This document shows positions 1 to 64,000 of a DNA stretch of 64,000 nucleotides, piece by piece. The notes beneath the pieces are model-generated. The model was not told the origin of the DNA, made no database searches, and was given only the letters and a program-made list of their open reading frames with translations. The DNA lies in contig NZ_UFQO01000003.1 in NCBI RefSeq assembly GCF_900497595.1, positions 435,532 to 499,531 on the forward strand, read 5' to 3'. The number at the start of each line of letters is the position of its first letter. The stretch's first letter is position 1. The position numbers and the translations under genes were made by a program. The stretch comes from Treponema pectinovorum. GTDB lineage: Bacteria > Spirochaetota > Spirochaetia > Treponematales > Treponemataceae.

Positions 1-1
1 A

Positions 2-1057
2 GGAATTGCGGTCAACAGTTTCGGTCATAATTTTAAGCCACTCGTAAAGGCTGTTCAAAAACAATTAAAACGCCAGATTCACACCTGCAATTATTTTACG
101 AGCGATGTTGGACTTGAATACGCAGCTTCTCTTTTAAAAGCGAGCGGATTTTCAGGAATATATTTTGGAAATTCTGGTGCAGAAGCGAACGAAGCAGCAT
201 TTAAACTTGCACGCAAATACGGTTTTTTAACTGGCGGCGAAAAGCGAAAGACAATCTACACTTTAGAATCATCATTCCATGGAAGAACTCTTGCAACACT
301 CACTGCAACAGGACAAAAAAAATTTCATCCAGAATGCTTTGCACCCTATGCGCCAGGTTTTAAAACGATAAAAGCAAACGATTATCAGGCGATAAAAACA
401 GCCTTTGACGATACAACAGCAGCCCTTATGATAGAGTGTATACAAGGCGAGGGCGGAGTTAATCTTATAGATAGCGAATGGGCAAAACAAGCCGCACATG
501 AAGCGAGAAAAGCTGGAGCCTTGGTCATGGCTGATGAAGTTCAGACAGGTTTTGGACGGACAGGCACTCTTTTTGCAAGCGACTGGCTCGGTTTTGAGCC
601 GGATGTTGTAAGTTTTGCAAAGGGAGTTGCAGGCGGAATTCCAATGGGTGGAATTTTATTCCGAGGAAAAGCGGCAGAAGTTTTTAAAGCAGGAGATCAT
701 CAAAGCACCTTTGCAGGAAATCCATTGGCTTGCAGTGCAGCACTTGTTGTTCTAAAAGAACTATTAAAAGATGGATTTATGCAACGCGTTGAACAAAAAG
801 GCGAGTACATAAAAAAGACAATAAAAAGTTGGGACAGCAAATTCGTAAAAGAAGTCAGAGGAAAAGGACTTTTACTCGGAATTGACATAGACGAAACAAA
901 AAGTGCTGTTGAGCTTGAAACAAAACTCCTTCAAAACGGTCTTTTAACATCAACCGCAGGAAAAAACACTTTGCGTTTAGTGCCACCATTAAACATCTCT
1001 CAAAAAGAAATCGATTCGGGCTTAGAGATTTTAAAACAAACCTTACTGCAATTTTAG
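2..1057 (+). CDS. argD: Acetylornithine aminotransferase, 3' part (5' end outside window)
   Basis: PLP-dependent class-III aminotransferase of arginine synthesis (N-acetylglutamate semialdehyde to N-acetylornithine). The frame is open from base 2 to the stop, about 351 residues, so only a short N-terminal piece is missing. Visible family motifs are GNSGAEANEAAFKLAR, SSFHGRT, the DEVQTGFGRTG aspartate that contacts the PLP pyridine, and the Schiff-base lysine in SFAKGVAGG, followed by STFAGNPLACSAA near the C terminus. Another class-III aminotransferase acting on ornithine or GABA is possible, but length and motifs favour ArgD. A second arginine gene, argG, lies 28 kb away in this window. Confidence 0.9.
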   Translation, partial: GIAVNSFGHNFKPLVKAVQKQLKRQIHTCNYFTSDVGLEYAASLLKASGFSGIYFGNSGAEANEAAFKLARKYGFLTGGEKRKTIYTLESSFHGRTLATLTATGQKKFHPECFAPYAPGFKTIKANDYQAIKTAFDDTTAALMIECIQGEGGVNLIDSEWAKQAAHEARKAGALVMADEVQTGFGRTGTLFASDWLGFEPDVVSFAKGVAGGIPMGGILFRGKAAEVFKAGDHQSTFAGNPLACSAALVVLKELLKDGFMQRVEQKGEYIKKTIKSWDSKFVKEVRGKGLLLGIDIDETKSAVELETKLLQNGLLTSTAGKNTLRLVPPLNISQKEIDSGLEILKQTLLQF

Positions 1058-1108
1058 ATTTTCGCGTTAAAAACTTTTCTTGATGTGGAAGAACAGTCAA
1101 AAATTCTT

Positions 1109-1114
1109 TATAAT
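1109..1114 (+). promoter_or_regulatory. -10 hexamer 8 nt before the DUF1846 start
   Basis: A perfect TATAAT ends 8 nt before the ATG at 1123. Transcription would start at or within a few bases of the ATG, giving a leaderless or nearly leaderless mRNA. No convincing -35 hexamer at 16-18 bp spacing and no Shine-Dalgarno were seen. Confidence 0.5.
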
Positions 1115-1122
1115 TCGTGGTT

Positions 1123-2592
1123 ATGAAAAAGGGATTTGATAACGAAAAGTATCTTAAGATACAGTCAGAACACATAAAAGAAAGAATTTCTCAGTTTGGA
1201 GATAAACTTTATCTCGAATTTGGAGGCAAGTTATTCGACGATTTTCATGCAAGCAGGGTTTTGCCAGGTTTTGAGCCAGACAGCAAGTTAAAAATGCTGA
1301 TGCAGTTGGCGGATATGGCGGAAATAATAATTGTCATAAGCGCAAGCGACATAGAAAAAAATAAAATTCGAGGCGATTTGGGCATAACATACGATAAAGA
1401 TGTCCTTCGTCTGCGCGATGAATTTATGAAGCGTGGACTTTACGTAGGCTCTGTAGTCATAACGCACTATAACGGTCAGGAAGGTGCAAAAGCTTTTGCC
1501 CGTCGACTTAAAAAATTGAACATAAAATCATATTTTCACTACATGATAGAAGGCTATCCAAACAATGTAGATTTAATCGATTCTGATAAAGGTTACGGAA
1601 AAAACGATTATGTAGAAACCACACGCCCTCTTGTCGTTGTAACTGCACCAGGCCCTGGTTCAGGAAAAATGGCAGTCTGTCTCAGCCAGCTTTATAACGA
1701 AAACTGCCGTGGAATTAAAGCAGGATATGCAAAATTTGAAACCTTCCCAATCTGGAATCTCCCTTTAAAACATCCTGTAAACCTCGCATACGAAGCGGCA
1801 ACCGCAGATTTAAACGATGTAAATATGATAGACCCTTGGCATTTAGAGGAATACGGTGTAACAACCGTAAACTACAACCGTGATATAGAAATTTATCCAG
1901 TTTTGGATGCAATCTTCAAAGGAATTTACGGCGAAAATCCTTACAAATCTCCCACAGACATGGGCGTAAACATGGCAGGTAACTGCATAATAGATGACGA
2001 AGTTTGTCGAAATGCAAGCAATCAAGAGATAATAAGGCGATATTATGCGGCAATCTGCAATTTGGCAGAAGGCAAGGCAGAAGAAGCAGAAGTGAACAAG
2101 TTGAGTCTTTTGATGCAACAGGCAAAAATTACAACTGCAGACAGAAAAGTTACAGTTGCAGCGAACAAACGCTCAGAAAAATCAGGACTGCCAGCAGCTG
2201 CAATCGAATTAAGCGACGGAACGATAATCACATCAGAAACTTCGGAATTGCTCGGAACCTGTGCCGCACTCATATTAAACGCAACAAAACATCTAGCAGG
2301 AATCGACCACAAGCTAAAACTCATTCCAGCAGAAATGATAGAACCTATACAAGAAATGAAAGTCAACTACTTAAAAGGCAACAATCCACGCTTGCACACA
2401 GACGAAGTTCTGGTTGCCCTCGCAATGCTAAGCCTCAACGACAAAAATTGCAAACTCGCAATCGAACAACTCTCACTTCTACAAAATTGCCAGGTGCACG
2501 CAACCGTAATGCTGAGCGAAGTAGACAGAAAAATCTTTAAAAAACTCGGCGTAGATTTAACCTGCGACCCAATCAAAAAAAAATCAAGATAG
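1123..2592 (+). CDS. DUF1846 (UPF0371) family protein
   Basis: A protein of 489 residues, matching the usual length of the DUF1846/UPF0371 family of unknown cellular function. A glycine-rich TAPGPGSGKMAVCLSQL segment about one third into the protein looks like a nucleotide-type loop, and the preceding half has conserved HYNGQEGAKAF and YHYMIEGYPNNVDLID-like patches. The ATG at 1123 is preferred over an in-frame GTG at 1117 because of the -10 hexamer just upstream. Whether the glycine loop binds a nucleotide is inference. It is followed by repeat copy A. Confidence 0.85.
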   Translation: MKKGFDNEKYLKIQSEHIKERISQFGDKLYLEFGGKLFDDFHASRVLPGFEPDSKLKMLMQLADMAEIIIVISASDIEKNKIRGDLGITYDKDVLRLRDEFMKRGLYVGSVVITHYNGQEGAKAFARRLKKLNIKSYFHYMIEGYPNNVDLIDSDKGYGKNDYVETTRPLVVVTAPGPGSGKMAVCLSQLYNENCRGIKAGYAKFETFPIWNLPLKHPVNLAYEAATADLNDVNMIDPWHLEEYGVTTVNYNRDIEIYPVLDAIFKGIYGENPYKSPTDMGVNMAGNCIIDDEVCRNASNQEIIRRYYAAICNLAEGKAEEAEVNKLSLLMQQAKITTADRKVTVAANKRSEKSGLPAAAIELSDGTIITSETSELLGTCAALILNATKHLAGIDHKLKLIPAEMIEPIQEMKVNYLKGNNPRLHTDEVLVALAMLSLNDKNCKLAIEQLSLLQNCQVHATVMLSEVDRKIFKKLGVDLTCDPIKKKSR

Positions 2593-2603
2593 TTTTTAAT
2601 AAA

Positions 2604-2841
2604 TCGGGCGGCTTTTTGCTCCACTTGCGTTTCGCAAAAAACGGGCTTTGCGGGGTTCGCTAAGCGCTCATCGTCCTCGTCGCTTTGCTCCTGCGGTCGA
2701 CGGCTTCGCCGCCCCTCCAATCCCTGTCGCATTTGTCGCACAAGGAGGTGCGACCTACAAGCAATGCTGACCTTTTTGCAAAAACTGTCGTTAAAGAAAA
2801 ACAAGGACGTTTTTTCTTTAACAGCACACGGAGGTACTGTG
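2604..2841 (+). repeat. Dispersed intergenic repeat, copy A, with three constant-loop hairpins
   Basis: The GC-rich core (2604-2725) is almost identical to copy B at 13951-14073 and shares a ~56-bp block with copy C. It is followed by three hairpins. 2735-2754: arms GTCGCAC/GTGCGAC, loop AAGGAG. 2790-2822: arms GTTAAAGAAAAAC/GTTTTTTCTTTAAC with one bulged T, loop AAGGAC. 2821-2840: arms ACAGCAC/GTACTGT with one mismatch, loop ACGGAG. Each reads as A-C-A-N-G-G-A-N-G-U in RNA. The element fills the gap between the DUF1846 gene and ogt and ends just before the ogt promoter. Confidence 0.85.
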
Positions 2842-2851
2842 TGTACTTTTA

Positions 2852-2860
2852 TGCTATAAT
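2852..2860 (+). promoter_or_regulatory. Extended -10 promoter of ogt
   Basis: TGCTATAAT is a TGn-extended -10 element at 2852-2860. It is followed by an AGGAG Shine-Dalgarno at 2866-2870 and the ATG at 2881, so this gene has an ordinary short leader. Confidence 0.6.
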
Positions 2861-2880
2861 TTTTTAGGAGCAGAAAAACT

Positions 2881-3420
2881 ATGTCATCTTTCTTTTCTCG
2901 TTACAAAACTCCAGCGGATTTTGATGATATTCTAATAAAGACCGATGGAGAATTTCTTACAGGCTTGTTTTTTGAAAGGTCAAAAGACGCTAAAAAATAC
3001 TTGGAAACTAGCATAAATAAAGATTCTTCTATTTTTCTTGAAACTCATCGTTGGCTTGATATTTATTTTTCTGGCAAGCAACCAAATTTTATTCCAAAAT
3101 ACAGAATAGAAAACCAAACGCCATTTCGTGAGGAAGTTATAGAACAAATGTTAAAAATTCCATTTGGTAAAACCATAACCTATGGAAAAATTGCGGAAGA
3201 GATTGCACGACTTCACGGTGTAGAAAAAATGTCGGCACAGGCAGTTGGTGGTGCTGTCGGCTGGAACCCTATTTGTATAATTGTTCCCTGTCATAGAGTT
3301 GTAGGAAGAGACAACTGCCTTACAGGTTACGGTGGCGGAATAAAAAATAAAATTGCTTTGCTAAAACTTGAAGGTTTTGATACGGCTGAATTTTCAATGC
3401 CAAAAAAATCTCAACTTTGA
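2881..3420 (+). CDS. ogt: Methylated-DNA--protein-cysteine S-methyltransferase
   Basis: Suicide repair protein that transfers the O6-alkyl group of guanine to its own cysteine. The PCHRVVG active-site motif is present with acceptor Cys137, preceded by the helix-turn-helix part (PFGKTITYGKIAEEIA) and followed by GYGGG. Length (179 residues) is normal for Ogt/MGMT. The N-terminal half is poorly conserved, as is usual. It has its own extended -10 promoter and an AGGAG site and is not obviously in an operon. Confidence 0.93.
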   Translation: MSSFFSRYKTPADFDDILIKTDGEFLTGLFFERSKDAKKYLETSINKDSSIFLETHRWLDIYFSGKQPNFIPKYRIENQTPFREEVIEQMLKIPFGKTITYGKIAEEIARLHGVEKMSAQAVGGAVGWNPICIIVPCHRVVGRDNCLTGYGGGIKNKIALLKLEGFDTAEFSMPKKSQL

Positions 3421-3519
3421 GTTGATTTTCTGTTTTTTTCAAATCTCAACTAGCGGTATATGGTATGCTTGTGCGACCAGGCTTATATTATCTATAGACT
3501 AAAAAAGGAGGTGCTCCGT

Positions 3520-4131
3520 ATGGATCAGCAGAAAATTGGAAGATTCATTGCGTCATGCAGAAGAGAGCAAAAAATATCTCAAGCAGAGCTTTCTGAAAAA
3601 CTTGGAATTACAGACCGCGCGGTTTCCAAGTGGGAAAACGGAAAATGCTTGCCGGATGCTTCTTTAATGCTTGAACTCTGCAATCTTTTAAAAATTTCTG
3701 CCACAGATCTGTTAACAGGGGAGCGACTGAATGCTATGGAAAATTTTAAGGATGTTAATGATGAAAAACTGCTTGAATTGCAGAAAGTAGAAGAGAGCGC
3801 AAATCGAAGGATGTTATCGCTAGAAATAGTGATCGGATTTATTTCAATGGCTTCGTTTATCGCTTTGGTTGTCTGTGCGAGCACGATTGATGTGAGCACT
3901 TGGATTCGGATTTTGTTAATCGCTATTGCGTGTGTGATTTTATTTTTTGGGATATATCATTGTCTTAAACTTGAAACTGAGGTTGGATTTTACGAGTGCC
4001 AGGATTGTGGATATAGATATGTACCAAAGATGAAAAATGTCATTTTTACGACGCATGTTGGAAGGAGCCGAAGGCTAAAATGTCCAAAGTGCGCGAATAA
4101 AAATTTTCACAAAAAAGTTTTAACACGATAA
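3520..4131 (+). CDS. XRE-family regulator with two membrane segments and a zinc-ribbon-like tail
   Basis: The first ~65 residues form an HTH_3 domain (IGRFIASCRREQKISQAEL, then RAVSKWENGKCLPD). Two hydrophobic segments near residues 105-125 and 130-150 suggest membrane anchoring. The C terminus carries two CxxC pairs (CQDC and CPKC) typical of a zinc ribbon. The start at 3520 is fixed by AAGGAGG upstream; an in-frame ATG at 3460 lacks a ribosome site. This architecture is known among Firmicutes-type XRE proteins and often accompanies stress or antibiotic sensing. The target and signal are unknown. Confidence 0.8.
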   Translation: MDQQKIGRFIASCRREQKISQAELSEKLGITDRAVSKWENGKCLPDASLMLELCNLLKISATDLLTGERLNAMENFKDVNDEKLLELQKVEESANRRMLSLEIVIGFISMASFIALVVCASTIDVSTWIRILLIAIACVILFFGIYHCLKLETEVGFYECQDCGYRYVPKMKNVIFTTHVGRSRRLKCPKCANKNFHKKVLTR

Positions 4132-4144
4132 ACTTTTTACGGAA

Positions 4145-4181
4145 TGTCCCTGCGACAAGTTTGTTTTGCAGGGACAATTTT
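4145..4181 (+). terminator. Hairpin after the XRE gene
   Basis: A perfect 9-bp stem, TGTCCCTGC with GCAGGGACA (4145-4153 and 4168-4176), is followed by a short T-rich tract. It is probably a weak intrinsic terminator. Confidence 0.55.
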
Positions 4182-4241
4182 GTAAACTGTAACAGAATTT
4201 AAAAAATGGAAAAATGGCGTGAAAAAAGGGGGCAGTGTAGG

Positions 4242-5102
4242 ATGAGAAAAAATATTATAAATCTCATAATTTTTGCAATCAGCATTTTTTTACTTTTTGC
4301 ATGCACCACAACAAATACTGCAAATACTAAAAAATCCGCTAAAAAAACTGTGGTGGCGAGAGAAGTCAAAGCGTATTCTGGAGCGGAAATCCATACTCGA
4401 CAATCGCAGATGTATGGCAAGTACGAGGCTAGGATGCTGATGGCAGCAGGTTCGTCTGTTGTAAGTTCAATGTTTCTTTATTATAACAATTCTTATATTG
4501 GCGGCAAAGAGCCGTGGTGCGAAGTTGATATAGAAATACTCGGAAAAAATCCAGCGAGTTTTCAGACTAACATGATTACGGGAAATGCAAAAAATAAAGC
4601 GACTAGCGAAAAACACCATGCAATTTTGCCACAAGCAAACGCAGTTTATCACATCTATAGCATAGAATGGACACCCTCGTATGTTGCCTGGCTTATAGAT
4701 GGAGTTGTGGTGCGAAAAACTGAAAGAGATTTTAACGATGCAAAAGCTCAAGTTTCTGCGCTAAGCCGTGAACAGAGTTTGCGTTTTAATTTATGGTCAT
4801 CAGAAAGCGTGTCGTGGAGCGGAGATTTTGACGAAAAAATTTTACCTGTACATCAATTTATTGACTGGGTTAAAGTTTATTCATATACGAAAGGCGAAGG
4901 AGAAAACGGTTCTGATTTTACGCTTTTATGGCAGGATGAATTTGACAGTTTTGATGAAAATCGTTGGGCTAAGGGAAGGTGGACTTTTGAAGGAAACAGG
5001 GCAGTTATGAGTCCTAAAAATGTTAATATTGTAGATGGGCATTTGGTTTTAAGCCTTACCAAGATTGGCGAAGAAGGCTTTAAAGGAAAAATTCCTTTTT
5101 AG
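4242..5102 (+). CDS. Circularly permuted GH16 beta-glucanase (lichenase-type) lipoprotein
   Basis: The N terminus is a lipoprotein signal (hydrophobic stretch ending LLFAC), so the enzyme should be exported and lipid-anchored. The catalytic GH16 motif EVDIE lies at nt 4521-4535. Element order is permuted: the protein begins with the strands that normally follow (YSGAEIHT, YGKYEARM) and ends with the segment that normally starts GH16 enzymes (LLWQDEFDSFDENRW, DGHLVLSLT). The same permutation is established for the Fibrobacter succinogenes 1,3-1,4-beta-glucanase, and blocks such as EVDIE-LGKNP, TSEKHHA, LRFNLWSSES and FINWVKVY-like resemble that enzyme as I recall it. Mixed-linkage glucan is therefore the likely substrate. 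ATG 4242 is preferred because it places the signal peptide at the N terminus; 4206 is an alternative. Confidence 0.85.
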   Translation: MRKNIINLIIFAISIFLLFACTTTNTANTKKSAKKTVVAREVKAYSGAEIHTRQSQMYGKYEARMLMAAGSSVVSSMFLYYNNSYIGGKEPWCEVDIEILGKNPASFQTNMITGNAKNKATSEKHHAILPQANAVYHIYSIEWTPSYVAWLIDGVVVRKTERDFNDAKAQVSALSREQSLRFNLWSSESVSWSGDFDEKILPVHQFIDWVKVYSYTKGEGENGSDFTLLWQDEFDSFDENRWAKGRWTFEGNRAVMSPKNVNIVDGHLVLSLTKIGEEGFKGKIPF

Positions 5103-5140
5103 CGTTTATAAACATAAACATAGCTCTGTGTTTTGTGTTT

Positions 5141-5246
5141 TAAGCGGGGCGTTGCGGGGGCAGTGCAGACAAAAATAGTTTGCCCCCGCAAGAAGGGGTA
5201 GCGAAAAACGCGAAGCGGTTGCAGCGAGGGGAAGGCTTTCCCCTCC
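5141..5246. repeat. GC-rich palindromic intergenic element, family 2 copy 1
   Basis: It contains an 11-bp inverted repeat (TTGCGGGGGCA at 5152-5162, TGCCCCCGCAA at 5181-5191), an AGAAGGGGTAG block and a terminal palindrome GGGGAAGGCTTTCCCC at 5228-5243. The last two blocks recur at 21775-21824. It sits between the convergent GH16 and guaA genes and may terminate transcription from either side. Confidence 0.65.
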
Positions 5247-5261
5247 TTTATTATTCCAATA

Positions 5262-7154
5262 TTATTCCCAACCAAATGTTGCTGGCGGTTTATTTGTTAC
5301 ATCGATGTAAAGGCTTTCTACAAAATCCAGTTTAGCGATTTGTTTTACGATTTCTTTTAGGTCTTCTATTGGAAGCCAGGCAAAACGAGCGGTCATAACA
5401 TCTTCTGAGCAGACTGGCCTTAGCACGAAACTTGCATTTTCTTTTTTTGAAGCAAACGGCAAATCTATAGTTAAGTGCTGGAATATCGTCGTGTAAAGAT
5501 TTTTTTTGTGCAGGTGAGAAAGGACTATATCGTCAACTTCGCGCAACTGGTCAAGCCGCTCTTTTGTGCAATAGCTCTGCTGCAACTTCATCGCTTCTGG
5601 TTTTACTCCTGGTTTTTGATAGAGTTTGATAACTGTTCTGTTTAAAAATTTGGAGTTGTTGGTTATGGTCGATGAGCAGTCTTCTACCTTCTGGCGCACT
5701 TTTGGTATATGGAAAAATCCTTCGCCCTCGCTTTCGCTTTCATCGCGGAACGTTAGGCAAGCTGGAAATCTGTATGTTCTAAAATCGCCCTGAACTCCGA
5801 CGGATTTTACTGGCAATACTGAACGCTTTAGTTCTTTTGTGCAGTTAGCGCAAAATTGATTTATGACGATTTTGTCTAATTCTTCTTTTGCAAGAGAAAG
5901 TTCTTCTTCGTCTTTTTCTGTGAGTTTGCCGTCTGAACACAAAACATTTATGCTCAATCCAGGACCTGGAAAAGGATGACGCATTACAAGTTCATCTTCA
6001 AGCCCCAGTTTTTTCCCGATAGAGCGAACTTCATCCTTATACAAATCTTTTAAAGGTTCGATTATCATTCCTTTTTCTATAAGTTTCTGAATTCCTTCAA
6101 CTCGGTTGTGATGCGTTTTTATAGTGTGGCTGTTTTTTGTTCCGCCGGATTCTATTATGTCGGGATAAAGAGTGCCCTGTGCGAGCATCCAATTATCTTC
6201 ATTTAGATTTTGCTTTTTTACGACTTCATCGCGAACTTTTATAAAGTTTTCTCCAACCGCCATTCTCTTTTTCTGCGGGTCGGTAAGGTTTTCTATCGCT
6301 TTTAAAAAACTTTGGGAAGCGTCTTCGACTATAAAATTGTTGAAACCGTGATTGCGATATGCCTTTTCAACATTTTGGGATTCGTTTTTTCGCATAAAGC
6401 CGTTGTCTATGTGTAAGCCTAAAACTCTATCCTGGCCTAGCGCCTTGTTTAAAAGTGCAAACGCTACAGTGGAATCCACTCCTCCGCTCAAAAACAACAG
6501 CACATTTTTATCTTTTGTGTCCGTTTTTATCGTGTTTAAAATATGAGATAAAACTGCTTCTTCGTCCCAGTTTACTTGCATGTTGCAGATGTCTGCAAAG
6601 TTTTTAAATATTTTGTTTCCTTCCAAAGTATCTTTTACTTCGCAGTGGAATTGCAGAGAAAATCGCTTTTTCTGTAGATTTTGCAGAGCGGCAAATTTGC
6701 AATCCTTTGTAAATCCTATCGGGCTAAAACCTTTACCTGCTTCAAGAACTTCATCCTGATGACTCATCCAAACTTGGCTATTATCGCTTATTCCTTTTAA
6801 AAGTGGAGATGATTTTCCCTCGTCTGTAAGTTCAAGGGTTGCTTTGCCAAATTCGCCTGTTGCCGCTTTTCCCACTTTGCCACCGTAAGAATTAGCTATC
6901 AACTGATGTCCGTAGCAAAGCCCAAGTATTGGAATATCTAAATCAAAAATCTGTTTGTTAAACTCTGGTACATTCTCTTCATATACGGAAGAAGGTCCTC
7001 CGCTTAAAACTATTCCCTTTGCGTCTTTAAATTCTTCGATTGCAGCATTTGGAAGCGCAATTTCTGAATAATATCCCAACGCTCTAAAGCGTTTTGCAAT
7101 AAGGTGAGCATATTGTGAGCCAAAGTCCAAGACAACAATTTTAGAACGATTCAT
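5262..7154 (-). CDS. guaA: GMP synthase (glutamine-hydrolysing), long form
   Basis: Makes GMP from XMP, ATP and glutamine in the cytoplasm. The class-I glutaminase domain is N-terminal with nucleophile Cys80 (GLCYGHQ) and His170/Glu172. The ATP-pyrophosphatase P-loop SGGVDS is at 223-228, followed by the RHPFPGPGL segment. At 630 residues it is about 100 longer than most bacterial GuaA, with the extra length in the C-terminal dimerisation region, as in the long eukaryote-like form. The usual Pro between the catalytic His and Glu (HPE) is Cys here. A GGAG precedes the ATG. Confidence 0.95.
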   Translation of the reverse strand: MNRSKIVVLDFGSQYAHLIAKRFRALGYYSEIALPNAAIEEFKDAKGIVLSGGPSSVYEENVPEFNKQIFDLDIPILGLCYGHQLIANSYGGKVGKAATGEFGKATLELTDEGKSSPLLKGISDNSQVWMSHQDEVLEAGKGFSPIGFTKDCKFAALQNLQKKRFSLQFHCEVKDTLEGNKIFKNFADICNMQVNWDEEAVLSHILNTIKTDTKDKNVLLFLSGGVDSTVAFALLNKALGQDRVLGLHIDNGFMRKNESQNVEKAYRNHGFNNFIVEDASQSFLKAIENLTDPQKKRMAVGENFIKVRDEVVKKQNLNEDNWMLAQGTLYPDIIESGGTKNSHTIKTHHNRVEGIQKLIEKGMIIEPLKDLYKDEVRSIGKKLGLEDELVMRHPFPGPGLSINVLCSDGKLTEKDEEELSLAKEELDKIVINQFCANCTKELKRSVLPVKSVGVQGDFRTYRFPACLTFRDESESEGEGFFHIPKVRQKVEDCSSTITNNSKFLNRTVIKLYQKPGVKPEAMKLQQSYCTKERLDQLREVDDIVLSHLHKKNLYTTIFQHLTIDLPFASKKENASFVLRPVCSEDVMTARFAWLPIEDLKEIVKQIAKLDFVESLYIDVTNKPPATFGWE

Positions 7155-7249
7155 ATTATTTCTCCAAAGATTTATAAATTATATTGAAATTTTGCCTATA
7201 TGAAAACACGACAGGATTTTTTTTAGAGTCGGATGCAGAAAAATGCGTT

Positions 7250-8539
7250 TTAATTTTGGGTTCCGTAGTATTTTGTAAAATAAATTCCGAGCTGACCAAG
7301 CACTTTTTGCGCGACCGAAAAATTTTGGTTTACTAAAAACCTAAAGTCTTCTTCCGTAATTCTTACTATTTGAGAATCTTCTAAGGCTGTCGCTGTAGAT
7401 GAACGCGGTTTTCCGAGGATGCAAATCAATTCCCCAAAAAAATCGCCTTTTTTAAAATAATTTTCTTCTCTAAATTCTGGGCGGTTGACTTTTATGCTGC
7501 CTTTTAAAATGTAATACGCATTTGAATCTTTATCGCCGTCTTTGTAAATCGATTCTCCTGCAGAAAGGTAGATGATTGGAAAATCTTTTGCCAAAAGAAA
7601 ATCTGGTTTTATAAAAAGCAAGCGCCTTAATTTTCCTACAAATCCGCTTTCTTCTTTTTTTGGAAGCAAATACAGTTCTCCAAGCAAAAGTTCGTCAAAA
7701 AATTGACACACAAAGATGTACTGTGCAAAAAAAAGAAAAAACGTAAAGAAAAAAAAGATGTCAATCAACAGTATGATTACGTTCCCAAGAACTCCATATA
7801 TCAGGTTGTAGCGGCTCACATTTATGAATGAATGCAAAATCGCTCTAAACATCCAAAAACTTGCTGTGCAGATAAAACCAGAAGCAAGACAGAGCTTTAA
7901 TTTTGGTCTAGTTCCCGCGCCAATTTTATACATCAGTGTTACTACGACAAAAAATAAAAAGTTTGGAAGGTAAGAAAAAAGTTTTCCCCGCAAAATTCCT
8001 GTGTGTATAAAATCCAACTGAGGAAATCGCTGGAAAAACGGAAGTGCAACTATGGTTTTTATCGACATATAAAAAGAGACAAACATTACAGCGATAAAAA
8101 CAACAGCTATCTCAAAAACAAAGACTAAAATTTGATTTATGACTGGTCTGCGCTTTTGCTGGTCGTGAAATATATTGCGAAGCGAAGCAAAAACCGAAGC
8201 AAAAAAACGCCGTGCCATCCAAAATATAGAAAAAATCAAAAACGCTTCTAACGTGCTGAATTTTTTTATCGTTTGAAATGAATGCAAAATCGCTTCTGGA
8301 TTAAAATAATTTTTTAATTCAGGAACTGTAAAATAGATAGAATCGATAAGTGCTGGGCTTGCGTGCAAAAATCTGACCGCAAGTAAGATTATCATTATGA
8401 AGATTGGAACTGCGGAAAAAATTAAATCAAAAGAGCAGGCACTTGCATAACTTAAAAGACCGTTTTGAAAGAAAAATTTTATGTTGAGAAAAACGCTCTG
8501 TGCAAAAGTTATGTGAGTTATTGCCCGCCTTTTTTTCAT
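7250..8539 (-). CDS. YihY/BrkB-family membrane protein fused to a cyclic-nucleotide-binding domain
   Basis: Residues about 15-290 form a YihY/UPF0761-type bundle of roughly six hydrophobic segments. Residues about 320-420 are a cNMP-binding beta-barrel: AYYILKGSIKV, then FFGELICILGKPRSSTATA, which contains the GEL...PR-x-x-T phosphate-binding cassette. The binding cassette looks intact, so control of an envelope protein by cAMP or cGMP is plausible but inferred. Its start lies 4 nt after the asnS stop, so the two genes are probably cotranscribed. YihY was once mislabelled RNase BN; no nuclease motif is seen. Confidence 0.85.
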   Translation of the reverse strand: MKKRRAITHITFAQSVFLNIKFFFQNGLLSYASACSFDLIFSAVPIFIMIILLAVRFLHASPALIDSIYFTVPELKNYFNPEAILHSFQTIKKFSTLEAFLIFSIFWMARRFFASVFASLRNIFHDQQKRRPVINQILVFVFEIAVVFIAVMFVSFYMSIKTIVALPFFQRFPQLDFIHTGILRGKLFSYLPNFLFFVVVTLMYKIGAGTRPKLKLCLASGFICTASFWMFRAILHSFINVSRYNLIYGVLGNVIILLIDIFFFFTFFLFFAQYIFVCQFFDELLLGELYLLPKKEESGFVGKLRRLLFIKPDFLLAKDFPIIYLSAGESIYKDGDKDSNAYYILKGSIKVNRPEFREENYFKKGDFFGELICILGKPRSSTATALEDSQIVRITEEDFRFLVNQNFSVAQKVLGQLGIYFTKYYGTQN

Positions 8540-8543
8540 TTTT

Positions 8544-9992
8544 TTAAAAATCTGCCAGTTTTGGCGCCCTTGGATAAGGAATTACATCGCGAATATTCTG
8601 CATTCCAGTTACGTAGAGTAAAAGTCGCTCAAATCCAAGTCCAAATCCAGAATGGGGAACTGTACCGAATTTTCTTAAATCTAAGTACCAGTCATAATCT
8701 TCTGGTTTTAATCCCAAATCTTTTATGCGGTTAAAGAGTTTGTCGTAATCGTCTTCTCGCTCTGAGCCACCGATTATTTCTCCCAGTCCTGGAACTAGAA
8801 CATCGACAGCTTTTACAGTTTTTCCGTCGTCATTCAACTTCATGTAAAACGCTTTTATCTCTTTTGGATAGTTGTAAACCATAACTGGACATTTATAGAT
8901 CTTTTCTGTCAAATAGCGCTCGTGTTCTGTCGCTAAATCGCAACCCCAATAAGGTTTAAACTCAAATTCGTCTGCATGTTTTTCAAGCTCTGCAACTGCG
9001 TCTGTATAAGAAACCCTCTTGAACGGAGTTTCTACAACATGGCGAAGAGTGTCTATAACTCCAGGTTGGATTCGCTTGTTAAAAAATTCCATATCGGCAG
9101 CGCATTTTGTCAAAGCCCAATTCAACAGATATTTTATGAATTCTTCCTGAATATCCATGTCGTCTTCGAGGTCAAAAAATGCCATTTCAGGTTCGCACAT
9201 CCAAAACTCTGCCAGATGCCTTGTTGTATTTGAATTTTCTGCTCTAAAAGTAGGACCAAAGGTGTACACTCTTCCCAAAGCGGTTGCAAGAGTTTCGGCT
9301 TCTAATTGTCCAGAAACTGTGAGAGAGGCTTTTTTGCCAAAAAAGTCTTTGTTGTAATTTACGAGTTTTGCAGCGTCCTCTTTTTTCATTCCAGAAGCGC
9401 CTTTTTCAACGGCGATTTCTGCAATTTTTTCCATAGAAAGGGTTGTAATCTGGAACATCTCTCCAGCACCTTCTGCATCTGAGCAGGTGATTTCTGGAGT
9501 ATTTATATAGAAAAACCCCCGTTCCTGAAAAAATGAGTGTAGTGCAAAAGCCATCTGGCTTCTCATTCTAAAAACAGCACCAAAAGTGTTTGTCCTTGCT
9601 CTAAGGTGTCCGTTTTCTCTTAAAAATTCCATAGTTGCTGCTTTTTTTTGGATAGGATAATCTGCAGGGCATTTTCCTAAAACTACAAGTGTTTCTAAAT
9701 TTACTTCTACAGACTGCCCTGAAGCTGGAGATTCTACTAGTTTTCCTGTCGCTTTTAGAGAAGCACCTGTCGAAAGCTCTTTTAGCGATTTTTCGATATT
9801 GTCTGCATTATCTTTGTTTAGTGAATTTTCTCTGTCAAAAGTTAATTGAATAGACGCAAAGCATGAACCGTCGTTCACCTGAATAAATACAAGATTTTTT
9901 GAATCGCGAATTGTGCGTACCCAGCCACAAACTGTAACTGTTCTACCGTCCGCAGCGGAGGTAAGGATGTCCTTAATAAGTTCTGTTTTCAT
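8544..9992 (-). CDS. asnS: Asparaginyl-tRNA synthetase
   Basis: Class-II aminoacyl-tRNA synthetase charging tRNA-Asn. An N-terminal OB-fold anticodon-binding domain (VTVCGWVRTIRDSKNLVFIQVNDGS) is followed by the catalytic core with motif 2 (FRAENSNTTRHLAEFWMCEPE) and motif 3 (GFGLGFERLLLYVTG). It is 482 residues, slightly longer than E. coli AsnRS. First gene of an apparent two-gene unit with yihY-cNMP, and divergent from citrate synthase. A free-standing ammonia-dependent asparagine synthetase (asnA) is also in this window. Confidence 0.95.
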   Translation of the reverse strand: MKTELIKDILTSAADGRTVTVCGWVRTIRDSKNLVFIQVNDGSCFASIQLTFDRENSLNKDNADNIEKSLKELSTGASLKATGKLVESPASGQSVEVNLETLVVLGKCPADYPIQKKAATMEFLRENGHLRARTNTFGAVFRMRSQMAFALHSFFQERGFFYINTPEITCSDAEGAGEMFQITTLSMEKIAEIAVEKGASGMKKEDAAKLVNYNKDFFGKKASLTVSGQLEAETLATALGRVYTFGPTFRAENSNTTRHLAEFWMCEPEMAFFDLEDDMDIQEEFIKYLLNWALTKCAADMEFFNKRIQPGVIDTLRHVVETPFKRVSYTDAVAELEKHADEFEFKPYWGCDLATEHERYLTEKIYKCPVMVYNYPKEIKAFYMKLNDDGKTVKAVDVLVPGLGEIIGGSEREDDYDKLFNRIKDLGLKPEDYDWYLDLRKFGTVPHSGFGLGFERLLLYVTGMQNIRDVIPYPRAPKLADF

Positions 9993-10170
9993 AGTTTATA
10001 AGTCTAATGAATTCAAGATGATTTTTCAACGAGAGAAAGTGCGCCGCATTTTCTTCTACATTTTATCCAAAACAAATTGCAAAAACGCAAGGCAAAATAT
10101 TCATTCAATAAAATCGGCATAAACAATCTCGTTATAAAAAAAGTTTTTTGATAAAAATTCTTGAGTTTTA

Positions 10171-10199
10171 TTGCATATCTATGGCCAAAATCGTATAAT
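10171..10199 (+). promoter_or_regulatory. Sigma-70-type promoter of citrate synthase
   Basis: TTGCAT (10171-10176), 17-bp spacer, TATAAT (10194-10199). The predicted transcript start near 10206 lies inside the ATG at 10201, so that ATG is unlikely to be used. This supports a downstream TTG start. Confidence 0.75.
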
Positions 10200-10254
10200 T
10201 ATGAATTATTATTCGCAAGAATTGTATATTTATGCAAAGAAACAGGAGTTCCAG

Positions 10255-11607
10255 TTGACAGAGAAAGAAAATCTTTTTATCGGGCGTTTATCAGAACTTG
10301 CTCAGTGCAATGACCCGATTGCGCCTTCCCTTTACGAAAAATACGATGTAAAACGCGGACTTAGAAATGCAAACGGAACTGGTGTTTTGGTTGGTCTTAC
10401 GAGCATTGGCGATGTTGTTGGATACGATGTTGTAGATGGCAAAAAAATAGCAATTCCAGGCAAACTTGTTTATCGCGGTTATGATGTTGCCGACCTGGTA
10501 AAAGATTCTCAGGCACACAGTCAATTCGGATTTGAACAGACCGTATATCTTTTGCTTTTTGGCGAATTGCCTAATCAAAAAGAATTAGACGATTTTAAAG
10601 AATATCTTGGAGAATTACGCACACTTCCTCCAAATTTTACAGAAGATATGATAATGAAAGCGCCTTCTTCTGACATAATGAATAAACTTGCCCGAGGAGT
10701 TTTGGCTTCGTATTCTTATGACGAAAATCCAGAAGACCGCTCAATTTCTAATGTTTTAAGGCAGTGCATAGAACTCATAAGTCGCTTTGGAACTTTAACC
10801 GCTTATGCATATCAGGCAAAGAGGCGTTATTATGATGGAAAGTCTATGTATATTCATAATCCTCTTCCAGAACTTTCCACAGCAGAAAATTTTTTGCGTT
10901 TAATAAGAAACAACAAGGCTTTTACAGATGATGAAGCAAAACTTTTGGATTTGGCTTTAATCCTTCATGCAGAACACGGAGGCGGAAACAATTCTTCTCT
11001 TACCGTTCACGTTGTTAGTTCTGCCGATACAGATACGTATTCTGCAATTGGGGCTGCTGTTGGTTCTTTAAAAGGAAGTCGCCACGGTGGAGCTAACATA
11101 AAAGTTATGGAGATGATGGATGACATAAAAAAGCATGTAAAAGACTGGTCAAGCGAAAAAGAGCTTAAAGAATATCTAAAAAAGATTTCTGAAAAAAAGG
11201 CTTTTGACCGCACAGGACTCATCTACGGTCTTGGCCATGCAATTTATACGATAAACGATCCTCGCGCTACTATTCTTAGAGACAGGGCAGAAAAACTTGC
11301 CAAAGAAAAAGGGCTGGAAGACGAATACAACCTTTACAAATTGATGGAACGAGTAGGTCCAGAAGTTATTTACGAAGAACACGGTGATGATAAAAAAATC
11401 TGTGTAAATGTGGACTTTTATTCGGGCTTTATATATTCAATGTTGAACATTCCGCGCGAACTATTCACACCGCTTTTTGCAGTAAGTAGAATTGCAGGTT
11501 GGAGTGCACACCGCATAGAAGAGATTGTCGCAGGTGGAAGGATATACCGCCCGGCGTACAAAAATATCCTTGCAGAGCGCGAGTATATTCCAATCTCAAA
11601 GCGATAA
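10255..11607 (+). CDS. gltA: Citrate synthase, long bacterial type
   Basis: Condenses oxaloacetate and acetyl-CoA. Catalytic motifs are HAEHGGGNNSS, the SRHGGAN histidine and the aspartate in VDFYSGF; GLGHAIYTINDPRA is also conserved. The N terminus (EKYDVKRGLRN-NGTGVLVGLT) matches the ~450-residue type found in Firmicutes and some spirochetes. I place the start at TTG 10255: AGGAG lies 6 nt upstream (10244-10248) and a strong promoter ends at 10199, which rules out ATG 10201 if that promoter is used. From 10255 the protein is 450 residues. The next gene starts 8 nt after the stop. Confidence 0.88.
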   Translation: MTEKENLFIGRLSELAQCNDPIAPSLYEKYDVKRGLRNANGTGVLVGLTSIGDVVGYDVVDGKKIAIPGKLVYRGYDVADLVKDSQAHSQFGFEQTVYLLLFGELPNQKELDDFKEYLGELRTLPPNFTEDMIMKAPSSDIMNKLARGVLASYSYDENPEDRSISNVLRQCIELISRFGTLTAYAYQAKRRYYDGKSMYIHNPLPELSTAENFLRLIRNNKAFTDDEAKLLDLALILHAEHGGGNNSSLTVHVVSSADTDTYSAIGAAVGSLKGSRHGGANIKVMEMMDDIKKHVKDWSSEKELKEYLKKISEKKAFDRTGLIYGLGHAIYTINDPRATILRDRAEKLAKEKGLEDEYNLYKLMERVGPEVIYEEHGDDKKICVNVDFYSGFIYSMLNIPRELFTPLFAVSRIAGWSAHRIEEIVAGGRIYRPAYKNILAEREYIPISKR

Positions 11608-11615
11608 AATTTTGT

Positions 11616-12437
11616 ATGGAACGCCTGGATAAAATTCTCTGTCATGCAGGTTTTGGCTCAAGAAAAGATGTAAAAAAACTCTGTCACCGAGGTCTTGTAT
11701 CTGTCAATTCAAAAATTGTTACGGACTGTGCATTTAAAATCGAAATAGAAAAAGACGAACTCGTAATCGACGGCAAAAAGATAACGCTTCAAAAAGACAT
11801 CTACATAATGATGAATAAATGCAAAGATGTTGTCTGCGCTAACAAGGACGGTCTTCATAAAACAGTTTTTGATTTTGTTCCAGAAGATTTTTTCAATAAA
11901 TTTTTTGGTGGCGATTTACACTGCATGGGGCGGCTCGACATCGATACGGAAGGGCTTTTAATTTTAACCAGCGACGGAAAACTTACGCACAATTTGCTCT
12001 CTCCAAAAAATCACGTTCCAAAAACTTATGCGGTTGGACTAAAAAACGCCTTAACGCAAGAGCAAAAAAACGAATATCAAAAAATATTTAAAGAAGGATT
12101 TTGGATAGACCGCGAACAAAATGAAGAAGGATTTGTCGCTCAAAGTGCAGATTTGTTTTGGATTTTAGAAGATGAAGACGAAAATGCAAAACTTTTGGGC
12201 AAAGCTCTCTTACAGGCGATAAATGAAAATTCTTCTGGCAAAAGCGACTGCATTCTTACTATAAGCGAAGGAAAATATCATCAGGTAAAAAGGATGTTCG
12301 CTCAACTAAAAAACGAAGTTGTATATTTAAAAAGGGTGAAAATCGGCAATTTAGTTTTGGATTCCAATTTAAAACCTGGCGAATGCAGGGAACTTATCGA
12401 AGAAGAAATAAATCTTTTGTCATATACCAAAAATTAA
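11616..12437 (+). CDS. RsuA/RluB/RluF-family rRNA pseudouridine synthase
   Basis: An N-terminal S4 RNA-binding domain (ERLDKILCHAGFGSRKDVKKL) is followed by the synthase domain with catalytic Asp in MGRLDIDTEGLLILT. Length is 273 residues. It lies 8 nt downstream of citrate synthase, so it is probably in the same transcript. Whether the target is 16S (RsuA) or 23S rRNA (RluB/E/F) cannot be told from the sequence. Confidence 0.9.
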   Translation: MERLDKILCHAGFGSRKDVKKLCHRGLVSVNSKIVTDCAFKIEIEKDELVIDGKKITLQKDIYIMMNKCKDVVCANKDGLHKTVFDFVPEDFFNKFFGGDLHCMGRLDIDTEGLLILTSDGKLTHNLLSPKNHVPKTYAVGLKNALTQEQKNEYQKIFKEGFWIDREQNEEGFVAQSADLFWILEDEDENAKLLGKALLQAINENSSGKSDCILTISEGKYHQVKRMFAQLKNEVVYLKRVKIGNLVLDSNLKPGECRELIEEEINLLSYTKN

Positions 12438-12457
12438 GTTTGTTGCAAAATGTCGTT

Positions 12458-13261
12458 ATGAATAATATTTTTAATTCTTTTATAAATTCCATAACTCCAG
12501 CACTTTTGATTCCACTTTTGGGAACAATTTTAGGTTCTGCCTGTGTCTTTTTTATGGGAAACTCTCTAAATTCCAAATTACAAAAGGCGTTGCAGGGCTT
12601 TGCTTCTGGCGTAATGGTTGCTGCTTCTATCTGGAGCCTTTTACTTCCAGCGTTTGATTTATCTTCTTCCATGGGAAAGTTATCATTTATTCCAGCTGTT
12701 GTAGGTTTTTGGGTTGGAATTTTTTTTCTTTTATCGCTTGATCATCTTATTCCGCATCTGCATTTGGGTTCTAGTCAAGCAGAAGGTGTAAAAAGTCATC
12801 TTAAAAAGACAACGATGATGATTTTTGCTGTTACGATTCATAATCTTCCAGAAGGAATGGCGATCGGTGTTGTATATGCAGGTTTTCTTTCAGGAAATTC
12901 CAGCATAAGCGCAATGGGAGCGTTGAGCCTTGCTTTGGGAATTGCAATTCAAAATTTTCCAGAGGGAGCGATAATTTCCATGCCGTTAAAAACAGAAGGA
13001 ATAAGCAGAAGAAAATCCTTTGTCTACGGAACGCTTTCTGGAGTTGTAGAACCGCTTGGCGCATTTTTGATGATAGTTGCAAGTTCACTTTTTCTTCCTG
13101 TTCTGCCATATTTTTTGGCTTTTGCAGCTGGAGCGATGATTTATGTTGTTGTAGAAGAATTGATTCCAGAAATGTCTCAAGGTATTCACTCTGATATTGG
13201 AACCACAATGTTTGCCTTGGGCTTTACAGTGATGATGACCTTGGACGTAGTTTTAGGATAA
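12458..13261 (+). CDS. ZIP-family metal transporter
   Basis: A polytopic inner-membrane protein of 267 residues with about eight hydrophobic segments. The two metal-site helices carry TIHNLPEGMAIGV and IQNFPEGAIISMPL, the second with Gln in place of His. A loop between helices 3 and 4 holds a histidine cluster (DHLIPHLHLG). It imports zinc or another divalent cation (ZupT/GufA type); specificity is not determinable. It starts 20 nt after the pseudouridine synthase gene and is probably cotranscribed. The stop is 1 nt from the convergent thrH stop. Confidence 0.88.
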   Translation: MNNIFNSFINSITPALLIPLLGTILGSACVFFMGNSLNSKLQKALQGFASGVMVAASIWSLLLPAFDLSSSMGKLSFIPAVVGFWVGIFFLLSLDHLIPHLHLGSSQAEGVKSHLKKTTMMIFAVTIHNLPEGMAIGVVYAGFLSGNSSISAMGALSLALGIAIQNFPEGAIISMPLKTEGISRRKSFVYGTLSGVVEPLGAFLMIVASSLFLPVLPYFLAFAAGAMIYVVVEELIPEMSQGIHSDIGTTMFALGFTVMMTLDVVLG

Positions 13262-13262
13262 T

Positions 13263-13868
13263 TTATTTTTTTAGAACAGCTTTAATTGCTTTCAAAAGTT
13301 CACCGTAATCAGTAAAAGACGGAATAGAAGGGTAGTCATTTTTTATCTTTTCAGTTGTGCGGAATAAAAAGCCAACCTTGCTTTGCTCAATCATCGCAAG
13401 GTCGTTATAGCTGTCGCCAAAGGCAATCGTTTTAAATCCAATAGACTGAAACGCTTTTACGGTGGAAAGTTTTGAATTTTTGCAGCGCATTTTGTGCTTT
13501 ACGATAAAACCTTCGCTGTCAACTTCGAGGCTGTTGCAAAAAACGGTTGGCATTCCAAGTTTTTTTAGAATAGGGCCTGCAAATTCCTCAAAGGTGTCGC
13601 TCAAGACAACCGTCTGGCAAATAGAGCGCAATTCGTCCAAAAAATCTTTTGCACCAGTTAAAGGTTCAATTTCTGCAATCGTATTTTGAATATCTTTTAG
13701 TTTGATGCCCTTTTCCCGCAAAATTGAAATTCTCCAGTTCATCAATTTATCGTAATCAGGTTCGTCGCGGGTTGTTCTGCTCAATTCAGGAATCCCTGAA
13801 ACCTTTGAAAATTCAATCCAAATTTCAGGCGAAACCACGCCTTCCATATCCAGGCAAGTTATGTACAT
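13263..13868 (-). CDS. thrH: ThrH-type phosphoserine phosphatase/homoserine kinase
   Basis: HAD-superfamily protein of 201 residues. The nucleophile motif is CLDMEGVV, with Glu where most HADs have the second Asp, as in Pseudomonas ThrH. Other ThrH-like signatures are VSPEIWIEFS, TTRDEPDYDKLM, VVLSDTFEEF and FGDSYNDLAM. ThrH has phosphoserine phosphatase activity and can transfer phosphate to homoserine. The assignment to ThrH rather than SerB rests on the DMEG motif and the short length. Confidence 0.85.
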   Translation of the reverse strand: MYITCLDMEGVVSPEIWIEFSKVSGIPELSRTTRDEPDYDKLMNWRISILREKGIKLKDIQNTIAEIEPLTGAKDFLDELRSICQTVVLSDTFEEFAGPILKKLGMPTVFCNSLEVDSEGFIVKHKMRCKNSKLSTVKAFQSIGFKTIAFGDSYNDLAMIEQSKVGFLFRTTEKIKNDYPSIPSFTDYGELLKAIKAVLKK

Positions 13869-13950
13869 TTTTTTCCTCTATTAATTTTCTATTTTGCCAG
13901 CAAGTCTATCAGTTTTTTTTAGTTTGTGCGAGTTTTTATTTTTTTTTAAT

Positions 13951-14290
13951 TCGGGCGGCTTTTTGCTCCACTTGCGTTACGCAAAAAACAGGCTTTGCGG
14001 GGTTCGCTAAGCACTCATCGTCCTCGTCGCTTTGCTCCTGCGGTCGACGGCTTCGCCGCCCCTCCAATCCTTGCCGCATCGTCGCACAGGAGGTGCGACT
14101 TACAAGTAATATTGACAGTTTTGCAAAAACTGTCTGTCAAATAAAATCACGGATGATTTTATTTGACCACAATCCCTTGCCGCGCTGTGTACACGGACGT
14201 ACACTTACAACTGCTGTTGACAGTTTTAGTAAGAAAACTGTCCATTTCAAGAAAACACGGAAGTTTTCTTGAAATGCCAATCCTTGCCGC
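13951..14290 (+). repeat. Dispersed intergenic repeat, copy B, with a run of palindromes and constant-loop hairpins
   Basis: The core 13951-14073 is nearly identical to copy A. Four GGA-loop hairpins follow. 14081-14099: arms GTCGCAC/GTGCGAC, loop AGGAG. 14136-14167: 14-bp arms GTCAAATAAAATCA/TGATTTTATTTGAC, loop CGGA, reading UCACGGAUGA. 14187-14204: GTGTAC/GTACAC, loop ACGGAC. 14243-14276: 14-bp arms CATTTCAAGAAAAC/GTTTTCTTGAAATG, loop ACGGAA. Interleaved are two GACAGTTTT/AAAACTGTC palindromes (14114-14134 and 14219-14242) without a GGA loop. The element lies in the divergent gap between thrH and the sigma factor gene. Confidence 0.88.
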
Positions 14291-14557
14291 ATCGTATGTT
14301 TTACTTTCAGCAATATCAAAAAAAAATCCACATTTTAACTCAAATTTTTAATAAAACAATAAATCGTATAAAAAATTATATCTGTATACAAAATCATACA
14401 TTCAAACTTAAATTTGTCTAAAAAAGTGCATTTTTATAAAATTTTTGTAAAAGTCTTGAAATTTGAATTTTTTGTGTTAGGAAATTCAATTTCTTTTATT
14501 TCCTTGTATTATATTAAATTACTCTAATTTATAATTTTTATTCAACTTTTTTATCAT
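14291..14557. other. AT-rich spacer between repeat B and the sigma factor promoter
   Basis: About 270 bases, very AT-rich, with long A and T tracts and no credible reading frame. It could hold upstream activator sites for the -24/-12 promoter that follows, but I see no clear paired operator. Confidence 0.5.
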
Positions 14558-14560
14558 ACT

Positions 14561-14576
14561 TGGCACACTTTTTGCT
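14561..14576 (+). promoter_or_regulatory. Sigma-54-type (-24/-12) promoter match before the sigma factor gene
   Basis: TGGCAC at 14561-14566 and TTGCT at 14572-14576 give the invariant GG-N10-GC spacing, matching the consensus TGGCACG-N4-TTGCW except for one base (A for the final G). An overlapping sigma-70 reading exists, TTGGCA (14560-14565) and TATAAT (14581-14586), but its 15-bp spacer is too short to be optimal. Either or both may function. Confidence 0.55.
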
Positions 14577-14613
14577 GTTTTATAATTTAGAGAGTTATCA
14601 GCAAATAGGCGGA

Positions 14614-14635
14614 AACCGAATTCTAAATCGGTTTT
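14614..14635 (+). promoter_or_regulatory. Leader hairpin before the sigma factor start
   Basis: AAACCGA and TCGGTTT form a 7-bp stem with an 8-nt loop inside the predicted 5' leader, about 12 nt before the GGAG Shine-Dalgarno at 14648-14651. It may modulate translation; no U-tract follows, so it is not a terminator. Confidence 0.4.
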
Positions 14636-14657
14636 CAGATGGAAAATGGAGATGTTT

Positions 14658-15467
14658 ATGGATATTCTAGAAACTTACATCAAGCAGGTACAACGATATC
14701 CGCTCTTGGAAGCATTCGAAGAAGTTGCACTTTCTAAAGAAATCGAAAAAGGGAGTCGTTGTGCAAAAGAAAAACTTATAAATTGCAATTTGCGCCTTGT
14801 AATAAGCATCGCAAAAAAATTTATGAATATTCCTCGGGTTTCTATAATGGATCTCATCCAAGAAGGCAATTTAGGGCTAATGACGGCTGCGTCTAAATAC
14901 AACTATGGATTTAAAACTCGGTTTTCGACTTATGCTTACACTTGGATTTTGCAATATATGTTGCGCTATCTTTACAATAAGACTTCTCCAATCACTCTTC
15001 CACACAGAAAAGAGGAACTTTTACGAAAAATAGTTACATCAAAAGAAGAATTTAAACAAGCGTTTAATAGAGAAGCAACTATTTCTGAACTTTCATCTTA
15101 TTGCGGAATTTCGGAAAGGGATTTAACTCATGCTCTTTCTTATTCTTATACAGTTACAAGCATAGATTGCGAAACTTCAGAAGAAGGAAGTGTAACTCTC
15201 GGAGATTTGATTCCCGACAATAAATACAATCCAGAAGTAAATTATCTTCGCGAAGAAGAAAAAAACAACATAAAAGAAATGGTGGCAGGCCTCTCTGACT
15301 GCGAAAAAAAGGTTATCTACGGTCGCTACAACTTTAACTGCGACGAACATACTCCAACTTTGAGAGAATTGAGCGAACTTTTGGGCGTTAGTGCCGAAAC
15401 TGTTAGACAGATTGAAATTCGTGCTGTAAAAAAGATAAAAAAAGTTGCTGTTGAATTTGGTACGTAA
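14658..15467 (+). CDS. Alternative sigma-70 family RNA polymerase sigma factor (RpoS/RpoD-like, short)
   Basis: A protein of 269 residues with region 1.2 (DILETYIKQVQRYPLL), region 2 (LINCNLRLVISIAKKF, then MDLIQEGNLGLMTAASKY and RFSTYAYTWI), region 3 and region 4 (LRELSELLGVSAETVRQIE). It lacks the long N terminus of a housekeeping RpoD and is the size of Borrelia RpoS. Region 2.4 reads STYAYTWILQYML instead of the housekeeping STYATWWIRQAI, so promoter recognition should differ. Start ATG 14658 is chosen because GGAG lies 6 nt upstream; ATG 14646 has no site. Its promoter shows a -24/-12 match, its leader a hairpin, and it is followed by an intrinsic terminator. Confidence 0.85.
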   Translation: MDILETYIKQVQRYPLLEAFEEVALSKEIEKGSRCAKEKLINCNLRLVISIAKKFMNIPRVSIMDLIQEGNLGLMTAASKYNYGFKTRFSTYAYTWILQYMLRYLYNKTSPITLPHRKEELLRKIVTSKEEFKQAFNREATISELSSYCGISERDLTHALSYSYTVTSIDCETSEEGSVTLGDLIPDNKYNPEVNYLREEEKNNIKEMVAGLSDCEKKVIYGRYNFNCDEHTPTLRELSELLGVSAETVRQIEIRAVKKIKKVAVEFGT

Positions 15468-15518
15468 GTTTTTATCTCTTGACTTTGGTGCTGGTCTTCC
15501 AAAATATCTTAAAAAAAA

Positions 15519-15547
15519 TTATCATCATAGCGGACTGGTTTTATAAT
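15519..15547 (+). promoter_or_regulatory. Promoter overlapping the sigma factor terminator
   Basis: TTATCA (15519-15524), 17-bp spacer, TATAAT (15542-15547). The -10 element lies inside the loop of the terminator hairpin. Predicted transcription starts near 15554, about 17 nt before the next ATG. Confidence 0.45.
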
Positions 15548-15568
15548 TTTCCAGTTCGCTTTTTTTTG
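15530..15568 (+). terminator. Intrinsic terminator of the sigma factor gene
   Basis: Stem GCGGACTGG/CCAGTTCGC (15530-15538 and 15551-15559, one G-U pair) is followed by eight T residues. It ends only 2-3 nt before the next gene's ATG, so that gene needs its own promoter. Confidence 0.8.
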
Positions 15569-15570
15569 AT

Positions 15571-16833
15571 ATGGCCGGAAATTCAAACAATACAAAAAAT
15601 AAAAATCCAAAACGACGCTCTGTTTCTGAAAAATCTAAATTTTCATCAAAAAAGCAAAGAGAATCTTCCGTTTCCCCAAAAAATGCAAAATCAAAAAAAA
15701 CAAAATCCAAAAAAAATAATAAAGGGCTCCTAAATCTTTTTTTTAGCCTTGCATTTTTGGCAGCTTGTGTGTCGCTTGCGGTTATAGTTTTACCAAAAGA
15801 TGAAAAAAAAGAAGAAAGTGTTATTGCTAAAAATGTAGAAGGAAAAAATATTGAAAATCCTAAAGAACAGTCTCAAAAAAATATCAAAAAAAATTTAAAT
15901 CCTGTCCAAAATCAAAAAAACACTGAAAATCAAATAAAATCATCGCCAAAAGAAAAACCTTCCGCTACATCAAACGAAAAATCAAATTCTCCTAGAGAAA
16001 AACCAGCTAATCCTAAAGAAAAACCTATAAGTCCTTCGAATTCTAAAGAAAAGAAAACCGAGACTTTAAAAACGGTTCTGCCTGCAAAAAATATAAGCGA
16101 AGATTCGCCTAAAATTGAAAAACAAATTCCTGCATTTAAAATTCCGCCTGCAAAAAACAAGGCAACGATTGTTTTAATCGTAGACGATGCCGGTTTGAAT
16201 GTTGAAAATACAAAAAAATACGCAAGTTTGCCGTTTCCTATTACAATTGCAGTGCTTCCAAAACTTTCGCATTCAAAAGAATGTGCGCAGGTTGTTCACG
16301 ATTTTGGGAAGGAATTAATTTTACATCAACCTATGCAGTCATTAAATAAAAATCTTGATCCAGGTCCTGGAAAAATAACCGTTGACATGAGTTTTTCTGA
16401 AATTGAATCTGTAATAAACGAAAATTTGCGTGAACTTGGACCTTTCGTAAAAGGCATGAACAATCACGAAGGAAGCCAGGTAACAGAAGATGTTATACGA
16501 ATAGGTGCGGTGATTGATGTTTGCCAGCAAAACGGAATTTATTTTTTAGACAGCAGGACAACGCCAAACACAAAAGCTCCACAGGCAGCACTCGAGCGCG
16601 ACATTAAAATTTTTGAAAAATCAGGGCCGTACATCGACAATGTTGTAGACAGAAATGCAATGCTTAAAAAGTTGTATGAGGCGCTCGATATTGCAAATAA
16701 AAATGGAAAGACTATAATAATCGCACACGTGGATAAAAGTGCAAATGTCTTGCCACAACTGCTTTTGGAGATGTATCCGCATATTGTAAAAGCCGGATAT
16801 AGTTTTGCGACTCCAAGCATGCTCAAAAAGTAG
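15571..16833 (+). CDS. Divergent polysaccharide deacetylase family protein, membrane-anchored
   Basis: 420 residues. The first ~50 are Lys/Ser/Asn-rich and cytoplasmic, then comes one hydrophobic segment (about 52-74), then a low-complexity Lys/Pro/Ser/Asn linker to about residue 185. The C-terminal domain is of the YibQ/DUF610 'divergent polysaccharide deacetylase' type: VLIVDDAGL, ITIAVLPKLSHSKE, LHQPMQSLN, GMNNHEGSQVTED and DSRTTPN. The fold resembles NodB-type deacetylases, but a substrate has not been assigned to the family to my knowledge. No ribosome site is visible before ATG 15571. tsaD starts 7 nt after the stop. Confidence 0.82.
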   Translation: MAGNSNNTKNKNPKRRSVSEKSKFSSKKQRESSVSPKNAKSKKTKSKKNNKGLLNLFFSLAFLAACVSLAVIVLPKDEKKEESVIAKNVEGKNIENPKEQSQKNIKKNLNPVQNQKNTENQIKSSPKEKPSATSNEKSNSPREKPANPKEKPISPSNSKEKKTETLKTVLPAKNISEDSPKIEKQIPAFKIPPAKNKATIVLIVDDAGLNVENTKKYASLPFPITIAVLPKLSHSKECAQVVHDFGKELILHQPMQSLNKNLDPGPGKITVDMSFSEIESVINENLRELGPFVKGMNNHEGSQVTEDVIRIGAVIDVCQQNGIYFLDSRTTPNTKAPQAALERDIKIFEKSGPYIDNVVDRNAMLKKLYEALDIANKNGKTIIIAHVDKSANVLPQLLLEMYPHIVKAGYSFATPSMLKK

Positions 16834-16840
16834 AGGAAAT

Positions 16841-17881
16841 ATGAAAGTTTTAGGTATAGAATCTTCATGCGATGAAACTGCCTGTGCAATTGTAGAAGAC
16901 GGAAAAAAAATCATAAGCAATGTTGTTGCCACACAAATACCTTTTCATGAAGTATATAAGGGTGTTGTTCCAGAAATTGCAAGTCGTAAACACGCAGAAT
17001 GGATATTGCCAGTTGTAAAGCAGGCGTTAAAAGAAGCAAATCTTACATTGGAAGAAATTGATGCAATTGCTGCAACTAACAGACCTGGACTTATGGGTTC
17101 GCTTTTGGTCGGGCTTACATTCGGTAAAACTCTTGCTTGGGCGTGCAATAAACCTTTTATCGCTATAAACCATATGCTCGGTCATCTTTATTCTGCTCAT
17201 CTTGAAAACGACATCGCGTATCCATACATAGGACTCTTGGTAAGTGGAGGACATTCAATAATTGCAAAGGTGAACGGCTTTGATAATCTTGAAATTTTAG
17301 GAACAACGATAGACGACAGCGTTGGCGAAGCGTTTGACAAAGTTGCAAAATTCTATGGGCTTGGCTATCCCGGGGGCGTTGTTATAGATAAACTTGCACA
17401 AAAAGGCGATTCAAAATCTTTTTCGTTTCCTGTTGCAAAAATCGACAAGAGAGAAGGGCATCGCTACGATATGAGTTTTTCTGGACTAAAAACAGCGGTA
17501 ATTCATCAAGCAGAACTTTTTTTAAACGAAGGATACGAAAAGACAAACGAAAATATCTGTGCCGCTTTTCAAGAAACTGCGGTAAAAACTCTTACTTCAA
17601 GGCTTTTTAAAGCGATTGAAGACACTGGTTTAAAAACTGTAGTCGCAGGTGGCGGAGTTGCGGCAAACAGCCGGTTGCGGGCGATACTGGCAGAACGCAA
17701 AGATTTAAACTGCATCTTTCCGCCTTTAAAATTGTGTGGCGATAACGGAGCGATGATTGCAGGCGTTGCCTACCACTTTTTAAAAAGAGGCGAACGCTCG
17801 CCTTGGGACACTACTGCCTGTGCGAGAATTCCGCAGTTTAAGCGAGGCTTAAAAAATCTCGAAGATTTTGGACGCAGATAA
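16841..17881 (+). CDS. tsaD: tRNA N6-adenosine threonylcarbamoyltransferase
   Basis: Transfers threonylcarbamoyl to A37 of ANN-decoding tRNAs, working with TsaB, TsaC and TsaE. The N terminus MKVLGIESSCDETACAIV is diagnostic, and metal ligands His111 and His115 lie in INHMLGH. Glycine-rich ASKHA motifs (LVSGGHS, VAGGGVAANSRLR) are intact. Length 346 is normal. Start 16841 follows GAGGAAAT, 7 nt after the preceding stop; an operon with the deacetylase gene is likely. Confidence 0.96.
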   Translation: MKVLGIESSCDETACAIVEDGKKIISNVVATQIPFHEVYKGVVPEIASRKHAEWILPVVKQALKEANLTLEEIDAIAATNRPGLMGSLLVGLTFGKTLAWACNKPFIAINHMLGHLYSAHLENDIAYPYIGLLVSGGHSIIAKVNGFDNLEILGTTIDDSVGEAFDKVAKFYGLGYPGGVVIDKLAQKGDSKSFSFPVAKIDKREGHRYDMSFSGLKTAVIHQAELFLNEGYEKTNENICAAFQETAVKTLTSRLFKAIEDTGLKTVVAGGGVAANSRLRAILAERKDLNCIFPPLKLCGDNGAMIAGVAYHFLKRGERSPWDTTACARIPQFKRGLKNLEDFGRR

Positions 17882-17935
17882 ATCGCAAAAATCGTTTGCA
17901 AAAATTCAGTATTTTAACTTGGAGAATATTTAAAA

Positions 17936-18832
17936 ATGAAAAATCTAAAAGATTTGACCTATGCAATAGTTGGGCTTGGAATAATGGGAGGTTCTCTTGC
18001 AAAAGCGATAAGAGAGCATATTCTAAGCCAGAGCGGTGCAACAGGAAAAATCTATGTTTGCAATCGTAGCACAGCCTGTCTTACTCAAGCTTTAAACGAA
18101 GGCGTTGCGGACAAGGCTTTTAAAAGCGATGAATATTCTCTTTTTTTGCCCGAATGCGATTTTGTTTACGTATGCCTTTATCCGCACATGACCTTAAATT
18201 TTTTAAAGGACAATAAGGATTTTTTTAAAAGCGGTGCGATTGTAACAGATATTTCTGGAGTAAAAGGTATTTTTGAAAAACAACTGCCACAAATTTTAAG
18301 AAAAGATGTCGATTTTATAATCGGGCATCCAATGGCAGGTGGCGAAAAAGAAGGATATGCGCATTCAACTTCTACAATGTTTTTAAATCGAAACTACATA
18401 CTTTGTCCGCAAGATTCTAACAAAAAAGAAAATTTAGAGTTGATGAGACAATTTATCTCGGAAATAGGATTTACACGCATAACAGAAACCACCTGCGACA
18501 TCCACGATTATAAAATAGGTTTTACGAGTCAACTGTGCCATGTCATAGCCTGTTCGTTGGTAGATAGCGCAAAAGATGAAGGAATAACCGCTTTTGGTGG
18601 TGGCAGTTTTGAAGATTTAACTAGAATAGCGATGATAAATGCACCTTTGTGGACAGAACTTTTTATTTCCAATAAAGAAAAACTCGTTTCGCATATAGAA
18701 AAATTCGAAGAGCAATTAAATCAATTTAAAAAAGCGATAGAAAAAAGCGATAAAGACAGTCTTATAAAACTCATGGAAGAAAGCAGGGAAAAACGGCTCA
18801 AAATGGGTTCAATACGGACCGTTTCAAAATAA
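17936..18832 (+). CDS. tyrA: Prephenate dehydrogenase (tyrosine pathway)
   Basis: NAD(P)-dependent oxidative decarboxylase of tyrosine synthesis. The Rossmann motif VGLGIMGGSLA is at the N terminus, followed by VTDISGVKG and GHPMAGGEKEGY, typical of TyrA. Length 298 means no fused chorismate mutase or ACT domain. GGAG is 7-10 nt upstream of the ATG. It shares direction with tsaD and apt; apt starts 24 nt after its stop. An arogenate dehydrogenase cannot be excluded. Confidence 0.9.
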   Translation: MKNLKDLTYAIVGLGIMGGSLAKAIREHILSQSGATGKIYVCNRSTACLTQALNEGVADKAFKSDEYSLFLPECDFVYVCLYPHMTLNFLKDNKDFFKSGAIVTDISGVKGIFEKQLPQILRKDVDFIIGHPMAGGEKEGYAHSTSTMFLNRNYILCPQDSNKKENLELMRQFISEIGFTRITETTCDIHDYKIGFTSQLCHVIACSLVDSAKDEGITAFGGGSFEDLTRIAMINAPLWTELFISNKEKLVSHIEKFEEQLNQFKKAIEKSDKDSLIKLMEESREKRLKMGSIRTVSK

Positions 18833-18856
18833 AATCAACTTACAAGTGGAGACAAT

Positions 18857-19387
18857 ATGGATACACAACTTTTAGACAATGCAATTCGTCGAGTAAACGA
18901 TTTTCCAAAACCAGGAATTCTTTTTTATGACATTACAAGCCTTCTAACCTGCCCCAAAGCATTTGGTGCCGTTATAGAAGAGATGTATTTGCTTTATAAG
19001 GATGCAGGTTTTGATGCCGTTGCTGCAATAGAGAGTCGTGGTTTTATCTTTGGAGCCCCTCTTGCAGAACGACTGGGAATTCCTTTGGTGTTGATACGTA
19101 AAAAAGGAAAACTCCCTGGCGAAGTCTATTCGCAATCCTATGCACTTGAATACGGAACAGCAGAACTGGAAGTTCACAAGGCAGATGTAAAAGAAGGCGA
19201 TAGTTTTATAATTGTGGACGATTTAATTGCAACAGGTGGGACTGTTGACGCCACAAGAAAACTCTTGGAAAAAGCAGGGGCAAAAGCGAGCGAAGTGTTT
19301 GGCGTTATAGGCTTACCACAGTTGAATTATCAAAAAGTTTTAAGCCCTATGAAGATTACAACGCTCATAAATTACGACGGAAAATAA
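18857..19387 (+). CDS. apt: Adenine phosphoribosyltransferase
   Basis: Salvages adenine to AMP using PRPP. The PRPP-binding motif IIVDDLIATGGT is complete, and the N-terminal DFPKPGILFYDITSLL and IESRGFIFGAPLA blocks are typical. Length 176 residues is normal. It ends the tyrA-apt run and is followed by a terminator shared with the convergent aldolase gene. Confidence 0.96.
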   Translation: MDTQLLDNAIRRVNDFPKPGILFYDITSLLTCPKAFGAVIEEMYLLYKDAGFDAVAAIESRGFIFGAPLAERLGIPLVLIRKKGKLPGEVYSQSYALEYGTAELEVHKADVKEGDSFIIVDDLIATGGTVDATRKLLEKAGAKASEVFGVIGLPQLNYQKVLSPMKITTLINYDGK

Positions 19388-19476
19388 GACGATTTTTACG
19401 AAAAATCTTTTCTTCTTGTTTTTGTTTTGTGTTTTATTTTTTTACTACAGTATTTTTTGCTTACCCGTGCATAAAT

Positions 19477-19515
19477 AAAAAAAAGCCATCCAAAACGGAT
19501 GACTTTTTTAGTTTG
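19477..19515. terminator. Bidirectional terminator between apt and the KDPG aldolase gene
   Basis: AAAAAAGCCATCC and GGATGACTTTTTT pair with one mismatch around a 5-nt loop. Because both A and T tracts flank the stem, it can act for either strand. Confidence 0.8.
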
Positions 19516-19522
19516 CTTTTAT

Positions 19523-20491
19523 TTAAGCACGTTTAAGGTGGATAGCAAAGCCGCCAACTTCTTTATCAAGGTAAACAACCTTTAACGGAGAATCGTTCTC
19601 CTTACCCATCCATTTTTCAGTTCCTGCAACAGGATTAAATCCAAAAGGTTTAAGGTAAGCGAGCGCTCTTTCTACATTGTTACAAACCATAGAAATGTGG
19701 CCATTTGTTCCGCGACCTTTTTCTTTCATAATTTCAACCTGTTCAGAAGCGAAGATTGAAGTATTGCCGATTTTTGATGCAAAACCAAAAAGTTCAAACT
19801 GAGCTGCAATCTCTTTTGCTTCAGCTTCATTTTTTGCATTGATTCCCATGTGGTCAATGTGGAAGTTGTGCATAGCCTTTACAGCATCTTTACAAATCTG
19901 TGTTATTTCGTCCCATTTTCCGCCGTCAATCAAAGGCTTTTTAACCATCCAAGTTCCGCCCATGCACAGAATATTCTTGCGTTTTGCATATTCGCCAACA
20001 TTTTCTGTTGTTACACCGCCGGTTGGCATAAATGTACACTGAGGAAAAGGTCCGCCAAAGTCGTCGATAATCTTGTATCCGCCTTTGCGTTCAGCAGGGA
20101 ACAATTTAAGGTGAGTAACGCCCTTGTTAATGCAAGCAGTTATTTCTGAAGGATTTGAAATTCCTGGCATTGTTGGAATATTATTTTTTATGCACCAGTC
20201 AACAACGTCTGGATTGTATCCTGGAGAAACGATGAATTTTGCTCCAGCTTTTACAGCGCGTTCAGCTTGTTCAACATTAAGAACTGTACCAGCACCAACA
20301 AGCATGTCTGGTTCTGCCTTAATCATTGCTTCGATTGCTTCTGCAGCACATGCAGTGCGGAAAGTAACTTCTGACGCAGGAAGTCCACCTTTTACAAGGG
20401 CGTGTGCAAGATCTGCCGCTTTTGAAGCATCGTCAATCGCAACTACTGGAATAATACCAATGTCACGGAATGTGTCATAAACATCTGCCAT
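19523..20491 (-). CDS. eda: KDPG/KHG aldolase with a C-terminal VOC-like domain
   Basis: Residues 1-205 are a class-I 2-dehydro-3-deoxyphosphogluconate aldolase: EVTFRT (Glu41), the Schiff-base Lys129 in HLKLFPAE, and PTGGV. It cleaves KDPG to pyruvate and glyceraldehyde-3-phosphate. Residues about 212-322 (FHIDHMGINAKNEAEAKEIA through GGFAIHLKRA) look like a glyoxalase/VOC domain, making the protein about 110 residues longer than standard Eda. KDPG is the end of galacturonate catabolism, which fits the pectinases elsewhere in this window. The role of the extra domain is unknown. Confidence 0.9.
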   Translation of the reverse strand: MADVYDTFRDIGIIPVVAIDDASKAADLAHALVKGGLPASEVTFRTACAAEAIEAMIKAEPDMLVGAGTVLNVEQAERAVKAGAKFIVSPGYNPDVVDWCIKNNIPTMPGISNPSEITACINKGVTHLKLFPAERKGGYKIIDDFGGPFPQCTFMPTGGVTTENVGEYAKRKNILCMGGTWMVKKPLIDGGKWDEITQICKDAVKAMHNFHIDHMGINAKNEAEAKEIAAQFELFGFASKIGNTSIFASEQVEIMKEKGRGTNGHISMVCNNVERALAYLKPFGFNPVAGTEKWMGKENDSPLKVVYLDKEVGGFAIHLKRA

Positions 20492-20523
20492 TTTAGAACC
20501 TCTAATAAATATAGATTTGAATT

Positions 20524-20552
20524 ACTATAACGTTTTTTATGCTTTATGTAAA
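20524..20552 (-). promoter_or_regulatory. Promoter of the KDPG aldolase gene
   Basis: On the minus strand: TTTACA (20552-20547), 17-bp spacer, TATAGT (20529-20524), leaving a leader of about 25 nt before the ATG at 20491. Confidence 0.65.
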
Positions 20553-20597
20553 CGAAGAAGGATTTTGCTGTAGTTTAAGTTTTTTTGTATTTAAAAT

Positions 20598-20706
20598 GGT
20601 GGCTTGCGTCACTTGCGTGCCGCCGGCACTTGCGCCTTTCGCTAAGCGCTCATCGTCCTCGTCGCTATGCTCCTGCGGTCGACGGCTTCGCCGAGGCTCC
20701 ACCGCC
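20598..20706 (+). repeat. Dispersed intergenic repeat, copy C (core only)
   Basis: Positions 20638-20693 match the central ~56-bp block of copies A and B almost base for base (one T-to-A change), including GTCGAC and the small hairpin GGC-TTC-GCC. The flanks differ and no GGA-loop hairpins are attached. It fills the gap between the nuclease stop and the aldolase promoter. Confidence 0.8.
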
Positions 20707-20716
20707 TAAGCCGTTT

Positions 20717-21709
20717 TTACTGCCACCACCTCTTGTCAAAATTTGATTCTATTAAATCTTCTGTGTTGTCTTCCAGTTCAAAGAAAAAATCTATGCCAGT
20801 GCGCTTTTCTACTTCATCAACTGTAACGGCATAATCTAAAATCTCTCCTTCGCATTTTTGGTTTGGAAAGATGAACGCTATTGCTGTTACATCTTTTGAA
20901 TCGTCTTTTGTAGCCCTGTCGTTTTCGTCTTCGTAGAGTGGTACTAAGAGTACTTTGTAATAATATTCCGGAACTGCAACATTGTTTTTACCGATAGTTT
21001 TGTACTGTTGTGGAGCTTTGTCTAAAACCGGCCCAGAAATTACAAACACCCTCGAATACTTTTGCGCCCATTGGCGTACGGAAGTTTCTAAGTCTTTCCA
21101 GATTCCACGGTTTAGGCTTCCTGTCTGCGGGCTCATATTGCTCATGTAAAATGTTTCGCTCATAGCCTCTTTGCTAAATGCAAAATCAGCTGCTGGTGTA
21201 AGATGCCCTCTGTCGTAGCCGCTAGCTTTATAATCTTGTGGCGTTGCAGAAAGCGTTGTAACGAGAGGGTCTGTTCTAAAGTCATCTGTACGACTTGCAT
21301 TTTTTACGAGCATTTCGCTGTCGAGGCAATATGCACTCCACTCTGCCTGCTCATAACTTTCTCTGTAGCAAAGCGAATAATAAAGGTGATTTACAATCTG
21401 ACGGTCTGCGCTGGAATCTCCAGTTTTGCTTTTTGAACTTAAAGGAATACACAAATCTTTTTTTGTTGATATTAAATAAACCCCATTTTGCGAGTTAAGT
21501 TCTTTTTTGCTGTTCTCTTTTTGCAGACAGCCTTCTGTTTTTTGTTGATTATTTTGCCTTTGTGTTATTTCGTTATTTTGACCTTGTGATTGTGCGGTTT
21601 TGTTTTCTTGTTGCCCACGATTTTGTTCTATGTAAAAATATGCAAAAAACAAAATAAATAAAGCGAATATCAAAAGTGGCAGAATCTTTATATTCTTTTT
21701 TTGTGACAT
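20717..21709 (-). CDS. DNA/RNA non-specific endonuclease, exported or membrane-anchored
   Basis: Beta-beta-alpha-metal nuclease of the NucA/EndoG family. The catalytic DRGH motif is at 166-169 (SGYDRGHLTPAAD) and the metal-site Asn at 200 (SLNRGIW). A hydrophobic segment at about 8-26 anchors or exports it, and residues 27-75 are a Gln/Asn-rich linker. It likely acts outside the cytoplasm, for example on nucleic acids in the gut. AAGGAA precedes the ATG. Confidence 0.9.
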   Translation of the reverse strand: MSQKKNIKILPLLIFALFILFFAYFYIEQNRGQQENKTAQSQGQNNEITQRQNNQQKTEGCLQKENSKKELNSQNGVYLISTKKDLCIPLSSKSKTGDSSADRQIVNHLYYSLCYRESYEQAEWSAYCLDSEMLVKNASRTDDFRTDPLVTTLSATPQDYKASGYDRGHLTPAADFAFSKEAMSETFYMSNMSPQTGSLNRGIWKDLETSVRQWAQKYSRVFVISGPVLDKAPQQYKTIGKNNVAVPEYYYKVLLVPLYEDENDRATKDDSKDVTAIAFIFPNQKCEGEILDYAVTVDEVEKRTGIDFFFELEDNTEDLIESNFDKRWWQ

Positions 21710-21741
21710 ATAATTTTTCCTTTTTGGTGCATTTGGGTTTT

Positions 21742-21827
21742 TAAGGGCCGCAAAGCCTTATGAGCGCCCTTAGGAGAAGGGGTAGGGCGCAACGCTAGTG
21801 CGACCGCAGGGGAAGGCTTTCCCCTCT
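21742..21827. repeat. GC-rich palindromic intergenic element, family 2 copy 2
   Basis: It shares AGAAGGGGTAG and the GGGGAAGGCTTTCCCC palindrome (21809-21824) with the element at 5141-5246. AAGGGC and GCCCTT form an additional inverted repeat near its left end. It lies between the divergent nuclease and asnA genes. Confidence 0.65.
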
Positions 21828-21852
21828 TTATTGCTTGATTTTAATAAAATAA

Positions 21853-21882
21853 TTGAATAAGCACTATAAAAAACGCTAAAAT
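21853..21882 (+). promoter_or_regulatory. Promoter of asnA
   Basis: TTGAAT (21853-21858), 18-bp spacer, TAAAAT (21877-21882). A leader of about 15 nt with AGCGAGG precedes the ATG at 21905. Confidence 0.55.
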
Positions 21883-21904
21883 GCTTCATTTAAGCGAGGT
21901 TTTT

Positions 21905-22942
21905 ATGGCAAAAGTGTATATTCCAAAGGATTATGTTTCTATTTTGGGCTCTAAGGAAACTGAACACGCTATCGTTATGATTAAGGAGTTTTTTCAAGGG
22001 CAACTTTCTTCTGCCTTGAATCTTACCCGTGTTACTGCTCCACTTTTTGTTGAAAGCGGCAAGGGGTTAAACGACGATTTGAACGGTATTGAAAGAGCGG
22101 TAACTTTTCCTGTAAAGGATATGAACGATGCTAAGATGGAAATTGTTCATTCGCTTGCAAAATGGAAAAGAGTTAAGGTTACTGAAATGAAACTTGAAGC
22201 GGGTTTTGGAATTTACACCGATATGAACGCTATTCGTGCAGACGAAGAATTGGATAATATTCATTCTCTGTACGTTGACCAATGGGACTGGTGCCAGTGC
22301 ATTAAAAATGAAGACCGCAATGTTGAATATTTAAAAGATGTTGTAAGGAAAATATACGATTGTTTAAAACATCTTGAGTTTTATATTTACGATCGCTACG
22401 AAGCGATAAAACCTGTTTTGCCTAGCGAAATTACCTTTGTTTATGCGCAGGACCTTGCAAGGCAGTATCCAGATAAATCTCCAAAAGAAAGGGAAAACAT
22501 CATAACTAAAAAGTATGGTGCTGTATTTTTGATTGGCATTGGCGGAAAGTTGGATGATGGTTCTATTCACGATGGACGTGCACCTGACTATGACGATTGG
22601 ATTACAGAAACTGGAGACGGACATCGTGGTCTTAACGGCGACCTTTTGGTTTGGGATTCTGTAATCGATAGCGCTTTGGAACTTTCTTCCATGGGTATAA
22701 GGGTAAGTGCCAAAAGTTTAAAACTTCAACTACAAGAAAGAAATTGCATGGAAAAAGAAAAGTTTGAATTTCATAAAAAACTTTTAAATGGGCAGTTAAG
22801 TCAGACTATGGGCGGTGGAATTGGGCAGAGCCGTCTTTGTATGTTCTTTTTACGAAAAGCACATATCGGAGAAATTCAGGTTAGCATGTGGCAGGATTCT
22901 ATGCGAAAAGAATGTGCTGACCACGGAATAAAACTTTTGTAA
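21905..22942 (+). CDS. asnA: Aspartate--ammonia ligase (ammonia-dependent asparagine synthetase)
   Basis: Makes asparagine from aspartate, ammonia and ATP. It has a class-II-synthetase-like fold; FVESGKGLNDDLNGIERAV near the N terminus and GGGIGQSRLCMFFL-RKAHIGEIQ near the C terminus are AsnA signatures. At 345 residues it is close to E. coli AsnA (330). Use of free ammonia suits an ammonia-rich gut. It is monocistronic, with a promoter and a GCAAAGGC/GCCTTTGC hairpin after the stop. Confidence 0.96.
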   Translation: MAKVYIPKDYVSILGSKETEHAIVMIKEFFQGQLSSALNLTRVTAPLFVESGKGLNDDLNGIERAVTFPVKDMNDAKMEIVHSLAKWKRVKVTEMKLEAGFGIYTDMNAIRADEELDNIHSLYVDQWDWCQCIKNEDRNVEYLKDVVRKIYDCLKHLEFYIYDRYEAIKPVLPSEITFVYAQDLARQYPDKSPKERENIITKKYGAVFLIGIGGKLDDGSIHDGRAPDYDDWITETGDGHRGLNGDLLVWDSVIDSALELSSMGIRVSAKSLKLQLQERNCMEKEKFEFHKKLLNGQLSQTMGGGIGQSRLCMFFLRKAHIGEIQVSMWQDSMRKECADHGIKLL

Positions 22943-22943
22943 G

Positions 22944-22993
22944 GCAAAGGCAAATGCGAAATTTTGCAGGGCTTTTTAAGCCTTTGCATTTTT
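22944..22993 (+). terminator. Hairpin after asnA
   Basis: GCAAAGGC (22944-22951) and GCCTTTGC (22980-22987) pair perfectly around a 28-nt loop, followed by ATTTTTGC. A moderately convincing terminator. Confidence 0.5.
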
Positions 22994-23021
22994 GCAAAAT
23001 CTTTTTGACCAGAAGTTTTTT

Positions 23022-23049
23022 TTGCATAAATGGCGAATAGCGTTATAAG
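23022..23049 (+). promoter_or_regulatory. Promoter abutting the start of the 332-residue hypothetical gene
   Basis: TTGCAT (23022-23027), 16-bp spacer, TATAAG (23044-23049), then 8 nt to ATG 23058. This predicts a leaderless or nearly leaderless mRNA. Confidence 0.5.
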
Positions 23050-23057
23050 TGTTGTTT

Positions 23058-24056
23058 ATGGAAAAATCTTATAATTTTAACTTAAACCAGCTTGAATCTT
23101 CTCTTTTGACCTTTGAAGAAAAAGGCATAACGGAATTCACCTTGCACGATAAAGCTATTCTTTGCAACAAAGAAAAACTGCTTTCGTTTTTAAAATTGTT
23201 TTTGAAAAATGCTCCTTCCACGTTTTTAAATCTTTGTTTAGAGCCTTCTATGCTCGATGCGGATGTCTGTAAAATCCTTGCAGAGCTTTTTTGCTCGCTC
23301 GATGTTGTTTTAAAAGGCGAGAGCAAGGGAAATTCCTATCTTTTTGACAAAAAGTTTTTCAGTCGAAGGGCACAGATGTTAAACACTTTGGGGCTCGTCT
23401 TTGGATTTGAAATGGATTTTGCAATTTCTTGTGGAGACGGAATTAAACTTTTTTTTGACCGTTTAGATTTTGCCACGGGACTTTATCCAAATCACATAAA
23501 TTTTTTGCAGGTTGAGTCATTTCTCGAACAAAACAAAATTGATGTGGCAAAACCTTCTGCAACTTTTTCAACACAGGATATAAAGCGCGCGTTTGATGTT
23601 TGCATCGCTTGCAGCGTTTTTTACACTTACGGTCGTGCGATCCCTTGGTTTTTGGCGGTTTTAAAGCCATTAAAAATAAGCCCGTCAAAATTTTTTGAAG
23701 ATTTTGCTCAATGGCTTAAGATAAATAATTTTAAAGATAAAAAAGATTTGATTCTTTTACGCGAAAATCACAGAGAATGCGAAAAACTTCAACTCGATTT
23801 TTTAAAATTTAAATATGAAGAAAAAAAATTACTTCAATATTTTGAAGTTGTAAGCAATATCGTAAGGTTAAATGGTGCTTTTGCGCGCTGTGCTGGCGAA
23901 AATGAAACGAGTGAAGTTTCAATGTCTTATAATCCAGATGAAATTTTAACTGCTGCAGCGACAGGAATAAAACCCTTTTTTGAAAATTCCTTTATGGAAT
24001 ACAGCAAAGTGCGTGTTTTTTTGGGAAATGATGGCCCTGAAATTCGATATTGTTGA
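23058..24056 (+). CDS. Hypothetical protein; possible cofactor-less radical-SAM-like barrel
   Basis: I do not recognise this 332-residue protein with certainty. Segments such as FFSRRAQMLNTLGLVFGFEMDFAI-type strands and DFATGLYPNHINFLQVE resemble the TIM-barrel half of B12-binding radical-SAM proteins, but there is no CxxxCxxC iron-sulfur motif. The C-terminal half is charged and helical. No signal peptide or membrane segment is seen, so it is probably cytoplasmic. It sits directly upstream of grpE (79 nt), with its own promoter. Confidence 0.6.
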   Translation: MEKSYNFNLNQLESSLLTFEEKGITEFTLHDKAILCNKEKLLSFLKLFLKNAPSTFLNLCLEPSMLDADVCKILAELFCSLDVVLKGESKGNSYLFDKKFFSRRAQMLNTLGLVFGFEMDFAISCGDGIKLFFDRLDFATGLYPNHINFLQVESFLEQNKIDVAKPSATFSTQDIKRAFDVCIACSVFYTYGRAIPWFLAVLKPLKISPSKFFEDFAQWLKINNFKDKKDLILLRENHRECEKLQLDFLKFKYEEKKLLQYFEVVSNIVRLNGAFARCAGENETSEVSMSYNPDEILTAAATGIKPFFENSFMEYSKVRVFLGNDGPEIRYC

Positions 24057-24134
24057 GTTGAAAGCTTTGCGGTTTTTCGCAAAAAAATGTTTTTTTTATT
24101 GACGATGATAAAGTGGAGTTATTAGTTTTAAGAT

Positions 24135-24779
24135 ATGGAAAACGATGATATGAAAGCAGAAAATCAGACTGCACAGAATCAAGAAGATTTAAAAGAAAAC
24201 AGTTCACAAGAAAACTGTGAACAAGACAAAACTTCTAACACTCAAGAGACAGATTGTGCATCTTGCAAGGGCGAAGATTCATCTTGTAATGCTAAAGAAG
24301 AACAGAATTTAAAAACGCCAGAAGAAAAAATCGCGGAATTGGAAGCGCAGATTGCTCAACTCAAGCAAGACTCGCTTTACAAGGCAGCAGAAAACGACAA
24401 TTGGCGCAAGCGCATGATGGCTCAAAAAGAAGAAGCGGTTGCTTATGCAAATGCAAGCCTTTTGGGCGATTTGCTTGAAAGTCTTGATAATTTTGATCGT
24501 ACTATAGAAGCGGCAAAAGATGTAAAAGAGGCGGCTTCAATCGTAGACGGTGTCAAAATGATAAATAAATCGCTCGTCAGCATGCTCGAAAATAAATACA
24601 ACTTGGTTGCTTTTGGAAAAGATGGCGAAGATTTTAATCCAGATATTCACGAAGCAATAGGAATGCAGGAAGGCGATGTTAAAAAGGAGAAAATCCAGCA
24701 GGTTTATCTGAAAGGATACAAACTTAAAGACAGGATAATCCGTCATGCAAAAGTAATGGTTGTAAAACCAAAAGCGTAA
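24135..24779 (+). CDS. grpE: Nucleotide exchange factor GrpE
   Basis: Co-chaperone that releases ADP from DnaK. The first ~60 residues are acidic and Cys-rich (CASCKGEDSSC), an unusual extension. A long coiled coil follows (KIAELEAQIAQLKQD), then the beta-domain (HEAIGMQEGDVKKEKIQQVYLKGYKLKDRIIRHAKVMV signature, split here into its recognised parts). Length 214. It heads grpE-dnaK-dnaJ; no CIRCE element was found upstream. Confidence 0.95.
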   Translation: MENDDMKAENQTAQNQEDLKENSSQENCEQDKTSNTQETDCASCKGEDSSCNAKEEQNLKTPEEKIAELEAQIAQLKQDSLYKAAENDNWRKRMMAQKEEAVAYANASLLGDLLESLDNFDRTIEAAKDVKEAASIVDGVKMINKSLVSMLENKYNLVAFGKDGEDFNPDIHEAIGMQEGDVKKEKIQQVYLKGYKLKDRIIRHAKVMVVKPKA

Positions 24780-24781
24780 AT

Positions 24782-24802
24782 GAAAACTCATTTTGAGTTT
24801 TC
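24782..24802 (+). promoter_or_regulatory. Hairpin in the grpE-dnaK gap
   Basis: GAAAACTC (24782-24789) and GAGTTTTC (24795-24802) form an 8-bp stem with a 5-nt loop right after the grpE stop. There is no U-tract, so it is more likely an mRNA processing or stability element than a terminator. Confidence 0.45.
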
Positions 24803-24851
24803 TAAATAAAAAAAACGAATTGAAAATCATCTGGTTTTCGGAGGAAATATT

Positions 24852-26813
24852 ATGGGAAAGATTATTGGTATTGACCTTGGTACTACAACTTCTGAAGTAT
24901 CGGTTATGGAAAACGGACAGGCAACTGTTATTCAAAACTCAGAAGGTGGAAGAATTACTCCATCTGTTGTTGGGTTCACATCTAAAGGAGAGAGAATTGT
25001 TGGTGCATCTGCAAAAAATCAGGCAATCACCAACCCAAAAAACACTATATACGAAGTAAAACGCCTTATCGGTAAGCATTATTCAGACTTGCAGGATGAG
25101 CTTTCTCGCGTTCCTTATGCAATTAAGCAGAAAGGAGAGAACGTTGTTGTTTCGGTAACGGATAACGGTCAGGAAAAGGAATACACACCACAGGAAATTT
25201 CTGCATTCATCTTGCAAAAAATGAAGAAAACCGCAGAAGACTATTTGGGCGAAACTGTTACTGATGCTGTAATCACCGTTCCTGCATATTTTAACGATGC
25301 TCAAAGACAGGCAACAAAAGATGCCGGAACTATTGCAGGTCTAAACGTAAAGAGAATTATCAACGAACCTACAGCCGCTGCACTTGCTTTTGGTCTTAAA
25401 GAAGATAAAAACAAGGAAAAAGTTCTGGCTGTAATCGACGAAGGTGGTGGTACTCTCGATGTTACGATTCTCGATATGGCAGACGGCGTTTTTGAAGTAA
25501 AGGCTACAAACGGCGACACTCATTTGGGTGGTGCTGACTGGGATAACGCTATTTCTGACTGGCTTGTATCTTCATTCAAGGCAGACACTGGAATTGATTT
25601 ATCTAAAGACGCAATGGCTATGCAGCGTATAAAAGACGAATCTGAAAAAGCAAAAATTGCTCTTTCTAACCAGACGACAACGGACATAAACCTTCCGTTT
25701 ATCACTGCGGATGCAACAGGACCAAAACACTTGCAAAAGACTTTGACTCGTGCAGAGTTTGAAAGAATGACACAAAACCTTTGGGACAGAGTTTTAATTC
25801 CTTGCCAGAATGCGCTTAAAGATTCTGGATACGAAAAATCGCAAATCGATGAAGTTCTTTTGATTGGTGGTTCTTCTCGTATGCCAAAATTCCAGGAAGT
25901 TATAAAAAATTTCTTTGGAAAAGAACCTCTTAAAGGAATAAACCCAGACGAAGCGGTTTCTATGGGTGCTGCAATTCAAGGTGGAGTTCTTGCAGGCGAT
26001 GTAAAAGATGTTCTCTTGCTTGATGTAACTCCTCTTTCTTTGGGAATTGAAACGATGGGTGGAGTAATGACAAAACTCATTCCAAGAAATACGACAATTC
26101 CTACAAAAAAGAGTCAGGTATTTTCTACTGCTGCCGACGGACAGACTGCTGTAACTATTCACGTATTGCAGGGTGAACGAGAGATGGCTGCAGAAAACAA
26201 AACTCTTGGAAACTTTGACTTGGTTGGTATTCCTTCTGCTCCTCGTGGAGTTCCTCAGATTGAAGTTACTTTTGATATCGATGCAAACGGTATTGTTCAC
26301 GTATCTGCAAAGGATTTAGGAACAGGAAAAGAGCAGCATATTCAAATTACTTCTTCTTCTGGATTGAGCAAGGAAGAAATTGATAGAATGGTTAAAGATG
26401 CCGAAGCTCACGCCGACGAAGACAAAAAGCAGCGCGAAGCAATCGACGTTAAAAACGAAGCCGACAGTTTAATCTATTCAACAGAAAAGAGCTTAAAAGA
26501 TTTAGGCGACAAAGTTTCTGCTGCAGATAAACAAAAGGTTGAAGAAGGCATTGCAGAACTTAAAAAAGCTGTAGAAAGCAACAATACAGAAGATATTAAG
26601 GCAAAGACAGAAGCTTTAAAACAGTCTTCTTATAAGATTGCAGAAGAAGTCTACAAGCAGCAGCAGTCTGCTGGAGCAGGTGCAAATGCTTCTTCTAGCG
26701 GTGCAAATAATTCGGCTGGAGCGGATGCAGGTTCTTCTGCAAATTCGTCAAACAGCGGTTTTGATAAAGGTACTGCTGACGACGTTGACTATGAAGTTCA
26801 CGACGACAAATAA
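24852..26813 (+). CDS. dnaK: Chaperone DnaK (Hsp70)
   Basis: 653-residue Hsp70 with an N-terminal ATPase domain, a substrate-binding domain (from about 385) and a Ser/Ala/Gly-rich tail. Phosphate-loop motifs are slightly unusual: [13 protein letters not shown] has Thr13 in place of the usual Asn, and residues 196-203 read DEGGGTLD, where the family normally has DLGGGTFD. Other signatures are standard ([28 protein letters not shown]). GGAGG precedes the ATG; a terminator follows. Confidence 0.97.
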
Positions 26814-26837
26814 AAAAAAGTAAAAAAAGAATAAAAC

Positions 26838-26872
26838 AAAAGGCCGTTCAAATGCGAGCGGTCTTTTTGTCA
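26838..26872 (+). terminator. Intrinsic terminator after dnaK
   Basis: AAAAGGCCGTTC and GAGCGGTCTTTTT pair (with G-U pairs) around a short loop, followed by T residues. It would separate dnaK from dnaJ or attenuate read-through. Confidence 0.75.
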
Positions 26873-26899
26873 GAAAAGGTAAAAAGGTTTTAGGATAAA

Positions 26900-28051
26900 A
26901 TGGCTGCAAAACGAGATTATTACGAAGTGCTGGGCGTTAAAAAAGATGCCTCTAGTGATGATATAAAAAAAGCTTACAGAAAATTAGCGGTGAAATATCA
27001 TCCAGATCGAAACCCAGGAAATAAAGAGGCGGAAGAAAAATTTAAAGAAGCCACAGAAGCGTATGAAATTCTCTCTGACGAACAAAAACGTCCAATTTAC
27101 GACCAATACGGTTTTGCAGGTCTTGACGGAAATTCAGGATTTGGAAGCGGTGGATTTTCTGGAAGCCATGCCTTTCATGATTTTAGCGACTTGTTTGGCG
27201 GAATGGGTGGCGGCTTTAGCGACATTTTTGAAGGAATTTTTGGAGGTGGACGCTCATCTTCTAGGAGCCGTAATCCAAATGCTGCTCAAACGGGACAGAG
27301 CCTTCGTTACGATTTAGATATTTCATTTAAAGATGCAGTTTACGGAACAAAAGCAGAGATAAAATTCTCTCACAACGAAGCGTGTTCAGACTGCCATGGT
27401 AGTGGCTCTGCAGCAGGCGGAACGAGAAAAACTTGTCCGTCTTGCGGTGGAACAGGACAGATAAGAAGGCAGGCAGGATTTTTTGCAGTTCAGCAAACTT
27501 GTCCGTCGTGTGGTGGTGAAGGCACTATTATAGATAAACCCTGCCAAAAATGTCATGGAAGTGGTTTTGAAGAAAAATCGAAGCGCTTAACTTTAAGTAT
27601 TCCCGCTGGTGTTGACGATGGAAAACGAATCGTAATTCACGGGGAAGGCGATGCAGGCAAAAATGGTGGACCTGCTGGCGATTTGATCGTAGTTTTGCAT
27701 GTTGAACGTCATACTTTTTTCGAAAGAAGCGGGCAAGATTTGTATTGTGCAGTTCCTGTTACAATGGCTCAGGCAACCTTGGGTGAAACAATCTTTATAA
27801 CAACTTTGGACGGAAAACAGATTGAGTTTAAACTTCCTGCTGGAACTCAAAACGGAAAACTTCTCCGCATAAAAAATGAAGGAGTTCCTGTTATAAACAG
27901 CACAAGAAAGGGAGATTTGTACATAAAGATAATAGTTCAGATTCCAACAAAACTTTCTTCAAGGCAAAAAGAGATTTTGCAGGAATTCTTAAAAATAGAA
28001 GGTGCAACAACTTCACCACAGCCATTGCCACTTTCTTCATTAAAAAATTAA
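26900..28051 (+). CDS. dnaJ: Chaperone DnaJ (Hsp40)
   Basis: 383-residue type-I J protein. J domain at residues 1-70 with HPD ([10 protein letters not shown]), a Gly/Phe-rich region to about 125, and four CxxCxGxG-type zinc motifs ([32 protein letters not shown]), then the C-terminal substrate-binding domain. It stimulates DnaK ATPase. The M28 peptidase gene follows after 3 nt and is probably cotranscribed. Confidence 0.97.
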
Positions 28052-28054
28052 ACG

Positions 28055-28945
28055 ATGAGCGAAATACAAGAAGCGCTAAAATCTTACGTTGCAGAAGGAA
28101 CAGACAGGCTTGCTTTTTTGCAGGACTATCTTTCTTGCCGTGGCGTAAGCACTTCTGTAATTCACCTCGACGGAAAAAAACACCTTTACGTAAATTTTTC
28201 ATCTTTTTCGTATAATCCTCAATTCAGGATAAAGACTTTAATCTCTCATTACGACATCGTAAAAGGTAGCCCTGGAGCAAACGATAACAGTTGTGCAAAT
28301 CTTGCCATCGCGAACTTTGCTGTAAAAGTCAATGAGCGTGCCAAAAAAAACAGGATAAACAATATTCGCATTTTTTTTACAGATGGCGAAGAATTAGGCG
28401 AGTGCGGTGTAAGTGAACAGGGTGCATTTGCACTTGCAGAACTTTTTTGCAAACTTGGGATAAAAAATGACGACGTTTATGTTTTTGATTCTGTTGGAAG
28501 AGGAACAACGCCGGTTCTTGCCAGAGCAGGTTTTGATTTTGCGAGCCGAGTAAATAAAAATTCATCCTTTGCAAAAAACTTTTTGGATTTGTACAAGAGA
28601 ACTCAACAAATCCTTTCTGATGTAAGTCCAAATAATTGGATGACGCTTCCCGTTCCTTATAGCGATAATGCAGGTTTTTTGGCGTGTGCAATTCCTGCTG
28701 TTGCAATAACGATGCTCCCAAAAGAAGAAGCGACAAAATACTACAAAGAATTGATGAAAGATAAAAATCTTGAAAAAGCGGTGATGAATGCAAAACTCGA
28801 CGATGATGCAGATTTTAAATTCAAATATCAGGAAAGAATGCCTTTAACCTGGAGACTTTTTCACACGCCATACGACAACCTTATGAGTTTAACTCCGGAA
28901 AGCTTTGATGTAATCGCAAGAATTTTAGACAGACTTTTGATATAA
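28055..28945 (+). CDS. M28-family metallopeptidase-like protein
   Basis: 296 residues with the di-zinc aminopeptidase pattern: His65 in SHYD, Asp77 in GANDNS, Glu112/Glu113 in FTDGEELGE, then an Asp in DSVGRG and a C-terminal His in FHTPYDN. No signal peptide, so it is cytoplasmic. It starts 3 nt after dnaJ, suggesting translational coupling and perhaps a role in peptide recycling after proteolysis. The substrate is unknown. Confidence 0.85.
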   Translation: MSEIQEALKSYVAEGTDRLAFLQDYLSCRGVSTSVIHLDGKKHLYVNFSSFSYNPQFRIKTLISHYDIVKGSPGANDNSCANLAIANFAVKVNERAKKNRINNIRIFFTDGEELGECGVSEQGAFALAELFCKLGIKNDDVYVFDSVGRGTTPVLARAGFDFASRVNKNSSFAKNFLDLYKRTQQILSDVSPNNWMTLPVPYSDNAGFLACAIPAVAITMLPKEEATKYYKELMKDKNLEKAVMNAKLDDDADFKFKYQERMPLTWRLFHTPYDNLMSLTPESFDVIARILDRLLI

Positions 28946-28974
28946 AATCACAAAATCTAAAAAATTGACATTCT

Positions 28975-29024
28975 ATTGCATAAATTTGCATAAAATACTA
29001 GGATATTTTGTATAAATATACATT
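28975..29024 (+). promoter_or_regulatory. Two candidate ArgR boxes and promoter of argG
   Basis: TGTATAAATATACA (in 29007-29024) is a perfect palindrome fitting the ARG-box pattern TNTGNATW4ATNCA. A weaker box with one mismatch covers 28975-28992, 32 bp (about three helical turns) away. A TTGACA lies at 28965-28970 with TAAAAT or CATAAA 18-20 bp downstream, overlapping the first box. This position suits arginine repression. It is a pattern match only. Confidence 0.45.
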
Positions 29025-29090
29025 AACGCAGAAATCAAGAAATTATTTTGAATTCCTGTCGCAAAAGATTTTTTAAGGAGATTGAAGGAT

Positions 29091-30353
29091 ATGGCTAAAG
29101 ATAAGGTTGTACTTGCTTATTCTGGTGGATTGGACACGACGGTTATAATTCCATGGCTCAAAGAAAATTACGATTATGATGTTATAGCAGTCTGCATAGA
29201 TGTTGGTCAGGGAGATGACTGGAAAAAAATAAAAGAGCGCGCGCTAAAAACTGGTGCTTCTGCCTGCTATGTAGTTGATGCAAGAAAAGAATATGTCGAA
29301 GAATACATCTGGCCTGCACTAAAAGCGAATGCTGTTTATGAAGATGAATATCTTTTGGGAACTTCAACAGCACGACCTCTAATCGGTAAAATTTTAGTTG
29401 AATATGCAAGACAGGAAAATGCGGTTGCAATCTGCCACGGAGCAACAGGTAAAGGAAACGATCAGGTTCGTTTTGAACTTGCAATCAAAGCGTTTGCCCC
29501 AGATTTAAAAGTTATTGCCGCTTGGCGTGATGACAAATGGAATATGAATAGCCGCGAAGATGAAATCAAATTTTTGGAAGACCGTGGGCTTGAAGTTCCT
29601 ATGAAAAAAGACCAGTCATACTCTCGCGATGAAAATATTTGGCACATAAGCCACGAAGGTCTTGAGCTTGAAAAAACTGCAAACGAGCCAAATTATCCTC
29701 ACATGCTAAAAAATACAGTTGTTCCAGAAACAGCTGGCGAAGGCGAATATGTTACAATCGAGTGGGAAAAAGGAATTCCTGTAAAGTTGAACGGAAAGTC
29801 GATGGACGGTCTTTCTCTTATGGAAGAACTCAACAAAATTGGCGGAAGAAATGGAATTGGGCTTGTTGACATCTGCGAAAATCGCTGTGTTGGAATGAAA
29901 AGCCGCGGTGTATACGAAACTCCAGGTGGAGCAATTTTGTACTTTGCGCATAGAATGATGGACCACCTCTGTCTTGATCGCGACACATATCATTACAAGC
30001 AGCAGGTTTCTCTGCGCCTTGCGGAACTTATCTACGACGGTAAAGTTTTTACACCGCTTTACGAAGCGCTGATGGCTTTTGTCGATAAGACACAGGAAAC
30101 AGTAACAGGCTGGACAAAATTAAAACTTGTAAAAGGTCAGATTAGAGCCGCAGGTTCTGATTCAAAATACAGCTTATATAATGAAGACATTGCATCCTTT
30201 ACAACAGGCGAACTTTACAATCACAAAGATGCGCAGGGCTTTATAACCTTGTTTGGGCTTCCGTTAAAAGTTCGCGCTATGATGGAACAAAAAAATGGAG
30301 AAGGTCAGGCTGTTGCAAATAGTTCTAGCTTAAAGAAACGCCCGACAGAATAA
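29091..30353 (+). CDS. argG: Argininosuccinate synthase
   Basis: Joins citrulline and aspartate using ATP. The N-type ATP-pyrophosphatase P-loop SGGLDT is at residues 11-16 ([13 protein letters not shown]), followed by [24 protein letters not shown] and WNMNSREDE. Length 420 residues. The ATG at 29091 follows AAGGAG; an upstream TTG is less likely. It is monocistronic, with candidate ArgR boxes upstream and a terminator downstream. Confidence 0.96.
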
Positions 30354-30383
30354 TCATTTTAAGGATAAAAACTTTGATTATAG

Positions 30384-30433
30384 TTGCACCTTACGAAGAG
30401 CAAAATTGTTCATTCGCGGGGTGCAATTTTTTT
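30384..30433 (+). terminator. Intrinsic terminator of argG
   Basis: TTGCACC (30384-30390) pairs with GGTGCAA (30420-30426), with an inner CGAA/TTCG pairing, followed by seven T residues. Confidence 0.75.
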
Positions 30434-30528
30434 AATTTTCATGTCGTCAACAGTTTTCAATTTTGTTGTATGCTTTATCTTATTTTTTTTGTTCGAAATT
30501 AAAAATTTCTGTTCAAGAAGTTTTTTTC

Positions 30529-30537
30529 TGATATAAT
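30529..30537 (+). promoter_or_regulatory. Extended -10 promoter of the pectate lyase gene
   Basis: TGATATAAT, a TGn-extended -10, ends 8 nt before ATG 30546. The predicted mRNA is leaderless or nearly so; no Shine-Dalgarno exists in the gap. Confidence 0.6.
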
Positions 30538-30545
30538 CTTCAATC

Positions 30546-31850
30546 ATGAAAAATATTAATTTTTTAATGGTTTTAGCGATATTATTGAGCAGTTGTGTTG
30601 TCTCATCGCAGAATTTTGAGCAAGATTTTGAGCAAGAAGAGTTTTTTAAACTAACATCAAAATCATACAATGCTATAGACATAAAAGATTTTAGCGACGG
30701 TTTTAATCATGCACGCTATTCGTATCCAAATTCAATTCCTCCTTGGTCTTTATATAACGAAGATAATATATTGGGTTTTGCAGAAAATATGATTTACACT
30801 CAAAATCTAGATGGAGGTTGGGCAAAAAATCTCGATCTTCAGCGCATATACACGATTCAAGAATTAAAGCAGATTCGAGAGCAAAATAAAAATGTTCCTC
30901 CTGTAACCTACGGTTTAAAAACTTCTTCAAATGCGAGCACGATGGATAACGGCAACATCCATTCGCAGATAAAATATCTTTGTCAGGCTTACCAGCAGGT
31001 AAAAGACGATAAAAGTATCGATTCAAAACGCTATCTTGACTGTGCAACAAAGGCTTTAACCTGGATTTTTAACGCTCAGCATCCTGTTAGCGGTGGCTTT
31101 ACCGGTGCAGATGTTTATGCAATCACTTATAACGACAACGTTATGACCAATAGCCTTACACTTTTAAAAGATATTTCCAATGGAAAAGATTATTTTTGCG
31201 TTTTCCCAGAAGAAACAAGGCAAAAGGCAAAATCAGCGTACGAGAGAGGAATTGAATGCATCTTAAAAACCCAGATTACGCTTACCTTAGACGATGGAAC
31301 AAAAATATTAACGGCGTGGTGCCAGCAGCATAACCACGAAACTTTAAAACCTGTTTGGGCAAGAGAATTTGAACCACCTTCTGTATGCTCGTCTGAAAGT
31401 TTTAAAGTTTTAAGATTTTTGATGACAGAAGAAAACCCAACCCCAGAAATAAAAAAAGCGATAATCGCAGGCTGTGAATTTTTTGACCGCAATGATGTAA
31501 AAATTTTTGGCAAAAAGCTTGTGGCAACAAAACTTGCATCGCCTCGTAAAGAAAACGGCAGAACTTATAACACGGACAAAACTTTGCAGGATTCAGATCC
31601 AAGCGATGTGCTTTGGGCAAGGTTTTACGCTTTAGATTCTTCTTTTGATGTTGTAATCGGAGCCAGAAAGCCCATCGTTGGAACTTATCCTTCTGTTTTA
31701 AAACCTATTTGGTGCGACAGAGGCTGTAAATATGTAGACTCGTTTAATGAACTTTCTTTTGAAAGGCGAAACGGCTATGGCTACACCACAACTTCTGGAC
31801 GCAGTTTGAGCAGTGCGTATTCTGCTTGGAAGGCAAAACACGGACTTTGA
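30546..31850 (+). CDS. Pectate lyase, polysaccharide lyase family 10, lipoprotein
   Basis: 434 residues with a lipoprotein signal (ILLSSC). PL10 signatures are visible: TQNLDGGWAKNLDL, NGNIHSQIKYL, the Trp/Gln/His-rich AWCQQHNHETLKPVWAREF, EPPSVCSSES and a C-terminal RRNGYGY. PL10 enzymes cleave polygalacturonate by beta-elimination. Together with the GH28 gene just downstream it forms a small pectin-degradation locus, exposed at the cell surface or in the periplasm. Confidence 0.88.
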   Translation: MKNINFLMVLAILLSSCVVSSQNFEQDFEQEEFFKLTSKSYNAIDIKDFSDGFNHARYSYPNSIPPWSLYNEDNILGFAENMIYTQNLDGGWAKNLDLQRIYTIQELKQIREQNKNVPPVTYGLKTSSNASTMDNGNIHSQIKYLCQAYQQVKDDKSIDSKRYLDCATKALTWIFNAQHPVSGGFTGADVYAITYNDNVMTNSLTLLKDISNGKDYFCVFPEETRQKAKSAYERGIECILKTQITLTLDDGTKILTAWCQQHNHETLKPVWAREFEPPSVCSSESFKVLRFLMTEENPTPEIKKAIIAGCEFFDRNDVKIFGKKLVATKLASPRKENGRTYNTDKTLQDSDPSDVLWARFYALDSSFDVVIGARKPIVGTYPSVLKPIWCDRGCKYVDSFNELSFERRNGYGYTTTSGRSLSSAYSAWKAKHGL

Positions 31851-31880
31851 TATTTTTCTTTATTGTTACTTATATGAACA

Positions 31881-31910
31881 TTGAATGCTTTTATCACAAT
31901 CGGGTAAAAT
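31881..31910 (+). promoter_or_regulatory. Promoter abutting the polygalacturonase start
   Basis: TTGAAT (31881-31886), 18-bp spacer, TAAAAT (31905-31910), then 7 nt to ATG 31918. Predicted near-leaderless mRNA. Confidence 0.5.
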
Positions 31911-31917
31911 CGTCGGC

Positions 31918-33741
31918 ATGAATTATAAAATGATAAAAGCAGATGTAAATTTGAAAAAAGGAATTTTATTTTTAATTTTTATTTTTATGATTAAACAAGT
32001 ATTTCCTCAAACAATGGATTTTTTTCTAAATGTTTCCGCTGTAACTTCAAACTCGGCTGTTATTTCGTGGAAAAATATGAAGGAGTCAAATTCTGCGATA
32101 AAAGATTATGCCATAAATCTCAACGGAAAACGTCTCGAGTTGACATCGAGCAAAAAGGCAAAAGAGAAAAATCCATTTAACTTTTATCAGCGCGAAAGTT
32201 TTTATTCCCAATATTCAAAAAAAACGACAGCTTTAAAAAAGGGAATGAAAAAAAACTTTTTTACTTTTTATTCGCTCGACAATTTAGAACCGAAAACGCA
32301 ATACACTGTAAAGATTTGCGCATTAAATCGCTTTGGAAAGTCGATTTTAGAGTCGCAAGAGTGTGTTATAGTTACCAAGCCAAAGTCTCAAATTTTTAAT
32401 GTAAAGGATTTTGGGGCAAACAGTTTGATCGAAGTCGATAAAAAAATCTTAAACGATGAGCAGAGCCGTCGTGCATTCATAAAAGCGAATACAAAATCAA
32501 TTCAAAACGCTATAGATGCTTGTTCAAAAGGTGGAACAGTTTTTATTCCAGACGGATTTTTTGTTTGCGGTGCTCTCCATTTAAAATCCTATATGACGCT
32601 TCAAATAGAAGGAATTTTGAGTGCATCTCCTTTTGCAGACGACTACGATTTTGGATTCCTTTTATATCCGTATTATGAAGATAAGCGCTATTGGGGGCTT
32701 TTAAATGCTCAAAATGCAGAAAACCTTAGCATAATTGGTAGCGGAACTGTAAACGGCAACGGCTGGAAATACGCAGACAAAAACGGTGTAAAAACAGACA
32801 AATTGAGCACTTATTTTGAAGAAGGCGATGACGAAAAGCATCCTTTTTACAAATATGTAAAGGGAAACAGAAAAACTGTTTATAAAGACGGCATTCTCGC
32901 TTCATCCTGTGCGCTTTCTTATCTGGATTCAATCAAAAAAACTCCAGATACTGCAACCGATTTGGAACTCGGATTTGCGTATTCTTCGCGGAGTACCACG
33001 GTTATACTTCGCAATGTAAAAAATCTTTTTATAGAAGGGCTTACATTTGTAAATCCAGCTAATCATCTTATAAATATTTTAGATTCATCTGATATTACTA
33101 TTTCTTCAATTTGTGAATTTTCTTACGATTGCAACAACGGCGACGGAATAGGGCTTATCTGCTGCCAGAACGCAAAGATATTCAATTCCTTTATAGATTC
33201 GGGGGATGATTGCATTGTTTTTGCAGCAGGCGTTGGAAAAAATGCGGCTTTGTATGGGCAAAACGGTGTTTCAAATGTTGAAATCGCAGGCAATTATTTT
33301 CATCACGGGCATGGTGGAGTTGCATTTGGAAGCCACACCGCATTGGGAATAGAAGGCGTTTTTATTCATGACAATGTTTTTAATCATACCGACACTCCTT
33401 TTAGAATAAAGAGTGCTCCTGCAAATGGTGGTTTTGTTCGCAACATTTTGTTTGAAGACAATGCATTGGTAAACATCAAAAATCCTTTTAGCATGACAAC
33501 CGAATATAGCGACAGCGGAACCGTCAGCAAATACGGCAAGGCAGAAAATCCTGCTGTTTTTTATGATATAATATGTCGCAACTGTACGGTGCACAAAAAT
33601 TCAAGTTATCTGGTTTATATTTTTGCCGACGAACAAAATCCACACAAAAATATAAAATTTTCAGGAATCGAAGTTTCTCCAAAGGGAAATCTTCGCCGTT
33701 ATGTAAAAAATTGTATTGATTTTGAATGGGAGGAAAAATGA
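31918..33741 (+). CDS. Secreted glycoside hydrolase family 28 (polygalacturonase) with N-terminal Fn3-like domain
   Basis: 607 residues with a signal peptide (KKGILFLIFIFMIKQVFPQ). Residues about 25-130 resemble a fibronectin type III domain. The GH28 right-handed beta-helix follows: FNVKDFGA, GGTVFIPDG, DCNNGDGI and SGDDCI carrying the catalytic aspartates, then GHGGVAFGSH and RIKSAPANGG. It hydrolyses galacturonic linkages in pectin or oligogalacturonides; exo or endo mode is not resolved. Start 31918 gives an N-terminal signal peptide and agrees with the promoter. The LUD gene overlaps its stop. Confidence 0.88.
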   Translation: MNYKMIKADVNLKKGILFLIFIFMIKQVFPQTMDFFLNVSAVTSNSAVISWKNMKESNSAIKDYAINLNGKRLELTSSKKAKEKNPFNFYQRESFYSQYSKKTTALKKGMKKNFFTFYSLDNLEPKTQYTVKICALNRFGKSILESQECVIVTKPKSQIFNVKDFGANSLIEVDKKILNDEQSRRAFIKANTKSIQNAIDACSKGGTVFIPDGFFVCGALHLKSYMTLQIEGILSASPFADDYDFGFLLYPYYEDKRYWGLLNAQNAENLSIIGSGTVNGNGWKYADKNGVKTDKLSTYFEEGDDEKHPFYKYVKGNRKTVYKDGILASSCALSYLDSIKKTPDTATDLELGFAYSSRSTTVILRNVKNLFIEGLTFVNPANHLINILDSSDITISSICEFSYDCNNGDGIGLICCQNAKIFNSFIDSGDDCIVFAAGVGKNAALYGQNGVSNVEIAGNYFHHGHGGVAFGSHTALGIEGVFIHDNVFNHTDTPFRIKSAPANGGFVRNILFEDNALVNIKNPFSMTTEYSDSGTVSKYGKAENPAVFYDIICRNCTVHKNSSYLVYIFADEQNPHKNIKFSGIEVSPKGNLRRYVKNCIDFEWEEK

Positions 33742-34310
33742 ATTTTTTAGAAATTGTAAAAGCTTTTGAAAAGAACGGTTTTGAGGCTTATTTTGAAAAA
33801 ACTGTTGCAGATGGCGTAAAAAAATGCCTTTCTTTCATACCTCAAGGCTCTGTTGTCGGCTGGGGCGGCTCTATGAGTTGCGTAGATTCTGGTCTTATAA
33901 AGTCTGTAAAAGAGAGTTTTACCATAATTGACCGAGATACTGCAAAAGATTCACAAGAACGCAATGCCTTGCTCAGAAAAATTTTAGCAGAAGCGGATGT
34001 TTTTTTGACGAGTTTTAACGCTGTAACGGAAGACGGAAAAGCTTTAAACATAGACGGAAGTGGAAATCGAGTGGCTGCAATTTCTTTTGGCCCAAAATCC
34101 GTAATCGCTCTGGTCGGAAAAAACAAAATTGTAAAGGATGAAGACCAAGCATACGAGAGGGCAAGCACGGTTGCCGCAGGAAAAAATGCAGTTCGCTTTG
34201 GCAAAAAATATGAAGAAGGCGACAGCCTTTGCAATATCGTTCAAATTTTGCGCCGTGGCGGAAACGGCAGAATCAAAATCGTATTTGTCGATGAAGAATT
34301 AGGATATTGA
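33738..34310 (+). CDS. LUD-domain (LutC/DUF162-like) protein
   Basis: 190 residues with the LUD pattern: VVGWGGSMSCVDSGL, ADVFLTSFNAVTEDG and NIDGSGNRVAAISFGPKSVIALVGKNKIV. LutC-type proteins take part in lactate utilisation, but stand-alone members have no settled role. Its ATG overlaps the GH28 stop (ATGA), and the Shine-Dalgarno GGAGG lies inside the GH28 gene, so translation is coupled. A link to oxidation of products of pectin breakdown is only a guess. Confidence 0.8.
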   Translation: MNFLEIVKAFEKNGFEAYFEKTVADGVKKCLSFIPQGSVVGWGGSMSCVDSGLIKSVKESFTIIDRDTAKDSQERNALLRKILAEADVFLTSFNAVTEDGKALNIDGSGNRVAAISFGPKSVIALVGKNKIVKDEDQAYERASTVAAGKNAVRFGKKYEEGDSLCNIVQILRRGGNGRIKIVFVDEELGY

Positions 34311-34347
34311 TTTTTAACTTAATTTTTAACACAAAAATTGATATTTT

Positions 34348-35292
34348 ATGACGCAATACACTTTAAAATGCGAAGAGAAAATCAGGCTGGATTCTCTTTT
34401 GCGTTTAAAACTTCCTTCTCTTTTAAAAACTGAAATTTCAAATTCAAAGTTGCGCCGGCTCATAATTTCAGGTTCAATTTTTGTAAACGGCAAACAGATT
34501 AGAATTCCTGCATTTACGGTTTTTAAAGGGAGCAGCGTTGTTGCAGAAATTGAAGAAGAAAAACTCTTTTTTGAAAAACAGCCGGACGACATAGATTTTC
34601 AACTTTGCGAAAAAGATATACTTTTTGAAGATGAATCTATAATCGCCGTCAATAAGCCCTGCCATTTTCCGAGCGAAGCGAGCATGGTTTTGAGTCGAAA
34701 AAATCTTCATTCGGCAGTTGTTGATTACCTTTTTAAAAGGCAAAAACGAGAAAAACCGCTTGCAAAAAATCCGCCCTATGTTGGAATAATGCACCGTTTA
34801 GACCGTGATACTTCCGGGGCTATTCTTTTTACAAAAACGAGAACTGTAAACAAGGCTTTTCACGATATGTTTGAACAGCATTTAATTCACAAAGAATATG
34901 TTGCGGTGTGCTGTGGAATTCCAAAAAAAGAAAATTTTATAGTTGAGTTTACGATGGGCCGTATAAGCCGTAAATCTGAACCTGCAAAATGGGGCTTTTT
35001 GGAAGAAGAAAAAGGTGGACTTGCTTCCAAAACTGAATTTACTGTTTTAAATAGCAAAGGAAATTTTTGTGTTGTAAAATGCAAGCTCTTTACCGGCCGC
35101 ACACATCAGATTCGAGTGCATCTTTCGTCTGTCGCTCTTTCTATTTTAGGCGATGTCCTCTACGGCGGGCTTTTTAACGAAAGGATAATGTTGCATTCAA
35201 AAAAACTTTCTTTTATTCATCCTCTTACGTCAGAAAAAATTGAAATTCAATCTCCACTGCCAAGCGAATTTGAGATTTATCTTTTAAAATGA
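34348..35292 (+). CDS. RluA-family pseudouridine synthase
   Basis: 314 residues with an S4-like N-terminal RNA-binding segment (IRLDSLLRLKLPSLLK... LRRLIISGSIFVNGK) and the catalytic HRLDRDTSG motif, followed by GRTHQIRVHLSS. It modifies 23S rRNA or tRNA uridines, as RluA/RluC/RluD do; the exact site is not determinable. It lies 37 nt after the LUD gene. Confidence 0.92.
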   Translation: MTQYTLKCEEKIRLDSLLRLKLPSLLKTEISNSKLRRLIISGSIFVNGKQIRIPAFTVFKGSSVVAEIEEEKLFFEKQPDDIDFQLCEKDILFEDESIIAVNKPCHFPSEASMVLSRKNLHSAVVDYLFKRQKREKPLAKNPPYVGIMHRLDRDTSGAILFTKTRTVNKAFHDMFEQHLIHKEYVAVCCGIPKKENFIVEFTMGRISRKSEPAKWGFLEEEKGGLASKTEFTVLNSKGNFCVVKCKLFTGRTHQIRVHLSSVALSILGDVLYGGLFNERIMLHSKKLSFIHPLTSEKIEIQSPLPSEFEIYLLK

Positions 35293-35298
35293 TATAAC
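35270..35298 (+). promoter_or_regulatory. Promoter of the EamA gene, inside the end of the upstream gene
   Basis: TTGAGA (35270-35275), 17-bp spacer, TGA-TATAAC (extended -10, hexamer 35293-35298), 7 nt to ATG 35306. The TGn overlaps the upstream stop codon. Predicted leaderless mRNA. Confidence 0.55.
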
Positions 35299-35305
35299 TT
35301 TTTCC

Positions 35306-36175
35306 ATGTTAAAAAATCCTGTAGTCCAAATGATATTTACGGCTTTATTTTGGAGCCTTGGTGGTATTTTTGTAAAATTAGTTGACTGGAATCCCCTTTG
35401 CATAACTGGCTTTCGTGGTCTTTTTGCAATGCTTTTTTTGTGCGTTGTTTTTAAACGACTTCCAAGTTTTGTTTCTAGAGATAAAGATGGCAAAATTGAC
35501 AAAAAAGGAACTGTAGAGCTTATTTTAGGCGGCTTTTTCTATGCTGCAACGATGTTTGCCTTTGTTGTTTCGACAAAACTCACCTCCGCTGCAAATTCAA
35601 TTTTTTTGCAGAACACGAGTTTTATCTATCTTATAATTTTGAGCCCTTTTGTCTTAAAAGAAAAAATAAACTGGGTGGATTTTGTCGCAATCTTTGGCGT
35701 TATTTTAGGAATGATTATCCTCTTAGGCAACGGATTTTCTGGCGGAACTGCGTTTGGCAATTTTATTGCACTTTTAAGCGGACTTACCTATGCGCTTGCA
35801 ACACTTTTTTTACGCAAACAAAAAAATGCACATCCATTAAATTCGCTAATCCTCGCAAACTTTTTTGCTTTTGTATTTGCCCTTCCATTTATTTTAAAAA
35901 GCGATTTTCCTTCTGTAAAAAGTTTTACAGGAATCGTTATACTTGGAGTTTTGCAGATTGGAATGGCAAGTTTTTTTTGGTGCAAGGCTATAAGAAAATT
36001 ATCTGCGGTCAGTTGTGTCATAATAGGAATGTTAGAGCCAATTTTAAATCCTGTTTGGGTTGCTTTTGGAATTGGTGAAATTCCTGCATGGAATTCTATT
36101 TTGGGCGGACTTTTGATACTCGCTTTTATAATTTTCCATGTTGTTTTAAAAGGCAAAAAATCTTTGGAAAATTAA
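35306..36175 (+). CDS. EamA/DMT-superfamily transporter
   Basis: 289 residues with ten hydrophobic segments arranged as two five-helix EamA repeats (for example WSLGGIFVKLVDWNPL... and the second half from about residue 150, ending in GGLLILAFIIFHVV). It is an inner-membrane exporter of metabolites or drugs of unknown specificity. No ribosome site is visible. Confidence 0.88.
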   Translation: MLKNPVVQMIFTALFWSLGGIFVKLVDWNPLCITGFRGLFAMLFLCVVFKRLPSFVSRDKDGKIDKKGTVELILGGFFYAATMFAFVVSTKLTSAANSIFLQNTSFIYLIILSPFVLKEKINWVDFVAIFGVILGMIILLGNGFSGGTAFGNFIALLSGLTYALATLFLRKQKNAHPLNSLILANFFAFVFALPFILKSDFPSVKSFTGIVILGVLQIGMASFFWCKAIRKLSAVSCVIIGMLEPILNPVWVAFGIGEIPAWNSILGGLLILAFIIFHVVLKGKKSLEN

Positions 36176-36224
36176 AGTTTTATTTGCAAGGTTTTATTTG
36201 CGAAATGCTCAATAATCATCATAA

Positions 36225-36253
36225 TTGACCTTGTCTATTTATTGCGTTAGAAT
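36225..36253 (+). promoter_or_regulatory. Promoter of secG
   Basis: TTGACC (36225-36230), 17-bp spacer, TAGAAT (36248-36253), then a ~55-nt leader with GGAG before ATG 36313. Confidence 0.7.
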
Positions 36254-36312
36254 ATCGCAACATTAAAAGTAACGGGCTGCTCATAGTTTTAGCTCGATTT
36301 TGGAGAATATAA

Positions 36313-36678
36313 ATGAAAGTTGTATTGTTGGTAACATTCGTAATTATCTGTGCGCTTTTGGTTCTTTTGGTTCTTGTACAAGATGAAAAAAACGAAGGAA
36401 TGGGCGGACTCTTGAGCGGAGGAAACTCGGCTGCTTTTGGTTCTCATTCAGCATCAATCCTTACAAAAGCAACAGTTGTTATAGCGGTGCTTTTCTTTGT
36501 TGTAACGCTTGCCCTTGCAAAAATTTTGCCTTCAAAATCGATTTCTTCTGATGCAGACCTTTATGCAGCAGCTCAAACAGAAGGTAAGGTTTCCGAAGAA
36601 AGTTCTTCTAAAGTAGAAGAAAACACTTCTCAGACTCCTGACTGGTGGAAAAACGAAGTTCAGACCCCTGCTAACTAG
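36313..36678 (+). CDS. secG: Preprotein translocase subunit SecG
   Basis: 121 residues with two membrane helices flanking the conserved loop VLVQDEKNEGMGGLLSGG, typical of SecG. It assists SecYEG translocation. The C-terminal ~35 residues are a Ser/Glu-rich cytoplasmic or periplasmic tail longer than in many SecG proteins. It has its own promoter; the EIIA gene starts 79 nt downstream. Confidence 0.92.
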   Translation: MKVVLLVTFVIICALLVLLVLVQDEKNEGMGGLLSGGNSAAFGSHSASILTKATVVIAVLFFVVTLALAKILPSKSISSDADLYAAAQTEGKVSEESSSKVEENTSQTPDWWKNEVQTPAN

Positions 36679-36757
36679 TTGTATTCCTTTGCTGGAATTT
36701 AATTTTTAATAAATTTTCCCCGCTTTTTCTGTGCAAAAAAAACAGGGAAGGTGAGAT

Positions 36758-37219
36758 ATGGTTCTTGAAGATATATTTACAAAAGACTGCATTATTGTAG
36801 ATTTGCAAAGCACTGAAAAAGATGAACTGTTTGAAGAAATGGTCGAAAAACTTTATTCGATAGTTCCAGACTTTAATAGAGAAGAAGTGCTTTTCGCTTT
36901 AAATGAAAGAGAAGCAAAAATGAGTACAGGAATAATGCATTCGGTTGCAATTCCGCATGCTTTTGTGTCTTCGATAAATGGAACTTTTGGCGTTATTGGA
37001 ATAAGTCGCGACGGAATTGACTACGATTCTTTGGATAGAGCGCCAGTTCATGTGGTGTTTATGCTTTTGGCAGGCGAAGGTCAGACAGAAAAGCATGTTC
37101 AAGTTTTAAAATCTTTGGCGATTCTGCTTCAAAAAAAGGATTTTGTGAAAAACATAATCTCGTGCAAAACTCAAAGCGAAGTTTATAACCTGATTGTTCA
37201 GTCAGAAGACGTGGTTTAA
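36758..37219 (+). CDS. PTS EIIA-type (PtsN-like) protein leading the V-ATPase cluster
   Basis: 153-residue fructose/nitrogen-type EIIA domain. The phosphorylatable histidine is His67 in MSTGIMHSVAIPHAF; VVFMLLAGEGQTEKHVQVLKSLA is the second conserved region. It stands alone, without EIIB or EIIC, as regulatory EIIA-Ntr proteins do. It ends 12 nt before the first V-ATPase gene in the same direction, so it is probably part of that operon and may report phosphoenolpyruvate/energy status. This is inference. Confidence 0.88.
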   Translation: MVLEDIFTKDCIIVDLQSTEKDELFEEMVEKLYSIVPDFNREEVLFALNEREAKMSTGIMHSVAIPHAFVSSINGTFGVIGISRDGIDYDSLDRAPVHVVFMLLAGEGQTEKHVQVLKSLAILLQKKDFVKNIISCKTQSEVYNLIVQSEDVV

Positions 37220-37231
37220 GGTAGGATTTTT

Positions 37232-37543
37232 ATGGCAGAAATGGAATCAGACGTAATTGAACACCTTATAGAACTTGAAAATCAAGCCTCGTCTATCACG
37301 CAAGAAGCTCGTGAAAAGGCGTTAAAAAAAGTAAATTCGGCAAAAGCCGCTGCTGAACAGGAATATCTCGAAAAATTTAATGCTGCGTCTTTGGAATTGG
37401 AAAATTCTTTTAAGGCAGAAAGCGAAAAGTTAAAATCCCAGACATCTGTAAAAATAGATTCATATAAGACTGAAATTTCAGATTCAAAATTGGACACAGC
37501 TGCCTTTTATAAACTTATGGACAGCCTTGTTGTAAAAAAATAG
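37232..37543 (+). CDS. V-type ATPase peripheral-stalk G/H-like subunit
   Basis: 103 residues, almost entirely charged coiled coil (IEHLIELENQASSITQEA, then KAAAEQEYLEKFNAASLELE). Small coiled-coil proteins of this type (AhaH, NtpF, subunit G/H) pair with subunit E to form the stator stalk. Identification rests on position, at the head of the ATPase genes, and on the coiled-coil character rather than on a strong motif. Confidence 0.7.
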   Translation: MAEMESDVIEHLIELENQASSITQEAREKALKKVNSAKAAAEQEYLEKFNAASLELENSFKAESEKLKSQTSVKIDSYKTEISDSKLDTAAFYKLMDSLVVKK

Positions 37544-37555
37544 GCAGGAAGGCGG

Positions 37556-38536
37556 ATGATGGATAAATCTGCTGCGAACGCTTATGTTTATGCAAAAGTT
37601 TGCGGAAAACTTTCTAAAGCGTATTTTGGTCAAAGAGCTCAAAATCTTTACGCAGCAAAATCTTTAACAGAACTTTATAATATTCTTTTTAAAGGCGATG
37701 TTCCTGCAATTCCTGAAAATCTTTTGGCAAAAAAAATTGAAGAAAAGGCAGAACGTAGATTTGTAAAAGAATACTGTTCTCTCTTGGAGTGCTATTCAAA
37801 TCCTGAAAAAATTTTATTAACGCTGCTCCAGTTTTATGATTACGACAATCTGAAAGAAATTGGCGGTGCGCTTTGTCTAAAAGAAACAGAACGACCGTAT
37901 ATTTTAGATTTAAAACGCTATGCTATTTTAAACTACGACAAGTGGCCAGATATAAAAAAGATAACAGAAGGCTCTGAACTTGCTTGGTACAATACCGTTC
38001 CAAATATTTCAAATCAGCAGGTTTTGGATACAAAACTGGACTTTCAATATTTAAGAAAACTTTGGCAAAGCGTAAACGAAATTGAATATTCATGCAGGGA
38101 AGAAGCATGCAAACTTTTTTCTCGCGAGATTGAATTCTCTAATATCCTTTGGACTTTGCGCCTTATGGTTTATTACAAGATGAACCCAGAGGAAATAATG
38201 AATCATCTTTTTTTTGAAAATCCATCTTTAAGGGAAAGCGACAGATTTGCTCGAGAATCAATAAAGCTTTTAAAAAAAGATCCCAATGATTTTAAGGATT
38301 GGAAGGATTGGAAATTTAATTACCTTTTAAATCCTCACGAAGAAGGAGTTATTTGGGAAGTTGATCCTCGCTGGGTAGAAAATTCGATAAATGCAGTTTT
38401 GATAAAAAATTATTCGACCGCTTTTCACCGTTTTCCACTTACATCGCTGTCTTTGGTGTGTTATTTTAAAATAAAACACAACGAACTTGATAATATCCGT
38501 CGTGTTACAGAAGATTTAAGACTTGGAGGTCAATGA
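37556..38536 (+). CDS. V-type ATP synthase subunit C
   Basis: 326 residues of the AC39/NtpC family, the central-stalk socket that links subunit D to the membrane ring. The N-terminal YAYVYAKVCGKLSKAYFG-like motif (here AYVYAKVCGKLSKAYFG) and the generally helical character match. A GGAAGG site precedes the ATG. The stop overlaps the subunit I start by 4 nt. Confidence 0.85.
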   Translation: MMDKSAANAYVYAKVCGKLSKAYFGQRAQNLYAAKSLTELYNILFKGDVPAIPENLLAKKIEEKAERRFVKEYCSLLECYSNPEKILLTLLQFYDYDNLKEIGGALCLKETERPYILDLKRYAILNYDKWPDIKKITEGSELAWYNTVPNISNQQVLDTKLDFQYLRKLWQSVNEIEYSCREEACKLFSREIEFSNILWTLRLMVYYKMNPEEIMNHLFFENPSLRESDRFARESIKLLKKDPNDFKDWKDWKFNYLLNPHEEGVIWEVDPRWVENSINAVLIKNYSTAFHRFPLTSLSLVCYFKIKHNELDNIRRVTEDLRLGGQ

Positions 38537-40506
38537 TGGCAAAAACTGCAAAAATGCGGCTCGTTGAGTTGATGACGCTCAAAGAGGATATAGATTCTGT
38601 AATAGAGTTTTTGGGCAAAAAAGGAAATTTTCAGTTTCAGCAGCAACTCGAGTTGAATAAGTCCGCAGAAAATCCGGACGCAAGAATTTTAGAAAAATTA
38701 AAGACAGTCCGCTCTTTTTTGGGTTTGCCAGATATTACAAGTTCGGATTTGATGAATTGGAATCGACCTACAGATTACGACAGAATTCTCTGTCAAAAAT
38801 TTATTTATATTGTAGAGCAGCTTCAAAAAAAACAGTTGACTTGTTCTGATGCTCTAAAAAGAAGTCAAGACGCATATAACGAAGCAAAATCTTTTGCAAA
38901 TTTAAAAGTTTCTTATTCAGAACTGGAGCATCTTTCTTTTTTGTCGATGAGGATTGGAAAAATCGATCCTGCTGTGTTTGAGGATTTAGCGGATTCTGTT
39001 GGTGGCAGAGCGGTTATAATCGCACTTGGAGACGATAAATCTCATATCCTTGCAGCAACTTCTAAACGAGGAAGATTTGCTCTTGATACAGAACTTAAAA
39101 ATCACGGTTTTGTGAATATGGAAATTCCAAGCGATTTTAAAGGTGTTCCAGATGAGGTTCTTGAAGGTTTAAAAAAACAGACCGAAGAATGCAAAATCGC
39201 TTTTGAAAAACTCGAAGAAGAAAGGCACAATCTTGCAAAAACTCAGGCAGATTTTCTAAAAAAGTTTTTATGTCAGTTTTCTATAGGAAGCCAGATTAAA
39301 CTTTTGAAAAACAGCCTTGAAGCCACAGATTTGGTTTATCGCCTTACAGGATGGATCCCAGAAAAAGATTGCCACGAGATGATGACCGAATTGGATAGAA
39401 TTTCTGAAGGTCGCATTGCGATTCGTCTTTTTGAGCCAAAAGAAGTTCCTTCTGTAAGAAGTGGCGTTGAAAAAGTTCCTGTAAAACTTCATCACGGAAA
39501 ATTTATAAGTTCTTTTGAGCGCATGATTTTTAGTTATGGCTCTCCGGCTTACGGTGGCGTTGATCCAACTCCGTTTGTCGCAATGTTTTTTACGCTTTTG
39601 TTTGGGATAATGTTTGGAGATGCAGGGCAAGGCTTGGTGTTTTTTATTGCAGGAATCTTACTTTCAAAAAAAATCGTAAAAATCGAAGGTTGGAATAAAT
39701 TTGGACCTGTCTTTATGGCAATCGGTTTTTCGAGCATGGTGATGGGTTTTTTAACTGGAGAGGTTTTTGCAACAGAAGGAATTTTAAAGCCTGCTTCTTT
39801 ATTTGTAACTTCTCTTTTTGGCGAGCCTCATTATCCGATTCTGGAAATGAAATTCTGGGAGTCGAAAAATCCTATCGTAATCATCTTTGGAATTTTTGGT
39901 TTTACGATGGCAATCGGTTTTGTCATAAACTCTGTTGGACTTATCATAAACATTGTAAATAAGATTTCGCAAAGAAAATGGGGAAGCGCACTTTTTGGAA
40001 AAACAGGACTTTCTGGAATGTTTTGGTTTTGGTATGTCGTTGTATTTGCGCTTAGACTCGCATTCACTTCGTATTCTGCGACTCCATTCGATTGGCTTTT
40101 TATAGGAATAACTTTGTTTTTGTCCGCTTTTGGTGAGCCGTTTGAGCGTTTTTTTGATGGAGAAGAGCCTTTTGAAAATGGAATTGGCTCTGCCATAATA
40201 GGCGGTTTTGTCGAATTGATAGAAGTTATTTCCACATATCTTTCAAATTCAATAAGTTTTGTAAGGGTTGGAGCGTTTGCCTTAGCGCATGCTGTTCTCG
40301 GCTTTATAATCGAAACGATGTGTGCGATTTGTCCAGCCTTTGCTGCAAAAATTATTATTTTGATTTTGGGAAATACAATCGTAATTGTGCTTGAAGGGAT
40401 GATTGTTGCAATTCAAGTCATCCGTCTGCAATATTATGAGTTTTTCTCCAAATTTTTTAGTGAAACTGGAAAGGAATTTGTTCCTTTTGTGTTTGAATAT
40501 AAATAA
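38533..40506 (+). CDS. V-type ATP synthase subunit I (a subunit)
   Basis: 657 residues. The N-terminal half is a soluble, coiled-coil stator arm; the C-terminal half (from about 350) has seven or eight hydrophobic helices forming the ion half-channels. The motif SFVRVGAFALAHAVLG contains the essential arginine region of this family. Start overlaps the subunit C stop. It is cytoplasmic-membrane-embedded and contacts the proteolipid ring encoded next. Confidence 0.92.
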   Translation: MMAKTAKMRLVELMTLKEDIDSVIEFLGKKGNFQFQQQLELNKSAENPDARILEKLKTVRSFLGLPDITSSDLMNWNRPTDYDRILCQKFIYIVEQLQKKQLTCSDALKRSQDAYNEAKSFANLKVSYSELEHLSFLSMRIGKIDPAVFEDLADSVGGRAVIIALGDDKSHILAATSKRGRFALDTELKNHGFVNMEIPSDFKGVPDEVLEGLKKQTEECKIAFEKLEEERHNLAKTQADFLKKFLCQFSIGSQIKLLKNSLEATDLVYRLTGWIPEKDCHEMMTELDRISEGRIAIRLFEPKEVPSVRSGVEKVPVKLHHGKFISSFERMIFSYGSPAYGGVDPTPFVAMFFTLLFGIMFGDAGQGLVFFIAGILLSKKIVKIEGWNKFGPVFMAIGFSSMVMGFLTGEVFATEGILKPASLFVTSLFGEPHYPILEMKFWESKNPIVIIFGIFGFTMAIGFVINSVGLIINIVNKISQRKWGSALFGKTGLSGMFWFWYVVVFALRLAFTSYSATPFDWLFIGITLFLSAFGEPFERFFDGEEPFENGIGSAIIGGFVELIEVISTYLSNSISFVRVGAFALAHAVLGFIIETMCAICPAFAAKIIILILGNTIVIVLEGMIVAIQVIRLQYYEFFSKFFSETGKEFVPFVFEYK

Positions 40507-40535
40507 ATTAAGAAATTTTTTGTGAGGTAATCGAT

Positions 40536-40895
40536 ATGAACAAAAAAATTATCGCAATTTTAACTGCTTTGGTGTGCTTTAGCGCATTTGGCTTGTTTGC
40601 GCAGGAAAATCCTGTGGCACAGAATTCTTCAGAATCTACAGTTCAGGCTCAACAATCTGTGCAAGAACAATCTGAAACTACAACTGCGGATTCGCTCAAA
40701 TATATTGCAGCAGCGTTTGCAGTTGCAATTTCCTGCCTTGCCGGCGGTTTGGCTGTAGGAAAAATTGGTGCGGCAGCGATGGGCGCAATGAGCGAGAATG
40801 CGGAACTTTCTGGTAAAGCTCTTCCTTTTGTCGGACTTGCTGAAGGTATCTGTCTTTGGGGCTTTTTGGTAGCTCTTTTGATAATCATACTTTAA
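40536..40895 (+). CDS. V-type ATP synthase subunit K (proteolipid) with signal-peptide-like leader
   Basis: 119 residues: an N-terminal signal-like segment (KKIIAILTALVCFSAFGLFAQE), a Gln/Ser/Thr-rich spacer of about 25 residues, and one hairpin of two helices (SLKYIAAAFAVAISCLAGG and VGLAEGICLWGFLVALL). The carboxylate is in GLAEG. No Gln in helix 1 and no Ser/Thr after the Glu, so the classic sodium-ligand set is not seen; protons are more likely, but this is inference. Most bacterial NtpK proteins have two hairpins and no cleavable leader. Confidence 0.88.
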   Translation: MNKKIIAILTALVCFSAFGLFAQENPVAQNSSESTVQAQQSVQEQSETTTADSLKYIAAAFAVAISCLAGGLAVGKIGAAAMGAMSENAELSGKALPFVGLAEGICLWGFLVALLIIIL

Positions 40896-40919
40896 TCTGT
40901 AAAGTTTAAAAGGATTTTT

Positions 40920-41252
40920 ATGGAATATTTTGTGATTGCTCAACGGGAACTCGTTTTAGCTTTTAACCTTGTAGGTGTGCATGGACAGGTTGCCTTAAAC
41001 AGAAAAGAAGCCTTGCAAGCGTTTTACCGTGTAACAGGAAGAGCGGTTGATAATGCTTTGCCTGTAGATGAGCATCCAAAAGTTTTGATTATATCCGAAG
41101 ATGTTTCTGCAATGATTGAAGAGGAAGTTGTGGACTGGCAAAAAGGTGCAAAATTTCCTCTAATAGTAGAAATTCCTCCTATAAACGGACATCTTCAAGG
41201 TAAAAAATCCCTTACGGATTCAATTCGAGAAGCAGTTGGAATTTCTGTATAA
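40920..41252 (+). CDS. V-type ATP synthase subunit F
   Basis: 110 residues; a small Rossmann-like central-stalk subunit. YFVIAQRELVLAFNLVGV, then VLIISEDVSAMIEEEV and FPLIVEIPP are typical of subunit F. It lies 24 nt after the proteolipid gene. Confidence 0.88.
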   Translation: MEYFVIAQRELVLAFNLVGVHGQVALNRKEALQAFYRVTGRAVDNALPVDEHPKVLIISEDVSAMIEEEVVDWQKGAKFPLIVEIPPINGHLQGKKSLTDSIREAVGISV

Positions 41253-41272
41253 GCGGAGGAGTAAAATAATTT

Positions 41273-41914
41273 ATGGAAGAGTTAAGATCAACGTCGATTC
41301 TCGACAGAGAAATTGAAGCCGATGCAAAGAAAAAAGCTGCAAAGATTTTGGAAAATGCTGAGCGCGAATGTAAAGAAATTGCAGAAAGCGTTGAACAGCG
41401 ATTAAAAAAGAGTTTAGAAGAAAAATCGCTCTCTTATAAAAATAAAATTTCTCAACTTGAAAAAAACGCACAGGCTTATATTCCGCTTGAAAAAGAACGA
41501 TTTTTGGTTTCTTTTTATGATGAACAGGTTTGTAAAGCGATGAATTCATATTTTGATTCGATTGGTGAAAAAGGTAGACTTTCTTTGCTTGCATCAAAAT
41601 TGGATTCTTTTAAGCAAGTGCTTGAAGATAAAAATATAAATGCAAAATATTTTGGTGGACTTAAAGAAGCCGATGTAAAAAATCTCCTTGAAAATTTTTT
41701 TAATGGAAAACTTAATTCAGTTCAAGGTATACAATTTGAAAAAAGCGGTGAACAAGCCGTTCAGGGAAATTCACTTCACGAAGGCATTGTCATTGAAAGC
41801 GAAGACGAAGCGGTAAAGATTCGGCTTACAATCGATGAAGTTGTGCGAGAATTAAAAGATAAATATTCATACGAGCTTGCTGCTACTTTGTTTGGAGGGA
41901 AGTTACCTCAATGA
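41273..41914 (+). CDS. V-type ATP synthase subunit E
   Basis: 213 residues: an N-terminal coiled coil ([19 protein letters not shown]) and a C-terminal globular domain with the segment [19 protein letters not shown], as in peripheral-stalk subunit E. The stop overlaps the subunit A start (ATGA), indicating translational coupling. Confidence 0.88.
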
Positions 41915-43671
41915 TAGAAGGAAAAATTACAAGGATTTCAGGTCCAATTTTATATGCAGAAGGTCTTGAAGGTTCAGGGCTTTACGATGTTGTGGATGTT
42001 GGCGAAAAAAAGATAATTGGCGAAATTATTCGTCAGAATAGAGGACATTCCACGATACAGGTTTACGAAGATGATACCGGAATGAAGATTGGAGAGAAAG
42101 TTTTTTCCAACGAGCGTCCGCTTTCTTTGAAACTTGGACCCGGTCTTGTTGGCACTATTTATGATGGAATTCAGCGTCCTTTGGAAACCATGTTCAATAA
42201 TGCTGGTTCATTTTTAGCTCCTGGCCAAAGAACAGAGCCTTTGGATATCGAAAAAAAATGGCAGTTTGAAGCTTTGCCAGAAGTAAAAGAAAAAACTGCA
42301 ATTTGTCCAGGCTTTGTACTTGGAACTGTTCAAGAAACTGCTTCGATTGTGCATAAAATCATGGTTCCACCAAATGTTCGTGGGCGAGTTTTGTCTTTTT
42401 TTAAAGGTAGCGGTCAATACACTGTTGATGAAGTAATCGCAAAAACAGAGTTAGACGAAGAAATAAAGATGAGCCACTATTGGCCGTTAAGAAATGCAAG
42501 GCCTTTTTCGAAAAAACTGACTGTAAGTCAGCCTCTTGTAACAGGTCAGCGCGTTATCGACGTGTTTTTCCCGCTTTCTAAAGGTGGAACAGCAGCGATT
42601 CCTGGTGGATTTGGAACTGGAAAAACGATGACTCAACACGCTATTGCAAAGTGGTGCGATGCGGATTTGATTGTTTACATAGGTTGCGGTGAGAGAGGAA
42701 ATGAAATGACCGATGTTTTAACGGAATTTCCTACTTTAATCGACCCTAGAACAGGGCGTTCTTTAATGGAACGAACAATATTGATTGCAAACACTTCAAA
42801 TATGCCAGTTGCGGCGAGGGAAGTTTCTCTCTATTCGGGAATAACACTTGCAGAATATTATAGAGATATGGGAATGCACGTTGCCATAATGGCAGATTCA
42901 ACTTCTCGCTGGGCAGAAGCGTTGCGCGAACTTTCTGGTCGAATGGAAGAAATGCCAGCGGAGGAGGGATTCCCTGCATATCTGCCTACAAGGCTTGCTT
43001 CTTTTTACGAAAGAGCTGGTCGTGTAAAAGCGATGTGTGGTCAAGAAGGTTCTGTTTCTATAATAGGAGCAGTTTCTCCTCCGGGTGGAGATTTTTCTGA
43101 ACCTGTAACTCAACATACAAAGCGTTTTATACGATGTTTTTGGGCTTTGGACAGAGAACTTGCGAATGCGCGCCATTATCCTGCAATCGGTTGGATAGAT
43201 TCTTATTCAGAATACGCAGATGAAATAAAAGAATGGTGGGATAATTTAGATCCACGTTGGTCTGAATTGCGTTTAAAAGCGCTTGAACTTCTAAAAAAAG
43301 AGCAAAAACTCGAAGCGATTGTTCGCCTTATTGGTCAAGATGCACTTCCGGATTACGAGCGAATTGTTTTGATTGTTGCAGATATGATAAAAAATGGATT
43401 TTTGCAACAGAGTGCTTTTGATGCAATCGATGTTTATTCTGTTCCAGAAAAGCAGATTCAAATTTTGGTTTTAATGATGGAATTTTACGATAGAGGGGCA
43501 GCGGTCATAAAAGCTGGAGCTCCGCTTTCAAAACTAAATTCCTTAGCGGTAAAGGACGAGATTATTCGCTTAAAGACGACCGTTCCAAACGAAAATCTTG
43601 CACTTATAAAAGAGGCTGAAAGCCACTTGGACGAGCAGATGAGCGAACTGGAGCGGCTTTATTCGAAGTAG
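41911..43671 (+). CDS. V-type ATP synthase catalytic subunit A
   Basis: 586 residues. P-loop GGFGTGKT is at 232-239 (usually GPFGSGKT), preceded by the 'non-homologous' insert typical of A subunits; [13 protein letters not shown] and [15 protein letters not shown] are catalytic-site motifs. It hydrolyses or makes ATP in the soluble V1/A1 head with subunit B. Confidence 0.96.
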
Positions 43672-43718
43672 GGATTTTATAGTTCGCTTGCATTTTATTG
43701 GATTTTATTGGAGCAAAA

Positions 43719-45098
43719 ATGAAAGGTGTTGAATATAAAGGCTTAAATTCAGTTGATGGTCCTATTGTCGTTGTAAAAAGTCGAAAAAATGTCTTTTATA
43801 ACGAAATTGTCTGCGTCCGAGATAGAAACGGAGAGAAAAAGACTGGAAGGGTAATCGATTTAAGCGAAAACGCTGCTGTAGTTCAGATTTTTGGTACAAC
43901 TACAGGTTTGGACTTGAATGCGACTTCTGTTGAATTTTTGGAAGAACCGATGGAACTTAGGGTTGGTCAGGGACTTTTAGGTCGAGTTTTTAACGGACTT
44001 GGTCAGCCGATTGATGAACTTCCGCAAATAGTTTCAAGTACAAAGATGAATGTGAACGGAATGCCGATAAATCCGTTTGCGAGGGTTTATCCGAGGGATT
44101 TTATTCAGACAGGAATTTCTTCAATCGACGGAATGAACACTTTGATTCGAGGTCAAAAATTGCCGATTTTTTCTGGCAATGGACTTCCACACAATCGCCT
44201 TGCAGCTCAGATAATAAGACAGGCAAAGATTTTAAACTCCGGCGAAGACTTTGTAATGGTCTTTGCGGGGATGGGAATAAAATACGATCAAGCTCAATTC
44301 TTCATAAATTCTTTTGAGGAAAGTGGTGTTCTTTCAAAGGTTGTAATGTTCTTGTCGTTGGCAGATGCACCATCAATTGAAAGAATCATAACTCCGCGCT
44401 GTGCGCTTACTGCAGCAGAATATTTGGCTTACGAAAAAGGAATGCATGTTTTGGTTGTTATGAGCGATATGACTAACTATTGCGAAGCGTTGCGAGAAAT
44501 TTCTACGACGCGTGGCGAAGTTCCAGGCAGAAAAGGCTATCCAGGCTATCTTTATTCCGACCTTGCAGAGCTTTACGAGCGTGCAGGGAAGATTAAAGGT
44601 TCAAAAGGCTCTATAACGCAAATCCCAATTTTGACTATGCCAAACGATGATATTTCTCATCCAATTCCAGATCTTACAGGTTACATAACAGAGGGGCAGA
44701 TTGTATTGAGCCGAGAATTAGCTCAAAGCGGAATATATCCACCAGTTAGTGCGCTTCCGAGCCTTAGCCGCCTTATGAAAGACGGAATTGGAGAAGGCAT
44801 GACGAGGGAAGATCATTCAAGCCTTGCAGCTCAACTTTTTGCTTCTTATTCTAAAGTAAAATCCATACGCTCTCTGTCTGCAATAATTGGCGAAGAAGAA
44901 TTGAGTGCTGTAGACAGACAATATTTGGATTTTGGAAATGCTATGGAAAGTCAATTTTTTTCTCAAGGCGAAGAAGAAAATCGTTCTATCGAAGAAACTT
45001 TGGATTTAGGTTGGAAACTTTTAAGTTTGCTTCCTAAAAATGAACTGTACAGGATAAAAAGCGAATATATCGAAAAATATCTTCCCAAGGAAGAATAG
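43719..45098 (+). CDS. V-type ATP synthase regulatory subunit B
   Basis: 459 residues. It resembles subunit A but lacks a functional P-loop ([13 protein letters not shown]), as normal for B. Conserved parts include [20 protein letters not shown] and [19 protein letters not shown]. Start ATG 43719 is preceded by TGGAG; an upstream TTG at 43698 is less likely. Confidence 0.95.
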
Positions 45099-45101
45099 TA
45101 A

Positions 45102-45722
45102 ATGGCAAAACTCAATATTGCGCCAACAAAATCGAATCTCTTGTCTGTAAAGGAGCAGCTTTCAACTGCTGTTGAAGGTTATGAGCTTCTTGAGCAAAAG
45201 CGTGAAATTCTCGTGCGTGAACTTATGCGCATGGTAGAGCGCGTAAAACTCTTGGAAGCGGAATTGGACAAACAATATGCAAAGGCTTATCCCGCTTTAA
45301 AAAATATGCTAAAGGCAGTTGGTGGCGACCGAGTTGAGCGTATTTCGCATTCTGTAAGTTATGATTTTAAGATAAAAGAAAAAAACGTGGTTGCTGGTGG
45401 AATGAATTTTGCTTCGATCGACGTTGAATTGCCAGAGCTACAACTTTTTTATTCTTTTATGGGAAGTTTTGCAGATAGTGACAAAGTTATGGTAGAATTC
45501 TTTGCGCTTTTAAAACTTCTTACAAATATGGCGAGCATAAGGACTATTGCATGGCGACTTGCTGGCGAAGTAAAAAAGACACAGCGTCGTGTAAATGCCT
45601 TGGATAAGATGGTTATTCCTCAGACGAGGGAAACAAAAGTTTATATTGAGAGTGTTTTGGAAGAACGAGATCGCGAAAATGTCTTTGTTCTTAAGTCTTT
45701 AAAAAACAGGAAGTCATTATGA
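45102..45722 (+). CDS. V-type ATP synthase subunit D
   Basis: 206 residues forming the central rotor coiled coil. The start (IAPTKSNLLSVKEQL) and the terminal RRVNALDKMVIPQTRETKVYI-type segment (seen here as RVNALDKMVIPQ) are typical. It starts 3 nt after subunit B; its stop overlaps the start of the next gene. Confidence 0.92.
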   Translation: MAKLNIAPTKSNLLSVKEQLSTAVEGYELLEQKREILVRELMRMVERVKLLEAELDKQYAKAYPALKNMLKAVGGDRVERISHSVSYDFKIKEKNVVAGGMNFASIDVELPELQLFYSFMGSFADSDKVMVEFFALLKLLTNMASIRTIAWRLAGEVKKTQRRVNALDKMVIPQTRETKVYIESVLEERDRENVFVLKSLKNRKSL

Positions 45723-46216
45723 TAAAACCTCTAATTCAAAAAATTATTGTAGCGGTAAACGGTTCTGACCAGTCTATTCGTGCGGCTATGTATTCAATCT
45801 TATTTGCAAAGCAGTTTAACTGCACTGTTAAGGCTGTGTATGTTGTTGATACAGCCGCTCTAAAACAGTTGACAATGACAAAATTTTTTGTAAAAGACGA
45901 AAGCAAAAAATACGAAGAAAATCTTATAAGAGATGGAAATAAATATCTTGAATATATAAAAACGCTGGCAAAGGAAAAAGGCGTAAAAATAGAAACTGAG
46001 CTTAGGAGCGGAACTCCTTGGTCAGAAATTTTGCGTGCTGGCGAAGAATTTGGAGCGGATACGATATTTTTGGGTGGAAGAGCACATGATTCATCTCAAC
46101 TATCTTATACGCACGATATTGCAAGTGCGACCAATATAGAAATTCTTGCAAATGCAAAGTGTAATGTTTTGGTAGTGCGTCAAAAAGACATAGAAAAATT
46201 ATTTAAAATAGGATAA
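45719..46216 (+). CDS. Universal stress protein (UspA family)
   Basis: 165 residues: IIVAVNGSDQSIRAAMYSI at the N terminus, GADTIFLGGRAHDSS, and NVLVVRQ near the C terminus. The ATP-binding G-x2-G-x9-G-S/T pattern is only partly present (LGGRAHD), so nucleotide binding is uncertain. ATGA overlap with the subunit D stop places it firmly in the ATPase operon, suggesting a link to energy or ion stress. Confidence 0.88.
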   Translation: MIKPLIQKIIVAVNGSDQSIRAAMYSILFAKQFNCTVKAVYVVDTAALKQLTMTKFFVKDESKKYEENLIRDGNKYLEYIKTLAKEKGVKIETELRSGTPWSEILRAGEEFGADTIFLGGRAHDSSQLSYTHDIASATNIEILANAKCNVLVVRQKDIEKLFKIG

Positions 46217-46349
46217 TTCATTTTTTTCTCTAACGTTGCAAATTTAACTTGAGCTCTGGAAGTTTGTTGGTGCAATCTAAAATCTAATATTTTTAATCAA
46301 TCAATAATGGTATTTTTCTTCAATCTTATAAGATAAAAAAACTCGTTAA

Positions 46350-46378
46350 TTGTACAAAAAACTTAATTTTATTATAAT
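46350..46378 (+). promoter_or_regulatory. Promoter of the J-domain gene
   Basis: TTGTAC (46350-46355), 17-bp spacer, TATAAT (46373-46378). The predicted start lies 0-3 nt before the TTG codon at 46388, implying a leaderless TTG-initiated mRNA. Confidence 0.7.
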
Positions 46379-46387
46379 TGAACCACT

Positions 46388-47143
46388 TTGGAAGACTGCT
46401 ACAAAATCTTGGGAGTGAGTCCTAAGTCTAGCGCTGCAGAAATAAGGCGTGCGTATAGAATAAAAGCAAAACAACTTCATCCTGATACGGCTAAAAAAAA
46501 TTCTTCAGTCGAAGCCTTTAGAAAACTTGTAAAAGCTTACGAAATTCTTTCCGATGTAAAACAGCGTTCTCTTTTTGATGAAGCATATTTTTACAAATAT
46601 CATTCAAAGTATTATAGAAGCACAAATTCGTTTGATTATAGAGACTGGCTTATTTCTCGCAATGACGAAGAAAGCAGGGCTAAATTGATTTTTTTTGATT
46701 TGTTGCATCATCGAGAAGACGATGCAGTTGCTGAATTCATTCGTATGAGCAAAAATCACAGCCATTTTTCTCTTTCAAAATGGTTTACTCGCGAAGATTT
46801 TATGGATTACGGTTTTATCCTGTGCGAAGAACTCGTTTTGCGAGAAGAATATTACGATGCCTTTGTCCTTTTAGAGCAGATAATCCGTATGGAACACGGT
46901 TTTAATTATTTCAGGCTGTTTTTCCCAGAAGTTATGGATTTGGCAAGAACGGTATTAAAATTCAGGATTGAAAATAAAATTAGCGATGAACTTTGCCTCG
47001 ATGCTTGGGAGAGGGCACTTGAACTTAACTTTGGAAGCAAAGATGATTCTTTCTTTTTGCAGAAAATGGCTCTGGCTTACAGGAGGCTTGGAGATGAAAA
47101 AACTGCCCGAATCTGCGAAGAAGAATCCGTTAGAATAAAGTAA
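46388..47143 (+). CDS. J-domain protein with helical C-terminal region
   Basis: 251 residues. J domain at 1-65 with the HPD motif (KQLHPDTAKKN) right at the N terminus (EDCYKILGVSPKSSAAEIRRAYR), so the start cannot be far from TTG 46388; no ATG or GTG alternative is available. The rest is helical, with TPR-like segments and no zinc fingers or membrane helix. It is likely a specialised DnaK partner. The map gene follows after 24 nt. Confidence 0.82.
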   Translation: MEDCYKILGVSPKSSAAEIRRAYRIKAKQLHPDTAKKNSSVEAFRKLVKAYEILSDVKQRSLFDEAYFYKYHSKYYRSTNSFDYRDWLISRNDEESRAKLIFFDLLHHREDDAVAEFIRMSKNHSHFSLSKWFTREDFMDYGFILCEELVLREEYYDAFVLLEQIIRMEHGFNYFRLFFPEVMDLARTVLKFRIENKISDELCLDAWERALELNFGSKDDSFFLQKMALAYRRLGDEKTARICEEESVRIK

Positions 47144-47167
47144 AAAACAGTCAATGGAGATTTATAT

Positions 47168-47932
47168 ATGATTCGCTTAAAAAATGAAAAAGAAATTGAA
47201 GGCATAAGAAAAAGTTGCCACGCTCTTGCAGACCTTTTTAGAGAAGTTATACCTCAAATAGAACCAGGAATGACAACAAAGCACATTGACGACCTCGTGG
47301 TAAAATTCATAAAAAAAATTGGCGGAATTCCTGCGTGGTATTCTGAAAATTTTGCAGGTGCGGCTTGCATAAGTGTAAATGAAGAAGTTATTCACGGTTT
47401 GCCTTCCAAAAAAAAGATAATACACGACGGAGATTTGGTTTCGCTCGATATTGGAATAGATTTAGACGGTTATATTTCTGATTCTTGCCACACTGTTCAA
47501 GTTGGAAATGTAAAGCCAGAGCATAAAAAACTTGTAAAGGCGACGAGGGAAAGTTTACTCGCAGGAATTGCAGCTTGTAAGGCAGGAAATAGAATCAGAG
47601 ATATATCCAATGCGGTAAACGATGTTGCCAATGGAAAGTATGGCTATGGAGTTGTGTACGATTATTGTGGGCATGGAGTAGGACTTGAAGTTCACGAAGA
47701 TCCAAGTATTCCAAACTGCCCGATGGGCGGTCCAAATCCTCGCATTCAGGCTGGTATGGTTTTAGCAATTGAACCTATGATTAACGCCGGCACTGCAGAT
47801 GTTCACACTATGGATGACGGGTGGACTGTTGTTACAGATGATGGCTCTTGGAGTTGTCATGAAGAACACACGGTTGCGGTTTTTGCAGATCATACAGAAA
47901 TTTTAACCCTCTGCGACGACCTTATCTGCTAG
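47168..47932 (+). CDS. map: Methionine aminopeptidase, type I
   Basis: Removes initiator methionine. The metal ligands are visible: Asp in VSLDIGID, Asp in ISDSCHT, His in CGHGVGLEVHE, Glu in LAIEPM and Glu in CHEEHTVAV. Length 254 is normal for a type-Ia enzyme without an SH3 extension. TGGAG precedes the ATG. Confidence 0.96.
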   Translation: MIRLKNEKEIEGIRKSCHALADLFREVIPQIEPGMTTKHIDDLVVKFIKKIGGIPAWYSENFAGAACISVNEEVIHGLPSKKKIIHDGDLVSLDIGIDLDGYISDSCHTVQVGNVKPEHKKLVKATRESLLAGIAACKAGNRIRDISNAVNDVANGKYGYGVVYDYCGHGVGLEVHEDPSIPNCPMGGPNPRIQAGMVLAIEPMINAGTADVHTMDDGWTVVTDDGSWSCHEEHTVAVFADHTEILTLCDDLIC

Positions 47933-48069
47933 AAAAAAAGCTTAAAAACGACTGTTCACTACTATTTTGATTGGGATTTCTTAGAGTTTTCTTATTTTAT
48001 TTTTGTAACCAACATAAAAATATTTGATTATATTTATTAAAAAGATGGAGTATTTGGAGGTTACATAAA

Positions 48070-49569
48070 ATGAAAAATATCACATCAAAAATTGCCCTGA
48101 CTGTTATGACTGGTGTATTTGTGTTTGCCGTTGTAAGTTTTTCTTGTAGTAAAGTAAAAGTTTCTGGCACGGCTGATACTGTTTTTGCAGAAACAAAACC
48201 TGCTGTTTCTATTCCTAGCGAAAGTCTTAAAGTTATAGAAGCGCTTCAAAATTCATTTAATTCAATTTCTGCAGGAGTTTTGCCTTCTGTGGTTGAAATA
48301 GATGTTACAGAAAAAAAGACAGTAACTCAGACGAATCCGTTCGAAGATTTTCCATTTTGGTTTTTTGGTAATCCAAATGGCGATGATTCAAAAAATAAGA
48401 ATAAATCACGAGAATTTGAGCAAAAGGGGCTTGGTTCTGGCGTTATTGTAAGAAGAACAGGAAACACTGTTTATGTTATTACCAATAATCACGTTGCAGG
48501 AAAAGCAACTCAAATAACTGTAAACTTGAATGATGGTCAGCAGTTTGATGCCAAGTTGATTGGTGCCGATGAACGTTCTGACGTAGCTTTGATTTCTTTT
48601 GAAGCAAAGAAGGATTCAAACATAGTAGTTGCAGCTTTAGGAGACAGCGACAAGGTAAAAGTTGGAGACATTGTGCTTGCTATGGGTGCACCTTTGGGAT
48701 ACAGCCAGTCTGTAACACAAGGAATTGTAAGTGCAACAGGCCGTTCTGGTGACCAAATTGGAAATATGAACGACTTTATACAAACGGATGCTGCTATAAA
48801 CCAAGGTAATTCTGGAGGTCCGCTTGTAAATATTTACGGAGAAGTTATAGGAATAAACACTTGGATTGCTTCTCAAAGTGGTGGAAGTCAGGGGTTAGGT
48901 TTTTCTTTGCCGATAAACTCTCTTAAAAAATCTATAGATGACTTTATTGCAAATGGAAAAATTAACTATGGCTGGCTTGGCGTTAGCCTTTTGGATGTAA
49001 AAGAAGATTTTAAAAAGGATTTGGGAGTTAAGGGAAAAAATGGAGCGTTTGCTGCACAGATTTTTCTTGATTCTCCAGCGTTAAAAGGTGGAATGCAGGC
49101 TGGGGACTTTATAATAGGTTTGAACGGAAAGGAAATTAAAAACCAAAGTGAACTTATTAGGGAAGTTGGATATCTTCCTGCTGGAAAAGTTGCGGTGTTT
49201 AAGGTTCTCCGTGGTGGTAAAACGATTGACCTTTCTGTAAAGATTGAAGAGCGAAGCGAAAAAGTTAGTGGCGACAGTTCTAAACTTTGGCCAGGATTTA
49301 TTGCAGCACCTTTGACGGATTCTGCAAAGAAAGAATTGAATCTTTCTGACGATAAGGTAAAAGGCGTAGTTGTGATGAACGTGCTAGAAAAATCGCCTGC
49401 TGCCGCTATGAGAATTCAAAATGGAGATATTATAACTGCAGTTAATGATAAAAAAGTGAGCAATGTTCAAGAATTTTATGAAGCGATGAACCTTGCAGGC
49501 AAAAAAGAAATTTGGTTTGACGTTTATAACGATGGTCATACTTTGAGCACTGGTCGTTACAAATTATAG
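48070..49569 (+). CDS. Do/DegP-family serine protease (HtrA), probable lipoprotein
   Basis: 499 residues. The signal ends VVSFSC, a plausible spirochete lipobox, so it is probably anchored and periplasmic. Trypsin-like triad: His in TNNHVAG, Asp in ERSDVALI, Ser in QGNSGGPL. Two PDZ domains follow (from about 300 and 400; GWLGVSLLDV and KGVVVMNVLEKSPAA). It degrades or refolds misfolded envelope proteins. GGAGG precedes the ATG. A second HtrA-like gene is at 60032. Confidence 0.93.
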   Translation: MKNITSKIALTVMTGVFVFAVVSFSCSKVKVSGTADTVFAETKPAVSIPSESLKVIEALQNSFNSISAGVLPSVVEIDVTEKKTVTQTNPFEDFPFWFFGNPNGDDSKNKNKSREFEQKGLGSGVIVRRTGNTVYVITNNHVAGKATQITVNLNDGQQFDAKLIGADERSDVALISFEAKKDSNIVVAALGDSDKVKVGDIVLAMGAPLGYSQSVTQGIVSATGRSGDQIGNMNDFIQTDAAINQGNSGGPLVNIYGEVIGINTWIASQSGGSQGLGFSLPINSLKKSIDDFIANGKINYGWLGVSLLDVKEDFKKDLGVKGKNGAFAAQIFLDSPALKGGMQAGDFIIGLNGKEIKNQSELIREVGYLPAGKVAVFKVLRGGKTIDLSVKIEERSEKVSGDSSKLWPGFIAAPLTDSAKKELNLSDDKVKGVVVMNVLEKSPAAAMRIQNGDIITAVNDKKVSNVQEFYEAMNLAGKKEIWFDVYNDGHTLSTGRYKL

Positions 49570-49589
49570 TTGTTTTACAAAAATACACT

Positions 49590-49655
49590 AAAGGCAGAAC
49601 TTTATTCTGTGCATAAGATTTTTTTGCGCGGAGATGAAATGTTCTGCCTTTTATA
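49590..49655 (+). terminator. Long-loop hairpin after htrA
   Basis: AAAGGCAGAAC (49590-49600) and GTTCTGCCTTT (49641-49651) form a perfect 11-bp stem with a 40-nt loop and a T-rich 3' side. A probable terminator. Confidence 0.6.
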
Positions 49656-49660
49656 TTTTG

Positions 49661-49762
49661 TAGCCCCGATCGCCACGGAAAGACCGCAGCCGCTTGCGGC
49701 GAGGACTTGTAGTAAGAGCGGGTCGCGGGCGAGGGCTGTGCTTCTAAAAGGGAAAGGCCTGT
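49661..49762. repeat. GC-rich intergenic element, unclassified
   Basis: A GC-rich island between htrA and rplU with an internal GCCGCTTGCGGC palindrome. Its style recalls the elements at 5141 and 21742, but I see no shared long block. It has no coding potential. Confidence 0.45.
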
Positions 49763-49778
49763 GTGAATTTTTTGTTTA

Positions 49779-49808
49779 TTGACCAATTTACGAAAAATTT
49801 GCTAGTAT
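49779..49808 (+). promoter_or_regulatory. Promoter of the rplU cluster
   Basis: TTGACC (49779-49784), 18-bp spacer, TAGTAT (49803-49808) extended by TGC. A ~65-nt leader precedes ATG 49880. Confidence 0.65.
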
Positions 49809-49879
49809 TTAGCACTCATATTTTTATTATTAGTCGTTAGAGTATCCGTTACACTTTGCGGCGTTTAAGAGGTAATTTA

Positions 49880-50191
49880 ATGTACGCACTTTTTGAATAC
49901 AAAGGCAAACAGTACAAGGCTGAAAAAGATTCGCTCATTCAGGTCGATAAGATTGACGCTGAAGACGGTTCTAAGATTACAATCGATTCAGTTCTTTTGG
50001 TTAGCGACGGAAACAATGTAAAAGTTGGAACACCGTATGTTAATGGAGCAAAAGTTGAAGTTGAAGTTGAAAACAGCTTCCGTGACAAGAAAGTTCTTGT
50101 TTTTAAATACAAGCCTAAGAAAGACTATCACCGTTTGATTGGTCACAGGCAGGAATATACAAATATCCGTGTAAAGAATATCATCGGCTAA
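49880..50191 (+). CDS. rplU: 50S ribosomal protein L21
   Basis: 103 residues: MYALFEYKGKQYKAEKDSLI at the start and KVLVFKYKPKKDYHRLIGHRQ near the end are L21 hallmarks. It binds 23S rRNA. Start ATG 49880 follows AGAGGT; an upstream ATG-like codon is not needed. It leads rplU-prp-rpmA. Confidence 0.97.
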   Translation: MYALFEYKGKQYKAEKDSLIQVDKIDAEDGSKITIDSVLLVSDGNNVKVGTPYVNGAKVEVEVENSFRDKKVLVFKYKPKKDYHRLIGHRQEYTNIRVKNIIG

Positions 50192-50213
50192 TCCTTAATT
50201 TTTGGAATTGGCG

Positions 50214-50561
50214 ATGACATCCATAACACTTTTGACTGGCAAAAACGGCGTGTTAAGGCAATGCAAAGTTAACGGACATGCTTGTTTTTCTAAGAAAGGC
50301 AGCGATATTGTTTGTGCGTCTGTAACTTTTTTGGTCAGGACTGCACTCCAGTTGCTTTCACAGACAGAAGGAGTTTGTTTGGATGTTGATACATCTTCCC
50401 GCGGGAATCTCGCTTTTTGCGTGGAAGAAAGGGGCAATAATCCAGAAGTGGAAACTTGCCTTAAATACACTGCTAAGATTTTGAAAGTTGGATTTGTTTC
50501 GCTTTCAGAAGAGTATCCAAAAAACGTGAGTTTTTGCGAAGCGGTGGAAGCGGGAAATTAA
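50214..50561 (+). CDS. prp: Prp-type ribosomal-processing cysteine protease
   Basis: 115 residues. His22 (NGHACFSKKGSD) and Cys34 (DIVCASV) occupy the catalytic positions established for Staphylococcus aureus Prp, the enzyme that removes the N-terminal extension of L27. Its place between rplU and rpmA is also conserved. However, the L27 encoded next shows no cleavable N-terminal extension, so its substrate here is unclear. Confidence 0.88.
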   Translation: MTSITLLTGKNGVLRQCKVNGHACFSKKGSDIVCASVTFLVRTALQLLSQTEGVCLDVDTSSRGNLAFCVEERGNNPEVETCLKYTAKILKVGFVSLSEEYPKNVSFCEAVEAGN

Positions 50562-50588
50562 AATTGAATATTTAAGCGGAGGCTTACT

Positions 50589-50999
50589 ATGGGACGCAGT
50601 AAAGGTGGTAGCGGCGCAAAAAATGGTCGCGATTCGAATCCAAAACACTTGGGCGTTAAAGTATATGGTGGACAGGCTGTTACAGCAGGTTCAATAATAA
50701 TCAAGCAGCGTGGAACCAAAATTTTCCCAGGCGACAATGTAAGAAGGGCAGGCGACGACAGTTTGTTTGCAACTGCTGACGGCGTAGTTCTTTTTAACGA
50801 AAGACGCAATAGAAAGTTTGCAAACATCGTAACCGCTGAACAGGCAAGTGCTGCAAAAAAAGCTGCTTCAAAGGCGGAAAAAGCACCTGCTAAAAAAACT
50901 AGTTCAAAAGCAGAACCCGCAGAGAAGAAAACCGCAGAAAAAAAGCCTGCGGCAAAGAAAACTACTGCAAAAAAAGCGGCTGAACCAAAAGCAGAATAG
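50589..50999 (+). CDS. rpmA: 50S ribosomal protein L27 with long basic C-terminal tail
   Basis: 136 residues. Residues 1-85 are standard L27 ([31 protein letters not shown]). Residues 86-136 are a Lys/Ala/Glu/Pro repeat tail ([17 protein letters not shown] style), about 50 residues beyond the usual 85. The N terminus starts [11 protein letters not shown], like mature E. coli L27, with no Firmicutes-type pre-sequence. GCGGAGG precedes the ATG; a terminator follows. Confidence 0.95.
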
Positions 51000-51042
51000 T
51001 TTTTTAGATTACGTTTTATAATTAAGATAAACTTAATCACGC

Positions 51043-51081
51043 CCCGGATTTACACTTTGCTGAAAATCCGGGATTTTTTTT
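51043..51081 (+). terminator. Intrinsic terminator after rpmA
   Basis: CCCGGATTT (51043-51051) and AAATCCGGG (51064-51072) form a perfect 9-bp stem followed by a run of T residues. Confidence 0.88.
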
Positions 51082-51099
51082 ATAACTGGTCTTGAACAG

Positions 51100-51128
51100 T
51101 GTTGTTTGGCTGGATTTTGCTCTATAAT
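51100..51128 (+). promoter_or_regulatory. Promoter of obgE
   Basis: TATAAT at 51123-51128 with a weak -35 (TGTTGT, 51100-51105) 17 bp upstream. GAGGG and ATG 51146 follow. Confidence 0.55.
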
Positions 51129-51145
51129 TTTTAAAGAGGGATTGT

Positions 51146-52327
51146 ATGAATTTATTTGCTGATGAAGCCGTAATTGAATGTCAGGCAGGAAAAGGTGGTA
51201 ACGGTTGTATTTCTTTTAGGCGAGAAAAATATATTCCTAGAGGCGGTCCAAATGGCGGAGACGGTGGCAATGGCGGTAATGTTATATTTGTCTGTAAGCG
51301 AAATGTGCGCACTCTTTCAAATATCCGGTATAAACATTTTTTTAGAGCAAAGTCTGGTGGAGATGGACAGGGCTGGAATCGCTATGGAAAGGACGGAGAG
51401 GATATAACGATTGCCGTTCCTCCTGGAACTGCGATAAGGGATTTTGAAACCAATGAATTGTTGAAAGAATTTACTGCAGAAAATCCAGATGATTTATTTA
51501 TTGCTTGCAAAGGTGGAAATGGAGGTTGGGGTAACGTTCATTTTAAAAGTCCCACAAATCAGGCGCCACGCATTGCAAACAAAGGTCAGTTGGGCGAAGA
51601 AAAAAAGTTGCGTTTGGAACTTACAATAATGGCGGATATCGGCTTGGTTGGGTTTCCGAACGCAGGAAAATCCACTCTACTTGAAGCCTTTACAAATGCG
51701 CGTCCAAAAATTGCACCTTATCCTTTTACAACAAAAATTCCAAACCTTGGTGTTTTGAATGCAAATGAAGAGCGCGATATAATAATTGCAGATATTCCAG
51801 GAATAATCGAAGGTGCATCTGAAGGGCGAGGACTTGGAATCCAATTTTTAAAACACATAAGCAGAACTGCAGGTCTTTTGTTTATGATTGATTGTTCGGA
51901 CGATTCGTGCTTTACCGCCTACCAAACTCTTTGTAAAGAACTAGAAAGTTATTCAAAAGCACTTCTTAAAAAACCGCACATTGTACTTTGCAATAAGATA
52001 GACGAAGAAGGAGCAGAAGAAAGAGCAAATAAAATAATGGAAGAAATTCAAAAGTCAGAAGCGGACACTATAGTACTTCCAGTTTCAGTTGCCTTTCATA
52101 TTGGATTGGATAAAATCCGCCTGGCATTGATAGATTTGGTTTCAAAATTGGACGAAGGTGAAGAATCTTATAATTCAGATGGAACTCGCGTAAGTTCAGG
52201 TTCTTTTCTTACGACAAAAAAAGAAGGTTCAAGTTTGAATCCAACTTTTATGGAAACGAGATCTGTTGATGAAGACGCACCTGTTCAATTTCCTGGAAGC
52301 GAGAATTTTGAAGGAAGCGAAGATTGA
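51146..52327 (+). CDS. obgE: GTPase Obg/CgtA
   Basis: 393 residues. Glycine-rich Obg fold at 1-158 (ECQAGKGGNGCISFRREKY, GGPNGGDGGNGG), then the GTPase domain with the P-loop GFPNAGKST, DIPG and NKID motifs, and an acidic C-terminal tail. It acts in 50S subunit assembly and stress control. The nadD start overlaps its stop. Confidence 0.97.
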   Translation: MNLFADEAVIECQAGKGGNGCISFRREKYIPRGGPNGGDGGNGGNVIFVCKRNVRTLSNIRYKHFFRAKSGGDGQGWNRYGKDGEDITIAVPPGTAIRDFETNELLKEFTAENPDDLFIACKGGNGGWGNVHFKSPTNQAPRIANKGQLGEEKKLRLELTIMADIGLVGFPNAGKSTLLEAFTNARPKIAPYPFTTKIPNLGVLNANEERDIIIADIPGIIEGASEGRGLGIQFLKHISRTAGLLFMIDCSDDSCFTAYQTLCKELESYSKALLKKPHIVLCNKIDEEGAEERANKIMEEIQKSEADTIVLPVSVAFHIGLDKIRLALIDLVSKLDEGEESYNSDGTRVSSGSFLTTKKEGSSLNPTFMETRSVDEDAPVQFPGSENFEGSED

Positions 52328-52983
52328 AGATTGCAATTTTAGGCGGAAGTTTTAATCCTATTCATATTGGACATTTGATTCTTGCCGACAGCGTTTGCAC
52401 GGAACTCGGCTACGATAAGGTTCTCTTTGTTCCGTGTTTTGAGCCTCCACACAAAAAAATGGCGGATGCTGCGAGTGCTTTTGATCGCTTGCAGATGGTA
52501 AAACTTGCAGTAAAAAGCGACGCGCGTTTTGAAGCGGAAGATTTTGAAATTAAAAATGGTGGAATTTCATACACCTGCGATACGGTTTTTGCCTTAGAAC
52601 AAAAGTATGCAGATGTTCTTTCTGCAAAGATGGGACTTATTTTGGGCTTTGATTTAGCTTCTCATTTTGAGGACTGGAAAAATGCAAAACTCCTCTCTCA
52701 AACTTGCGAATTGATTCTGGCTGTTCGTGAAAATGAAAATCTAAAAAACAGCAGCAAAAATCAAGCGAAAGGCGAATACGCAATAGAAAGGGTGGATTTT
52801 TCAATAGAAAAGTTTTCTTTTCCACATGTTGACTTACATAATCCATCGATTATTCTTTCTTCTTCGGATATACGAGATAGAATTTTAGAAAGCAAAAGTT
52901 GGCGTTACCTTGTAAGCCCAGAAGTTTTTGAATATATTAAGGAACGGAATTTATATGGCTTTAAAAGCGATCAATTTAAATGA
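52324..52983 (+). CDS. nadD: Nicotinate-nucleotide adenylyltransferase
   Basis: 219 residues. The nucleotidyltransferase motif GGSFNPIHIGHL is at the N terminus and SSSDIRDRI (the ISST-R-like region) near the C terminus. It converts NaMN to NaAD in NAD synthesis. It starts with TTG at 52324, overlapping the obgE stop, which explains efficient coupling despite a weak codon. yqeK overlaps its 3' end. Confidence 0.93.
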   Translation: MKIAILGGSFNPIHIGHLILADSVCTELGYDKVLFVPCFEPPHKKMADAASAFDRLQMVKLAVKSDARFEAEDFEIKNGGISYTCDTVFALEQKYADVLSAKMGLILGFDLASHFEDWKNAKLLSQTCELILAVRENENLKNSSKNQAKGEYAIERVDFSIEKFSFPHVDLHNPSIILSSSDIRDRILESKSWRYLVSPEVFEYIKERNLYGFKSDQFK

Positions 52984-53584
52984 TAAACAAGAACTTGAAT
53001 CAGTAATATCAAAAATAGATGAATATGCGAAATCTGTAGAAAGTGAAGGGCGATACGAACATTCTGTGCGTACTGCGCAAACAGCAGAAAAAATGTGCAG
53101 TCTTTACGGAATTTCTTGTCGGCTTGGTTACCTTGCAGGACTTGCACACGATATGTGCAAGGAATTTTCTTCATCAGAAATTTTAGAGCTTGTAAAAGAA
53201 GATGGAAAACCTGTCTCTATCTTGGAACAGACAAAACCTTCTCTTTTGCATGGAAGGGCAGCGGCTGTTTTGTTAAGCGAAAAATTTGGCGTAAAGGACA
53301 GGTGTGTTTTAGATGCGATTTCTAACCACACCTTTGCCTGTGCAAATCTTTGCGATTTAGGCAAAATTATTTTTGTTGCAGATAAAATTGAACCAGGCCG
53401 TCCGCAATCTACAGATGAATACAGAAAAAAACTCTTTGCTCTTTCTTTAGATTGCCTTACATATTCTGTTTTAAAAGAAAATATAGAATATCTTGAAAAA
53501 CGCGGAAAAAAAGTTGCAAGCCCCTCTTACGAGCTTTTGACGCAGCTTAAAGTAAAAATTGGAGAAACCGATGAGGTCATTTAG
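52955..53584 (+). CDS. yqeK: YqeK-type HD-domain Ap4A hydrolase
   Basis: 209 residues with an HD metal site: RYEHSVRTAQTAEKM, the HD pair in LAHDMCKE, and HGRAAA. YqeK proteins are symmetrical diadenosine-tetraphosphate hydrolases. The ATG at 52955 follows AAGGAA and overlaps nadD by 29 nt. The order nadD-yqeK-lytR-rsfS is common in bacteria. Confidence 0.88.
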   Translation: MALKAINLNDKQELESVISKIDEYAKSVESEGRYEHSVRTAQTAEKMCSLYGISCRLGYLAGLAHDMCKEFSSSEILELVKEDGKPVSILEQTKPSLLHGRAAAVLLSEKFGVKDRCVLDAISNHTFACANLCDLGKIIFVADKIEPGRPQSTDEYRKKLFALSLDCLTYSVLKENIEYLEKRGKKVASPSYELLTQLKVKIGETDEVI

Positions 53585-54803
53585 AAGCGGTGCAAACGGA
53601 AAGGGGATGATTTTTCTTATCTTGATATTTGTTATCTTAATTTCATCTGGAATTTTTATCGCGCTTTCTCTAAAGGTTGACAGCGTTGACGAAAGCTTAA
53701 AAAACGATAGCGTTATAAAAACTCTTTTTGTTTTAGAAGACAAGGAGCAGGTTCTTTTTACGGATGTTTTTATATATTATCCAGTTTCTGGTCGCGGAGC
53801 TTTGATAAACATTCTTGGAAATACCGGAGCGATTTTTCAGAGTTTGGGGCGAGTAGACAGGATTGATGCAATCTACACAGAAAAAGGAATTGAAACCTAC
53901 AAAGCGGAGATAGAAAAACTTATTGGTCAAAATATTCCTTTTTACATAAAGATGGATTTAAAGAATTTTGGCGAACTTACAGATATGCTTCGTGGTTTAA
54001 AAATTTTTGTTCCTTCTCCTGTAGATATAAAAACGGATGAAGGTGAACGTTGGCTTTTGCCCAGTGGAGCGGTAAATTTAGACGGCGATAAGATTACAAC
54101 CTATCTTACATACTTTAAAAATGAAGAAAGCGATAGTGAAATTGTAGAAAGGCGGCAGAATGTTATGGTTGCATTTTTAAGTGCGTTAAATCGAAGCCGA
54201 ACTTCGTTTTTAGAAAAATCTAGTTTTCCGCTTTATGCAAAAAAAATGAATTCAAATTTAAAAGAGAAAGATTTACTCAAACTGTTTTCAAAAATTTCAA
54301 ATGTAGACTCCGAAAGGCTTGTTCCTCAGACTATAACTGGTTCAAGGCGTTTAGTTGACGGAAAGGAACTTTTGTTTCCGTATTATGACGGCCAGCTGAT
54401 AAAAGATGTCGTAAAGCAGGCTGCTAACGCTTTGGTCGATTTGGAAGATGCGACTGTAAATAGAATATATGTTATTGAAATTCAAAATGGAACTACAGTC
54501 CAGGGCTTAGCGAGAAATACTGCTGCTCTTTTAAAAAGTGCTGGCTACGATGTTTTAAGCACTTTGAATGCAGAAAGAAGCGATATTGAAAAAACTGTGA
54601 TTATAAATCACATTGGGAATTCGGAAATTGCAAAGAATTTAGGCAACTTTATACGTTGCACGAACATAGTGGATGATAAAATTCAACCAGATTCACAAGA
54701 AGGTGATGCGGTCTTTAGTGAAAGTGCGTCAAATGTTGATTTTACAATCATACTAGGAAAAGATTTTGATGGTCGATATGTAAAAAATACTGGAGGTAAA
54801 TAA
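53571..54803 (+). CDS. LytR-CpsA-Psr family protein with LytR_C domain
   Basis: 410 residues: one N-terminal membrane helix (MIFLILIFVILISSGIFIAL), an extracytoplasmic LCP domain (DVFIYYPVSGRGALINI, GRVDRIDAIYTEKG, LPSGAVNLDGDKITTYL) and a C-terminal LytR_C segment (IEIQNGTTVQGLARNTAALLK). LCP proteins attach glycopolymers to the cell wall; several of the basic catalytic residues are hard to place here, so activity is uncertain. GGAG lies 6 nt before ATG 53571, which overlaps the yqeK stop. Confidence 0.82.
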   Translation: MRSFRSGANGKGMIFLILIFVILISSGIFIALSLKVDSVDESLKNDSVIKTLFVLEDKEQVLFTDVFIYYPVSGRGALINILGNTGAIFQSLGRVDRIDAIYTEKGIETYKAEIEKLIGQNIPFYIKMDLKNFGELTDMLRGLKIFVPSPVDIKTDEGERWLLPSGAVNLDGDKITTYLTYFKNEESDSEIVERRQNVMVAFLSALNRSRTSFLEKSSFPLYAKKMNSNLKEKDLLKLFSKISNVDSERLVPQTITGSRRLVDGKELLFPYYDGQLIKDVVKQAANALVDLEDATVNRIYVIEIQNGTTVQGLARNTAALLKSAGYDVLSTLNAERSDIEKTVIINHIGNSEIAKNLGNFIRCTNIVDDKIQPDSQEGDAVFSESASNVDFTIILGKDFDGRYVKNTGGK

Positions 54804-54805
54804 TT

Positions 54806-55159
54806 ATGGAAAAAACTACAGAGCAAAAGGCTTTGGAAATAGCAGATATTCTCGAAGACGGAAAAGCTGAAGATGTTGTTGTGATTGAAGTTACAAAACT
54901 TACGAGCTGTGCAGACTTTTTTGTAATTGCAACGATACACAGTAGTGCTCACTGGCAGGGGTTGGAAAAGCAGGTAAAAGAATACGCAAAAGAAAACGAT
55001 ATGCAGATTCATTTGACTCATAACAAGACTTCTTCTGGAGATGACTGGAATGTTATAGATTTGGGAAGCACGCTTGTGCACCTTATGTCAAAGGATGCGA
55101 GAAACTTTTACGAATTGGAAAAACTCTGGCACGCAGGAAGATTTGTAAAAGGTGAATAG
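54806..55159 (+). CDS. rsfS: Ribosomal silencing factor RsfS
   Basis: 117 residues of the Iojap/RsfS family: DVVVIEVTKLTSCADFFVIAT and WNVIDLGSTLVHLMSKDARNFYELEKLW-type C terminus (LGSTLVHLM). It binds L14 and blocks subunit joining when nutrients are scarce. It starts 2 nt after the LCP gene. Confidence 0.95.
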   Translation: MEKTTEQKALEIADILEDGKAEDVVVIEVTKLTSCADFFVIATIHSSAHWQGLEKQVKEYAKENDMQIHLTHNKTSSGDDWNVIDLGSTLVHLMSKDARNFYELEKLWHAGRFVKGE

Positions 55160-55190
55160 AAAAAATAATTAAGAAAAAACATTTAAAATA

Positions 55191-55240
55191 AAAACAGGAA
55201 GCGGATACGAATCGTAAACTGCTTCCTGTTTTTTTTGGTT
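55191..55240. terminator. Bidirectional terminator between rsfS and the acidic-protein gene
   Basis: AAAACAGGAAGC (55191-55202) and GCTTCCTGTTTT (55221-55232) make a perfect 12-bp stem, with A and T tracts on both sides. Confidence 0.9.
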
Positions 55241-55255
55241 TTAGGATTTTGAAAA

Positions 55256-55507
55256 TTACATATCTTCAAAATCGTCGTTAAAACCGCTGTCCAAAGAAGA
55301 TTCTTCGCCACTATCTGCGGTTTCGTCATCTTCTAGCTCGTCATCAAATGACTCATCATACATATCATCGTCTTCGAAATCGTTCAACAAATAATCTTGG
55401 TAATCTGAAACGTCGTCCGAATCAGCAAAATCGTCGTAATATTCGTCGTCATACGAAAAGCCAGAACCTGTAAAAGAGTCAGTGAAAGATTCACTTGAAC
55501 TAAACAT
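55256..55507 (-). CDS. Small, extremely acidic protein of unknown function
   Basis: 83 residues from ATG 55507, which follows GGGAGATGGCAGG. By my count it has 24 Asp and 10 Glu and no Lys, Arg or His; the rest is mostly Ser, Phe and Tyr (YDDEYYDDF, NDFEDDDMYDESFDDELEDD). No signal peptide or known domain. A strong promoter precedes it and a bidirectional terminator follows, so it is a genuine gene. An upstream in-frame start at 55567 would lie before the transcript start. DNA mimicry, metal or cation binding are only possibilities. Confidence 0.7.
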   Translation of the reverse strand: MFSSSESFTDSFTGSGFSYDDEYYDDFADSDDVSDYQDYLLNDFEDDDMYDESFDDELEDDETADSGEESSLDSGFNDDFEDM

Positions 55508-55537
55508 CCTGCCATCTCCCGCTAAATGTACTCGACT

Positions 55538-55567
55538 AATATAAATTTTTAGAGCGTTATGCGTCAA
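55538..55567 (-). promoter_or_regulatory. Promoter of the acidic-protein gene
   Basis: On the minus strand: TTGACG (55567-55562), 18-bp spacer, TATATT (55543-55538), then a ~25-nt leader to ATG 55507. Confidence 0.7.
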
Positions 55568-55663
55568 TGAAATTTTAGAGAAATTTGATATAAAAATTTT
55601 GCAAACTTCTGATATCGTTTTGAGTTAAAAATTTGACTTTATTTGTTTTTGCATCTTCTGTGC

Positions 55664-55806
55664 AACAAGCGGCAGTTATTGTGTTTACAGAAAAACGTCC
55701 TTGTGCGGCAGTGATTGTAGGAGCGCGCAGCGTTGCGACTTGTCGCAATGGAGCGATAGCGGAACTCCGAAAAGCACGGTTTTTGCATCCGCAAAAAGCC
55801 GCCCAA
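55664..55806 (-). repeat. Dispersed intergenic repeat, divergent copy D (inverted)
   Basis: Read on the minus strand it begins with GGGCGGCTTTTTGC (55804-55791), identical to the left end of copies A and B, and later has ACAAGGACGT (55704-55695), as in copy A. The central block differs and the hairpin arms around the GGA are not complementary. It lies between the divergent acidic-protein and ispE genes. Confidence 0.6.
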
Positions 55807-55861
55807 ATTTATAAAAAAAAATCGATAAAAATAAAAAAAATAAATAAAATGATTTGTTTGA

Positions 55862-55889
55862 TTGACTTTGATTTATAAAATCGTATAAT
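55862..55889 (+). promoter_or_regulatory. Promoter abutting the ispE start
   Basis: TTGACT (55862-55867), 16-bp spacer, TATAAT (55884-55889), then 9 nt to ATG 55899; predicted leader of 0-3 nt. Confidence 0.7.
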
Positions 55890-55898
55890 ATTGACGAT

Positions 55899-56768
55899 AT
55901 GTTGGATGGTATTCAAATCTTGGCTCCAGCAAAGGTAAACATTGGTTTAAATGTTTATCCAAAGCGAGAGGACGGATTTCACAATATCGAAAGCATTTTT
56001 CAGACGGTAAAATTGTACGATAAACTTACGGTTTTTCCTATTCCTGAAAAAAATGTTTGCAAAGTTGACTGTTTGGAGCTAGAACTTCCAAAAGAAAATA
56101 CTTTGACTCTAACATATAAAGCGTTTTGCGCTTTTACAGGATGTGATTCTGGAGTTAAAGTTACTTTAGAAAAACACATTCCAAGTGGGGCCGGTCTTGG
56201 CGGAGGTTCTTCGGATGCTGCTTATTTTTTAAAAGCACTCGCGGAACTGAATGGGATTTTTCTTGATGAAAATCTTGCCGATAAAGTTGCCTCAAAAGTG
56301 GGAAGCGATGTTTTTTTCTTTTTGCACGCAGAAGAAAATCAACACAAAAACGCTTGCGCAATTGTTACTGGTCGTGGAGAATTTGTAAAAAAGATTGATT
56401 CTCGCAATGACCTGTACTTTTTACTTGTTTTTCCTGAAGTTTGCGTTTCTACAAAAGATGCGTACGGACTTTTGGATAACTCGTATTGCGAGGGGAATTT
56501 TACTTCCTGTCCTAAACTGACGGAACTGGAAGATATTTACAGAAGACCTTTAAAAGATTGGACTTTTGCAAATAGTTTTACATCCGTCTTATTGCAAAAA
56601 TACCCAGTGATAGGCGAAGCCTTGGGAGATGTAAAAAAAAGTGGCGCAGTCTGGGCGGATATGTCCGGCTCGGGAGCTACAGTTTTCGGTGTTTTTGATG
56701 ATAGAAAAAATGCCTTGGAAGCGTTTACATTGTTAAAAAAACGTTGGACTCATTGCGTTCTTGCGTAG
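55899..56768 (+). CDS. ispE: 4-diphosphocytidyl-2-C-methyl-D-erythritol kinase
   Basis: 289-residue GHMP kinase of the MEP isoprenoid pathway. APAKVNIGLNV at the N terminus, the phosphate loop PSGAGLGGGSSDAA and the C-terminal MSGSGATVFGVF motif are complete. Its presence implies MEP-pathway isoprenoid synthesis. The promoter lies 9 nt upstream with no Shine-Dalgarno. Confidence 0.96.
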   Translation: MLDGIQILAPAKVNIGLNVYPKREDGFHNIESIFQTVKLYDKLTVFPIPEKNVCKVDCLELELPKENTLTLTYKAFCAFTGCDSGVKVTLEKHIPSGAGLGGGSSDAAYFLKALAELNGIFLDENLADKVASKVGSDVFFFLHAEENQHKNACAIVTGRGEFVKKIDSRNDLYFLLVFPEVCVSTKDAYGLLDNSYCEGNFTSCPKLTELEDIYRRPLKDWTFANSFTSVLLQKYPVIGEALGDVKKSGAVWADMSGSGATVFGVFDDRKNALEAFTLLKKRWTHCVLA

Positions 56769-56810
56769 TGATTTTGGCTAAATTATTATTTGCAGCGGAG
56801 GAAAACTCGT

Positions 56811-57095
56811 ATGGAAGTAACGGAACTGCGCATTAGAAAACTTAAAGCTGAAGGTAAGTTAAAAGCTTACGTTACAGTAACTTTTGACGGTGTGTTTGTC
56901 GTTCATAACGTAAAAATTATTGAAGGCAAAACTGGTCTATTTATTGCGATGCCTAGTCGACGAACAAGCAATGGAGAATATAAGGATGTTGCTCATCCTA
57001 TAAGTCCAGAGTTTCGTGTGGCTTTGCAGGACAAAATCTTAGCCGAATACAACGCAGGTCATGTAATTGAAAGCGAAGTAGACGGAGAAGATTAA
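56811..57095 (+). CDS. spoVG: SpoVG family nucleic-acid-binding regulator
   Basis: 94 residues: [32 protein letters not shown] and the basic [17 protein letters not shown] motif. SpoVG homologues bind DNA and RNA in Borrelia and Staphylococcus. AGCGGAGG precedes the ATG. It lies 42 nt after ispE and 15 nt before tRNA-Gln, a linkage I recall from other spirochetes. Confidence 0.95.
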
Positions 57096-57110
57096 TAATT
57101 TGTATTTTTT

Positions 57111-57183
57111 TGGGACGTCGGCAAGCGGTAAGCCCCCGGCTTTTGGTGCCGGTATTCCACAGGTTCGAATCCTGTCGTCCCAG
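57111..57183 (+). tRNA. tRNA-Gln (anticodon TTG)
   Basis: Full cloverleaf: acceptor TGGGACG/CGTCCCA, D-arm with AGCGGTAAG, anticodon stem CCGGC/GCCGG with loop TTTTGGT (anticodon TTG), and T-arm ACAGG-TTCGAAT-CCTGT. The discriminator base is G, as normal for tRNA-Gln. The 3' CCA is not encoded (GCATA follows). It begins 15 nt after spoVG and is probably processed from a shared transcript. Confidence 0.95.
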
Positions 57184-57278
57184 CATATAAGGTAACTTAG
57201 TTGCCTGAATAAAATTAAGAGAGGCTGGCAAAACATATAGTTTTTGATGACTTCTCAAAATTAAGGAGTTCTATAAAT

Positions 57279-57830
57279 ATGGAACAGTTGGTAATAGACG
57301 CAACCACTCGCAAAGAAACTGGAAAAAAAGCTGCAAAACTTATTCGCTCTACAGGGAAAATTCCTGCTGTTGTTTATGACGAAGAAGGAAAATCAACATC
57401 TATCGTGGTTGATGCAGTTCAGTTTAATAAAGTATGGCGCAATATAACGGCAACAACTCTTGTTACTTTAAAGGTTGATGGAAAAGCGATGGATGCCTTT
57501 ATCCGCGACACTGAATACAATATCATCAATGATTCAGTTCTTCATGCAGACTTTTTTGCAGTAACAAATAAAAAGCCTGTAACACGCACTTATAAAGTTC
57601 AGTATTCTGGAACTCCTGCTGGAGTTTTGAAAGGCGGCTTTATGGTTAAGCGCATTCCTGAAGTAAAAATTAAGGCACTTCCAAAAGATCTTCCTGTTCG
57701 CCTTGTTATAGACGTATCAAAGATTAACATTGGAGATGTATTCCGTGTAAAAGATATCGACCTTGGAAAAAATGTTACAATTCTTACTCCTGCGGAAGCA
57801 GAACTCGTAACAATAGCGCCAGCTCGCTAA
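57279..57830 (+). CDS. rplY: 50S ribosomal protein L25 (Ctc/TL5 type)
   Basis: 183 residues, the two-domain form: the 5S-rRNA-binding L25 domain (VIDATTRKETGKKAAK, IPAVVYDEEGK) and a C-terminal TL5 domain (GVLKGGFMVKRIPEVKIKALP). AAGGAG precedes the ATG. A strong terminator follows. Confidence 0.95.
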   Translation: MEQLVIDATTRKETGKKAAKLIRSTGKIPAVVYDEEGKSTSIVVDAVQFNKVWRNITATTLVTLKVDGKAMDAFIRDTEYNIINDSVLHADFFAVTNKKPVTRTYKVQYSGTPAGVLKGGFMVKRIPEVKIKALPKDLPVRLVIDVSKINIGDVFRVKDIDLGKNVTILTPAEAELVTIAPAR

Positions 57831-57855
57831 TTCCAAGTTTACATTTTACTTGATG

Positions 57856-57892
57856 AAAGGTCTTTCCGTTTTTGCGGAAGGACTTTTTTTTT
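57856..57892 (+). terminator. Intrinsic terminator after rplY
   Basis: AAGGTCTTTCCG and CGGAAGGACTT pair around a T-rich loop, followed by a run of T residues. Confidence 0.82.
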
Positions 57893-57918
57893 GCAATGAA
57901 AGTCTGTAAAATAAGTGT

Positions 57919-60027
57919 ATGCAATCTACTATAAAAAAAAGTATTTTTTACATTTTTGTATCAATCTTTTTACTTGTCGATTTTTTTGCTTTTGCTCAGT
58001 CTGCTGAAGATGCCAATCGAAGAACTGCTATACGATATTTAAAACTAGCAGAGCAATATGCTGCTGAAAAAAACTGGTCTGCTGCTGATTCCAGTGCACA
58101 ACTTGGGCTTGCTTATGACGAGGCGATTTCTGACCTTTGGTATTTGAGAGCACTTTCAAATACGATGACGGATTTTCCAAAATATAAGATTATTCCTCTT
58201 GTTCAGAATGCCCTTAAAACTTCGTTTTGGGTTGATTACAACAAGGATAGCGCAAGAATTTTATATGCGGATTTGCTTTGTGCAACGCGCGATGAAAAAC
58301 AAGCAATCGAAATTTTAGACGAAAAGCCTTTTATATATTCCTCGGATGCTGAATACATCAGGATAAAATGTTATTACAATCAAAAAAATGAGCAGTCATT
58401 AAAAAAAGCTCGCGAACGGCTCGACAGTGCAAGAAGGATGTATCCGCAAGATGTACGATTTGCAGAACTTTTTTTTAGATACGAATACAGTTTTGGCGGA
58501 AGAAATGCGGGAAACTCAAAACTTGCAGATTCTTTTATAAATTCCTTTTCGCTCTATAAAAATCTTTCACCACAAATCGAAATATATGCTATAGCTTTTG
58601 CTCAAGGCGAAAAAAAGACTCGCATGTTAAAATCCTTTGACGCTCGCTCTCTGAAAAATCCTTTGTATGCAATTCTTGCTCTGGAAGAAAATTCAAAACT
58701 TTTAAGCGAAGATAAGGCTCTGGATTATTTTTATTCTTTTGCAGACACTTCTGTTGATTATTCTCTGCTTGAAAAGTTTGCCAGCCTTTTAAAAGATGAA
58801 GAAAGCAAAAAGGAATTTGGTGAATATCTGAATTCTTATAACGGAATAATCTATAAAGATACCGATGGCGATTTAATTTATAATCTTAAAATCGAATATT
58901 TTAGAGGACGACCGCAAAAAATTGTATATGACGAAAATCAAGACGATAGAGAAGAGTGGAGTGCAGAATGTGATTTTGGAGTTCCGCTTGTAGTTCATTT
59001 TACGCAAGGTGCGGTCGACATAGAATACAATTCTTGGCCAAATGTTAGCAGGGCAATCTTTAGCGAGAATGAAAACTCGCAAAGGAAATTTGCTTTTAAT
59101 TTGGTTGCAGAAACTCTCGACTGGACGCCTTTTTTTATAAATGCGGATTCAAATATAAAACAATCGCTTGGAATGGACTTTTACATCCCTTTGATTAACG
59201 AAAACTGTGTTGCGGTAACTGCTGGCGAACTTCTGGCTGCTTGTTCAAGTTTTACGCTTCCGTCAAAAGAAAGGAAAAATTCCACTATTAATGTTAGCGT
59301 TTTGGACGGAAAACCTCAGCTTGCGCGTTACTATGCAGGCGAAAAAATGTATGCGCAGGCATATTTTGAAAACGGAATTCCGATTTTTAGAACGGTTGAT
59401 ATGGACGGCGACGGTCTTTTTGAAACGACAGAAACTTACGGTTTTGACCCAGACGGGAACGATGATTATATTTCAAAAACCGATGAAGTTCAGATGATGA
59501 TAAATCTTTTTGGCGGAGAAAACGGTTCTTCAAATTTTTATATAAAGATGATTCAAATAGATTCTAACGGCGACACCGTTCCAGATTTTACAGAAGAGTA
59601 CACAAAGGGGCTTGGAAAAATTTCTTTATGGGATTTTGACAATGACGGAAAGTGGGATGTTCGTTATGTAAAATATCCTGCAAAAACTACAGAACCGTTG
59701 GTTGAAGAATCAAGTTTTTATCAGCCTTTTACTAACTCGCTTGTTGTTGTGCGCACTGAAAATTCTAAGCCAAAAAGCGTTACGATAGATAATAAAGAAG
59801 TTGACGTGAAAAAATCAGAAAATTCTTCAATCTATTGGATTCAAACGGAGGGCGCTGCCGAGGATGAAGAAAAAATTTTAAAAAATGTTAACCAAAGCCT
59901 ACGTCAAGGTGTTTGTATTATTGTAGAAAATTCAAATAGGAGAATTCTTGTTGTAAAAATGAGCGAAATAATTTTTGCAAAGATTATTCCAGAAGATGAA
60001 ATTCAACTTGAAAAAATTGAACATTAG
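57919..60027 (+). CDS. Large exported protein with TPR-like repeats and Asp-rich (EF-hand-like) loops
   Basis: 702 residues with a signal peptide ending FAFAQS. Residues about 25-270 are helical TPR-like repeats (RYLKLAEQYAAEKNWSAADSS). The second half has at least three Asp-rich loops resembling calcium-binding or thrombospondin-type loops: DTDGDLIYN, DMDGDGLFE-TTETYGFDPDGNDD and DSNGDTVPDF/DFDNDGKWD. The function is unknown; periplasmic location is likely. TAAAAT lies 6 nt before the ATG, a possible leaderless promoter. The next gene starts 4 nt after the stop. Confidence 0.78.
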   Translation: MQSTIKKSIFYIFVSIFLLVDFFAFAQSAEDANRRTAIRYLKLAEQYAAEKNWSAADSSAQLGLAYDEAISDLWYLRALSNTMTDFPKYKIIPLVQNALKTSFWVDYNKDSARILYADLLCATRDEKQAIEILDEKPFIYSSDAEYIRIKCYYNQKNEQSLKKARERLDSARRMYPQDVRFAELFFRYEYSFGGRNAGNSKLADSFINSFSLYKNLSPQIEIYAIAFAQGEKKTRMLKSFDARSLKNPLYAILALEENSKLLSEDKALDYFYSFADTSVDYSLLEKFASLLKDEESKKEFGEYLNSYNGIIYKDTDGDLIYNLKIEYFRGRPQKIVYDENQDDREEWSAECDFGVPLVVHFTQGAVDIEYNSWPNVSRAIFSENENSQRKFAFNLVAETLDWTPFFINADSNIKQSLGMDFYIPLINENCVAVTAGELLAACSSFTLPSKERKNSTINVSVLDGKPQLARYYAGEKMYAQAYFENGIPIFRTVDMDGDGLFETTETYGFDPDGNDDYISKTDEVQMMINLFGGENGSSNFYIKMIQIDSNGDTVPDFTEEYTKGLGKISLWDFDNDGKWDVRYVKYPAKTTEPLVEESSFYQPFTNSLVVVRTENSKPKSVTIDNKEVDVKKSENSSIYWIQTEGAAEDEEKILKNVNQSLRQGVCIIVENSNRRILVVKMSEIIFAKIIPEDEIQLEKIEH

Positions 60028-60031
60028 TAAG

Positions 60032-61666
60032 ATGAAAAAAGATCATTCAAAGTCAAAAAAAATATTTGTGCCTGCCTTGTGCTCTGTTTTGTTCATCCTT
60101 TTGTCCTGCCAGTCTTCGCTTGAAGCAAAAAAAATCTATGAGCAACCGGATTACACTGTTGAAGATGTAAGAAAAGAAGAAATCAAGCGGATTGACGCGA
60201 TTGCAGAAACGGATTTAGTTCAAGCGTATTGGAGAGCGTATCTTTTAAATGATGAAAAAACGCTCGCCAAATATTCCGATTTAGTTTTTGATTCTTATAA
60301 AAAAAAACTTGAAGAAAAAGATTACCTTTCTGCAAGAAAATTTGCTTTTGCACTTGAATATTTGGATTCAAAAAAATTGCCCAAATTAGAAAAGAGCAGT
60401 GCTGAATTGACAAAACTTTGCGTTGAAAAATTGGATTCTCTGGATTTTTCCACAGCGACTCCCGTAAAAGTTTCCGAACTGATAAAGGGAACTGTAACTG
60501 TTTGGGTTGATAAAGGCATAAAAGTTGAAAAAGGCATTGGATATGCAGACCGGGTTATAGGTTCAGGTTTTTTTATCTCTAAGGACGGATATCTGATAAC
60601 AAATCATCACGTTATAGCAGACCTCGTAGATCCAAAATACGAAGGATACGCAAGGCTTTATGTAAAACTCGCTGAAGATTCAGAAACCAGAATTCCTGCA
60701 AAAGTTATAGGTTGGGATTCCAGCGTCGATCTGGCGGTTTTAAAGGTTGAAATTGATGCTCCTTATGTTTTTAAGCTGGGGTCGAGCAAAGGTCTTGAAG
60801 TTGGAGATAAAATTTATTGCATAGGTTCTCCGATTGGGCTTGAGCGAACTTTGACTAGCGGAATTGTGAGTGCAAGCGATCGCTCGCTTTTTAGTGCAGG
60901 ACCTGTTATGCAGATAGACGCTGCTGTAAATTCTGGAAATTCTGGTGGGCCGTGTGTTGATGAAGAAGGAAACGTGCAGGCGATTGTTTTTGCAGGAATG
61001 CTTGAATATTCTGGGTTGAATTTTGCAATTCCTGTTGAATATTTAAAAGCGGAACTTCCAGTTTTGATTGCCGGCGGAAAATATGAGCACAGTTGGATCG
61101 AGGCAAACGGTCGCACACGAAAAATTGGCGGAAAAGATTTAGGTGTTGAATTGAGTTATGTTATGCCTGGAGGGAGTGCCTCAAGAGCTGGGTTAAAAGA
61201 AGGCGATTTGATAACTTCTATTGAAGATTCTAAAATTTTTACTTTGGAAGATTTGCAGAAAAAAATGATGGGAATCACTTCTGGGTATATCGTAAAAATT
61301 TCTTATGTACGAGGGGAAGAAGCCGAAAAATCTGTTTTGGTATATCTTTCTTCTCGCCCTTTAAATCCTGGCTATTCGTTTTATAAAAACGATGTGCTTT
61401 CAAGTTCTTTTGCTGCAATTTTTGGAATGAAGTTAAATCCTCTTTCGGAAGGCAGAAGAAAATATCAAATCAATTACGTTATAAAAGGCTCGATAGCAGA
61501 CGAGTCTGGTTTTTCAGAAGGCGACCCTATAGACGTAAGGAATATAACCTTTAATCAGGAAAACACTGCTTTGTATGCAGAAATATATGCAAAAAATCGA
61601 AAAAAAGGATATTTGGATATAAGCATGGGACTTGCAGCACCGCTAGACAGCCCCAATTATTTCTAA
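60032..61666 (+). CDS. HtrA-like trypsin-type serine protease, lipoprotein
   Basis: 544 residues. Lipoprotein signal (FVPALCSVLFILLSC). Residues about 30-150 are a helical N-terminal domain absent from DegP. The S1C protease domain has His in LITNHHVIAD, Asp in SSVDLAVLK and Ser in NSGNSGGPCV. One clear PDZ domain follows (LGVELSYVMPGGSASRAGL) and a degenerate second one near residue 490. It starts 4 nt after the TPR protein, suggesting a shared envelope function. Start 60032 gives the signal peptide; upstream in-frame ATGs lack one. Confidence 0.88.
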   Translation: MKKDHSKSKKIFVPALCSVLFILLSCQSSLEAKKIYEQPDYTVEDVRKEEIKRIDAIAETDLVQAYWRAYLLNDEKTLAKYSDLVFDSYKKKLEEKDYLSARKFAFALEYLDSKKLPKLEKSSAELTKLCVEKLDSLDFSTATPVKVSELIKGTVTVWVDKGIKVEKGIGYADRVIGSGFFISKDGYLITNHHVIADLVDPKYEGYARLYVKLAEDSETRIPAKVIGWDSSVDLAVLKVEIDAPYVFKLGSSKGLEVGDKIYCIGSPIGLERTLTSGIVSASDRSLFSAGPVMQIDAAVNSGNSGGPCVDEEGNVQAIVFAGMLEYSGLNFAIPVEYLKAELPVLIAGGKYEHSWIEANGRTRKIGGKDLGVELSYVMPGGSASRAGLKEGDLITSIEDSKIFTLEDLQKKMMGITSGYIVKISYVRGEEAEKSVLVYLSSRPLNPGYSFYKNDVLSSSFAAIFGMKLNPLSEGRRKYQINYVIKGSIADESGFSEGDPIDVRNITFNQENTALYAEIYAKNRKKGYLDISMGLAAPLDSPNYF

Positions 61667-61672
61667 TAAAAT
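61644..61672 (+). promoter_or_regulatory. Promoter of lepA inside the end of the protease gene
   Basis: TAGACA (61644-61649), 17-bp spacer, TAAAAT (61667-61672), then 9 nt to ATG 61682; predicted near-leaderless mRNA. Confidence 0.5.
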
Positions 61673-61681
61673 TGGCACTCT

Positions 61682-63484
61682 ATGACAGAAATGAAGTATA
61701 AACGCAATTTTTGTATTGTTGCGCATATTGACCACGGAAAATCGACGCTTTCGGATAGGTTGATTCAAAAATCTAAGATAATCGACGAAAGAAAGATGAC
61801 CAACCAAATTCTCGACAACATGGATATAGAGAGGGAACGTGGAATAACGATAAAAAGTCAAGCGGTAACGATTCCTTACCATGCGCAAGATGGGCATGAT
61901 TATGAATTGAATTTCGTTGATACTCCAGGACATGTCGATTTTTCTTATGAAGTTTCAAGGGCGATTGCCTCGTGCGAGGGTGCTCTTTTGCTGGTCGACG
62001 CAAGCCAAGGCGTTGAAAGTCAAACTGTTTCCAATTTATATCTTGCTATGGAGCATGATTTAACGATTGTTCCTGTAATAAATAAAATTGACCTCCCTTC
62101 CGCAGATATTGAATCTGTAAAACATCAAATTGAGCATGATTTGGCTTTGGATAGCGAAGATGCTGTAATGGTTAGTGCAAAAACTGGAGTTGGAATTGAC
62201 GATTTGATGGAAGCGATTGTAAAAAAGTTTCCTCCTCCAGATGGAAATCCAGAAGGCAAGGCTCAAGCTTTGATCTTTGACTGCCATTATGATGAATACC
62301 GTGGCGTAATAATCCACATCCGTGTAAAAGAGGGCAGAATAAACAAGGGCGATTTAATCAGATTTATGTCAAATTCTTCGGACTATAAAGTTGAGCAGAT
62401 TGGTGTTTTTAAAATCAATTATGAAGAAACTCAATATCTGGAAGCAGGCGATGTAGGTTATATAATTGCAGGCTGCAAAACTGTTAGCGATGTAAAAGTT
62501 GGCGATACCGTAACTCTTGCAGAAAATCCCGCTGAAAAGCCTCTCCCAGGATTTAAAGAAGTAAAACCGGTTGTTTTTTCTTCAATTTATCCTATGGATT
62601 CAAACGATTACGAAGAATTAAAAGACAGCATGGAAAAACTCAAGTTAAACGATGCGAGCCTTACTTACGACAAGGATAATTCCTTGGCTTTGGGGAACGG
62701 TTTTCGTTGTGGATTTTTAGGACTTTTGCATTTGGAAATTATTCAAGAAAGGCTTGAGCGCGATTACGACCAATCAGTCATCTTTACTTCGCCTTCAGTT
62801 GAATATCATTGCACGCTCACAAATGGGGAGGAAGTCATAATCGACAACCCTACCGAATTTCCAGAGAGCAAGATAAAAGAATCTCGCGAGCCGTATATTC
62901 GAGCGTCTATAATAACTCCTTCAGAGTACATCGGTGCCATAATGAATTTGTGTACGGAAAAACGCGGCGAGCAAAAGAATATGACCTATTTGGATGAAAA
63001 AAGAGTGGAGTTGATTTATGAGATGCCACTTTCCGAGGTTTTGTTTGATTTTTATGACCGTTTAAAAAGTTATAGCCGCGGTTATGCAAGTTTTGATTAT
63101 ACAGTTATAGAATACAGACCTACAGATTTGGTGAAAGTAGACACGCTGATAAATAGTAAACCTGTCGATGCTCTTTCGTTTCTCGCTTTTAGGCAGGGAG
63201 CGGTTTTGCGTGCAAAAAAAGTGTGCGAACGCTTAAAGGATGAAATTTCCCGTCAGCAGTTTAAAATTGCAATTCAAGGGGCGATCGGAAGCCAGATAAT
63301 TGCCCGGGAAACTGTAAATCCTGTTAGAAAAGACGTCCTTGCAAAGTGCTATGGAGGCGATATAACGAGAAAAAGAAAATTGCTTGAAAAACAAAAAGAA
63401 GGCAAAAAGCGAATGAAAATGGTAGGAAATGTAGAACTTCCGCAAAGTGCCTTTTTGGCAGTCTTAAAAGAAAAAGAAGACTGA
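61682..63484 (+). CDS. lepA: Elongation factor 4 (LepA)
   Basis: 600-residue translational GTPase. G1 AHIDHGKST, G2 region RERGITIKSQ, G3 DTPGHVDF, G4 NKIDLPSAD are complete, followed by EF-G-like domains and the LepA-specific C terminus ending RKKLLEKQKEGKKRMK-like (seen as KRKLLEKQKEGKKRMK). It remodels stalled or mispositioned ribosomes. The length is typical. Confidence 0.98.
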   Translation: MTEMKYKRNFCIVAHIDHGKSTLSDRLIQKSKIIDERKMTNQILDNMDIERERGITIKSQAVTIPYHAQDGHDYELNFVDTPGHVDFSYEVSRAIASCEGALLLVDASQGVESQTVSNLYLAMEHDLTIVPVINKIDLPSADIESVKHQIEHDLALDSEDAVMVSAKTGVGIDDLMEAIVKKFPPPDGNPEGKAQALIFDCHYDEYRGVIIHIRVKEGRINKGDLIRFMSNSSDYKVEQIGVFKINYEETQYLEAGDVGYIIAGCKTVSDVKVGDTVTLAENPAEKPLPGFKEVKPVVFSSIYPMDSNDYEELKDSMEKLKLNDASLTYDKDNSLALGNGFRCGFLGLLHLEIIQERLERDYDQSVIFTSPSVEYHCTLTNGEEVIIDNPTEFPESKIKESREPYIRASIITPSEYIGAIMNLCTEKRGEQKNMTYLDEKRVELIYEMPLSEVLFDFYDRLKSYSRGYASFDYTVIEYRPTDLVKVDTLINSKPVDALSFLAFRQGAVLRAKKVCERLKDEISRQQFKIAIQGAIGSQIIARETVNPVRKDVLAKCYGGDITRKRKLLEKQKEGKKRMKMVGNVELPQSAFLAVLKEKED

Positions 63485-63542
63485 TTTTGACTGTTTGTTT
63501 AATGATTTTTTTGATGCGTGATTTTATTTACGCATTTTTATT

Positions 63543-63998
63543 TTACGCTTCAAGATTCTTCAAGAAAAAGTCGATTTCACTTCGGATTCTTTTTAAAATG
63601 CTCGTATCCTTTACTGAAAACTTATATCCGTCTGCAAAATGAAGATAAAGATATTCTCTGCATTCAAGGAGATTTGTTAATTCCTGTTCGAGCGATGGGA
63701 GTGGTTTAGGATTTGCATTTTCTCCTTTAGATAGGAGCTCTTTAATTCTGTTGAGAGATTCTATTTCGTTTTTAAGATAGTAATCAAGATTTTTTTCGGA
63801 CTGAGAGATAGAATCGTTTTTATCTGTTTTGAAAAGACAATTGAACTCAAAATCTTTTTTAGGCGGAATAGATTTACAGATTGAATCTATAAATTGAGTG
63901 CTTGCAAATGGAAGATTCAAAGAAAGTCCTTTTTCCCCAGCATCAAATAGATTTTTTTTAGAAGCAAAATATCCTCTAAAAAGTTTTGCATAATTCAA
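63543..63998 (-). CDS. Hypothetical protein, probably cut by the right edge
   Basis: At least 151 residues. The frame is open to the window edge; the first visible possible start is a TTG at 63998 without room to judge its context, so the true N terminus may lie outside. The visible part is helical and charged with a glutamate/lysine-rich C terminus. No domain is recognised. It converges on lepA. Confidence 0.5.
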   Translation of the reverse strand: MNYAKLFRGYFASKKNLFDAGEKGLSLNLPFASTQFIDSICKSIPPKKDFEFNCLFKTDKNDSISQSEKNLDYYLKNEIESLNRIKELLSKGENANPKPLPSLEQELTNLLECREYLYLHFADGYKFSVKDTSILKRIRSEIDFFLKNLEA

Positions 63999-64000
63999 TA

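Follow-up and report, generated by a model that had tools for sequence, protein, structure and literature searches.

TD-2-type hairpins in Treponema pectinovorum: a small RNA family or a mobile DNA repeat?

The window, a stretch of 64,000 nucleotides from the genome of Treponema pectinovorum, harbors at 14081-14276 a series of hairpins whose arms differ in sequence but whose loops share a GGA core. The initial annotation of this region took the series for part of a transcript that binds or titrates CsrA, or that renders its host message CsrA-responsive. The locus therefore raises the question of what kind of element these hairpins belong to, and of what recognizes their loops. We will describe the anatomy of the array and its family, then its spread within the genome and its position among genes, and will finally weigh the ways in which a fixed loop on variable arms may have come about.

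Anatomy and family of the array

The array consists of two tandem units on the forward strand, at 14081-14167 and 14187-14276, which repeat every 105 nt or so. Each unit is made up, in order, of a short hairpin (B1), a GACAGUUUU/AAAACUGUC hairpin (B2), and a long hairpin (B3), and the loops of the outer hairpins, B1 and B3, take the form C-ANGGAN-G or C-AGGAN-G. In unit 1, B1 reads GTCGCAC-AGGAG-GTGCGAC (14081-14099), B2 reads GACAGTTTT-GCA-AAAACTGTC (14114-14134), and B3 reads GTCAAATAAAATC-ACGGAT-GATTTTATTTGAC (14136-14167). In unit 2, the corresponding hairpins are GTGTAC-ACGGAC-GTACAC (14187-14204), GACAGTTTT-AGTAAG-AAAACTGTC (14219-14242), and CATTTCAAGAAAAC-ACGGAA-GTTTTCTTGAAATG (14243-14276). 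The four outer hairpins had already been described, and all of them are present where they had been placed, with perfect 14-bp arms in both copies of B3 and with the loops ACGGAT, ACGGAC, ACGGAA, and a shortened AGGAG. What had been overlooked is the central hairpin of each unit, the spacing of the units (a period of about 105 nt), and a perfectly kept 19-nt repeat, CCAATCCTTGCCGCATCGT, that flanks the two-unit array on both sides. The two copies of this repeat (14064-14082 and 14277-14295, forward strand) are 100% identical and are found at module boundaries. Upstream of the array lies the 5' module of a composite repeat, module A (13953-14077, forward strand), which starts exactly at GGGCGGC, is rich in hairpins, and terminates in CCAATCCTTGCCGC. 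Folding of a 232-nt stretch with the array gives a structure far more stable than that of shuffled sequence on either strand (z = -6.45 for the forward and -6.34 for the reverse strand), so that folding energy cannot pick the strand.

As a structure the element is not new, being already present in Rfam as TD-2 RNA (RF03162, clan CL00124, type sRNA). Both units of the window are matched to this family by a permissive search, at 14082-14171 and 14187-14280, with 42.5 bits each (E = 3.5e-5 and 3.6e-5), a score that does not reach the curated cut-off of 48.7; a search of the window at gathering cut-offs does not recover TD-2, and only the permissive search does so. The units cover positions 1-98 of the 98 model positions twice, with GGA in the outer loops. 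A further copy in the same genome (L118) scores 47.5 bits, and homologous copies in other Treponema genomes score 53.5 (L079) and 49.3 bits (L121), both above the cut-off. It is only because of their homology to these last two copies that the window units are filed under TD-2. They share with the family the order of the three hairpins, GGA in loops 1 and 3, a central (G)AGUUUU/AAAACU(C) hairpin, and an occurrence in Treponema relatives but in 0 of 14 control genomes. They differ from it in being tandem, far more numerous, and embedded within a modular repeat that has a fixed end. The array is two tandem copies of the three-hairpin element listed as TD-2.

TD-2 was reportedly proposed in 2017 by Weinberg and colleagues, in a survey of 224 candidate RNAs. 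We find it in at least 114 of 196 genomes of the genus Treponema and in 0 of the 14 control genomes, in a survey that scored at most 19 candidates per genome; because of this limit it gives 0 for the T. pectinovorum genome itself, which is contradicted by the permissive Rfam matches in the window and by the roughly 70 strong units found there.

Dispersal and covariation

The T. pectinovorum genome encompasses 2.22 Mb in 10 contigs, and the array cannot be put down to chance because it is one of at least 56 dispersed DNA matches within it. In order to follow the arms independently of the loop, a covariance model was made from 19 units in which the loop letters were replaced by N, so that the loop has no influence on detection. 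This arms-only model gives 99 matches in the genome at E <= 0.01, among which are about 70 strong, non-overlapping units at about 60 loci.

An alignment of 77 units, 70 from this genome and 7 from relatives, bears out the earlier claim of compensating arms around a fixed loop. In this alignment 97.5% of the stem cells pair, and 19 of the 29 stem pairs have changed on both sides, such covarying stems also being a mark by which membership of TD-2 is judged. The covariation score is 0.250, compared with 0.091 in shuffles (0/500), and it is abolished when the pairing is slid. Despite being masked in the search, the loop retains A(N)GGAN in 73 of the 77 copies of B1 and 72 of the 77 copies of B3. 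Variation falls, as had been noted from the window, at the two N positions (0.9-2.0 bits among the masked-loop matches, versus 0-0.34 bit at A, G, G, and A), and the C-G pair that closes the loop is nearly invariant. Distant copies again have the GGA loop, on arms that are entirely unlike in sequence and still complementary.

The unit lies, in this species, within a larger repeat. In the genome, 55 copies start exactly at GGGCGGC, next to T-rich flanks that are unrelated to one another, and the right ends are mixed, stopping at varying places within modules. The composite of module A and unit is also found in another genome (L121 in G048). The window has the composite repeat a second time, on the forward strand at 2606-2834, with one unit at 2735-2822 (G000:C3:438137 and 438266-438353), and this copy is located upstream of the next gene. 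On the reverse strand, at about 55695-55804, there is a third module that starts with GGGCGGC, together with a ACAAGGACGT loop motif and a degenerate unit. Some composites elsewhere in the genome (for example L012 and L005) harbor a further module, GCTCGCAGGCGGGTAGCGGGGCTACAAGTAGACCCTGCCGC, which alternates with TD-2 units and has the CCCTGCCGC boundary in common with them.

Strand and gene context

The genes used in counting strands are long open frames, taken without annotation, though the tight distances of the element to their stop and start codons suggest that they are real genes. Within T. pectinovorum the orientation of the element is random: the GGA strand is antisense to both neighbors at 17 loci and sense to both at 11, with 18 loci between convergent genes and 16 between divergent genes (18/17/16/11 over the four classes). 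Among 87 TD-2 loci from 43 genomes of the genus, 49 have the GGA strand antisense to both genes and 8 have it sense to both (P = 2.7e-8), so that the messages of most family members contain NUCCNU loops in place of GGA loops; of the 57 tandem loci, 49 have TCC as the message strand. The integrity of the loop is independent of orientation, sense and antisense copies being alike.

The element is also placed closely with respect to the genes. On the coding strand, B3 is found between -16 and +8 nt from the upstream stop codon in 37 of the 66 genus loci that have an opposing gene, and in 30 of 58 the next start codon follows B1 at a distance of 10-40 nt. The downstream proteins are mostly unrelated (64 clusters among 77). 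A Shine-Dalgarno-like sequence just before B3 is seen on the coding strand at 30 of 107 loci in other species, compared with 3.8% of control stretches (P = 3e-16), and 20 of those 30 loci have a second such sequence after the element. Many TD-2 copies also display, on the coding strand after B1, the arrangement CCGCTAACGCGG-AGTTTT-(A)TAAGGAG followed directly by the start codon (L173, L185, L196, L205, L225, and L232, among others), and in L205 two of these units are found in tandem. In one genome (G015), a single TD-2 unit (L074, 1501-1576) lies between flgF-like and flgG-like genes, with its GGA strand antisense to the flagellar operon. In another (G018), a three-hairpin element without GGA loops occupies the same place in two copies of an Rpn-like (PD-(D/E)XK) gene (L075 and L077), which it apparently interrupts.

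Mismatches within the stems provide a further view of the strand. On the GGA strand, G.T and A.C mismatches number 22 and 21 in the T. pectinovorum genome, 38 and 17 in the alignment fitted to the covariance model, and 11 and 1 in the genus loci, selected with a model in which G-U is rewarded.

Mobility, loop recognition, and competing explanations

To our mind the array is best understood as a TD-2-type mobile hairpin repeat, similar in behavior to REP or BOX, in which the loop core acts as a putative recognition site for a factor; we put the probability of this reading at about 0.55. The unit has multiplied in T. pectinovorum and is probably mobile there, where, as a non-autonomous element, it would have reached some 60 loci as part of a larger modular repeat that is sharply bounded on one side. 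The outer hairpins, with their like loops and free arm sequence, may be the recognition structures for the machinery that moves or binds the element, in a manner likened to the end hairpins of single-strand transposition. In relatives, the element typically occupies an operon gap, with one end at the stop codon or Shine-Dalgarno sequence and the other a short way ahead of the following start codon, and with the TCC strand as message it would form a structured gap between two genes. With the Shine-Dalgarno-like sequences before and after the element, the genus loci look like insertions that duplicate the ribosome-binding site, and direct repeats across the element are longer within loci than between them (7.0 versus 5.5 nt, 0/300), a signal to which tandem arrays contribute and which to that extent speaks less strongly for mobility.

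With REP and BIME sequences that are associated with RAYT, the element shares dispersed extragenic hairpins beside gene ends. REP repeats have CTAC next to the hairpin stem, and in many copies here CTAC follows the B1 stem. To our knowledge, however, REP hairpins have no conserved loop core, whereas the core is conserved here, and the genome lacks the Y1 transposase. No Y1/RAYT transposase (PF01797) is found in the T. pectinovorum genome, in a search for which control genomes are positive, and no reverse transcriptase is found there either, so that both have been ruled out as the mover; their absence counts against mobility. The pneumococcal BOX element is likewise interspersed and modular, its hairpin module occurring in variable number, and is thought to be mobile although its mover is not known (PMC3049150). 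It differs from the present element in sequence and host, and the GGA loop is fixed here.

A fixed loop core calls for a factor that recognizes it. We consider a DNA-level factor linked to mobility to be the most likely, followed by a role of the TCC-strand RNA, and then by CsrA on the GGA strand. CsrA fits the core better than does any DNA-binding protein we know of, a point that weighs against the mobile-repeat reading, as does the excess of G.T over A.C in the model-selected genus loci, which a GGA-strand RNA would predict, although the near-equal counts within T. pectinovorum do not show it. A tenable but less probable alternative is that the TCC strand gives a structured RNA acting in cis, either between cistrons or as a 5' element, and that its NUCCNU-loop hairpins shape the stability or translation of the downstream gene. 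It would accommodate the TCC strand being the message in the genus, the closeness of the start codon to B1, the further CCGCTAACGCGG hairpin and Shine-Dalgarno sequence ahead of the start codon in many copies, and the strong covariation of the stems. It does not sit easily with the unrelated downstream genes, the random orientation in T. pectinovorum, or the fact that Rfam models the opposite strand; moreover, there is no excess of the A.C mismatches that, counted on the GGA strand, would correspond to G.U pairs in a TCC-strand RNA. Somewhat doubtful, yet worthy of mention, is the idea that TD-2 is not a small RNA at all but a mobile single-stranded-hairpin element that inserts at the ribosome-binding sites of operons and duplicates the Shine-Dalgarno sequence, such that the downstream gene would stay translated; pairing of the TCC loops of the coding strand with GGA in the target would then explain the fixed loop core.

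The CsrA reading draws on the loop itself. A review gives RUACARGGAUGU as the SELEX consensus for Escherichia coli CsrA, in which ACA and GGA are fully conserved and AC pairs with GU; most ligands have loops of six bases, the hairpins mostly have four or fewer pairs, and the CsrB repeats are CAGGA(U/A/C)G (PMC7652899). Both loop forms, SELEX-like and CsrB-like, are present among the hairpins here, and at the level of the motif their loop is indistinguishable from a CsrA/RsmE site, the core being equal to the ACA..GGA..GU of SELEX with its AC-GU pairing. The initial annotation was right in this respect, and csrA, with fliW adjacent to it, is indeed present in the genome; ACATGGATGT, at the start codon of fliW, was dropped as a candidate because it has no stem of at least three pairs. 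The retention of masked loops with variation at both N positions, and the 11:1 ratio of G.T to A.C in the genus loci, also agree with CsrA binding. The array shares with CsrB/RsmZ-type sequestering RNAs several hairpins with ANGGAN or CAGGAN loops, in a host that has CsrA, but differs from them in that no promoter-like site is found on the forward strand before the window element, nor any terminator-like site after it, and in that the GGA strand is mostly antisense in the genus. It is chiefly because the message mostly carries NUCCNU loops that a CsrA sponge is disfavored, the GGA strand being antisense at 49 of 57 tandem loci in the genus and at 17 of 28 in T. pectinovorum. Antisense copies keep their loops equally well, and the long hairpin has 13-14 pairs, unlike most SELEX hairpins. 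A GGA-strand transcript that titrates CsrA, as originally proposed, is on this evidence unlikely. Least probable is that structure has not been selected and that the arms compensate because palindromes undergo templated correction. Quasi-palindrome correction would yield arms that are nearly perfect palindromes, with few intermediates, but it explains neither why the A.GGA core is fixed when the N positions next to it vary freely nor why that core persists in unrelated arms across species.

Should transcription read through the loci, the GGA strand would be the one transcribed in roughly half of the T. pectinovorum copies, and if the loops do bind CsrA they would constitute a dispersed CsrA sink in spirochetes that also use FliW. 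For the family as a whole, an Rfam entry annotated as sRNA has its modelled strand mostly antisense to neighboring genes, sits between the stop and start codons of unrelated operons, and has, in one species, risen in copy number as a transposable element does. Whether such an 'RNA family' of bacteria is in truth a mobile DNA element, or one annotated for the wrong strand, thereby becomes a testable question.
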